Notes under the pieces: model-generated
Seen by the model: only the letters and a program-made list of their open reading frames with translations
Told to the model about the DNA's origin: nothing
Database searches by the model: none
In this document: positions 1-40,793 of the stretch, one piece after another
Layout of the letters: each line of letters begins with the position of its first letter
Numbering within the stretch: the stretch's first letter is position 1
Program-made: the position numbers and the translations under genes
Assembly: GCA_903863375.1 (NCBI GenBank)
Contig: CAIPBT010000032.1
Location: 1 to 40,793, forward strand
DNA from: an uncultured Ferrovum sp.
Lineage (GTDB): Bacteria; Pseudomonadota; Gammaproteobacteria; Burkholderiales; Ferrovaceae
Direction: 5' to 3'
DNA: 40,793 bases

Positions 1-211
1 CCGACGGCAAGGGTGAAAAGGTGCGGTAAGAGCGCACCGCGCAACCGGTAACGGAAGCGGCAAGTAAAACCCCATCCGGAGCAAGACCAAATAGGGGAAC
101 GTTGGCGTGGCTCGCGCTGTTCCCGGGTAGGTTGCTTGAGCAGCCGGGCAACCGGCTGCCTAGAGGAATGACTGTCCTCGACAGAACCCGGCTTATAGGC
201 CGGCTTCACCA
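1..211 (+). ncRNA. rnpB: RNase P RNA, 3' part (5' end outside window)
   Basis: This is the 3' portion of bacterial type A RNase P RNA, the catalytic RNA that removes 5' leaders from pre-tRNAs. Recognisable conserved blocks are the GGGTGAAAAGGTGCGGTAAGAG segment near 10-32, the GAGCAAGACCAAATAGGG block near 78-96, AGGTTGCTTGAG near 128-139, the AGAGGAATGACTGTC block near 161-175, and the terminal ACAGAACCCGGCTTATAGGC followed by the TTCACC end. The 5' half lies upstream of the window. The mature 3' end is placed by analogy with E. coli M1 RNA, so it may be off by one or two bases. No clear intrinsic terminator follows, only a short CTCTTTT. Location just upstream of mraZ is common in beta- and gammaproteobacteria. 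Confidence 0.95.
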
Positions 212-604
212 CCTCTTTTGCGCGCTGCCCCGGCTGTGCCGAGTGCCTTGAGGGACTTGCGCGCCGAACTGGCGCCGGGTCGCCGCCTCTTCCTGCATCA
301 CCTCGTCCTGCACCGTTCTGTGTTTGGCCATCGCGGCGCTCCGTGCTTGCCATCGCCAGAGTCACGGCCAACGCCGCTGCCCCTGCCCCTGCCCCTGCCC
401 CTGCCACGGCCACGGCCACCGCCGGTCTTATCTTGTGCGTGCCACGGTGACTGCCGCAGTGCGCGCCAAGTCGTGAGCATTCTCCAGCTTTGGTTCCAAG
501 AATCTGATTCCCCACAGCTTTTCCTGGTTCGCCAGACTTTCTGTGCTCACATCAGAAGCAGCCGCAAGCGTCTGTCAGAAAAGGAAAATTTATCAAGCCT
601 CAAC
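212..604. other. Non-coding spacer between rnpB and the dcw promoter
   Basis: I see no convincing gene in this stretch. The open frames crossing it have low-complexity Pro/Arg/Leu translations typical of GC-rich shadow frames and run into mraZ out of frame. It contains a short hexanucleotide repeat (377-420). Composition becomes clearly AT-richer from about 480 onward, including an A/T tract near 579-598 that could serve as an upstream promoter element for the dcw promoter at 605. Confidence 0.6.
377..420. repeat. Hexanucleotide microsatellite (TGCCCC)4 followed by (CACGGC)2
   Basis: Four perfect copies of TGCCCC start at 378, 384, 390 and 396, with a partial fifth copy. They merge into CACGGC copies at 405 and 411 and a partial copy at 417. 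The repeat lies in non-coding DNA about 270 bp before mraZ, so copy-number change would not shift a reading frame. It could be a slippage-prone marker; any regulatory role is unproven. Confidence 0.85.
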
Positions 605-633
605 TTGACCGTGGGGGAGTCATCCCGTAAAGT
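605..633 (+). promoter_or_regulatory. Predicted sigma-70 promoter of the dcw cluster
   Basis: TTGACC at 605-610 matches 5 of 6 bases of the -35 consensus. After exactly 17 bp comes TAAAGT at 628-633, matching 4 of 6 bases of the -10 consensus. Transcription would begin near 640, about 50 bases before the mraZ start. An AT-rich tract lies just upstream. The downstream half overlaps the TGG repeats described as the MraZ operator, consistent with autorepression known for MraZ in other bacteria. Confidence 0.6.
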
Positions 634-670
634 GGCGAGAAGTGGTAATTTATGGGAAACAGTGGGGCTC
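631..670 (+). promoter_or_regulatory. MraZ operator: four TGG repeats at 10-bp spacing
   Basis: Four consecutive 10-base units begin at 631, 641, 651 and 661: AGTGGCGAGA, AGTGGTAATT, TATGGGAAAC and AGTGGGGCTC. Each carries a TGG core at the same position. A further GTGGGGG lies at 611. MraZ (an AbrB-fold ring) is known to bind several GTGG/TGGG repeats spaced about one helical turn apart upstream of its own gene. The spacing and position here fit that arrangement. Binding itself is inferred. Confidence 0.75.
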
Positions 671-690
671 AGGCTCCGTAAGGTGGGAAC

Positions 691-1149
691 GTGGCGGAAG
701 GATTTCAGGGGGCTTCGGCGATCAGCCTGGACGCGAAAGGGCGTCTGGCCGTGCCAACCCGCTACCGGGAGAAGATCCTGGAGCAGGGGGGCGGGCAGGT
801 GGTCGTCACCGCGCACCCGCAGCGCTGCCTTCTGCTTTACCCTGCCCTGCTCTGGGAGCCGATTGCCCAGAAGATCATGAAGCTGTCCGGTTTTGAGGCC
901 GGCGCTTCGGTGCTACAACAGTTGCTGGTAGGTCATGCGGACGAGGTGGAAATGGATTCTGCCGGTCGGGTGCTGATCTCGCCGACCCTGCGCCGACTGG
1001 CCAACATCGACCGTGAAGTGATGATGTTCGGGCAGGCCAGTCATTTCCGGTTGTGGAATCCCGACGCCTGGGAGCGGCAGCTGGAAGCCTTCACTCAGGC
1101 CCTGCCCGGTGCGATGCCGGCAGGAACCGAATCGCTGTCACTGTTCTGA
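691..1149 (+). CDS. mraZ: Transcriptional regulator MraZ
   Basis: The first gene of the dcw cluster encodes a DNA-binding protein of two tandem AbrB/SpoVT-like folds that represses its own operon and also restrains RsmH activity in E. coli. The 152-residue product is of family length. The first half carries the hallmark ISLDAKGRLAVPTRYRE near residues 10-26, and the second half the matching EVEMDSAGRVLISPTLRR near 85-102. The start is a GTG at 691, preceded by an AAGGTGG ribosome binding site at 680-686. The E. coli-type MF-G-A start aligns with residues 5-8 here. Its operator repeats lie immediately upstream. The rsmH start follows its stop by 7 bp. Confidence 0.95.
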   Translation: MAEGFQGASAISLDAKGRLAVPTRYREKILEQGGGQVVVTAHPQRCLLLYPALLWEPIAQKIMKLSGFEAGASVLQQLLVGHADEVEMDSAGRVLISPTLRRLANIDREVMMFGQASHFRLWNPDAWERQLEAFTQALPGAMPAGTESLSLF

Positions 1150-1156
1150 GGGGGCC

Positions 1157-2125
1157 ATGGAGCATTTGCCGGTTCTGCTCGAAGAGGTGCTGGAAGGCCT
1201 GGCGTTGCGGCCTGATGGCTACTACGTCGATGGCACCTTCGGCCGCGGCGGCCACAGCCGTGCCATTCTGGCGCGTCTTGGCCCGGCCGGAAGACTGCTG
1301 GCGCTCGACTGGGATCCCCAGGCCATTGCCGCGGCGGCGTCCCTGTGCGCCGACGCCCGCTTCCAGGTCCGGCAGCTGCCCTTTGCCCGTCTGCGTGAGG
1401 CGCTGGCCGATTTCGCGCCGGATGGTGTGGATGGCATCCTGCTCGATCTCGGCATTTCATCGCCACAGATTGACCAGCCCGAACGCGGTTTCAGTTTTCG
1501 TCACGACGGTCCGCTGGACATGCGCATGGACCCGACCGCAGGCCAGAGTGCTGCCGAATATCTGGCACACGTATCGGTCGAGGCGCTGGCCACGGTGTTG
1601 CGCGATCTTGGCGAGGAGCGCCACGCCCTGCGCATTGCCCGGGCCATCGTGGCAGCTCGCGACCAGGGGGCCCTGACCAGCACCCGTCAGCTGGCGGTGC
1701 TGGTGGCTGAGGCCGTGCCGAAAGGCAAGCCGGGCATCGATCCGGCCACCCGTACGTTTCAGGCCTTGCGCATCCAGGTGAATGGCGAGCTCGACCAGCT
1801 CGATGCTGTGCTGCCACAGGTACTGGGTGCCTTGCGGCCGGCAGGACGGCTCGCCATCATCAGCTTCCATTCGCTGGAAGACCGCAAGGTAAAGCAGTTC
1901 ATCGCCCGCCACAGCCGTCCGCCCGAAATTCCTGCGGGGCTTGCGGTACGCGAGGACGAGCGGCCACTGCCACCCCTGCGCGCCATCGGGCGCGCGATGA
2001 TGGCCGGCGCGACGGAAGTGGCCCGCAATCCACGGGCACGCAGCGCCGTGCTGCGTCTGGCTGAGCGGACTGCCGCAGCGTGGGCTGGCACCGCAGACCC
2101 TGCTGCGAGGATGCGTGCACCATGA
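1157..2125 (+). CDS. rsmH: 16S rRNA (cytosine(1402)-N(4))-methyltransferase RsmH (MraW)
   Basis: This enzyme is an S-adenosylmethionine-dependent methyltransferase that modifies C1402 in the decoding centre of 16S rRNA. At 322 residues it is close to the E. coli length (313). It begins MEHLPVLLEEV, as the family does, and has the AdoMet-binding DGTFGRGGHSRAIL near residues 22-35, DGILLDLGISSPQID near 95-109 and the C-terminal ISFHSLEDRKVKQF near 235-248. An in-frame upstream start at 1109 would lie inside mraZ. I chose the ATG at 1157 because it has GAGGGGG just before it and matches the family N terminus. The stop overlaps ftsL by ATGA. Confidence 0.95.
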   Translation: MEHLPVLLEEVLEGLALRPDGYYVDGTFGRGGHSRAILARLGPAGRLLALDWDPQAIAAAASLCADARFQVRQLPFARLREALADFAPDGVDGILLDLGISSPQIDQPERGFSFRHDGPLDMRMDPTAGQSAAEYLAHVSVEALATVLRDLGEERHALRIARAIVAARDQGALTSTRQLAVLVAEAVPKGKPGIDPATRTFQALRIQVNGELDQLDAVLPQVLGALRPAGRLAIISFHSLEDRKVKQFIARHSRPPEIPAGLAVREDERPLPPLRAIGRAMMAGATEVARNPRARSAVLRLAERTAAAWAGTADPAARMRAP

Positions 2126-2532
2126 GGCGCATTGACCTGTTCCTGTTCGGTGTGTTGGTAGTGTGTGCGCTCGCGGTGGTGCATACCCAGCACCGGGCGC
2201 GGCGGCTGTTCGTGGATGTGGAACACGAACGGACCACCGGCGAACAGCTCGCCACCGACCTGCGCCGCTTGCAGGCCGAGCAGGCCAAGCTGGCCTCGGC
2301 CAATCAGGTCGAGCGTGCCGCCAGTGGCATGCACATGCACCTGCCCGAGCCGGGCCGCTCTTACGCGCTGGCTGGCCCGCTCGCCCCGTTAGCGGGCCTG
2401 ACCGCCGGCCCGACTGCCGCCCTCGCGCCGGGCCTGACGGCGGGTGAGACGGTTGCGTCTGGTCTGGCCGCCGGTGCCCAGGTGGCCGCCAACGCTGCCG
2501 GCACGGCATCTGCGACGGGGTGGCCGCGATGA
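2122..2532 (+). CDS. ftsL: Cell division protein FtsL with extended C-terminal tail
   Basis: FtsL is a small bitopic membrane protein that joins FtsB and FtsQ in the divisome and helps activate FtsWI. Residues 5-20 form one hydrophobic segment (LFLFGVLVVCALAVV). A heptad-like helix follows at about 30-65, ending with LQAEQAKLASANQVE. The MHLPEPGRSYAL stretch is the usual end of the protein in betaproteobacteria. After it come about 50 residues of Ala/Gly/Pro/Thr-rich sequence, giving 136 residues instead of the usual 90-120. The gene overlaps rsmH and ftsI by ATGA at both ends, so the tail is not an assembly artefact of a lost neighbour. Confidence 0.9.
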   Translation: MRRIDLFLFGVLVVCALAVVHTQHRARRLFVDVEHERTTGEQLATDLRRLQAEQAKLASANQVERAASGMHMHLPEPGRSYALAGPLAPLAGLTAGPTAALAPGLTAGETVASGLAAGAQVAANAAGTASATGWPR

Positions 2533-4259
2533 AGTACCAGGCCAATACGGCACTGAACCTGCGCCTGGAAGGGTGGCGCGCGCGCCTGCTGATGCTGCTG
2601 ATGCTGGCTGGTTTTCTCGCCTTGGCCGGGCGCGCCCTGTTCCTGCAGGGCGTGCGGTACGATTTTCTGCAGCACAAAGGCGAAGAGCGGTATACGCGGG
2701 TGATCGAGTCGACCGCCTACCGGGGTATGGTGCGCGACCGCAACGGCGATACCATCGCCATCAGCCTGCCGGCGGCGTCGATCTGGGCTAGCCGGGACAA
2801 GGTGGAACTGAATGCCGCACAGCTCGCCAGCCTGTCCACGGCCCTGCATGTCGACCGGGCCGAGCTTGGCCGCCGCCTGCAGGAAGGTGACAGTGATTTT
2901 GTCTATCTGAAACGCCAGGTGACGCCGGAAACCGCACAGCAGGTGGCGGCGCTCAAGCTGCCCGGCCTGTTCGCCGAGAAGGGCTTCCGGCGCACCTATC
3001 CGAAAGGCGAGGTGATGTCACACCTGCTGGGATTTACCGACGCCAACGACCGCGGGCAGGAGGGAGTGGAGCTGGCTTTCCAGTCCACCTTGGCCGGCGT
3101 GGCGGGTGCCCGACGCGTGATCAAGGATCGCGCCGGTGCCGTGATTGAAAACGTGCAGAATCTGCGCGAGCAGCGCCCGGGCCAGGACGTGGTGCTGTCG
3201 GTCGACAGCCGCATCCAGCATCTGGCGTGGCGCGAACTGCGCGCCACAGTGGCACGGCACAAGGCCAAAGCCGGCTCGGTCCTGGTGCTGGATCCGCGCA
3301 CCGGGGAAGTGCTGGCGCTGGCGAACTATCCGGACTACGACCCGAATGCCCGCGATCACGTGGTGCCGGCGCAGTTGCGTAACCGCAGCGTGGCCGACAC
3401 GTACGAGCCGGGCTCAACGCTCAAGCCGTTCACGGTGGCGGCCGCGCTTGAGGCGCACAAGGTACGGCCTGATACCCTGATCGCTACCGGCAACGGCATC
3501 ATGACGATCGGCCCGGCGGTGATTCACGACAGCCATCCGGCGGCGGCCCTGACAGTGGCCCAGGTGATCCAGAAATCCAGCAATGTCGGCGCTGCCCGGA
3601 TCGCCCTGTCCCTGCCCTCCGCGACCCTGTGGAACCTGTTCACCGATGTCGGTTTCGGCCAGCAGCCCAAAACCGGGTTCAGCGGCGAAGCCGGCGGCCG
3701 CTTGCGGCCCTATCGCAGCTGGCGCCCGATCGAACAGGCCACCATGGCCTATGGCCACGGAATTTCCGTCAGTCTGGCGCAGCTGGCACGGGCATACACG
3801 ATCTTTGCCGGCGACGGCACGCTGAAGCCGCTCAGCCTGACCCGCGTCGACGGACCGGTTCCCGGACGGCAGGTGGTTTCCGCGCAGACGGCCGCCGAGG
3901 TTCGCGACATGCTGCAGCTGGTGGTGCAGGCCGAAGGCACGGCACCGCTGGCCCAGGTGCGTGGCTTTCATGTTGCCGGCAAGACCGGCACCGCGCACAA
4001 GCAGGAGCGCGGGCATTATTCCAACCGCTACATCTCGTCGTTTGTCGGCTTCGCCCCTGCCACCAGTCCGCGGCTGCTGATTGCGATCATGATTGATGAA
4101 CCGACGGTTGGTGGCTATTACGGCGGCGTGGTTGCTGCGCCGATGTTCAGCAATCTGATGGGAGGCGCCCTGCAACTGCTGGGGGTGCCGCCGGATGACC
4201 CGGCCAGCGAAGCGCTGCCCCCGATCACGGCACCGGCCGGCGCTGCGGCGGACACCTGA
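2529..4259 (+). CDS. ftsI: Peptidoglycan D,D-transpeptidase FtsI (PBP3), septal
   Basis: This is the class B penicillin-binding protein that cross-links septal peptidoglycan together with FtsW. An N-terminal basic patch and one membrane segment (about residues 20-40) precede the dimerisation domain and the transpeptidase domain. Catalytic motifs are visible: STLK with nucleophile S296 and K299, SSN at 350-352, and KTG at 485-487 (AGKTGTAHK). The length is 576 residues, against 588 in E. coli. The ATG at 2529 overlaps the ftsL stop (ATGA). A GTG nine bases earlier is possible but less likely. The stop overlaps murE as TGATG. Confidence 0.96.
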   Translation: MKYQANTALNLRLEGWRARLLMLLMLAGFLALAGRALFLQGVRYDFLQHKGEERYTRVIESTAYRGMVRDRNGDTIAISLPAASIWASRDKVELNAAQLASLSTALHVDRAELGRRLQEGDSDFVYLKRQVTPETAQQVAALKLPGLFAEKGFRRTYPKGEVMSHLLGFTDANDRGQEGVELAFQSTLAGVAGARRVIKDRAGAVIENVQNLREQRPGQDVVLSVDSRIQHLAWRELRATVARHKAKAGSVLVLDPRTGEVLALANYPDYDPNARDHVVPAQLRNRSVADTYEPGSTLKPFTVAAALEAHKVRPDTLIATGNGIMTIGPAVIHDSHPAAALTVAQVIQKSSNVGAARIALSLPSATLWNLFTDVGFGQQPKTGFSGEAGGRLRPYRSWRPIEQATMAYGHGISVSLAQLARAYTIFAGDGTLKPLSLTRVDGPVPGRQVVSAQTAAEVRDMLQLVVQAEGTAPLAQVRGFHVAGKTGTAHKQERGHYSNRYISSFVGFAPATSPRLLIAIMIDEPTVGGYYGGVVAAPMFSNLMGGALQLLGVPPDDPASEALPPITAPAGAAADT

Positions 4260-5809
4260 TGCGCGACGCCATGCCATCGCCAGCCACGCCGGCCGTTGCC
4301 GATCCGGCCAATGCCCGTCTGCCAGTGCCGCCCTTGCGCGGCCCTTCCGCTTTGCCGGAGGCAGTCGGCATGTTGGCGGGGCAGGTGCATGGCCTGACCG
4401 ATGACAGCCGAAAGGTGCTGCCGGGCATGGCATTTGCCGCCTATCCCGGGGTGGCGGGCGACGGGCGGCCATGGATTGCCGATGCGGTGGCGCGCGGTGC
4501 CACGGCGGTGTTCTGGGATCCCACCGGATTTACCTGCCCGGACCTGCCGGTGCCACAGTTGCCCGTGCCGGACCTGCAGCATCGTGCCGGCTATCTTGCC
4601 GCCCGACTGTATGGCGATCCAAGCCGCCATCTGCCGGTGATTGGCGTGACCGGCACCAATGGCAAGACGTCCTGCACCCACTGGCTCGCACAGGCCCTGG
4701 GGGCTGCCGGCCGGTCCTGTGGCCTGATCGGTACCTTGGGCAGCGGCATGCCTGGCGCCCTGCAGCCAAGCGGATTCACCACGCCGGGTCCGGTCACGCT
4801 GCAGGAGCAGCTGGCCGGCCTGCGGGATGCCGGCGCGCGAGCCGTGGCCATGGAAGTCTCGTCGCACGCCCTGGCCCAAGGCCGGGTACAGGCCGTGCGG
4901 TTTGATCTGGCGCTCTTCACCAATCTGACGCGTGACCACCTCGATTTTCATGGTGACATGCAGGCCTATGGTCAAGCCAAGGCCGCCCTGTTTCACGCTG
5001 CCGGCCTGCGCCGCGCCGTGCTCAATCTGGACGACGCTTTTGGCGCTGCCCTGCATGAGCGCCTGCTCCAGGCCGGCGTGCCGGCTCTGGGCTACAGCCA
5101 GCGCGGGCCGCTGGCAGCGTCCCTGCCCGCCGTGACGGCGGAAACGGTCCGCTTCCATCCGGCCGGCGTCGATTTCCGGCTCTGCACACCCCAGGGGCAG
5201 GTGGCGATTGCCAGCCCGCTGCTGGGGGCATTCAATCTTTCCAACCTGCTGGGCGTGCTCGCCTGCTTGATCGAGAGCGGCGTGGCGCTGTCCGCGTTGC
5301 CGGCGCTGGTTGCGGCCCTGACCCCGCCGCCAGGGCGCCTGCAGGCCGTTTCGGCTTCGCCGCACGTGCAGGTTCTGGTGGATTACGCGCACACGCCCGA
5401 TGCCCTGGCCGAGGTGCTGCGAGCCCTGCGCGCCGGGCTGCACGGTGGTCGGCTGATCTGCCTGTTCGGCTGCGGGGGCGACCGCGATGCCGGCAAGCGG
5501 CCGCTGATGGGCCGGCTGGCCGAACAGCTCGCCGATGTTGTGGTGCTCACCAGCGACAACCCGCGCAGCGAAGATCCCGAGGAAATCCTGCACCAGATCG
5601 CAGCCGGCATGCAGCATCCGCCTTACGCACAGGTGGCCGACCGTGCCTGCGCGATCGGTCTGGCGATCGAACTGGCGCGGCCTGGCGACATCGTGCTGCT
5701 GGCCGGCAAGGGTCACGAGACCACCCAGGAAATCCAGGGCCGCAAGCTGCCTTTCTCGGATGCCGCGGTTGCACGCCGGGTGCTGGGCCTGCCGGAGCAG
5801 ACGGCATGA
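4259..5809 (+). CDS. murE: UDP-MurNAc-tripeptide synthetase MurE (meso-DAP type)
   Basis: This is the cytoplasmic Mur ligase that adds the third amino acid to UDP-MurNAc-L-Ala-D-Glu with ATP. The central-domain P-loop GVTGTNGKTS has its lysine at residue 136. The C-terminal DNPR motif at 433-436 is the signature of ligases that take meso-diaminopimelate rather than lysine. The VDYAHTPDAL and FGCGGDRDAGKRP motifs of the family are present. The 516 residues slightly exceed the usual 490-500 because of an Ala/Pro-rich N terminus of about 25 residues; a later start is possible, but the ATG overlapping the ftsI stop (TGATG) is favoured. It overlaps murF by ATGA. Confidence 0.95.
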   Translation: MRDAMPSPATPAVADPANARLPVPPLRGPSALPEAVGMLAGQVHGLTDDSRKVLPGMAFAAYPGVAGDGRPWIADAVARGATAVFWDPTGFTCPDLPVPQLPVPDLQHRAGYLAARLYGDPSRHLPVIGVTGTNGKTSCTHWLAQALGAAGRSCGLIGTLGSGMPGALQPSGFTTPGPVTLQEQLAGLRDAGARAVAMEVSSHALAQGRVQAVRFDLALFTNLTRDHLDFHGDMQAYGQAKAALFHAAGLRRAVLNLDDAFGAALHERLLQAGVPALGYSQRGPLAASLPAVTAETVRFHPAGVDFRLCTPQGQVAIASPLLGAFNLSNLLGVLACLIESGVALSALPALVAALTPPPGRLQAVSASPHVQVLVDYAHTPDALAEVLRALRAGLHGGRLICLFGCGGDRDAGKRPLMGRLAEQLADVVVLTSDNPRSEDPEEILHQIAAGMQHPPYAQVADRACAIGLAIELARPGDIVLLAGKGHETTQEIQGRKLPFSDAAVARRVLGLPEQTA

Positions 5810-7227
5810 GTCAGGCCCTGTCCAGCACCGGCACCGGTCTTCCCGGCATGCAGTGGTCACTGGCCGACGTTGCCTCCGTGCTTGGGCTGCCGTTGCCCGC
5901 CCTGGCCGAGCCGCGTGCGGTGGCGGCGGTCACCATCGATTCACGCGCCGTGCGCCCTGGCGACCTGTTTGTCGCCCTGTCGGGCAGCCGGGTCGACGGC
6001 CACGACTACGTGCCGATGGCGCTGGCAGCCGGAGCGGTTGCCGCTGTGACGGAGCGGGCGGTGGCAGGGGTGCCTGCCGCATCGCTCCTGCAAGTGCCGG
6101 CCGCCGAGGCCGCCCTGCAGCAACTTGCCCGGGCTTGGCGCCAGCGGCATCCGCTACCTGCCATCGCAGTGACCGGCAGCAATGGCAAGACCACGGTGAA
6201 AGGAATGATTGCGGCGATCCTGGCGGCCGATGTCCAGGCGCGGGGCTTCGCGGCCGAAGAGGCGGTGCTGGCGACGGCGGGCAACCTGAACAATCATCTG
6301 GGGTTGCCGTTGACGCTGCTGCGCCTGCGCCCCCAACATCAGCGCGCCGTGTTCGAGATGGGCATGAATCACGCCGGCGAATTGACCTTGCTGTCCCTGC
6401 TCGCCCAGCCGCAGGTGGCGCTGGTCATCAATGTGCAGCGCGCCCATGTCGGCCATTTCGCGTCGCTGGCGGGTGTTGCAGCCGCCAAGGGCGAAATTTT
6501 CCAGGGCCTGGTACCGGATGGCATCGCCGTGATCAATGCCGACGACGGCAGCGCCGGACTGTTGCGGGCGCTGGCTGCCGGTCATGTCATTCACACCTTT
6601 TCCTGTACTGGCGCGGCGGATGTCGGGCCGTTGCTGCAGGTCGTGGCGGATGGCGGCGGCCAGCAGCTGCAGTTTCTGGTGGACGGCGTCCGTCATCACA
6701 CCAGCCTGGCGCTCCCCGGCCAGCACAACGCCGCCAATGCCTTGGCGGCAATCGCCGCCACGCGCGCCCTCGGCGTTCCGGTCGCGATTGCCTGTCAGGG
6801 CTTGGCGGCCTTCACTGGCGTTGCCGGCCGGCTGCAGGTGCATGCTGGGCGGGGTGGGGCGCGGGTGATTGACGACACCTACAATGCCAATCCCGACTCG
6901 GTGCTGGCGGCGCTGAAGGTTCTGGGCGGCTATGCCGGGCGCCGCATCCTGGTGCTGGGCGACCTGGGTGAACTGGGTGCTGATACCGACGCCCTGCATG
7001 GCGAACTGGGCGAGGCCGCCCGCGCAGCCGGTATTGACCTGCTGTTCGGGCTCGGCACCCACGTCGCGGCAGCCACCCAGGCCTTCGGCAACGGCGCCCG
7101 GCACACCACGGTGGCCGAAGAACTGCAAGGCTGGCTCGAGCCGCTGCTGGCACCCGAAACCACCCTGCTGATCAAGGGCTCACGCTTCATGCGGATGGAG
7201 CGGATCGCGGCAGGACTTCTTCCATGA
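5806..7227 (+). CDS. murF: UDP-MurNAc-tripeptide--D-Ala-D-Ala ligase MurF
   Basis: MurF attaches D-Ala-D-Ala to UDP-MurNAc-tripeptide, completing the cytoplasmic pentapeptide precursor. The 473-residue protein has the N-terminal substrate domain with the ITIDSRAVRPGDLFVAL signature, the P-loop VTGSNGKTTVKGM with its lysine at residue 128, NLNNHLGLPLTLL, the EMGMNHAGE motif, and the C-terminal DDTYNANPDS motif near 350-360. It overlaps murE by ATGA. Its own stop codon overlaps an ATG that opens a 13-codon mini-ORF rather than mraY. Confidence 0.95.
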   Translation: MSQALSSTGTGLPGMQWSLADVASVLGLPLPALAEPRAVAAVTIDSRAVRPGDLFVALSGSRVDGHDYVPMALAAGAVAAVTERAVAGVPAASLLQVPAAEAALQQLARAWRQRHPLPAIAVTGSNGKTTVKGMIAAILAADVQARGFAAEEAVLATAGNLNNHLGLPLTLLRLRPQHQRAVFEMGMNHAGELTLLSLLAQPQVALVINVQRAHVGHFASLAGVAAAKGEIFQGLVPDGIAVINADDGSAGLLRALAAGHVIHTFSCTGAADVGPLLQVVADGGGQQLQFLVDGVRHHTSLALPGQHNAANALAAIAATRALGVPVAIACQGLAAFTGVAGRLQVHAGRGGARVIDDTYNANPDSVLAALKVLGGYAGRRILVLGDLGELGADTDALHGELGEAARAAGIDLLFGLGTHVAAATQAFGNGARHTTVAEELQGWLEPLLAPETTLLIKGSRFMRMERIAAGLLP

Positions 7228-7265
7228 ACCGCATCGCGCGCCTGAGCGCTCTTCCAGGCTGCTGA
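7224..7265 (+). CDS. Possible 13-residue leader peptide between murF and mraY
   Basis: An ATG overlapping the murF stop (ATGA) opens a 13-codon frame (MNRIARLSALPGC) ending in TGA at 7263-7265. Four bases later comes a second mini-frame at 7270-7293 (MLLIPCY) that overlaps the mraY start. These frames could simply carry terminating ribosomes from murF toward mraY by reinitiation, since mraY shows no good ribosome binding site. There is no homology evidence that the peptide itself matters. Confidence 0.25.
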   Translation: MNRIARLSALPGC

Positions 7266-7297
7266 TCTTATGCTACTGATCCCATGCTACTGATTCT
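7256..7297 (+). repeat. 14-bp unit in about three tandem copies at the mraY start
   Basis: The units are AGGCTGCTGATCTT (7256-7269), ATGCTACTGATCCC (7270-7283) and ATGCTACTGATTCT (7284-7297). The last two agree at 12 of 14 bases and the first two at 10 of 14. Because 14 is not a multiple of three, each copy shifts the reading frame: the first holds the stop of the upstream mini-ORF, the second holds a decoy ATG, and the third holds the real mraY ATG. Confidence 0.8.
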
Positions 7298-8369
7298 GGC
7301 CCACCTGCTGGCCCCCACGGTCCGGACCTTCCGGGTGCTGGACTACCTCACCCTGCGTGCCGTGTTTGCCACGCTGACCGCGCTGCTCGTCTCGTTTGTG
7401 GTAGGGCCCGCCATGATCCGCCAGCTGACCGCCTACAAGATCGGTCAGTCGGTGCGCAATGATGGCCCGCAGACCCATCTGGTCAAGGCCGGCACACCCA
7501 CGATGGGGGGCGCACTGATCCTGGTATCGATCCTGTTCACGGTGCTGCTGTGGGCCGATCTGAGCAACCGTTACGTCTGGGCAGTACTGCTCGGTACCCT
7601 TGGCTTTGGCGTGATTGGCTGGATCGATGACTACCGCAAGGTGGTCTATCGCAATCCCAAGGGCCTGGCGGCGCGCTGGAAGTATCTGGGGCAGTCACTG
7701 CTTGCCTTGCTGTTCGCCCTCTACGTCACCTACACGGCGAGCCTGCCGGCGCAGACCGAACTGATCCTGCCGTTTTTCAAGACAATCGCCATTCCGCTCG
7801 GCGCGACGGGCTTCGTGGTACTCACGTACTTTGTCGTGGTGGGAACCAGCAATGCGGTCAACCTGACCGACGGCCTCGACGGCCTTGCCATCATGCCAAC
7901 CGTGCTGGTGGCCGGCGCCCTGTCGGTATTTGCCTACGTGGCGGGCAACCGCGTCTTCGCCACCTATCTGGGCGTGCCGCACATTCCGGGGGCCGGTGAA
8001 CTGGTGGTGTTCTGCGCCGCCATGGCTGGCGCTGGCCTGGGATTCCTGTGGTTCAACGCCTATCCTGCGGAAGTCTTCATGGGAGACGTTGGCGCCCTTG
8101 CCCTCGGGGCGGCACTTGGCATGGTGGCGGTGATCGTGCGCCAGGAAATCGTGCTGTTCATCATGGGCGGGGTCTTCGTGATGGAGACCATGTCGGTAAT
8201 CGTACAGGTGGCCTCGTTCAAGCTCACCGGCCGACGCGTGTTCCGCATGGCACCGCTGCACCATCACTATGAATTGAAAGGCTGGAAGGAGACCCAGGTC
8301 GTCGTGCGTTTCTGGATCATCACCATGATGCTGGTGCTGGCCGGCCTGTCGACGCTGAAACTGCGATGA
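7284..8369 (+). CDS. mraY: Phospho-MurNAc-pentapeptide translocase MraY
   Basis: MraY is an integral membrane enzyme that transfers phospho-MurNAc-pentapeptide to undecaprenyl phosphate, making lipid I. The 361 residues equal the family norm (360 in E. coli). Motifs include GTPTMGG near 70, the WIDDYRK pair of aspartates near 114-120, [10 protein letters not shown] with D196, [12 protein letters not shown], and the histidine-rich [12 protein letters not shown] near the C terminus. Around ten hydrophobic segments are apparent. The start is fixed by an in-frame stop at 7263-7265 and the family N terminus MLL. No Shine-Dalgarno sequence is evident, unlike neighbouring genes, which are coupled directly. 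It overlaps ftsW by ATGA; murD is not between them. Confidence 0.96.
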
Positions 8370-9529
8370 GCACCCTGAGCCGCAGCTGGCAGTCCAGCCA
8401 GCGTGACCCCATCGACCCGGGCCTGCTCTGGTCGGTGCTGGCCCTGCTCGGCCTGGGCCTGGTGATGGTGTACTCTGCGTCGATCGTGGCAGCCGAGGCC
8501 GACCGGCACACCGGCTACCACGGTGCCTACTACCTGTTGCACCAGGGCGCCTACATCGTGGTGGCGTTGGCGCTGTCTTTCGGGGCGTTCCAGATTTCCG
8601 AAGAAACGTGGCAGCGACTGGCGGGTTATCTGTTCATCGCCTGCTTGGCCGGCCTGCTGCTGGTGCTGATTCCCGGGGTTGGCCGAGAGGTGAATGGCAG
8701 CAAGCGCTGGCTGTCTGCCGTGGTGCTGACCGTGCAGCCCTCCGAATTCATGAAGCTGGCAGCTGCCCTGTATGCCGCCGACTATGCGGTGCGCAAGGCG
8801 GCCCTGATGCACAGCCTGCGCGAAGGGTTCATGCCGATGGCGATTGCCATGTTCCTGGTGGCCCTGCTGCTGCTGCGTGAACCGGATTTCGGCGCGCTGG
8901 CCATCGTGGTGGTGATCACCATGGCAGTGCTGTTCCTGGGCGGGCTGAACTGGCGCCTGTTTGTGGTGCTGGTGCTGGCCCTGGGCATGGCCTTCGCCCT
9001 GCTGGTGGTGCTGACACCCTACCGCATGCAGCGCGTCACCTGGTTTCTCGATCCCTGGCGCGACCCGTTCAACAAGGGATATCAGCTGACCCACGCCCTG
9101 ATCGCCTTCGGTCGCGGCCGTCTGTTCGGCGTCGGCCTCGGCGCCAGCGTCGAGAAGGAGCTGTATCTGCCGGAAGCCCATACCGACTTCCTGATGGCGG
9201 TGATTGCTGAGGAACTTGGCCTGGTCGGGGTGTGCATCACCATCGCCCTGTTCGCCTTCCTGGTCTGGCGCATCTTCCGCATCGGTCAGCGCGCCGCTGC
9301 CATGGAACGCTACTTTGCCGCGCTGCTGGCGCAGGGCATTGCCGTCTGGATGGCCGCCCAGTCCTGCGTCAACATGGGCGTGAACATGGGCCTGCTGCCA
9401 ACCAAGGGCCTGACCCTACCGCTGCTCAGTTATGGTGGTAGCGGCATCCTCGCCAACTGCATTGCCCTGGCGATCGTCGCGCGCATCGACCATGAATCCC
9501 GTCTGCTCACCGGAGGACGCCGGTCATGA
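8366..9529 (+). CDS. ftsW: Septal peptidoglycan glycosyltransferase FtsW (SEDS)
   Basis: FtsW is the SEDS-family membrane glycosyltransferase that polymerises lipid II at the septum with FtsI. The 387-residue protein shows about ten hydrophobic segments. Family motifs include GLVMVYSAS near 31-39, [11 protein letters not shown] near 107-117, [10 protein letters not shown] near 121-130, [21 protein letters not shown] and [16 protein letters not shown] in the periplasmic catalytic region, and the C-terminal [10 protein letters not shown]. It overlaps mraY and murG by ATGA. In most proteobacterial dcw clusters murD would lie directly before it, but there is no room for that gene here. Confidence 0.95.
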
Positions 9530-10656
9530 GCCAACCCCTGGCGATGATGATGGCAGGCGGCACCGGCGGGCACATCTTCCCGGCGCTGGCAGTGGCCCGC
9601 GCCCTGCAGTCGGAGGGCTGGCAGGTGATCTGGCTGGGTACGCCGCAGGGCCTGGAGAGCCGGCTGGTGCCGCCTGCCGGCATCGAGATCGAGTGGCTGG
9701 CCGTGCGTGGGGTGCGTGGCAAGGGGCTGGGCGGCCTGCTCACCGGCCTGCCGCGCGCCTTGCTGGCGGTGGTGCAGGCCTGGCGGTTACTGCGGCGGCG
9801 CAAGCCGGATCTGGTGCTTGGCTTCGGTGGCTTCGTGGCCCTGCCCGGGGGCATCGCCGCAGCCCTGGCGGGATGCCCTCTGCTGATCCATGAATCGAAT
9901 GCCGTGGCTGGCCTGACCAATCGTGTGCTGGCACTGTTCGCCCGCGAAGTGCTGGAAGGATTCCCGCAGTCGTTCGTGCAGCGCGGTGCCAACCGCCTGG
10001 CCCGTCACCTGCCGCTGCCTGGCAGCACGATCACCACTGGCAATCCGGTGCGCGCCGAGCTGGCCGCCGTACCGCCGCCGGAGATCCGCTTTGCCGGCCG
10101 CACCGGACCGCTGCGCCTGCTGGTGGTGGGCGGCAGTCAGGGGGCCCGGGCACTCAACGAAACCCTGCCCGCAGCGCTTGCCTTGTTGCCGGCGGACGGA
10201 CGCCCCGAGGTGCGCCATCAGGCCGGTGCCCGGCTGATCGACGCCATGCAGGATGCTTACGGTGCCCGCGGCGTGCAGGCCGAGGTGGTGCCCTTCATCG
10301 ATGACATGGCGCAGGCGCTGGCCGACGCCGATCTGGTGGTCTGCCGCTCGGGTGCCCTGACCGTGGCGGAGCTTGCGGCAGTCGGTGTGGCGAGCCTGCT
10401 GGTGCCGTTTCCCGCTGCCGTCGACGACCACCAGACGCGCAACGCCGAATTTCTCGCCACAGCCGGCGCCGCCCTGCTGGTGCCGCAGTCCACCCTGACA
10501 CCGGCCCATCTGGCCGACCTGCTGGCGGGCCTCCAGCGCCCGGCCTTGCTGTCTATGGCAAGCCGGGCGCGCGCCCTGGGTCAGCCGCAGGCCACCGCCG
10601 CGGTCCTGCAGCGCGTCCGCGCTTTGCGTTCCCAATCCCTGCCGAGGGCCGCCTAA
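9526..10656 (+). CDS. murG: UDP-GlcNAc:lipid I GlcNAc transferase MurG
   Basis: MurG is the peripheral membrane GT-B glycosyltransferase that adds GlcNAc to lipid I on the inner face of the cytoplasmic membrane, forming lipid II. The 376-residue sequence has the N-terminal glycine loop [16 protein letters not shown] near 4-19, [11 protein letters not shown] near 100-110, [12 protein letters not shown] near 120-131, [13 protein letters not shown] in the second domain, and [12 protein letters not shown] with the sugar-nucleotide-binding glutamate. The ATG overlaps the ftsW stop (ATGA), and its TAA shares a base with the murC start (TAATG). Confidence 0.95.
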
Positions 10657-12095
10657 TGCGCCACAAGGTCAGTCATATCCATTTCGTTGGCATCGGTGGT
10701 GCCGGCATGAGCGGCATTGCCGAAGTGCTGCTCAATCTCGGCTTCCAGATCAGCGGGTCGGATCTTGGCAACAATCCGGCCACCCAGCGGCTGGCCGGCC
10801 TGGGGGCGGTGGTGCACCAGGGGCACGATGCCAGTTTCATTGGTCAGGCAGATGTGGTGGTGGTCTCGACGGCCGTGGCCGAGTCCAATCCGGAAGTGCA
10901 GGCCGCCCGGGCTGCCCGCGTACCGGTGGTGCCGCGGGCCATGATGCTGGCCGAACTGATGCGGCTGAAGCAGGGGATTGCCGTGGCCGGAACGCATGGC
11001 AAGACCACCACCACCAGCCTGACGGCGAGCATTCTCGCCGAGGCCGGCCTCGATCCTACCTTCGTGATTGGCGGCAAGCTGAACAGCGCCGGCACCCACG
11101 CCGCCCTGGGGCGCGGCGAGTTCATCGTGGCCGAAGCGGACGAGTCGGATGCATCGTTCCTGTATCTGCAACCGGTGCTGGCCGTGGTCACCAACATCGA
11201 CCACGACCACATGGAGACCTATGGGCAGGATTTTGAGCGCCTGAAAACCGCGTTCGTCGATTTCCTGGAACACCTGCCGTTTTACGGCACGGCCGTGGTC
11301 TGTCTGGACGACCCCAATGTGCAGGCCATCCTGCCCCGGGTGACCAAGCCGGTGGTGACCTATGGCACCCATCCGGACGCCCTGGTGCGCGCGGTCGACA
11401 TCCGGGCTGCAGGTGGGCGCATGCATTTCGGCGTTGACATCCACCCGTCGCGTGGTCGGCCAGACGCCCGCCGGCTGCAGGTCGAACTCAACCTGCCGGG
11501 CCTGCACAACGTGCTGAACGCGCTGGCGGCCATCACCATCGCCGTGGAAGTGGGTGCCCCCTATCCGGCGATGCTGAAGGCGCTGTCGGCGTTTACGGGC
11601 GTTGGCCGGCGCTTCCAGCGCTACGGCGAATTCACGCTGGCAGGCGGCGGCACCTTTACTCTGGTGGATGACTACGGTCACCATCCGGTCGAGATGGCGG
11701 CAACCTTGGCGGCAGCCCGTGGTGCGTTCCCGGGACGCCGCCTGGTGCTGGCTTTCCAGCCCCATCGCTACACCCGCACCCGCGACCTGTTCGAGGACTT
11801 CGTGCAGGTGCTCTCCAGCGTGGATGCCCTCTATCTGGCCGATGTCTATGCCGCTGGCGAGGCGCCGATCATCGCCGCCGATGGCCGCGCCCTGGCGCGT
11901 GCGGTACGGGTGCTGGGCCGGGTCGAGCCGGTGTTCGTTCAGGGCCCGGCCGAATTACCGGAAGCCCTGCTGGGCGGGCTGCAGGCCGGGGATGTGGTGA
12001 TCACCATGGGCGCCGGCAGCGTCGGCCAGGTAGCGCCGAAACTGGCCGAACTGGCCCGGCACGCGCTGCCGGCGGGCCAAGGAACCCTGCCGTGA
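10656..12095 (+). CDS. murC: UDP-N-acetylmuramate--L-alanine ligase MurC
   Basis: MurC is the ATP-dependent ligase that adds L-alanine to UDP-MurNAc, the first peptide step of the precursor pathway. The 479-residue protein begins with the [17 protein letters not shown] dinucleotide-like loop, which binds UDP-MurNAc. The P-loop [13 protein letters not shown] has its lysine at residue 116. EADESDASF, the [11 protein letters not shown] motif, [13 protein letters not shown] and DDYGHHPVE are all present. It overlaps murG (TAATG) and the GTG start of murB. Confidence 0.96.
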
Positions 12096-13033
12096 ACACC
12101 CATCCGCTTTCCCCACCCTGGCGCGGCGCAGTGCTCGAGCACGAGAGCATGCGCAAGCACTGCAGCTGGCGCGCCGGTGGCGCGGCGCGGCGCTATTTTG
12201 TGCCGGCCGATCTGGCCGACCTGCAGACGTTTGTTGCGCAGCAGGAACCGGCTGCCGCGCTCTACGTGACTGGCCTTGGCAGCAATCTGCTGGTGCGGGA
12301 TGGTGGGCTGGCCGCCACGGTGGTGCATACGCACGGTGCCCTGTCGGGCCTGCAGCTGGCAGGGGCATCTGCGCCCGGCGAGATGACTGTCGAAGCCGGC
12401 GTCGCGGCACCGAAAGTGGCCCGGACCGCGGCGCGTCATGGCCTGGAGGGGGCGGAATTCCTGGCCGGCATTCCCGGCACTGTCGGCGGCGCCCTGGCCA
12501 TGAACGCCGGGTGCTATGGGTCGGAAATCTGGGATCACGTCGTTGCGGTGACCACCATCGATGCCGCCGGTATCCTGCACCAGCGCGCGCCGGCGGATTA
12601 TGAGGTGGCGTATCGCCATGTGCGCCTGTGCGCGCCGGCGCTGGCCGGTGGTCTGCAGCCCCTGGCCGAGTGGTTTGTGGCCGCCCGCCTGCGCTTCACC
12701 CCGGGCGACGGGGAGCGCGCCGGCCTACGTATCCGTGACCTGCTGGCGCGCCGGATTGCCAGTCAGCCGCTGCAACAGCCCAATGCCGGTTCCGTGTTCC
12801 GCAACCCCCCGGGCGATCATGCCGCGCGCCTGATTGAAGCGGTTGGCCTGAAGGGGCAGATCCGCGGCGGCGCGCAGATCTCGCTGCGTCACGCCAACTT
12901 CATCGTCAACCTCGGTTCGGCCACTGCAGCCGACATCGAAGACCTGATTGCCGAGGTGCAGGCTACCGTCGCCGCGCGCGCTGGCATCCGGCTCGAGCCC
13001 GAAGTGCGTATTGTGGGAGACCGCCTGCAATGA
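12092..13033 (+). CDS. murB: UDP-N-acetylenolpyruvoylglucosamine reductase MurB, type II
   Basis: MurB is an FAD-dependent enzyme that reduces UDP-GlcNAc-enolpyruvate to UDP-MurNAc with NADPH. The 313-residue sequence carries the FAD-binding [11 protein letters not shown] and the [23 protein letters not shown] stretch around residues 122-144. The catalytic serine lies in [20 protein letters not shown] near 228-247. The short length and GSVFRNP form mark it as a type II MurB, unlike the longer type I enzyme of E. coli. The GTG start overlaps the murC stop (GTGA), and its stop overlaps ftsQ (ATGA). It takes the cluster position usually held by ddl. Confidence 0.93.
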
Positions 13034-13866
13034 CGCTGTTCCGCAAGGCACGTCCCAAAGCCCGCCCCGACGCCCTGCAGGATATCCGGGCGCGCAACCG
13101 GGGTGCGCGCTCGATGGGCGGACCGCGCCAACCGGTCCGGGCGGCCCGGACCTGGCGGCTGTCATTGGCCCATGTGCTGTGGCTGGCACTGCTGGCATTT
13201 GGCATTGCGCTTGCCGTAGCGGCACGCGTGGCGACCCATTGGGTGATCACCCGCCCCGTGTTCGACATCCATCAGGTGGTGGTGACGGGCAACCTCGAAC
13301 AGGTCGACCAGGATCTGGTGCGCAAGCGTGCGCTGGCTTTGCACGGCAGTTTCTTCACGCTCGACCTGGGCCTGGTGACGGCGGAACTGCGCACCGTGGC
13401 CTGGGTGCGGGCGGTGTCGGTCCGGCGGGTCTGGCCGGATACCCTGGCCATCGACGTCGAGGAGCAGCATCCCGTGGCGCGCTGGGGCGAAGGCGAACTG
13501 GTCAACACCCGAGGAGAACGCTTTACGGCCGAGTACACTGAAGTCCTGCCCTACTTCCGGGGACCGCAAGGCAGCGAAACCCAGATGCTCGAAGAATTCC
13601 AGGCGTTCCGGGCACAGCTCGCCGCCTTGCCACTGGCCATCACCGACCTCGAGCTGACGGATCGGGGGGCTTGGCGCCTGACGGCCGACAACGGGCTGGA
13701 GATCGAACTGGGTCGGGATGAGGTGCACGACCGGCTGGCCCGCTTCATCCAGGTCTATCCGCAACTGGTCCGGATCACTGCCCCGTCGGGTGCAGTGGCC
13801 GATCTTCGTTACACCCACGGTTTCGCGCTTCGCATGGCTGCCGGAACCAAGGACTCGAATTCATGA
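13030..13866 (+). CDS. ftsQ: Cell division protein FtsQ
   Basis: FtsQ is a bitopic inner-membrane protein that scaffolds the divisome through FtsB and FtsL. The 278-residue sequence has a strongly basic cytoplasmic N terminus (residues 1-43), one membrane segment at about 45-66, and a periplasmic POTRA domain beginning near FDIHQVVVTGNLEQVD (about 77-92). The beta domain includes VRRVWPDTLAIDVEEQHPVARW, typical of the family, and LVNTRGERF. Position between murB and ftsA, with ATGA overlaps on both sides, supports the assignment. Confidence 0.93.
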   Translation: MTLFRKARPKARPDALQDIRARNRGARSMGGPRQPVRAARTWRLSLAHVLWLALLAFGIALAVAARVATHWVITRPVFDIHQVVVTGNLEQVDQDLVRKRALALHGSFFTLDLGLVTAELRTVAWVRAVSVRRVWPDTLAIDVEEQHPVARWGEGELVNTRGERFTAEYTEVLPYFRGPQGSETQMLEEFQAFRAQLAALPLAITDLELTDRGAWRLTADNGLEIELGRDEVHDRLARFIQVYPQLVRITAPSGAVADLRYTHGFALRMAAGTKDSNS

Positions 13867-15104
13867 GCAACAAGACGCGCGACCACCAGAACATCATCGT
13901 GGCCCTGGATATCGGCACGTCGAAAATCATCGCGATCGTGGCCGAGGCGCGCGAAGACGGCGGCTTCGAGGTGATCGGGATGGGTCAGCACGCCTCGCGC
14001 GGGCTGAAAAAAGGCGTGGTGGTCAACATCGAGTCGACCGTCGCCGCCATCCAGCGGGCCCTGGAAGAAGCCGAGCTGATGGCGGACTGCAAGATCCGCG
14101 AAGTGATCACCGGGATTGCCGGCAGTCACATCAAGAGCTTCAACTCGCACGGCATGGTGGCGATCAAGGACAAGGAAGTTGGACAGACCGACATCCACCG
14201 CGTGATCGAAACGGCGCGCGCCGTCAACATCCCGCTGGACCAGCAGATCCTGCACATCCTCACCCAGCAGTACATCGTGGATGGCCAGGAAGATGTGAAG
14301 GATCCGCTCGGCATGAGTGGCGTGCGGCTCGAGGTGAAGGTGCACATCGTCACCGGAGCCGTCTCGGCCGCACAGAACATCATGAAGTGCGTGCGCCGCT
14401 GCGGGCTGGAGGTGCACGACCTGATGCTGCAGCCGCTGGCTTCCGCCATGGCCGTGCTCACCGAGGACGAGAAGGACCTCGGGGTATGCCTGGTGGACAT
14501 TGGCGGTGGCACGACCGACCTCGCGGTGTTTGTCGGTGGCGCCATCCAGCACACGGCAGTGATTCCGGTGGCAGGCGACCAGATCACCAACGACATTGCC
14601 ATGGCCTTGCGGACACCGACCAAGGACGCCGAGGAACTGAAGGTGGCCCATGGCTGCGCGTTGCGTCAGCTGGCGCCTGCGGATGAGTTCATCGACGTGC
14701 CCGGGGTGGGGGAACGCGGTTCGCGCCAGCTGTCCCGGCACACGCTGGCCGAGGTGATCGAGCCGCGTGTGGAAGAGCTCTATGCCCTGGTGCAGGCCGA
14801 GCTGCGGCGCAGTGGCTTTGAAGAACTGCTCTCCTCCGGCATCGTCCTGACGGGGGGCACCAGCGCCATGCAAGGCATGGCCGAGCTGGGAGAGGAAATC
14901 TTCCACATGCCGGTGCGCCTGGGCGTGCCGTCCTATCGGGGACCACTGGCCGAGGTGATGCGCAATCCGCGTTACTCGACCGGCATTGGCCTGCTGATCG
15001 AGGGATATCAGCAACTGCAGCAAACCCAGGTGACACGCCTGCAGGTGGGATCGTTCCAGCAGGTGCTGGAACGCATGCGCAACTGGTTCCGGAACAGTTT
15101 CTGA
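13863..15104 (+). CDS. ftsA: Cell division protein FtsA
   Basis: FtsA is an actin-fold ATPase that tethers FtsZ filaments to the membrane and recruits later divisome proteins. The 413-residue product has the phosphate-1 motif ALDIGTSKI near 15-23, the 1C domain with GIAGSHIKSFNSHGMVAIK, phosphate-2 VDIGGGTTDLAVF near 211-223, and the adenosine motif VLTGGTSAMQG near 325-335. The C-terminal MRNWFRNSF is the amphipathic membrane-targeting helix. It overlaps ftsQ by ATGA. Downstream, a 64-bp gap holds a terminator-like hairpin before ftsZ. Confidence 0.96.
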   Translation: MSNKTRDHQNIIVALDIGTSKIIAIVAEAREDGGFEVIGMGQHASRGLKKGVVVNIESTVAAIQRALEEAELMADCKIREVITGIAGSHIKSFNSHGMVAIKDKEVGQTDIHRVIETARAVNIPLDQQILHILTQQYIVDGQEDVKDPLGMSGVRLEVKVHIVTGAVSAAQNIMKCVRRCGLEVHDLMLQPLASAMAVLTEDEKDLGVCLVDIGGGTTDLAVFVGGAIQHTAVIPVAGDQITNDIAMALRTPTKDAEELKVAHGCALRQLAPADEFIDVPGVGERGSRQLSRHTLAEVIEPRVEELYALVQAELRRSGFEELLSSGIVLTGGTSAMQGMAELGEEIFHMPVRLGVPSYRGPLAEVMRNPRYSTGIGLLIEGYQQLQQTQVTRLQVGSFQQVLERMRNWFRNSF

Positions 15105-15117
15105 TCGAAACACACAG

Positions 15118-15142
15118 CAGGCCGGCGGCGGCCTGTCTTTTT
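15118..15142 (+). terminator. Intrinsic terminator-like hairpin between ftsA and ftsZ
   Basis: A perfect 7-bp GC-rich stem (CAGGCCG paired with CGGCCTG, 15118-15124 with 15129-15135) closes a GCGG loop and is followed by TCTTTTT at 15136-15142. This has every element of a Rho-independent terminator, yet it lies inside the cluster, 26 bases before the ftsZ ATG. It probably reduces rather than abolishes readthrough from ftsA, and would make ftsZ partly dependent on another promoter or on antitermination. Confidence 0.7.
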
Positions 15143-15168
15143 CAACGCAACAGGGAAGGGTGAACAAC

Positions 15169-16332
15169 ATGAGCATGTACGAACTGATCGACGGACAGAC
15201 GGCTGGCGCCGTCATCAAGGTGATGGGTGTCGGCGGCTGCGGTGGCAATGCGGTGGAGCACATGCTGGGTGCCGGCATCGATGGCGTGGAGTTCATTGTT
15301 GCCAACACCGACGCCCAGGCCCTCAAGCGCAGCGGCTCGAAGACGGTGATGCAGCTGGGCGGTACCATCACCAAAGGCTTGGGCGCTGGCGCCAATCCGG
15401 AAATTGGCCGGCAGGCGGCGCTGGAAGACCGCGAGAAGATCAAGGAGTCGATCGCCGGCGCGGACATGCTGTTTCTCACGGCTGGCATGGGTGGCGGAAC
15501 CGGTACCGGCGCTGCACCGGTGGTGGCGGAAGTGGCCCGTGAAATGGGCATCCTCACGGTGGCGGTGGTCACCAAACCCTTCAGCTTTGAAGGCAAGCGC
15601 ATGCGCGCCGCCCAGGAAGGCATTGAGGCTCTGTCGCAGAACGTCGACTCGCTGATCATCATCCCGAACGACAAGCTGATGGCCGTGCTGGGTGACGATG
15701 TCAGCTACACCGACGCCTACAAGGCGGCCAACGAGGTGCTGCACGGCGCCGTTGCCGGAATCGCGGAAGTCATCAACTGCCCGGGCCTGGTGAACGTCGA
15801 CTTTGCCGACGTACGCACCGTGATGTCGGAAATGGGCGTGGCCATGATGGGGTCGGCGCGGGCTTCCGGCATCGATCGCGCCAATGTGGCGGCCCAGCAG
15901 GCCGTGGCCAGCCCGCTGCTGGAAGACGTCAATCTCTCCGGTGCCCGCGGCGTGCTGGTCAACATCACCGCCAGTCAGAACATGAAGCTGCGCGAAGTGC
16001 ACGATGTGATGAACACCATCAATGCCTTCACGGCCCCCGATGCCACGGTCATTTTTGGCAGCGTGATTGACGAGTCGATGGGCGATGCCCTGCGCGTCAC
16101 GATCGTCGCCACCGGTCTTGGCCAGCCGATGACCAAGAGCCAGCCGAAACCGCTCACGGTGGTGCGGACCGGCACCGGCAATGAGGCCGTCGCCTTTGAC
16201 GGCGATTCGGCCACCGACCTCGACATGCCGGCGATCATCCGGCGTGGTCGCGAGCAGCGCGTGTCGGCGATGCGCGACTCGGGCATCGATACGCTGGACA
16301 TCCCGGCCTTCCTGCGCAAGCAGGCCGACTGA
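15169..16332 (+). CDS. ftsZ: Cell division GTPase FtsZ
   Basis: FtsZ is the tubulin homologue that polymerises into the Z ring at midcell. The 387-residue product has VMGVGGCGGNAVEHM near the N terminus, the tubulin signature GGGTGTG at residues 108-114, VVTKPFSFEGKRM, the T7 loop NVDFADVRTVM, and the conserved C-terminal DIPAFLRKQAD that binds FtsA and ZipA-like partners. The variable linker is short. Three starts are possible: GTG 15160, ATG 15169 and ATG 15175. I chose 15169 because GGGAAGG at 15153-15159 is well placed. It is not coupled to ftsA; the terminator-like hairpin lies between them. Confidence 0.97.
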   Translation: MSMYELIDGQTAGAVIKVMGVGGCGGNAVEHMLGAGIDGVEFIVANTDAQALKRSGSKTVMQLGGTITKGLGAGANPEIGRQAALEDREKIKESIAGADMLFLTAGMGGGTGTGAAPVVAEVAREMGILTVAVVTKPFSFEGKRMRAAQEGIEALSQNVDSLIIIPNDKLMAVLGDDVSYTDAYKAANEVLHGAVAGIAEVINCPGLVNVDFADVRTVMSEMGVAMMGSARASGIDRANVAAQQAVASPLLEDVNLSGARGVLVNITASQNMKLREVHDVMNTINAFTAPDATVIFGSVIDESMGDALRVTIVATGLGQPMTKSQPKPLTVVRTGTGNEAVAFDGDSATDLDMPAIIRRGREQRVSAMRDSGIDTLDIPAFLRKQAD

Positions 16333-16333
16333 A

Positions 16334-16371
16334 CGGGCGGGCCTGCCCGGGCCTCCTGTCCGGTCCGCCCG
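16334..16371 (+). other. Long inverted repeat after ftsZ
   Basis: A 10-bp stem (16334-16343 with 16362-16371, one G-U pair) closes an 18-base loop that contains CCCGGG. It begins two bases after the ftsZ stop. No T tract follows, so it is not a classical intrinsic terminator. It may stabilise the 3' end of the ftsZ message or pause transcription. Confidence 0.5.
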
Positions 16372-16410
16372 CAGCCATCCGTCCCGCCCTTCCCGGTGAC
16401 GGAAGAACCG

Positions 16411-16449
16411 ACCCAACCGCGCGGCCGCCCCGCGCGGATGGGGCTGGGT
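16411..16449 (+). promoter_or_regulatory. GC-rich hairpin and weak promoter just upstream of lpxC
   Basis: CCGCGCGG at 16417-16424 pairs with CCGCGCGG at 16430-16437 around a CCGCC loop. An outer ACCCA/TGGGT pair (16411-16415 with 16445-16449) extends it. Directly after it, TGTGATACC at 16454-16462 resembles a weak extended -10 element, which would give an almost leaderless lpxC transcript starting near 16469. The hairpin is seen directly; promoter function is a guess. Confidence 0.4.
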
Positions 16450-16473
16450 TCGCTGTGATACCATTTTCCCATC

Positions 16474-17388
16474 ATGATCCGACAACGAACTCTCAAATCG
16501 CTGGTGAAAAGTCGCGGGGTAGGACTGCACACTGGCGTCGCCGTCGAGATGACGCTCCGGCCGGCCCAGCCGGATACCGGTATCGTATTTGTACGGGTGG
16601 ACCTGCCAGGGCATCCGATGATCCCGGCCGTGGCGCGCGGGGTGACCGACACCCGGCTGTCGACCTGCATCGAGGCCAACGGCGGCAAGGTTCAAACCAT
16701 TGAGCACCTGATGTCCGCCCTGGCTGGCCTGGGCATCGACAATGCGTATGTCGACCTGACCGGGCCCGAGCCGCCGATCATGGACGGTAGCGCCGGTCCG
16801 TTCATTTTCCTCATCCAGTCTGCCGGCATTGCCGAACAGTCCGCCCCGAAGCGCTATCTACGCGTGCGCAAGACCGTGGAAGTGCGGCATGAGGACAAGA
16901 TCGCCCGCTTCACGCCCCACGAGGGACTACGCATCACCTTCAGCGGCCAGTTCAACCACCCGGCATTTGCCGGCATCGATCCGGTGGTGACGGTCGATTT
17001 CGCTGAAACCAGCTACGTGAAGGAAGTTGCCCGGGCGCGCACCTTCGGCTTCACGCGGGATGTGGAAGCGATGCGGTCGCAGGGCCTGGGGCTTGGCGGC
17101 AGCCTGGAAAACGTCATTGTGCTGGATGAGTTCCGCGTGCTAAACACGGAAGGGCTGCGGTATGCCGACGAATTCCTGAAACACAAGATCCTGGATGCCA
17201 TCGGTGACCTGTACCTGCTGGGACATCCGCTGATTGGCGACTTTTTCGGTCGCAAGAGCGGTCACGCCCTCAACAACCTGGCAGCGCGCGCCCTGCTGGA
17301 CGATCCGGAAGCCTTCGAGATCGTGACCTTCAGCGACGTGGCCCACCTGCCACGTGCCTTCACCCAACTGGAACTGGCTGACGGCTGA
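16474..17388 (+). CDS. lpxC: UDP-3-O-acyl-N-acetylglucosamine deacetylase LpxC
   Basis: LpxC is the zinc-dependent cytoplasmic deacetylase that performs the committed step of lipid A synthesis. The 304 residues match the E. coli length (305). The ligand set is complete: H78 in TIEHLMSA, H237 and D241 in [18 protein letters not shown], and catalytic H264 in KSGHALN. Each is offset by one from E. coli. The ATG at 16474 has no clear Shine-Dalgarno sequence, which fits the short leader suggested by the possible promoter upstream. It ends the dcw cluster and converges on dciA with a 110-bp gap of CGAAAG-rich sequence that shows no clear terminator. Confidence 0.96.
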
Positions 17389-17498
17389 ACGCCCGGCAGA
17401 CGGTTGCGCTGGTAAACCACCCGCTCCGAAAGTCCCCCGAAAGGCCTGTCGAAAGCCCCCCTGGACAGCCTCTCCGAAGGCGCTCCCGACAGCTCTCG

Positions 17499-18032
17499 TC
17501 AGGATCGGCTGCCCTCGGCCGGGCCCGCCACTGCGGCGGGATCTGCGGCCCCGCCACGCCCAGCCAACTCGGCGGTGCGCAGGCGTTCTGCCAGCCTGGC
17601 GATGGCATCGGCAAGCTCGCCCGGCCGGGTGCTGGCGGCCAGCACCGCCAGATTGTCAGCAACGCCGGCGGGGATGTTGCGCTGCACTTTGACATGGGCA
17701 GTCTGCTTGGCGGCTGCGCGTAAAGGTTGAACCTCGACGCGGATTGCCATAACCTTACCGTCCAATGCACCGAGCTGGTGCATCAGGCGGGGGCCGATCT
17801 GTCTGAGACGGCCCGCCACGACGCTGCTGGGACAGGACAGGACGGCCGTGCCGTCGTCTTCAAGCCGAATCTGGCACGATGCCGACAGCGCCGACGGCAG
17901 CAGCCGGTTCAGACAGGCCTGCAGACGGGACTGCTGGCGCGCTTCTTGCTGCCACGCAGAGGCTTCCGGTAGCGCGGCGAGTATCGTGCGCAGGTTGCGC
18001 AGGGTGGGCGGAGCAGTCAATCCGACAGCCAT
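17499..18032 (-). CDS. dciA: DciA-like replicative helicase loader (DUF721)
   Basis: The product resembles the DUF721/DciA family. DciA proteins load the replicative helicase DnaB in bacteria lacking DnaC. Recognisable are the N-terminal APPTLRNLRTILAAL, the domain core LNRLLPSALSASCQIRLEDDG and the helix AGRLRQIGPRLMHQL, followed by an Ala-rich low-complexity tail. I placed the start at the ATG at 18032 (177 residues). A GTG at 18053 would add seven residues and overlap the divergent peptidase start by six bases. Location between lpxC and an M23 peptidase gene is typical in betaproteobacteria. The family call is fairly firm, the function is inferred. Confidence 0.75.
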   Translation of the reverse strand: MAVGLTAPPTLRNLRTILAALPEASAWQQEARQQSRLQACLNRLLPSALSASCQIRLEDDGTAVLSCPSSVVAGRLRQIGPRLMHQLGALDGKVMAIRVEVQPLRAAAKQTAHVKVQRNIPAGVADNLAVLAASTRPGELADAIARLAERLRTAELAGRGGAADPAAVAGPAEGSRS

Positions 18033-18047
18033 CAGGATGATAGGAAC

Positions 18048-18944
18048 ATGCACATCATTGTAGTCTCGGATCGTCAGGCAGCACCGCGTTCATTCACCTT
18101 GGGCAAGACCCATATCGCGGCATTCCTCTTGTTCATGTTGACCGGCCTGGTCGGCCTGGTGCTCGGCGTGCAGGCGCTGCTGGGGCGGCCCGCCGACAGC
18201 AGCCTGTCGGTGCGCGGCGGCATGGCGGCGGTGTCCGACATGGGGCCGACCCTGAACATGATGGCGGCCAAGCTGGGTGAGATGGAGGCCCAGCTGTTGC
18301 GTCTGGATGCCTTCAGCGATCGCATGGCACACATGATGAGTGGCCGGTCGGGGCAGGCGGCCCGCCCGGCGGTGGTGCCGGCAAATCCCGCCGCCCCGGC
18401 AGCCACGCCCGAGCTCCACTCGGCGGCGCCGACGTTGGAAACCCTGCGCGAACAGCTGGCTCTGGTGGCAGACAAGATCGAACAGCGCACGGTGCGACTG
18501 AACCACCTCGAGTCGGCGCTGGTGGATGCCAGCGCAGCGGTCCGCACCCTGCCCACCACTTCGCCGATCCCGGATGGCACACACTCGTCCAATTATGGCG
18601 CGCGCAGCGATCCCTTCGATGGCACGGCCAGCTTCCATCCGGGCATCGACTTCCCGGCCCCAGTCGGCACCCAGTTTCTGGCGGCGGCAACCGGCATGGT
18701 GACCACCGCCCACATGGTGCCGGAATACGGCAATATGATCGAAATCGATCACGGCAACGGGCTGACTACCCGCTACGCCCATGCTTCGCGTCTGACCGTG
18801 CATGAAGGCGAAATGGTGGTGAAAGGCCAGGTGATCGGGCTGGTAGGCACCACCGGCCGGTCGACCGGCCCGCATCTGCATTTTGAGGTGCGGGATCACG
18901 GTCAGACTCTCAACCCGGAAAAATTCCTGCGCCTGCAGGGTTGA
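18048..18944 (+). CDS. M23 family metallopeptidase, membrane-anchored
   Basis: This is a LytM/M23 zinc peptidase, probably a peptidoglycan endopeptidase or an activator of amidases in the periplasm. The 298 residues comprise a short cytoplasmic N terminus, one membrane segment at about 23-43, a coiled-coil region (about 70-165) interrupted by an Ala/Pro linker at 103-125, and a C-terminal M23 domain. The zinc ligands appear intact: H197 and D201 in HPGIDF, and H278 in HLHFEV with H276 as catalytic partner. AGGA precedes the start. Its 5' end is back-to-back with dciA. Neighbouring division genes fit a wall-remodelling role. Confidence 0.9.
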   Translation: MHIIVVSDRQAAPRSFTLGKTHIAAFLLFMLTGLVGLVLGVQALLGRPADSSLSVRGGMAAVSDMGPTLNMMAAKLGEMEAQLLRLDAFSDRMAHMMSGRSGQAARPAVVPANPAAPAATPELHSAAPTLETLREQLALVADKIEQRTVRLNHLESALVDASAAVRTLPTTSPIPDGTHSSNYGARSDPFDGTASFHPGIDFPAPVGTQFLAAATGMVTTAHMVPEYGNMIEIDHGNGLTTRYAHASRLTVHEGEMVVKGQVIGLVGTTGRSTGPHLHFEVRDHGQTLNPEKFLRLQG

Positions 18945-18987
18945 TCTGCCCGCCGGTGCGGGGTCTGGCGGGACAGGCCCCGACTGC

Positions 18988-19032
18988 GCCGGCCACCCCC
19001 GGCCACTCCGCCAGCCACCCCCGGCCGCAGGG
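18988..19032. repeat. Imperfect 22-bp direct repeat upstream of secA
   Basis: GGCCACCCCCGGCC at 18991 recurs as AGCCACCCCCGGCC at 19013, a 22-bp period with similar flanks. It lies in the 161-bp gap between the M23 gene and secA, before the putative promoter. A GCCCGCC/GGCGGG inverted repeat at 18948-18972 sits just before it and may be a weak end signal for the peptidase gene. No function is known. Confidence 0.5.
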
Positions 19033-19060
19033 CGGGCCGCGAAGTGTCCGAACGCGCTTC

Positions 19061-19069
19061 TGGTATGAT
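19061..19069 (+). promoter_or_regulatory. Extended -10 promoter element for secA
   Basis: TGGTATGAT is a good extended -10 element (TGn followed by TATGAT), 37 bases before the secA ATG. No strong -35 hexamer is seen at the usual distance, as is common for extended -10 promoters. Transcription would start near 19076. Confidence 0.5.
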
Positions 19070-19105
19070 CGTGGGCTTTAAGTCTTACGCGGTCACGGCC
19101 TTCCC

Positions 19106-21808
19106 ATGTTTCCGGATCTCCTGAAAAAAATCTTCGGCAGCCGCAATGAGCGTCTGCTGCGCCAGTACGGCAAGACCGTGGCGCGGATCAATGCGCTGGA
19201 AGCGCAGATGGCAGCACTGGACGATGCCGCGCTGCAGGGCAAGACTGCCGAATTCAAGGCCCGCCACGCCCAGGGCGAGTCGCTCGACGACCTGCTGCCT
19301 GAGGCATTCGCCGTGATGCGGGAAGCCGGCAAACGGGTGCTGGGCATGCGTCATTTCGATGTGCAGCTGATCGGTGGCATGGTGTTGCACGCTGGCAAGA
19401 TCGCCGAAATGCGAACCGGCGAAGGCAAGACCCTGATGGCCACCTTGCCGGCATACCTCAATGCCCTGTCGGGCCGCAGCGTGCACGTGGTGACGGTCAA
19501 CGACTACCTCGCGCGCCGGGATGCGGAATGGATGGGTCGCATCCACCGCTTCCTTGGCTTAAGCGTGGCAGTCAACCTCTCGCAGATGCCGCGTGAGGAA
19601 AAGGTGGCGGCTTATGCAGCCGACATCACCTACGGCACCAACAATGAATTCGGGTTCGACTACCTGCGCGACAACATGGTGCAGAGCGTGGGCGAACGGG
19701 TGCAGCGTGGCCTGAACTTCGCGATTGTCGACGAGGTGGATTCGATCCTGATCGACGAGGCGCGCACCCCGCTGATCATCTCCGGTCAGGCGGAAGACAG
19801 CACCGCCCTGTACAAGGCCGTGAATGTACTGATTCCCCACCTGAAGCCGCAGCAGGAAGAGGAAGGGGAGGGCGATTACTTCGTCGACCTGAAGCAGCAT
19901 ACCGTGATGCTGTCCGAGGCCGGACACGAGAAGGCGGAAGCCCTGATGGCCGAAAGTGGCCTGCTGCCGGACGGCGGCAGCCTTTATGACTCGGCGAACA
20001 TCCTGCTGATCCACCACCTCTACGCGGCCCTGCGTGCGCATGCGTTGTATCACCGCGATCAGCATTACGTGATCCAGAACGGTGAGGTGGTGATTGTCGA
20101 CGAATTCACCGGCCGCATGATGGCTGGGCGCCGCTGGAGCGAGGGGCTGCATCAGGCGGTCGAGGCCAAGGAAGGCGTGCAGATCCAGAACGAGTCGCAG
20201 ACCCTGGCATCGGTCACCTTCCAGAACTACTTCCGCATGTACACGCGCCTGTCCGGAATGACCGGCACCGCCGATACCGAAGCCTTCGAGTTCAACTCGA
20301 TCTATGGCCTGGAAACGGTGATCATTCCGCCGCATCGGCCGATGGTACGCAAAGACCGCATGGATCAGGTCTACCGCTCGGCACGCGAAAAGCACCTCGC
20401 CATCCTGGCCGACATCCGCGACTGCCACGAGCGCGGCCAGCCGGTCCTGGTGGGGACCACCTCGATTGAAAATTCCGAGGTGCTCTCGGCTCTGCTGCAG
20501 GAAGCCGGTCTTGCGCATCAGGTGCTCAACGCCAAGCAGCACGCCCGCGAGGCCGAGATCGTGGCCGAGGCCGGCCGTCCTGGCGTGATCACGATCGCCA
20601 CCAACATGGCCGGTCGCGGTACCGACATTGTGCTGGGCGGCAATCCCGAAGCCGAACTCTCGGCCTTGGCGGAAGACGCCGCCCTGGGTGAGGCCGAGCG
20701 TGCCGAGCGCACTGCCCAGGCACGCGCCGCGTGGCAGGAACGGCATGAGCAGGTGTTGGCGCAGGGTGGACTGCACATCATCGGCTCGGAGCGTCATGAG
20801 TCGCGCCGGATCGATAACCAGTTGCGTGGCCGGGCCGGTCGCCAGGGCGACCCGGGTTCCAGCCGCTTTTATCTGTCGCTGGAAGATCCTCTGCTGAAGA
20901 TCTTCGCGGCCGATCGCGTGGCGGCAATCATGGACCGGCTGAACATGGCGGAAGGCGAGGCAATCGAACACCCCTGGGTGACCCGGGCGATTGAAAATGC
21001 CCAACGCAAGGTCGAGGCGCGCAATTTCGACATCCGCAAGCAGCTGCTCGAATATGACGATGTCTCGAACGATCAGCGCAAGGTGATCTATCAGCAGCGT
21101 AACGAGCTGCTGGAATCGCAGGACATTTCCCAGACCATCGCCCAGATCCGCAACGATGTGCTGGCGGGCCTGTTCCGCGCACATGTGCCGGCCGAGAGTT
21201 CGGAAGACAGCTGGGATGTGGCCGGTCTGCGTGCCGCGCTGGTGGAAGAGTTCGCGCTGGATCTGCCGTTGCAGGAATGGCTAGCACAGGGGTCGAACCT
21301 GGACGAGGAAGCGGTGCTGAAGCGTGTGCAGGAGGCGGCGCGGCTGATGTACGAAGGCAAGTTCGCTGCGATCGATGCGGCCTCACTGCATGGGTACGAA
21401 CGGGCCGTGATGCTGCACAGCCTGGATGGCCGCTGGCGGGAACACCTGGCCGCCCTCGATCTGCTGCGGCAGGGCATCCATCTGCGCGGCTATGCCCAGA
21501 AGAATCCGAAACAGGAATACAAGCGCGAAGCCTTCGAGCTTTTCTCGGCGATGCTGGACACGATCAAGCGCGAGGTCACCCGCCTGCTGATGCAGGTGCA
21601 GTTGTCGAGCGCGGCCGATGTGGCGGCGGCTTCGGAAGAAACCGAAGAGCCTCCCGTCAACGTGCGGTACCACCATGCCGGTTACGACGAAGCCCTGGCA
21701 GCCGCCGCCATACCGGCGACCGACGCCGTGCCCAAGGTGGGGCGCAACGATCCCTGCCCTTGCGGTTCCGGCCGCAAGTTCAAGCACTGCCACGGTGCCC
21801 TCGTCTGA
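19106..21808 (+). CDS. secA: Protein translocase motor ATPase SecA
   Basis: SecA drives unfolded preproteins through SecYEG with ATP hydrolysis. The 900-residue protein (901 in E. coli) starts at the ATG at 19106. The Walker A lysine K108 lies in [13 protein letters not shown]. The DEAD-box region reads [22 protein letters not shown]2 carries [14 protein letters not shown] and the arginine-rich [13 protein letters not shown]. The C terminus has the zinc-binding and SecB-binding motif with [13 protein letters not shown]. It stands alone with its own likely promoter; argJ follows after 32 bp. No visible SecM-like arrest peptide lies upstream: the preceding gene is the M23 peptidase. Confidence 0.98.
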
Positions 21809-21840
21809 TCCTGCCGTCCAACCATTAGGCGAACTGCATC

Positions 21841-23070
21841 ATGCCTGTCAATCTGCCCCTGCCTGATCCCTCGCAACTGCTGCCGATTGCCGGCGTGCAC
21901 GTGGGCTCTGCCCGCGCCGGCATCCGCAAGCCGGGGCGCCGCGACCTGCTGGTCATCGCGCTCGATCCCGGCTGTAGCGTGGCCGGTGTGTTCACCACCA
22001 ACCGGTTTTGCGCCGCCCCGGTCACCGTGTGCCGACAGCATCTGGTCTCCGGTGCCGAGATGCGCTACCTGCTGGTCAACACCGGTTGCGCCAATGCCGG
22101 CACCGGGGCACCCGGCATGGAAGATGCCTTGCAGAGTTGCGCGGCGCTCGCAAGGCACGCCGGGGTCGATCCGGTGCAGGTCTTGCCATTCAGCACGGGC
22201 GTGATCATGGAGCGCCTGCCGATGGACCGGTTGACTGCCGGCATGCCCGAGGCGCTGGCCAACGTCGGCACGGGCACCTGGGCCGAGGCGGCGGAGGCGA
22301 TCATGACCACCGACACCCAGCCCAAAGCCGTTTCCTGCACAGCGGATGTGGGTGGCCATGCGATTCATGTGACCGGCATTGCCAAGGGTGCCGGCATGAT
22401 CCACCCGAACATGGCCACCATGCTGGGATTTGTCGCCACCGATGCCGTCATCGCGCCGCAGCTGCTCGCCGGCGTGACCCGCGAGGTGGCCGATGCGAGT
22501 TTCAACCGTGTGACGGTGGACGGGGACACTTCCACCAACGACAGTTTCATGGTGATTGCCACCGGGCGTGCCGGGCATCCGCCGATCACCTCGGCCGATA
22601 CCCCGGCGTATCGTCAACTGCGCGACGCTCTGGTGGCGGTGGCCTTGCCTCTGGCCCATGCCATCATCCGCGATGGCGAGGGCGCCACCAAATTCATCAC
22701 CGTGCAGGTGGAAGGCGGCCGCGACGTGGCCGAGTGCCTGCGCGTTGGCAAGGCAGTGGCCCACTCGCCGCTGGTGAAGACTGCCTTCTTCGCTTCCGAC
22801 CCGAACCTCGGCCGGATCCTGGCGGCGATCGGCTATGCCGGCGTGGACGATCTCGACGTCACCCGGGTACGCCTGCATCTGGGCGAGGTCCTGGTCTCCG
22901 AGGCGGGCGGACGGGCCGCCTCCTACCGCGAGGAAGACGGCCAGCGGGTGATGGCCCAGCCGGAAATCCTGGTGCGGGTGGAGTTGGGGCGCGGCGCGGC
23001 CGAAACGACGGTCTGGACCTGCGATTTCTCGTACGACTACGTCCGCATCAATGCCGATTACCGCAGCTGA
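21841..23070 (+). CDS. argJ: Bifunctional glutamate N-acetyltransferase/ornithine acetyltransferase ArgJ
   Basis: ArgJ runs the cyclic arginine pathway by moving acetyl groups from N-acetylornithine to glutamate; many members also use acetyl-CoA for the first step. The precursor of 409 residues cleaves itself before the conserved threonine, here T193 in [16 protein letters not shown], giving alpha and beta chains. Other family motifs are [24 protein letters not shown], the [10 protein letters not shown] motif, and [12 protein letters not shown]. Whether this protein is mono- or bifunctional cannot be read from the sequence. It overlaps the next gene by 20 bp. Confidence 0.95.
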
Positions 23071-23929
23071 TCCGGCATTGCTGGAACAGGTATTGCGGCA
23101 GCTCTCGGCCTGGCTGCCGGCCCCGGCCTCTGCGCCGGACTGGGCCCGTCACCAGGCCTGGCGCTGGGTCAGACGGGGTCAGCAGGGCAGTCTCGAGCCG
23201 ATCACCGTGGCGACCACCCTGCAGCTGTCGGACCTGCATGGGGTCGATCAGCAGCGCGCCCGTTTCGATCAGAACATCCGGCAGTTCGTCACCGGCCTGC
23301 CTGCCAATCACGTGCTGCTGACCGGAGCCCGCGGCTGCGGCAAGAGCTCGCTGGTGAAGGCGGCGTTGGCTGCCTATGCCCCACAGGGCCTGCGTGTGCT
23401 GGAGGTGGACCGGACCGGCCTCGCGGATCTGCCCGACATCCTGGCGCAGGTGCGAGACCGTCCCGAGCGCTTCCTGGTGTTCTGCGATGACCTGTCCTTT
23501 GATGGCACCGACCATGGCTTTGCCGCGCTCAAGTCGCTGCTGGACGGCTCGGTGGCGGCACCCGCCACCAACGTGCTGGTAGTTGCCACCAGCAACCGCC
23601 GGCATCTGATGCCGGACCTGCACAGCGACAATCTCGCCACCCGCCATGAAGGGGATGAAGTGCATCCCGGCGAGGCGGTCGAGGAAAAGGTTTCCCTGTC
23701 CGACCGTTTCGGGCTGTGGCTATCATTCTATCCCATGGATCAGGATACCTATCTTGCCGTGGCACGGCATTGGGCCGCTGTGCTGGGGGCTCCGGCGCCG
23801 GCCGACGGCACCGCCTTTCAGGCCGCAGCGCTGGAATGGGCCTTGATGCGCAGTTCGCGCAGTGGTCGCAGCGCGTGGCAATTCGCGCGCGACTGGGCTG
23901 GGCGGCAACAGCTGGCACAACGCGGATGA
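23051..23929 (+). CDS. DUF815-type AAA ATPase
   Basis: This P-loop ATPase of the DUF815 family has no established biochemical role. The 292-residue sequence has the Walker A loop GARGCGKSS at about 92-100 and a Walker B region [10 protein letters not shown] at 141-150. A sensor-like [12 protein letters not shown] follows near 175-186. The family signature [20 protein letters not shown] lies near 217-236. Its first 20 bases overlap the end of argJ, so both are probably on one message. Its stop overlaps the Nudix-ThiE start (ATGA). This neighbourhood is recurrent in betaproteobacteria, which hints at, but does not show, a shared function. Confidence 0.9.
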
Positions 23930-24873
23930 GCGACCAGCGTCCGCTGGTCGAGGTGGTGGCCGGCATCCTGGTCGCCCCCGATGGACAGTACCTGATGGCG
24001 AGCCGGCCGCCCGGCAAGGTCTACGCGGGATACTGGGAATTTCCGGGAGGCAAGATCGAGCCCGGCGAGAGCCCACGCGCCGCCCTCGACCGTGAACTGC
24101 AGGAAGAGCTGGGCGTGACGCCGACCCGCGCCGACCCTTGGCTGGTGCGTACCTTCAGCTACGAACACGCCCGGGTCAGGATCCGGTTTTTCCGGGTGAC
24201 CCGCTGGGATGGCCGCCCCGAACCGCGCGAGGGCCAGCAGGTCGCCTGGCAGGCCCCCGGACCGGCAACACTGGCGCCCATGCTGCCCGCCAATGTCCCC
24301 ATCCTGCGGGCGATTGCCTTGCCTGACCGATATGGCATCACGGCCGGGGGCCTGGTGGGCGAGGCACAGGCCTTGGTCGGCCTGCAGGCAGCGCTGCGCC
24401 AAGGGGTGCGGCTGATCCAGATCCGCGAAAAGGATTTCTCGCCGGCGCGGCTGCGCCAGTTTGTCGCCCAGGTGCTGCTGCACACCCGGCCTGCTGGCGC
24501 CCAGGTGTTGCTCAATGGGGATCCGGCCCTGGCACTCGCCTGCGGGGTGGATGGGGTGCATCTTGACAGCGCCAGGCTGGCCAGTTGTCGGCAGCGCCCG
24601 GCGCTGACCCTGGTGGCGGCATCTTGCCATGACCGTGCCGGGCTGGAGCGGGCCGAGGCGCTGGGCTGTGACTTTGCGGTCTGGGGCAGCGTGTTGGCTT
24701 CCGCCAGTCATCCCGGGCAGCCGGGCCGGGGATGGGACACCTTCGCGGCAGAGGTGGCCGGACTGGATATGCCGGTCTATGCGATCGGTGGCCTGGGTCC
24801 TGAGGACCTGGAACAGGCACGCGCGCATGGCGCACAGGGAATCGCGGCGATCCGCGGTTTGATGGTGCCCTAG
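23926..24873 (+). CDS. Nudix hydrolase fused to a ThiE-like domain
   Basis: The 315-residue protein joins two domains. The N-terminal MutT-like Nudix domain (about 1-130) has a complete Nudix box, GGKIEPGESPRAALDRELQ followed by EELG (about 41-63), and probably cleans oxidised nucleotides such as 8-oxo-dGTP. The C-terminal TIM-barrel (about 135-315) resembles thiamine-phosphate synthase, with IQIREKD and VDGVHLDSARL. The usual LVNDR motif of ThiE reads LLNGD here, so thiamine synthase activity is doubtful. I chose the ATG overlapping the upstream stop; a longer frame exists but lacks family similarity. The stop codon shares CTAG with the opposing kinase gene. Confidence 0.9.
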   Translation: MSDQRPLVEVVAGILVAPDGQYLMASRPPGKVYAGYWEFPGGKIEPGESPRAALDRELQEELGVTPTRADPWLVRTFSYEHARVRIRFFRVTRWDGRPEPREGQQVAWQAPGPATLAPMLPANVPILRAIALPDRYGITAGGLVGEAQALVGLQAALRQGVRLIQIREKDFSPARLRQFVAQVLLHTRPAGAQVLLNGDPALALACGVDGVHLDSARLASCRQRPALTLVAASCHDRAGLERAEALGCDFAVWGSVLASASHPGQPGRGWDTFAAEVAGLDMPVYAIGGLGPEDLEQARAHGAQGIAAIRGLMVP

Positions 24874-25592
24874 CGGTTGCCACCGCTCCCGGTGCCCGGT
24901 GGCAGGGGAAACCGCAGCAGCACCTTGGTGCCCTGCAGGGTGGCCGGCCCCAGTTCCAGGGCCCCGCCGAGCTGTTCCGCCCGGGCACGCATGGTCTGCA
25001 GCCCTGAACCGAGACTGCTGGTCGCGTCGAAGTGCTCGCCCTGATCGGAGATGTCGATGTACATCAGGCCGTCGACATGACGGGCCCGCAGGCGCAGCGT
25101 GCCGGGGGGCACGTGCTTGATCGCGTTGGTGGTGGCTTCCCGGATGATGCGGTAGAGGTGCAGGGTGCGTTCGCCGGGTAGCAACACGTCGGGCAGGTCC
25201 TCCACCAGCCAGGACAGGGACCAGCCCGCCTGCTCCAGACGATCACTCAGTTCGCCCCGGATTTCGCCCATCACCTCCTCCAGGGTGCCCGGTTCGCCAC
25301 GGGCGTGATACACCACTTCACGCAGGTCGCGCAGGGCCAGCCGGGCGAGTTCCTGCACGGCGGGGTCCTGGCTCAGGTTCAGCACCGACACCAGGCGGGC
25401 ACCGATGTCATCATGCAGGTCACGATAGATGCGCGCACGTTCGGCATTGACGGCGGCGATGTTGGTGGCCAGCTGGTCGCTGTTGTCTATGGCGTGCGGG
25501 CTGCCGGATGCCGGGTGTTCGGCCGTGCGACCCTGGCCGCGGTTGCTGCCTAGCCAGCAGCCCAGGCCGTCAAGTGCCTTGCCTATTCCCAT
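24870..25592 (-). CDS. Soluble NarX/LytS-type sensor histidine kinase
   Basis: This 240-residue protein contains only the transmitter part of a HisKA_3-type histidine kinase. The phosphoacceptor is probably H60 in RDLHDDIGARL. The HATPase domain shows an N box EATTNAIKH near 152-160 and a G-box GSGLQTMRARAEQLGG near 197-212. The nucleotide loop reads DQGEH where DxGxG is usual, so ATP binding may be altered. No membrane segment and no recognisable sensor domain precede it; the first 40 residues are low-complexity. The gene overlaps the response regulator by 10 bp on the same strand, so the two form a pair. The stimulus is unknown. Confidence 0.88.
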   Translation of the reverse strand: MGIGKALDGLGCWLGSNRGQGRTAEHPASGSPHAIDNSDQLATNIAAVNAERARIYRDLHDDIGARLVSVLNLSQDPAVQELARLALRDLREVVYHARGEPGTLEEVMGEIRGELSDRLEQAGWSLSWLVEDLPDVLLPGERTLHLYRIIREATTNAIKHVPPGTLRLRARHVDGLMYIDISDQGEHFDATSSLGSGLQTMRARAEQLGGALELGPATLQGTKVLLRFPLPPGTGSGGNR

Positions 25593-26332
25593 GCGTCGTT
25601 GCCGGGAACGCGGACCAGACCGAGCCGGGCCGCTTCGAGCGTGGCCTCGGCGCGGGTATTGACCGAGAGCTTGTGATAGATCCGTTTCAGATAGGTGGCG
25701 GCGGTGGCGCGCGTCACGTTCAGGTGAACGGCCAGTTCCGGCAGGCGCAGCCCCTTGGCGGCCAGGGTCAGGGTTTCGATTTCACGGGGTGTCAGCAGGG
25801 AGTTGGCGATAGCGCTGGCCTCACTCCGACTCGGGCCGTCGCGGGGTTGCCGGTCCCGTGCACCAGTGAACCCCGCCATGCCGTCCGCCGTGTTGCCCGA
25901 CCGGGCGCGGAATTCACGCAGCAGGCGTTGGGCAATCTTCGGCGACAGGGGGGGCTCACCCGCCAGCATGGCGGCCAGGGCGGCCTGGATCCGCGCCGGC
26001 GGGTCGGATTTGAGCAGGTAGCCCTGTGCGCCGGCTCGCAGGGCGTCGAACAGGCTGCCATCGTCATCAAACAGGGTGTAGACCACCGTCATGCAGTCTG
26101 GCTGCAGGGCATGCAGGGCGGCAATCACGGTGTCGCCCAGGCCATCCGGCAGACCGAGGTCCACCACGGCCAGATCGAGTCCGGGCTGCTGGCGTACCAT
26201 GCCGAGCGCTTCGCTGACCGAACCCGCCAGCCATAACCTGGCCTGCGGATAGAGCTCCTGCAGCACCCGTGCAATGAACGCGATGCTTTCCGGGGCGTCC
26301 TCGACGATCAGAAGGCGTGACGGGGGCGTCAT
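25583..26332 (-). CDS. LuxR-family response regulator (REC plus HTH)
   Basis: This is a NarL/FixJ-type two-component regulator of 249 residues. The receiver domain (about 5-120) has acidic E11/D12, phosphoacceptor D58 in AVVDLGLPDG, and K108 in GYLLKSD. A variable linker (about 140-178) leads to a LuxR-type helix-turn-helix, with SLLTPREIETLTLAAKG near 179-195 and TRATAATYLKRIYHKLSV near 209-226. The standard family threonine-valine-lysine pattern in the recognition helix is present in altered form. It lies 33 bp downstream of the acyltransferase gene on the same strand and probably shares its transcript. Target genes cannot be inferred. Confidence 0.92.
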   Translation of the reverse strand: MTPPSRLLIVEDAPESIAFIARVLQELYPQARLWLAGSVSEALGMVRQQPGLDLAVVDLGLPDGLGDTVIAALHALQPDCMTVVYTLFDDDGSLFDALRAGAQGYLLKSDPPARIQAALAAMLAGEPPLSPKIAQRLLREFRARSGNTADGMAGFTGARDRQPRDGPSRSEASAIANSLLTPREIETLTLAAKGLRLPELAVHLNVTRATAATYLKRIYHKLSVNTRAEATLEAARLGLVRVPGNDAWE

Positions 26333-26365
26333 GATGATTTTGAAAAACTCATGATCTTCAAATCC

Positions 26366-27313
26366 TCACTCTACACGGGTTAGAGCGCTTTGTGCGGTTT
26401 CGAACACTTTGTTGTGATCGTACGGCGAGGGCTCAGCCGGATCAGGGCGGGTGCGGAACCGCTTGTGGCCCCAGAAATACTGGTCAGGATGGTCACGCAC
26501 GAACTGTTCGACAAAGACGTTCATGCGGCGGACGTCGGCTGACAGGTCGTCGGACGGAAAGTCGTTCCAGGCGGGCAGGAAGCGGATGCGATAGCCTCCC
26601 AAGGGGGTCTGCCAGACTTCCACCGGCACCACCCGGGCTCCGGTCAGGCGTACCAGGCGCGGCAGCGTGGTGACGGTGGCCGCGGCAATACCGAAAAACG
26701 GCACGAAGATCGCATCGCGGTCACCGAAGTCCTGGTCTGGCAGGAAGTACAGGTAACGTCCATCCCGGATGGCCCGGACCATCGGACGCAGCCCCTCGCG
26801 CCGGTCCAGCATCCGGATGTCGCCGCGGCGGTCGCGCGCGCGCCGGATGATGCCATCCAGAAAGGCGTTCTTGTGGGGTGTGAAAAAGCCTACGCCACGA
26901 TATTCCATGGCCAATCGGGCGCCAGCCATTTCCAGTCCCACGGTATGCATGGCGAGCAGGATCACCGGCTGCGATCCGCAGGCATCCAGATGTTCGGTGC
27001 CTTCCAGCATGACCCGCCGGCGCAGCGTCGCATTCGGCGCAAACCAGACCGTGCCCAGTTCGAGCAGACTACGCAGCACTGCCCGGCAGTAGGCAATTTC
27101 GGCCTGCCGGTGCGCCGTCGCGTCGAGATCGGGGAAGCACAGGCGCAGGTTGATCCGGGCCGTCCGCGCGGCCGACAGGCGCACCAACAGCGGTGCCAGC
27201 AGGGTCGCCAGCACGTCCACACAGCGGGCCGGCAACAGATGCAGACACCACAACAGGGCAATCATCAGACGCATGGCCATCAGGCCGACCGTCCGTCTTG
27301 GTATGCTCTGCAT
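26366..27313 (-). CDS. Lipid A biosynthesis acyltransferase (LpxL/LpxM family)
   Basis: The product resembles late acyltransferases that add a secondary fatty acid to lipid A at the inner membrane. The 315-residue sequence has an N-terminal hydrophobic segment (about 14-45) and the catalytic H(X4)E motif at H123-E128 (MHTVGLEMAG). Further family blocks are GVGFFTPHKNAFLDGIIRRAR, the YLYFLPDQDFG motif and QYFWGHKRFRTRP near the C terminus. Which acyl chain and position it serves cannot be told. The start could be internal (MAMRLM, residue 12 or 14). It leads a minus-strand set followed by the two-component genes. Confidence 0.9.
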   Translation of the reverse strand: MQSIPRRTVGLMAMRLMIALLWCLHLLPARCVDVLATLLAPLLVRLSAARTARINLRLCFPDLDATAHRQAEIAYCRAVLRSLLELGTVWFAPNATLRRRVMLEGTEHLDACGSQPVILLAMHTVGLEMAGARLAMEYRGVGFFTPHKNAFLDGIIRRARDRRGDIRMLDRREGLRPMVRAIRDGRYLYFLPDQDFGDRDAIFVPFFGIAAATVTTLPRLVRLTGARVVPVEVWQTPLGGYRIRFLPAWNDFPSDDLSADVRRMNVFVEQFVRDHPDQYFWGHKRFRTRPDPAEPSPYDHNKVFETAQSALTRVE

Positions 27314-27447
27314 CTCCTGCTGGTGGCGGCAACGCCTGCCACGTTGGCGCCGCCGCCGGCAGGGGTGGCAAGGTGGTTGCGCGCCGGAAGATGGGCCGCT
27401 TCCACGTTGTGAATGTTTCCTGTTTTCATATCGCGACGAGAGCCTGC

Positions 27448-27939
27448 ATGTTGACGGATACCCTTACCCCGCGCACCGATGATGCACCGATTCCGCCGGC
27501 ATTCCGGGTGCTGCAGGTGCGCTGGCAGGATCAGGCGGCGGCCCTGGGCGCTGTGCGCACCCGCGTGTTCATCGAGGAGCAGCAGATTCCGCCCGAAGAC
27601 GAATGGGATGTTCATGATGCCACCTGTGACCACCTGCTGGCGCTGGCGGTCGATGGGCAGCCGATCGGCACGGCCCGGCTGTTTGCGTCCGGCCGGATTG
27701 GCCGCCTTGCTGTGCTGGCGGACTGGCGTGGCCGGGGCGTGGGGCGCGCCCTGCTGCAGGCCGCCTTGAATCTTGCGCTGTTGCGCCAAAGCCCGGAAAT
27801 CTGCCTGGATGCACAGACTCACGCCCTCGCGTTCTACGCCGGGCTGGGTTTTGTCGCCGAGGGCGACCTGTTCATGGATGCCGGCATTCCCCATCAGCGC
27901 ATGGTGTATTCGGCAACGCAGGCAAACGCCTCGATGTGA
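27448..27939 (+). CDS. GNAT family N-acetyltransferase
   Basis: This protein of about 163 residues belongs to the GCN5-related acetyltransferases. The N-terminal VRTRVFIEEQQIPPEDEWD near residues 37-55 is characteristic of one GNAT subgroup. The acetyl-CoA loop is RLAVLADWRGRGVGRALL near 83-102, and the C-terminal AFYAGLGFVAEGDLFMDAGI is typical. The substrate is unknown. The frame is open further upstream; I chose the ATG at 27448 because the domain begins soon after it. Its last 46 bases overlap the convergent DUF4936 gene. Confidence 0.85.
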   Translation: MLTDTLTPRTDDAPIPPAFRVLQVRWQDQAAALGAVRTRVFIEEQQIPPEDEWDVHDATCDHLLALAVDGQPIGTARLFASGRIGRLAVLADWRGRGVGRALLQAALNLALLRQSPEICLDAQTHALAFYAGLGFVAEGDLFMDAGIPHQRMVYSATQANASM

Positions 27940-28226
27940 CGAGGGGGCATGACATGGCCGTCTGTGCGCAGCACCGCCGCAGCCTCAGCGACGCTTTCCG
28001 CCAGTGCCAGCCGGAGGGTTTCGACCGGCACGCCGGCGCGTGGCACATAGTGCTCCATCCAGGTAGCGGCACTGTCCTGGCGCATCAGCACGCGCCCGTG
28101 CACGCCGCAGCGGGTCGCAACGCCGTCCAGGATCTGGCGGATGGCCGTCAGCAGCACGGTGGCTGGAATGTCCTCGCAGCGGTACCAGACAAACAGTTCC
28201 TCGGCCGTGGTCCCGGTCTTGTCCAT
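27894..28226 (-). CDS. DUF4936 family protein
   Basis: This small protein of 110 residues matches, by pattern, the DUF4936 family of betaproteobacteria. The start region LFVWYRC, the central RVLMRQDSAATWMEHY, and HIEAFACV near the end are the recognisable blocks. No catalytic motif is obvious and the function is unknown. It begins 5 bp after ygfZ and is probably expressed with it. The fold may be a ferredoxin-like dimer, but that is speculative. Confidence 0.8.
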   Translation of the reverse strand: MDKTGTTAEELFVWYRCEDIPATVLLTAIRQILDGVATRCGVHGRVLMRQDSAATWMEHYVPRAGVPVETLRLALAESVAEAAAVLRTDGHVMPPRHIEAFACVAEYTMR

Positions 28227-28231
28227 GGCGG

Positions 28232-29215
28232 TCAGGGCGTGTCGTCGTCCGCCACACGCACGACGGCGAGGGCCTCACCGCCCATCGCATGCGTGGCAAG
28301 GGCCAGCACCACCTCGGCGCTGTCCGCGCTCTCCGCATCGGTTGCCGTAACGGGCGCAACGGCGCTCGCGCTGTCCGTGGCCAGAAGGGTGAGCCGGCTG
28401 CCTGGGGCCGGAACGCCCGCCCCGGCATATCCCAACCACACCATCCGACGTTTCACCTTGCCCAGATAATGGGTACGCGCGACGATTTCCTGGCCGGTGT
28501 AGCAACCTTTGCGGAAGCTGACGCCATCCAGGGTGTCGAGATTGAGCATCTGCGGCACAAACCGTTCGGTGGTGGGCAACAGCACCTCCGGCGCACCCGC
28601 GCGCAGGCTGGACAGCGCCCAGCCGGCATCGTCCTGCGGCAGCAGGGCGGCAATCGCTGTCTGCACGCTGCCCCGTGCGGTGGCCGGACCCAGCAGGATC
28701 CAGCGGTCGCCAGGCAGCCGCAGCAGGCGATGTTCGCCGGCACTGCCGAGCGTGCCTGGCGCATCGGGCCAGTTCCAGCCTAGCGCCGCCAGCCGTTCGG
28801 GAACTGCGCTGCCGAACAGGCCGACCCGCGACCAGCCGGTGGAGGCTTCAGCAATCTGCACCTTGGCGCGCAACACATACAGCCGCAGGCGTCGCAGTGC
28901 GCCTGGCTGCAGTTCTGCCGGGCAGTCGAGCAGAAATCCGCCCTGACCATCCGGCCACGCGGTGAACAGCGTGCTGATGCGCCCCTTCGGCGTGCAATGG
29001 GCGGCCAGCAACGCCCGATCGGCGAGCACCCGGGCCATGTCCTGGGTCAGCTGTCCTTGCAGGAACGTCTCGGCATCGCTCCCGCTCACCGACAGCAGTC
29101 CGCGCCCATCCAGACTGGTCCAGCCCGGCGCGGGCAGGCGGGCCGTCCCGGTCAGCGGAAACAAGACAAAACCGTCGGTGTTCTGCGGCTCGAAAGAATC
29201 CATCGTGGCTGTCAT
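28232..29215 (-). CDS. ygfZ: Folate-binding protein YgfZ
   Basis: YgfZ is a tetrahydrofolate-binding GcvT-like protein that supports assembly or repair of certain iron-sulfur clusters, for example in MiaB. The 327-residue product has LLSVSGSDAETFLQGQLTQD near residues 40-59 and CTPKGRISTLF near 73-83. The invariant KGCYTGQEIVAR lies near 236-247, with the conserved cysteine. The C-terminal part is Ala-rich. It is the first gene of a minus-strand pair with the DUF4936 gene, and is divergent from the small ORF at 29279 with 63 bp between them. Confidence 0.93.
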   Translation of the reverse strand: MTATMDSFEPQNTDGFVLFPLTGTARLPAPGWTSLDGRGLLSVSGSDAETFLQGQLTQDMARVLADRALLAAHCTPKGRISTLFTAWPDGQGGFLLDCPAELQPGALRRLRLYVLRAKVQIAEASTGWSRVGLFGSAVPERLAALGWNWPDAPGTLGSAGEHRLLRLPGDRWILLGPATARGSVQTAIAALLPQDDAGWALSSLRAGAPEVLLPTTERFVPQMLNLDTLDGVSFRKGCYTGQEIVARTHYLGKVKRRMVWLGYAGAGVPAPGSRLTLLATDSASAVAPVTATDAESADSAEVVLALATHAMGGEALAVVRVADDDTP

Positions 29216-29278
29216 GCTGAAATCCTACCACGGCGCCCTGGCGCTCCCGGATTCCACCGCCTTGCCCTGCCCGCCACC

Positions 29279-29836
29279 ATGCATCTCACCCCCTTGCCGC
29301 GCCTCCCGGATCGTCCGGACACCCTGCTCCAGCGCTGTGCCGGGTGGTGGCCGGCGCGCTTGCCGGGGCTGTTGGCCCTGACCGACTGTGATCTGCCGGT
29401 CGCGATCCGCCTGCTGCTGGGGATGGCCATGCTGGCCCCGCTGTGGCGCCCGGTGCCGGGGGCGGGGCGCCACGTGCTGTCGGCCAGCGGCGTGCTGTCA
29501 GCGACGCCCGCTGGTTTCGAGCCGGCCGTCCACCGGACGCGCACGCTGGTACTGGCGGCCGCCGGGCAGCAGGGCCCCTGGGGCCTCCGGCCTGAAGCCG
29601 AGGGCCCGGTCACCCTCCCGGCGGCAGCCTGTGCCGTTCCTGACGTGGTGCGCCGTCTGGTGGGTCTGGCCCGGCGAAGGGCAGCGCTCACCCGCTGGCA
29701 CGCGCCGGCGGTTCCGGCGCTGCGGGCCGGCAGCGTGGCCGAAGTCCGCCTGCGCACCCTGCAGCGCATCCTGCGCAACCCGGCGGCACGCCGGTCTGGC
29801 GTTGACCTGTCGGCCTATCGGCCGCTTTCGCTATAA
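29279..29836 (+). CDS. Hypothetical protein, 185 residues
   Basis: I do not recognise this product. The frame has the very high third-position GC of neighbouring genes and a balanced composition, which supports real coding. Visible features are a hydrophobic segment ([18 protein letters not shown], about 39-56) that could be one membrane helix or a buried helix. An Arg/Ala-rich C-terminal half follows, with [17 protein letters not shown] near 130-146. There is no signal peptide and no metal motif. It ends 28 bp before purL, with the purL -10 box overlapping its 3' end. Competing frames in the same DNA have weaker codon bias. It could still be a spurious frame. Confidence 0.5.
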
Positions 29837-29837
29837 T
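29832..29837 (+). promoter_or_regulatory. -10 element for purL
   Basis: A consensus TATAAT lies 28 bases before the purL ATG, at the very end of the upstream small ORF. TTGACC at 29802-29807 is 24 bp away, too far for a standard -35, so the upstream element is unclear. Start of transcription would be near 29844. Confidence 0.45.
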
Positions 29838-29864
29838 CCGGGATTCCCCCCAGATCGGGTACCC

Positions 29865-32800
29865 ATGTCTTCCATCCTGACTCTCCGTGGTCCGCTGGCC
29901 CTCTCTTCCTTCCGACGCGAGCGCCTGCTCGAACGTCTCTGTGCGGTGATCGGGCCGGGTGTCCACCTGCATGCCCAGCATCTGCATCTGGTGCATGCTG
30001 CGCGGCCCCTGGCGCACGAGGAGCGCCAGCAACTGGAAGCCGTGCTGGATCACGGACAGACACAGCGCAGCGTGCGGGCTGGTGACCGGCTGCTGCTGGT
30101 GGTTCCGCGGCTGGGCACCATCTCGCCCTGGTCGACCAAGGCCACCGAAATTGTCCGCGGCTGCGGCCTGGAGATGATCCGGCGGGTGGAACTGGCCACG
30201 GCGTTCCACCTGGCGCTCGCCGGCAATGACGCCTTGTCCGACGAGGCGCTCGCGCAGGCTGCCGCCATCCTGCACGACCCCATGACCGAGAGTGTCCTCG
30301 ACACGCTGGACGAAGCGGATCGGGTGTTCGCCGAGTATCCGCCACGGCCTCTGGAAGAAATCCTGCTGGGACGCGATGGGCGCACCGCGCTGGCGGCCGC
30401 CAACCAGCGTCTCGGTCTTGCGCTGGCAGTCGACGAGATCGACTACCTGATCGACATCTACACGGCGGCAGGGCGCAATCCGACCGATGCCGAACTGCTG
30501 ATGTTTGCCCAGGCCAATTCGGAGCATTGCCGCCACAAGATCTTCAACGCCAGCTGGGTGATCGACGGGGCGGCACAGGCCGACACCCTGTTCGGGATGA
30601 TCCGCGAAACGCACCGGCGCACGCCGCAGAACACCGTTGTAGCCTATGCCGACAACGCTGCCATCATCACCGGACGTGACACCTTCCGCTTTCATCCCCA
30701 GCCGGAACCGGCAGCGCCGGTCTATCAGTACCGCAAGGTGCAGGCGCACCTGATTGCCAAGGTCGAAACCCATAACCATCCCACCGCCATCGCGCCATTC
30801 CCGGGCGCCGCCACCGGTTCTGGCGGCGAGATCCGTGACGAGGGGGCGACTGGCCGCGGCGCAAGGCCCAAGGCGGGCCTGGTGGGGTTTTCCGTTTCCA
30901 ATCTCAACCTGCCAGGGGCTGTCCAGGCCTGGGAAGAAGGCTCCGGTGCCCGGCCACCGCGCATCGCGTCGGCGCTGCAGATCATGCTGGACGGGCCGAT
31001 CGGCGCCGCGGCGTTCAACAATGAGTTCGGCAGGCCAAATCTCGCTGGCTACTTCCGCACACTCGAAATCCGTCACGATGGCGAGTGGCGCGGTTACCAC
31101 AAGCCAATCATGCTGGCCGGCGGGGTTGGCACCATCGATGCTGCACAGTCGCACAAGCTGCCGCTGCATGCCGGGGTGTTGTTCATCCAGTTGGGGGGGG
31201 CCGGCATGCGCATTGGCCTGGGCGGCGGCGCTGCATCGTCCATGCAGAGTGGTGTGAATGCCGAGGCGCTCGACTTCGATTCCGTGCAGCGCGCCAACCC
31301 GGAAATGCAGCGTCGGGCCCAGGAAGTGATCGACCGTTGCTGGCAGATGGGCCTGGGCAACCCGGTGCTGGCCATTCATGACGTGGGTGCCGGCGGTCTG
31401 TCGAATGCCTTTCCGGAACTGGCGCATGACGGCGGTGTGGGGGCGGTCTTCGACCTGCGCAAGGTGCCTTCCGAAGAACCCGGCATGAGCCCGCGCGAGA
31501 TCTGGAGCAACGAGGCACAGGAACGGTATGTGCTGGCGATCGATCCGGAACGCCTGGAAACCTTCACGGCGCTGTGCGCCCGCGAGCGGTGCCCGTTTGC
31601 GGTGGTCGGTACGGCCACCGCCGATGGCCGCCTGCAGGTGCGCGATCCCTATTTCGGCAATCTGCCAGTCGACATGGATCTGGCCGCCCTGCTGGGTAAG
31701 CCGCCGCGCATGGAACGCGACGTGCGCCATCGGTCGGCATCTGTCACGCCGCTGGAATTCGCCGGGGTGACGGTGGCTCAGGCGCTGGGCCGGGTGCTGC
31801 GCCTGCCAGCCGTGGCCGACAAACGCTTTCTGATCACGATTGGCGACCGCACTGTGGGCGGCCTCTGCGTGCGCGATCCACTGGTCGGCCCATGGCAGGT
31901 GCCTGTTGCAGACGTCGCCGTGACCGCAGCCGGTTTCCAGGATTATCACGGTGAAGCCTTTGCCATTGGCGAACGTGCGCCGGTGGCCCTGCTGGACGGC
32001 CCGGCATCCGGTCGCCTCGCCCTTGCCGAAGCCATCACCAACCTGATGGCGGCCGACGTGGCCGCCCTCGACCAGGTCAAGCTGTCGGCCAACTGGATGG
32101 CCGCGGCAGGGGCACCTGGCGAGGACGCCATCCTGTTCGACACGGTTCGCGCCCTGGCACTGGAGCTGTGTCCGAGTCTCGATCTGGCGATTCCGGTTGG
32201 CAAAGACTCACTGTCGATGCGGACGGTGTGGCAGGACGCCGACGGCGACCACCGCGTGACCTCGCCGCTCTCCCTGGTGATCACGGCCTTCGCGCCGGTC
32301 GGTGACGTGCGGCGCACGCTCACCCCAGCGCTGTGCACAGACGCTGGACCGACCGAACTGCTGCTGGTCGACCTCTCGGCAGGGCGCAACCGCCTGGGGG
32401 GTAGCGCGCTGGCCCAGGTATACGGACAGGTGGGGGATGAACCGCCCGACCTCGACCAGCCCCAACGCCTGCGTGCCCTGTTCGATCTGATGCACCAGCT
32501 GCGGCATGACGGTCTGGTGCTGGCCTGCCACGACCGCTCGGATGGCGGCCTGCTGGTCAGTGTGCTGGAAATGCTGTTTGCCTCGCGCGCCGGATTGAGC
32601 CTTGAACTTGGCACGCTGGCGCACCAGTCCAGCGTGCTGGCGGCGCTTTTCGCGGAAGAACCCGGCATGCTGCTGCAGATCCGTCGCATCGACCGCAGCC
32701 GTGTGCAGGCCTTGGTCGATGCCTGTGGCCTGCGGGATGTCACGCATCTGCTGGGATCGGTCGAGCCGCACGTCGACCGGATCGAGCTGCGCCAGCAGGG

Positions 32801-33773
32801 CACCAGCTTCTTCCAGTCTTCCCTGGTGCCGCTCGAGCAGGCCTGGAGTGATACCAGCCTGCGCCTGCAGGCGCTGCGCGACGAACCGGCCTGCGTCGAG
32901 GAAGCGCGTTCCGCCCAGTTTGACCGGGCAGATCCCGGACTGCGCGCCGCGCTGACCTTTGACCCGCGCGAGGACATCGCCGGCCCCTTGTTGCTTGGGG
33001 CGCGTCGCCCACGGATTGCAATCCTGCGGGAACAGGGGGTGAATGGCCATGTCGAGATGGCGGCAGCCTTCGACCGCGCCGGTTTCAGTGCCGTCGATGT
33101 GCACATGAGCGACATCCTGTCCGGACGGGAAAGCCTGGCGGACATGGTCGGTCTGGTGGCCTGTGGCGGGTTTTCCTACGGTGACGTGCTGGGCGCCGGG
33201 CAGGGTTGGGCCCGCTCGATCCTGTTCAACCCGCTGGCACGGGAGCGCTTTGCGGCGTTTTTCCAACGTCCGGATACGTTCGCCCTGGGAGTCTGCAATG
33301 GCTGCCAGATGATGAGCGGACTCGCCAGTCTGATTCCCGGGGCCGACCGCTGGCCCACCCTGCAGCGCAACCGCTCCGAGCAGTTCGAGGCCCGCTGGGC
33401 CATGGTGGAGGTGCTCGAGAGCCCGTCACTGTTCATGCGCGGCATGGAAGGCAGCGTCTTGCCGGTGCCGATCGCCCATGGCGAAGGCCGGATGGTGTTC
33501 CGCAGTGAACGGGATGCCCTTGAGGCGCAGGCTCATGCTGTCTTGCGGTATGTCGACGGGCAGGGCGCGCCGGCTGAGCGCTATCCGGCGAATCCGAACG
33601 GTTCCGCAGGCGGTCTGACCGGCCTGACCACCGAAGACGGCCGTTTCACCATCCTGATGCCCCATCCGGAGCGGGCCTTCCGTACCCTGCAACATTCCTG
33701 GCATCCCGCCAACTGGGGCGAGGACGGCCCTTGGCTGCGCATGTTCCGGAACGCGCGACGCTGGGTTGGCTGA
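29865..33773 (+). CDS. purL: Phosphoribosylformylglycinamidine synthase PurL (large type)
   Basis: PurL converts FGAR to FGAM with glutamine and ATP in purine synthesis. This is the single-chain proteobacterial form of 1302 residues (1295 in E. coli). After the N-terminal domain come [17 protein letters not shown] and the ATP-site motif [27 protein letters not shown] (split across residues about 300-330). The second synthetase half includes [11 protein letters not shown]. The glutaminase domain has nucleophile C1144 in [11 protein letters not shown], with H1267 and E1269 in MPHPERAF. The ATG at 29865 matches the family N terminus; the open frame reaches far upstream but lacks similarity there. 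It ends at a strong terminator. Confidence 0.97.
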
Positions 33774-33820
33774 TCCGGCGACGCGCGCCGGGCTCATCCT
33801 GGACCTTCATCGCACCATGC

Positions 33821-33853
33821 AAAAAGGCCGAACCGGAGATCGGTTCGGCCTTT
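33821..33853. terminator. Bidirectional intrinsic terminator between purL and the parvulin gene
   Basis: A perfect 13-bp stem (33823-33835 with 33841-33853) closes a GAGAT loop. It has an A run on its left side and TTT on its right, so it reads as an intrinsic terminator on either strand. It separates convergent purL and the minus-strand peptidyl-prolyl isomerase gene. Confidence 0.9.
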
Positions 33854-33889
33854 CGGGACAGACGAAGGTGGCGGATAGACGGCCTTGCC

Positions 33890-34744
33890 TTACAGCCCTT
33901 CAACCTTGGCCTTGGCGCGCAGCTCACGCACCACATTGCCGAAATCAGCCTGCACGCGCTGCTGACGCAGGTTCTCTTTGACTTCCTCGAAGTCCGGCGC
34001 CTTCAACGGACGGACGTCTTCCAGCTTGATCACATGCCAGCCGAACTGCGTCTGCACCGGCGACTTGGTGTAGGTGCCTTTCTTCAGCCCGGCCATGGCA
34101 TCGCTGAAGGGCTTCACGTACGAGCCTGGGGCCGCCCAGTCGAGGTGACCACCACCTTCTTTCGAGCCGGTATCCAGCGAGGATTCCGCCGCAATCTTGT
34201 CGAAATCGCCACCCTTGTCCAGGTCGGCGATGATCTTCTTGGCTTCTTCTTCGGTCTTCACGAGCACGTGCTGGGCCTTGTACTCGTTGGCACCCATTTC
34301 GCCACGCATCTTGTCGTACTGCGCGTGCAGGGCGGCGTCATCCACCTGGGCCGACTTGATGTAATTGCTCTGGAAGGCGCGCACCAGCACTTGCTGACGC
34401 TGCACTTCCAGTTGCGCGGCGGTGTCCGGCTGCTTGTCGAGGCCCAGGCGCACGGCTTCGTCGGCCACCACGGCGAGGTTGATCAGCTGGTCGCGGATGT
34501 CGGCACGCAGCGCGGGGGTGTCGGGGGCGCCGCCGCTCGTCTGCGACTTGGCGATCATGTCGAGCAGGCTGGCCGGAATCTTGTGGCCATTGACCACGAT
34601 GTCACGGCTCGCGCCGGCGCCGGCGCTGGCGGTGCTCGGGGCGGGATCGCTGGTCTGGGCATTGGTTTGCTGGGCATACATCAGCGTCACGCTGAGAGTG
34701 CTGCCGACGATGGCCAGCGAGGCCAGGGCTTGTTTCGCGTTCAT
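33890..34744 (-). CDS. Periplasmic parvulin-type peptidyl-prolyl isomerase
   Basis: This is an SurA/PpiD/PrsA-like foldase, probably secreted to the periplasm. The 284-residue product has an N-terminal signal-like segment (about 1-30, AIVGSTLSVTLMYAQQ) followed by a Ser/Ala-rich stretch. A SurA-N-like helical region (about 45-140) precedes the parvulin domain (about 150-245), which contains AQHVLVKTEEEAKKIIADL, GHLDWAAPGSYVKPFSDA and QTQFGWHVIKLEDVR. The ATG at 34744 overlaps the bolA stop as TGATG; a TTG one codon earlier is less likely. Third gene of the yciB-bolA operon. Confidence 0.92.
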   Translation of the reverse strand: MNAKQALASLAIVGSTLSVTLMYAQQTNAQTSDPAPSTASAGAGASRDIVVNGHKIPASLLDMIAKSQTSGGAPDTPALRADIRDQLINLAVVADEAVRLGLDKQPDTAAQLEVQRQQVLVRAFQSNYIKSAQVDDAALHAQYDKMRGEMGANEYKAQHVLVKTEEEAKKIIADLDKGGDFDKIAAESSLDTGSKEGGGHLDWAAPGSYVKPFSDAMAGLKKGTYTKSPVQTQFGWHVIKLEDVRPLKAPDFEEVKENLRQQRVQADFGNVVRELRAKAKVEGL

Positions 34745-35067
34745 CAATCTTCCTTTGCTGGAGTGGTGTTTCTGGGGCGTTCGGCGTCTGCGCCTTCCCC
34801 GGGAGCCCAGGCCTGGATGGCCAGGGCATGGATCGAATGTCCCATCAGCGTACCCAGGGCCGTGTAGACCATGCGGTGCCGGGCAACTGCCGTCAGGCCG
34901 GTGAAACGTGCAGACAGCATCGCCACATGATAGTGCCCTCCGCCATCGCGCGCACCGGGGTGGCCGCGATGGGCCGCGCTGTCATCCTGCACGGTCAGCC
35001 AGTCCGGTTGCAGGACGGCAAGCGCCGACCGGATGGCCTCGGCGGTGGTGGCGTGAGAGGCGCTCAT
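34744..35067 (-). CDS. bolA: BolA family protein
   Basis: BolA-like proteins pair with monothiol glutaredoxins in iron-sulfur cluster handling and, in E. coli, affect cell shape under stress. This one is 107 residues. Family features are the internal HYHVAMLSARFTGLTAVARH motif (residues about 45-64) and MVYTALGTLMGHSIHALAIQA (about 66-86), the latter with the conserved histidine. The open frame continues upstream into yciB. I chose the ATG at 35067 because it overlaps the yciB stop (ATGA) and matches the family start. The C-terminal 15 residues are charged and probably flexible. Confidence 0.9.
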   Translation of the reverse strand: MSASHATTAEAIRSALAVLQPDWLTVQDDSAAHRGHPGARDGGGHYHVAMLSARFTGLTAVARHRMVYTALGTLMGHSIHALAIQAWAPGEGADAERPRNTTPAKED

Positions 35068-35612
35068 GGTCCCGGGTCGTCGCCGGGCTGCAGGTGGCGG
35101 GACAGCAGCACGCCCTGCACCACCACGAATACCAGCATCAGCCCAAGGGTGCCAAACACCTTGAAGGTCGCCCATACGGGCGTGCTGTAATGCGCGGCGA
35201 TATACAGGTTGGCAAGGCCAAGCAGACCGAAGAACACGGCCCAGCTGTCGTTCAGCCGGGCCCAGACGTGGTCGGGCAAGCGCAGTTCGCGCGAAAGCAG
35301 CAGGCGGATCGGATTGCGGCCAGCCACCCGGGGTGCCAGCCCGAGCACCAGCATGAAGACCCAATACAGCACGGTGGGCTTCCACTTGATGAACCGCTCG
35401 TCGTGCAGCAACAGGGTAGCGCCGCCAAACACCACGATCAGGCCGAAGCTCACCCACGCCATCGGCCGTACCGGCTGACGGCGCAGCAACATCCAGGCGA
35501 TCGTCGCTGCGCTGGCCACCATCCCGGTCAGAGTGGCCGCATAAATGCCGCCCAGCCAGAAGGCGAGGTAAAACGCAAACAGGGGCAGGAAATCCAGCAG
35601 TACCGTATTCAT
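35064..35612 (-). CDS. yciB: Inner membrane septation protein YciB/IspZ
   Basis: The YciB (IspZ, septation protein A) family has about five membrane segments and influences cell envelope synthesis and septation in enterobacteria. The 182-residue product starts MNTVLLDFLPLFAFYLAF, as the family does, and carries KWKPTVLYWVF near residues 76-86 and RLNDSWAVFFGLLGLANLYIA near 120-140. It is the first gene of a three-gene operon (yciB, bolA, parvulin). A GATAAT box at 35619-35624 on the minus strand would give a nearly leaderless transcript, but this is weak evidence. Confidence 0.93.
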   Translation of the reverse strand: MNTVLLDFLPLFAFYLAFWLGGIYAATLTGMVASAATIAWMLLRRQPVRPMAWVSFGLIVVFGGATLLLHDERFIKWKPTVLYWVFMLVLGLAPRVAGRNPIRLLLSRELRLPDHVWARLNDSWAVFFGLLGLANLYIAAHYSTPVWATFKVFGTLGLMLVFVVVQGVLLSRHLQPGDDPGP

Positions 35613-35667
35613 CCCGAGATTATCCGGCAGGTGGCGCAGCCGTGTCCAACCGGGCAGCGGTGCCGTC

Positions 35668-35694
35668 TTGTGCAGGCGGGGGGTCTGCTAAAAT
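35668..35694 (+). promoter_or_regulatory. Promoter of the PHP-yciO-trpS-scpA operon
   Basis: TGCTAAAAT at 35686-35694 is an extended -10 element (TGC then TAAAAT). TTGTGC at 35668-35673 is a partial -35 at a slightly short 15-bp spacing. It lies 38 bases before the PHP gene, in a 120-bp divergent gap shared with yciB. Confidence 0.5.
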
Positions 35695-35732
35695 GCAGGC
35701 ACTCCGTTCCGATGGCCCTTCCGGCCTGATCC

Positions 35733-36566
35733 ATGCGAAATGTCGATCTGCATTGCCACTCCACCGTCTCCGACGGCCTGCTCAGCCCCACTGCCGTGGT
35801 GGATCTGGCGGCGCGCGGTGGCGTCGACATGCTGGCGCTTACCGACCACGACGATGTGGCGGGGCTGGCGGAGGCGGGCGTGGCAGCGACAGCCCGCGGC
35901 ATCCGCCTGATTCCAGGCGTCGAGATTTCGGTCACCTGGGACCGTCTGACCATTCATGTGGTGGGTCTGCGGATCGATCCGCAGCACCCGGCGCTGCTCG
36001 CCGGGCTGGCTGCGATCCGCGCCGGCCGTCGCCTGCGCGCCGAGCGGATGGCTGAGGACCTGGCGCGGGCCGGCATCCCCGGGGCGCTGGCCGGAGCGCG
36101 TGCCTTTGCGTCTTCCGACGAGATGATCGGGCGAACCCATTTCGCCCGCTTTCTGGTACAGCAGGGCAGGGCACGCAACGTTGCCGCCGTGTTCAGACGT
36201 TATCTGGTTCGGGGCAAGCCGGGCTATGTGGCACACGCCTGGGTGAGCCTGGATGATGCCCTGGGCTGGATCCACGCTGCTGGTGGCGTTGCCGTGCTGG
36301 CACACCCGGGCCGCTACAAGGTGGGCAGTGAGGGCATGCGGCGCCTGTTGCTGGATTTTCGCGCCCTCGGCGGCAAAGCGGTGGAAGTGGTCACGGGCAA
36401 CCACACGCGCGAGCAGGTAAGCCGCTTTGCCGGATTGGCGGAGGCCTATGGTTTTGCCTGTTCGCGAGGGTCTGATTACCACGGGCCGGGTGAGAGCTTC
36501 ACGCTGCCGGGCCAGCTGCCCCCGTTGCCGGCAGGGTGTGTGCCGGTCTGGCAGGCCTTTGCCTGA
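35733..36566 (+). CDS. rnm: PHP-domain phosphoesterase (RNase AM/YciV type)
   Basis: The PHP-domain protein is of the YciV/TrpH kind. The E. coli member is a 5'-3' exoribonuclease (RNase AM) and hydrolyses 3',5'-nucleoside bisphosphates. The 277-residue product has metal-binding H7 and H9 in DLHCHSTVSDG. LTDHDDVAG near 36-44, PGVEISVTW near 60-68, VLAHPGRY near 188-195 and SRGSDYHGPG near 248-257 complete the trinuclear metal site. Its stop shares TGATG with the yciO-like gene. Which of the two activities matters here is unknown. Confidence 0.88.
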   Translation: MRNVDLHCHSTVSDGLLSPTAVVDLAARGGVDMLALTDHDDVAGLAEAGVAATARGIRLIPGVEISVTWDRLTIHVVGLRIDPQHPALLAGLAAIRAGRRLRAERMAEDLARAGIPGALAGARAFASSDEMIGRTHFARFLVQQGRARNVAAVFRRYLVRGKPGYVAHAWVSLDDALGWIHAAGGVAVLAHPGRYKVGSEGMRRLLLDFRALGGKAVEVVTGNHTREQVSRFAGLAEAYGFACSRGSDYHGPGESFTLPGQLPPLPAGCVPVWQAFA

Positions 36567-37192
36567 TGTCCCAGTACTTTCAGGTGCATCCGCAGAATCC
36601 TCAGCCACGTCTGATCCGGCAGGCGGCGGAAATCCTGCGCGACGGCGGCGTGATCGCGTATCCGACGGACTCCTGCTATGCGCTGGGATGTCTGCTCGAC
36701 GACAAGCCGGCCGTGACCCGTATCCGGGCCATCCGGCAGCTTGACGAGAGCCATCACATGAGCCTGATGTGCCGGGACTTGGCCGAGATCGCGCGGTTTG
36801 CCAAGGTCGACAACAGCACCTACCGTCTGCTGCGCGCGCACACGCCTGGCAGCTATACCTTCCTGCTCACCGCCACCAAGGAGGTACCGCGCCGCCTGCA
36901 GCATCCCAAGCGCTCGACGATCGGCCTGCGGGTGCCGGACCATCCGGTGGCGCTGGCGCTGCTGGAAGCGCTTGGCGAACCGATGGTCAGCACTACCCTG
37001 CTGTTGCCCGGTGACGAGGTGGCTCTCGCCGATGGCGAAGACATCCGGCAGCGTCTCGAGCGCCAGATCGATCTGGTGCTGGACGGCGGTACCTGCGGCC
37101 TCCGGGTCACCACCGTGATCGACCTGTCCGGTGCAACGCCGGTGCTGATCCGCGCTGGCCGTGGCAGTCTCGATTCCTTTGACTTCGAATGA
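36566..37192 (+). CDS. yciO: YciO-type Sua5/YrdC family protein
   Basis: The 208-residue protein has the YrdC fold without the extra Sua5 domain. YrdC and Sua5 make threonylcarbamoyl-AMP for t6A in tRNA; the YciO branch has a poorly defined role. Seen are GGVIAYPTDSCYALGC near residues 27-42, HHMSLMCRDL near 63-72, PGSYTFLLTATKEVPRR near 92-108, and STIGLRVPDHP near 116-126. The position after a YciV-type gene repeats the yciV-yciO pairing of E. coli. I chose the ATG overlapping the preceding stop; an upstream frame start at 36536 lies inside the previous gene. Confidence 0.9.
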   Translation: MSQYFQVHPQNPQPRLIRQAAEILRDGGVIAYPTDSCYALGCLLDDKPAVTRIRAIRQLDESHHMSLMCRDLAEIARFAKVDNSTYRLLRAHTPGSYTFLLTATKEVPRRLQHPKRSTIGLRVPDHPVALALLEALGEPMVSTTLLLPGDEVALADGEDIRQRLERQIDLVLDGGTCGLRVTTVIDLSGATPVLIRAGRGSLDSFDFE

Positions 37193-37211
37193 CCTTTTGC
37201 CCTGAGTGACC

Positions 37212-37883
37212 ATGACTGAAATCCTGCTGAACCTGCTGATCGTTGCCATCCCGCTGATCCTCGCCATCACGGTTCGCCCGGTCGCGCAGGAGTGGATGTG
37301 GGCACGCATCGAGGCCCCGTCAAATGTCCGCCGGCTGCGCGTCGATTACAATCCGCTGCGCTTCGTCGATCAGGTCGGTACCCTTGCCGTTCCGTTCATC
37401 ATGTTTGTCTTCAGCCAGATCACCCATGCCCCGATGGGTTTGATCGGCTGGGCGAAGCCGGCGCGTCAGGGCTTTCGCATGCGCAACCCACGCCAGTCGC
37501 TGCGCACCGTGGCACTGGCAGCCCTGGGCAGCAGCGTGGCCATGATGCTGGCCTGGGCCCTGATCCTGCGCGTGCTCTTCATCCTGGGGGCCGGCAGCAA
37601 CGCGCTGCCGCTGCTGGTGCTGCAGCAGATGGCCAATTACGGCATGGAAATCAATGCGTTCCTGCTGGCCTTCCATCTGATCCCGATTCCGCCTCTGGAT
37701 GGCGGGCGCATCGTGGCGAGCCTGCTGCCGCGCGACCTTGCCAACCAGTACGAACAGCTGGAGGCTTACGGCATGCAGATTGTCCTGGTCCTGGCCATTG
37801 TGCCGGGATCGCCCCTTGGCCTGATCCTGCGTCCGATCGCCAATACGGCCCTGGGCCTGGCTGGCCTCGTGGCGGGCTCCTGA
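37212..37883 (+). CDS. Site-2 protease homologue lacking HExxH (probable pseudoprotease)
   Basis: The hydrophobic 223-residue protein resembles the M50 rhomboid-like zinc protease subgroup common in Neisseriales. Membrane segments lie near 4-22, 50-72, 95-120, 135-160 and 180-200. The usual HExxH at the end of the first segment is replaced by RPVAQ (R22 to Q26), so two zinc ligands and the catalytic glutamate are missing. The third ligand motif survives as IPIPPLDGGRI with D163, although the preceding Asn position is H155. NPLRFVDQVGTLAVP is retained. The frame is intact, with normal codon use, so it is not a broken gene. The ATG at 37212 is preferred to GTG 37206. It lies between yciO and trpS. 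Confidence 0.82.
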   Translation: MTEILLNLLIVAIPLILAITVRPVAQEWMWARIEAPSNVRRLRVDYNPLRFVDQVGTLAVPFIMFVFSQITHAPMGLIGWAKPARQGFRMRNPRQSLRTVALAALGSSVAMMLAWALILRVLFILGAGSNALPLLVLQQMANYGMEINAFLLAFHLIPIPPLDGGRIVASLLPRDLANQYEQLEAYGMQIVLVLAIVPGSPLGLILRPIANTALGLAGLVAGS

Positions 37884-37922
37884 TGACTGTGCCGTCTTTC
37901 CATCCGCGAGTGGTTTTCCGCC

Positions 37923-39125
37923 ATGTATCCTGATCGCGTCCTGTCTGGCATGCGGCCAACCGGGGCCCTGCATCTGGGGCACTACTACGGTGTGCTGAAA
38001 AACTGGATCCAGTTGCAGCACGAGCATGAGTGCCTGTTCATGGTCGCCGACTGGCATGCCCTGACCACGCATTACACCGAACCGGCATTGATCGAGCAGA
38101 GCGTCTGGGACATGGTGACGGACTGGCTGGCGGTGGGCATCGATCCGAACCAGTCCACGCTGTTCATCCAGTCGCGCGTGCCGGAGCATGCCGAACTGCA
38201 TCTGCTGCTGTCGATGATGACGCCGCTGGGCTGGCTGGAACGCATGCCAAGCTATAAGGACCAGCAGGACAGCCTCGCCGACCGTGATCTGTCTACCTAT
38301 GGGTTTCTTGGCTATCCCCTGCTGCAGGCGGCCGACATCCTGATCTATCGCGCCAATCAGGTGCCGGTTGGCGAAGACCAGGTGCCGCACATCGAAATCA
38401 CCCGCGAGATTGCGCGCAGGTTCAACCATCTCTACGGTCGCGAGCCCGGCTTTGAAGAAAAGGCGTTGATGGCGGTCCGGCGCCTGGGCAACAAGAAATC
38501 GCGTCTGTACCTGGAACTGCGGACGCGCTACACCGAACAAGGTGACGACGAAGCCCTCGAGGCGGCACGCGCGCTGCTGGCCGACACCCAGAACCTGACG
38601 GTGGCAGACCGCGAACGCGTCTTTGGCTATCTCGAAGGCAGTGGCAAGATGATCCTCGCCGAGCCGCAGGCGCGACTGACGCAGGCCTCACGCCTGCTCG
38701 GCCTTGACGGTCAGAAGATGTCGAAATCGTATGGCAACACCATTGCGTTGCGTGACGAGCCAGACACCATCACCCGCAAGGTGCGCACCATGCCGACCGA
38801 TCCGGCGCGGGTGCGCCGCAGCGATCCCGGTGATCCTGGCAAGTGTCCCGTGTGGTCGCTGCACGAGGTGTACAGCAGCGACGACACCCGGCGCTGGGTG
38901 CACGAAGGGTGTACCACGGCCGGCATCGGTTGCCTTGACTGCAAGCAGCCGGTGATCGACCGCATGCAGGCCGAGCTGGTGCCGGTGCGCGAGCGGGCAC
39001 TGGCCCTGCAGGAAGATCCCACCGCCGTCCGCAACGTGCTGGCGGATGGTTGTGAACGCGCCCGCAAGCTCGCCCAGGACACGATGCGCGATGTGCGCGA
39101 TGCCATGGGCCTCAATTACACGTGA
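37923..39125 (+). CDS. trpS: Tryptophanyl-tRNA synthetase
   Basis: This class I synthetase charges tRNA-Trp. The HIGH-type motif is HLGH at 17-20 (in GALHLGHYYG) and the KMSKS loop lies at 265-269 (GQKMSKSYGN). The LPLLQAADILIY-like block appears as YPLLQAADILIYRA, followed by VPVGEDQVPHIE. At 400 residues it is longer than E. coli TrpS (334), in line with the longer form of many betaproteobacteria. A Cys-containing stretch near 330-343 (GCTTAGIGCLDCKQP) belongs to that longer form. The stop shares TGATG with scpA. Confidence 0.95.
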   Translation: MYPDRVLSGMRPTGALHLGHYYGVLKNWIQLQHEHECLFMVADWHALTTHYTEPALIEQSVWDMVTDWLAVGIDPNQSTLFIQSRVPEHAELHLLLSMMTPLGWLERMPSYKDQQDSLADRDLSTYGFLGYPLLQAADILIYRANQVPVGEDQVPHIEITREIARRFNHLYGREPGFEEKALMAVRRLGNKKSRLYLELRTRYTEQGDDEALEAARALLADTQNLTVADRERVFGYLEGSGKMILAEPQARLTQASRLLGLDGQKMSKSYGNTIALRDEPDTITRKVRTMPTDPARVRRSDPGDPGKCPVWSLHEVYSSDDTRRWVHEGCTTAGIGCLDCKQPVIDRMQAELVPVRERALALQEDPTAVRNVLADGCERARKLAQDTMRDVRDAMGLNYT

Positions 39126-40015
39126 TGGTCGAGCCAGGAGTGATTCCGGCGCCGCCCGGCGACGCCGGCGTCCCGGCGGATGGAGAGGGGCAGGATCCGG
39201 CGGCAGCGCCGCCGGCGCGGGCGCGGGTGCGCGGCGAAGCCCTGCTGGAACTGCCGCAGGACCTGTATATTCCGCCCGAGGCGCTGGAAGTCTTCCTGGA
39301 AAGTTTCGAGGGACCGCTCGACCTTCTGCTGTATCTGATCCGCAAAAACGCGCTGGACATCCTCGACATTCCGATGGCCGAGTTGACCTTGCAATATGTG
39401 GCCTACATCGATGCCATGCAGTCGACGCGGCTCGAACTGGCCGCTGAGTATCTGGTGATGGCAGCCGTGCTGATCGAGATCAAGTCACGCATGCTGCTGC
39501 CGCGCCCGCCCAATGTGGTCGAGGACGAGTCGGCCGACCCGCGCGCGGAACTGATGCGCCGCCTGCTGGAATACGAACGGATCAAGCTGGCCGCCCGCGC
39601 CCTCGACGCCATTCCGCGCATCGGGCGCGACTTCCAGCCAGCAGCGGCCGAACTGCTGCAGGATCTGGCGCCCCGCCTGCCCCAGGTGGCGGCCGAGGAA
39701 CTGCGCGATGCGTGGTACGCGGTGCTGGCACGCGCCCGCATGAATCGTCATCACCAAATCGCCCGGGAGGAACTCTCGGTGCGTGAGCACATGACCCGTA
39801 TCCTGCGGCGCTTGAGTGATGGTGCCTTCCTGGGATTTCTGGATCTGTTCGACGCCGGAGCACCGGTCCCCATCGTGGTGGTGCATTTCGTCGCCCTGCT
39901 GGAACTGGTGAAAGAGGGGCTGGTTCAGTTGATGCAGGAGCAGAATTTCGCACCCATCTACGTCCGCCTCGCCGGCCGCGAGCCGATCCTCGAACCTGTT
40001 GCCGAGACTGATTGA
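39125..40015 (+). CDS. scpA: Segregation and condensation protein ScpA
   Basis: ScpA is the kleisin subunit that bridges SMC heads in the SMC-ScpAB condensin. The 296-residue product has an unusual Pro/Ala/Gly-rich N terminus of about 35 residues. The family core then begins with FEGPLDLLLYLIRKNALDI near residues 62-80, followed by YLVMAAVLIEIKSRMLLPRP near 107-126. The C-terminal winged helix holds REHMTRILRRL and VVHFVALLELVKEGLV. I chose the ATG overlapping the trpS stop; a GTG one codon earlier is possible. It overlaps scpB as TGATG. An smc gene is not in the window. Confidence 0.93.
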   Translation: MVEPGVIPAPPGDAGVPADGEGQDPAAAPPARARVRGEALLELPQDLYIPPEALEVFLESFEGPLDLLLYLIRKNALDILDIPMAELTLQYVAYIDAMQSTRLELAAEYLVMAAVLIEIKSRMLLPRPPNVVEDESADPRAELMRRLLEYERIKLAARALDAIPRIGRDFQPAAAELLQDLAPRLPQVAAEELRDAWYAVLARARMNRHHQIAREELSVREHMTRILRRLSDGAFLGFLDLFDAGAPVPIVVVHFVALLELVKEGLVQLMQEQNFAPIYVRLAGREPILEPVAETD

Positions 40016-40793
40016 TGTCTACTGACCCTGTCCCTGGAAGCGCGTCAGGGCGCGATGCTGACGGAACGGAGACGCCGGTTGATGCCGCTGGGACAGGCGC
40101 CGCAGGGGATCCTGCCGGCGCGGGAGCCGGGCGCGACCTGGTCGGCTCGGGCGCCGACATCGACCCGGCACAGGCACGCCGCCTGATCGAGGCAAGCCTG
40201 CTGGCCAGCACCGAACCCCTGTCGCCGAGCCAGCTGCGCAAGCTGTTTGATGAGGAACTGCCTACCGACGTGCTGCGTCGCCTGCTGGAGGAGCTGCGCG
40301 ACGCGTGGCGCGACCGTGGGCTGATGCTCACCCAGGTGGCCACTGGCTGGCGCTTTCAGACCCGTCCGGATGTGCAGGCGCGCATGTCGCGTCTCAATCC
40401 CGAGCGGCCACCGCGCTATTCCCGTGCCGTCATGGAGACGCTCGCCATCATCGCCTATCGCCAACCCGTGACGCGCGGTGACATCGAGGAAATCCGCGGT
40501 GTGGCGGTCTCCAGCCAGGTGCTGCGTGCCCTCGAGGCACGCGGCTGGATCGACGTGATCGGACAGCGGGAAGTGCCCGGCCGACCGGAACTGTTTGGCA
40601 CGACCCGCCGCATGCTGGATGATCTCGGCTTACGCTCTCTGCAGGAGTTGCCCCCCCTGGCCGAACTCGAAGCCGATCCGTCGGCCTTGCCCGTGCTGGA
40701 AGATGCCCTGGGCCAGATGGAAGCTGGCCCGAATGAAACACCAGCCCAGCTGGAAGCTGGCCCGAATCAAACACCAGCCCAGCTGGAAGCTGA
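40015..40793 (+). CDS. scpB: Segregation and condensation protein ScpB (3' end outside window)
   Basis: ScpB dimers bind ScpA in the SMC condensin complex. At least 259 residues are present and no stop is reached. After an Ala/Gly/Asp-rich N terminus of about 50 residues comes the first winged-helix domain, with ARRLIEASLLASTEPLSPSQL near 54-74. The second domain carries SRAVMETLAIIAYRQPVTRGD near 136-156 and EIRGVAVSSQVLRALEARGWI near 158-178. GRPELFGTTRRMLDDLGLRS follows. The end is an 11-residue tandem repeat (LEAGPNQTPAQ) that runs off the window. The start overlaps the scpA stop (TGATG). Confidence 0.93.
   Translation, partial: MSTDPVPGSASGRDADGTETPVDAAGTGAAGDPAGAGAGRDLVGSGADIDPAQARRLIEASLLASTEPLSPSQLRKLFDEELPTDVLRRLLEELRDAWRDRGLMLTQVATGWRFQTRPDVQARMSRLNPERPPRYSRAVMETLAIIAYRQPVTRGDIEEIRGVAVSSQVLRALEARGWIDVIGQREVPGRPELFGTTRRMLDDLGLRSLQELPPLAELEADPSALPVLEDALGQMEAGPNETPAQLEAGPNQTPAQLEA
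40717..40793 (+). repeat. 33-bp tandem repeat in the 3' end of scpB
   Basis: Two full units occupy 40717-40749 and 40750-40782, differing at only two bases (A/C at position 1, G/C at position 19). A third unit starts at 40783 and is cut by the window edge. The unit is a multiple of three and encodes LEAGPNQTPAQ, so copy-number change would lengthen the ScpB tail without breaking the frame. Confidence 0.9.

Follow-up and report, generated by a model that had tools for sequence, protein, structure and literature searches.

Pseudoenzymes are usually seen as spare duplicates. Among the site-2 proteases (S2Ps, M50), in which zinc is held by the Asp of an LDG motif and a pair of His residues (PMC10202637), pseudoproteases were found described only in plants in the open-access literature that we searched, the case being Arabidopsis EGY3, which has no HExxH, has retained a role and is reported to stabilise other chloroplast proteins (PMC10978774). 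The iRhoms belong to an unrelated serine-protease family and likewise represent an intramembrane protease fold that has outlived catalysis (PMC6451368, PMC3149277); they bind clients, coexist with active rhomboids and have gained extra domains. Substrate binding by S2Ps has been documented in two ways, as substrate is still co-purified with the inactive E44Q mutant of SpoIVFB (PMC11486902), and P397 and P399 of RseP touch the substrate helix (PMC4597795). The described proteins nearest to the one reported here are the S2Ps encoded beside trpS in Burkholderiales (PF02163), which have approximately 215-230 aa, in which no PDZ or CBS domain was found and for which we found no described function in the literature.

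The protein considered here has 223 aa and is encoded in a 40,793-nucleotide stretch of DNA (the window) from a lake-dwelling, iron-oxidising bacterium, whose genome (G000; 3.25 Mb, 226 contigs, 97% complete) belongs to a genus of five species. It is an orthologue of the trpS-linked site-2 proteases (M50), an S2P homologue both by descent, given its full-length homology to a sister-species orthologue with an intact HEAAH motif (E 4e-51), and by gene order, and its identity to orthologues ranges from 33 to 77%. It shares with the trpS-linked S2Ps its place between yciO and trpS/scpA, its length and the motifs NPxxxxDxxGT, GWAKP and LPxPPLDGGR; unlike them, it is a putative pseudoprotease without HExxH, the active-site Asn or AGP, in which the Asp is the only ligand left. 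The match to Pfam Peptidase_M50 was limited to the C-terminal half and, at 27.1 bits, fell just under the cut-off of 27.2, as would be expected because the N-terminal motif is lost. Nineteen bases separate yciO from the gene and 39 bases separate the gene from trpS, after which come scpA and scpB (Table 1), and each of the five species has yciO upstream in this same gene order.

Table 1. Location of the features discussed in the text; positions are those of the window unless another contig or locus is named.
Feature	Location	Strand	Basis or remark
PHP-domain gene, heads gene row	35733..36566	+	PF02811 2.6e-10; kept across genus
yciO/Sua5-YrdC-type gene, upstream neighbour	36536..37192	+	PF01300 1.5e-47; synteny
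S2P homologue linked to trpS and lacking the zinc-binding HExxH (223 aa), putative pseudoprotease	37212..37883	+	intact ORF; purifying selection
RPVAQEWMW, residues 22-30, replaces HEAAHGYVA	37275..37301	+	identical in second species
NPLRFVDQVGTLAVP, family motif (NPxxHxDxxGT in active members)	37350..37394	+	His51 replaced by Phe
HLIPIPPLDGG, residues 155-165	37674..37706	+	zinc Asp D163 and prolines kept; Asn replaced by His155
trpS, downstream neighbour	37923..39125	+	synteny and phylogeny marker
scpA, overlaps trpS end	39122..40015	+	
Orthologue in third species, all zinc ligands lost	G001:C137 ~46349-47011 (L010 1486-2169)		intact 227-aa frame
RseP, single gene in two pieces at the ends of contigs C62 (after dxr) and C214 (before bamA)	L002 1357-1632; L001 1447-2787	-	
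SpoIVFB-like M50 protein, 281 aa	G000:C99 (L003 1306-2151)		HEMGH and LDGG

The replacement of the catalytic motif was apparent from two alignments. In the alignment with 28 orthologues, RPVAQ (residues 22-26, 37275-37289) occupies the columns of HEAAH, and in a profile match to the M. jannaschii S2P (3B4R, E 1e-4) it falls on H54-E55-x-x-H58, with R22 on H54, P23 on E55, Q26 on H58, H155 on N140 and D163 on D148. A HExxH displaced to another part of the protein is impossible, since H72 and H155 are its sole histidines, and no HExxH was seen when the other two forward frames through the motif were read by eye, as would have been needed for a shifted frame. The PLDGGR of active S2Ps, which carries the third zinc ligand, is present (LDGG at 37695-37706, with D163), and the prolines of HLIPIPPLDGG that align with substrate contacts of RseP are retained, P158 and P160 corresponding to P397 and P399. 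These results agree with the preliminary description of the window, which had reported a loss of HExxH, a retained LDGG with D163, an uninterrupted reading frame and an operon with yciO, trpS and scpAB at a position held by active S2Ps in relatives; the frame is intact, the position is conserved and active orthologues lie at the same locus. Its further claim of an otherwise conserved core stood for NPLRFVDQVGTLAVP, which is present, but not throughout: the His of this motif is now Phe, AAGP now reads AALG with the loss of AGP, and the Asn preceding LPxxPLDGG (NLLP), which is Asn in 130 of 130 members with HExxH, is now His155. With both zinc His and the catalytic Glu absent, a loss of activity would follow from the chemistry of the family.

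An AlphaFold2 model built with six sequences was of moderate confidence (pLDDT 65, pTM 0.63), the pLDDT being 44 with two sequences only. When the moderate model was submitted to VIA-align, the top six rows were S2Ps (128-158 residues, rmsd 3.5-4.5 Å), with Z values of 7.4-10.0 that included 10.0 for A. aeolicus RseP, 8.8 for K. koreensis RseP, 8.7 for M. jannaschii S2P (149 residues) and 7.4 for SpoIVFB; all Z values were below 13, which is modest for a helical protein. Foldseek on its own returned no significant match for the same model. The structure matches are best taken as agreement with the sequence evidence and no more. By profile match and the modest structure match, the three-helix core may be like those of SpoIVFB E44Q (8VJM) and the M. 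jannaschii S2P (3B4R), but E44Q is a laboratory mutant in which the zinc ligands are kept, whereas here every zinc His was lost in nature.

To place the loss in the order Burkholderiales, orthologues were collected by subfamily match, which was obtained in 330 of 399 genomes (83%). HExxH was present in 130 of the 133 orthologues read, a set of mostly better-scoring sequences from this order only, outside of which lie ~195 weaker ones. All 130 keep the Asn and the Asp, and the three exceptions are members of the genus of the window (G000, G001 and G002), a distribution that rules out chance for the altered motif. In G002, an independent MAG of a second species, the orthologue has the same RPVAQEWMW, His155 and Asp163, the same gene order and 77% protein identity, and this repetition shows that the motif does not stem from an assembly error. 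In the third species, G001, the orthologue has diverged strongly (44% identity) and reads PVAAT instead of HEAAH, with Ser at the position of the Asn and Pro at that of the Asp (MPGG for LDGG). The sister species G003 and G004 retain HEAAH, the Asn and the Asp (LDGG) and are the nearest HEAAH relatives, at 47% identity. The third-position GC of the S2P genes is 0.80-0.92 in the three loss species vs 0.46-0.48 in the two HEAAH species, and the genome sizes are 3.3-3.4 Mb vs 2.2-2.3 Mb. Two Burkholderiales orthologues with intact HExxH (G287 and G190) were flagged with one in-frame stop each (TAG and TAA, respectively), the TAG falling within a conserved region. Within the Ferrovaceae, 30 trpS loci were compared, and yciO and the S2P gene lie beside trpS in 5/5 members of the genus and 0/25 others (one of these being an incomplete locus); no detectable copy of the orthologue was present anywhere in the 27 genomes searched from other Ferrovaceae genera. 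In these, yciO as well as the S2P gene is gone from upstream of trpS, and the two perhaps left together.

Both the trpS tree and the five-protein tree resolved the genus as its own clade beside other Ferrovaceae, and the relationship to Chromobacteriaceae and Neisseriaceae supposed in the preliminary description was not upheld. Photosynthetic reaction-centre genes are present in four of the five genomes of the genus, which is most likely 'Candidatus Solisferrum' (GTDB CAIVHB01), a genus reported from stratified lakes (PMC13390463), the name being assigned on the basis of the Ferrovaceae placement and the reaction-centre genes. In the tree of five concatenated neighbouring proteins G001 joins G000 and G002 (98/99), with G003 and G004 as sisters, so that the RPVAQ-type members form a clade, as had been put forward for examination. 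The trpS tree by itself did not settle the branching (90/34 for an outermost G001), and weak agreement with the loss clade came from the S2P gene tree (82/58), in which long branches meet. Two independent losses were rejected based on the five-gene tree. Since the three exceptions form one clade, a single loss of HExxH in their common ancestor would be the most parsimonious and simplest history. Horizontal gain was also considered and rejected, as the S2P gene tree unites all five members of the genus (99/99).

Several lines of evidence point to purifying selection on the gene after the loss. The NG86 estimate of dN/dS between G000 and G002 was 0.168 at a dS of 0.89, and those for the neighbouring genes were 0.126 (php), 0.105 (yciO), 0.104 (scpA) and 0.043 (trpS). 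When branch classes were fitted by ML in a codon model (F3x4, in-house script), omega on the two RPVAQ tips was about 0.10 (0.09-0.10 by ML, 0.09-0.17 by method) and omega = 1 was rejected (2dlnL 125, and 119 in a separate five-taxon run); five-taxon runs for each neighbour gave tip omegas of 0.03-0.08 (php 0.08, yciO 0.06, scpA 0.05) vs 0.10 for the S2P homologue. Background branches with the HExxH motif had an omega of 0.04 (ML). The inner branches after the loss had an omega of 0.32, which is above background (p = 0.0013) and below 1 (p = 0.0005) and is a rough value, as silent sites on these branches are near saturation; it comes from a three-class model, used because saturation led to an unbounded omega on one inner branch in a five-class model. 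Sequences simulated under neutrality up to the silent divergence of G000 and G002 retained ~21% identity and acquired 4.4 stops per lineage, 2% of the runs being free of stops, whereas the observed pair has 77% identity and zero stops. The differences between G000 and G002 amount to 1/35 in residues 167-201, which follow LDGG, and 4/27 in residues 140-166; the 0/9 in RPVAQEWMW is unremarkable alone (permutation P = 0.09). The constraint in G001 is less strong and more difficult to measure, and the G001 frame is intact, as are those of the other two loss species, without stops or frameshifts. Taken together, the codon data indicate a history of motif loss, then a faster phase and then constraint, and an S2P homologue that lacks the zinc motif yet is kept by selection. 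The earlier view of a pseudoprotease rather than random decay is therefore supported.

The window's genome encodes two other M50 proteins, an RseP with intact HEYGH and LDGG and a SpoIVFB-like protein that was not found in the other four species of the genus; neither belongs to the trpS-linked subfamily, and no intact paralogue of the trpS-linked subfamily was found in it (97% complete). A second RseP gene was rejected, as the pieces on C62 and C214 overlap in identical sequence and represent one gene. As there is no intact subfamily copy, it was the single orthologue itself that became a pseudoenzyme, and the role of helper to a true S2P offered in the preliminary description would have to refer to RseP or the SpoIVFB-like protein. 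Given that proteolysis by the subfamily is absent from this genome, the selected role must be a non-proteolytic one. The protein is a bacterial counterpart of the kind already known from EGY3, likewise an S2P homologue without HExxH that has been kept; the difference is that EGY3 is a plant family member beside the active EGY1 and EGY2, while here a bacterial single-copy orthologue has no active subfamily paralogue. The iRhom-type setting, in which the genome also encodes an active protein from the pseudoprotease's own subfamily, is not found here either.

We consider it somewhat probable that the protein is a zinc-free, catalytically dead S2P fold, kept by selection, that probably binds membrane segments without cutting them. 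In the proposed sequence of events, a single-copy trpS-linked protease would have lost HExxH and the active-site Asn once, in an ancestor shared by three species of the 'Ca. Solisferrum' type, and a faster phase would have been followed by purifying selection. In the RPVAQ pair, R22 would sit at the position of the first zinc His and probably stabilises the vacated zinc site through an ion pair with D163, a pairing derived from homology and not from a reliable model. Such a pair may be why D163 is kept where R22 is present and both are gone in G001, a pattern that involves two lineages only. Transmembrane segments would most likely still be held, uncut, in the former substrate groove (TM1, TM3 and the region of P158/P160), in which case the role may be that of a membrane adaptor or chaperone; precedents for this are SpoIVFB E44Q, the RseP prolines whose counterparts are retained here, and EGY3, and client binding by iRhoms follows a similar principle.

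Other explanations were weighed against the same data. It is unlikely that the gene is on its way out, catalysis having become dispensable in Ferrovaceae and the protein being an eroding relic headed for the absence seen in other genera. The lack of a detectable copy in 27/27 other Ferrovaceae genomes searched fits such a course, as do the raised omega of the inner branches (0.32), a selection on the S2P homologue that falls somewhat short of that on yciO, scpA or trpS, and the state of the PVAAT species, whose strong divergence and additional loss of the Asp are readable as slow loss; however, omega has been 0.09-0.10, far below 1, since the RPVAQ species split, and the three species have accumulated zero stops or frameshifts where ~4 stops per lineage and 21% identity would be expected of a neutral copy. 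Binding to RseP or its substrates so as to tune cleavage, in the manner of iRhoms with rhomboid clients, strikes us as quite unlikely, in spite of the intact RseP encoded in the genome and the old substrate prolines retained in the pseudoprotease, given that the protein is an orthologue of another subfamily and not a duplicate of RseP, that it has no PDZ domain, that rseP is not co-located and that the HEAAH species, which also contain RseP, keep an intact version at the same locus.

We regard as improbable a rebuilt metal or proton site composed of H155, D163, Q26 and E27, which would make the protein an altered enzyme or an ion-binding protein. His155 does stand in place of an invariant Asn in both RPVAQ species, which also retain D163 and share E27 and W28/W30, but there are no histidines other than H72 and H155, Pro, Arg and Gln now occupy the positions of the essential Glu and both zinc His, and the lack of both His155 and Asp163 in the PVAAT species means that the clade as a whole does not have this site. 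That one MAG was misassembled or misbinned, in favour of which the 226 contigs of the genome could be cited, is refuted by the second genome, with its same motif at 77% identity in the same gene order, and has a negligible chance of being correct.

The broader proposal, to which we give slightly less than even odds, is that a single-copy S2P orthologue in its ancestral operon was converted lineage-wide to a zinc-free membrane adaptor or chaperone, and that this widespread subfamily would thus have a selectable non-proteolytic function. What distinguishes this locus is that a common membrane protease, present in a single copy, died here and yet persisted across two or more speciation splits, while the orthologues of the sister species, at the same locus and with the motif intact, are available as controls. 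As such, the case separates cutting from any non-cutting role of a subfamily that is matched in 83% of the genomes searched in the order.
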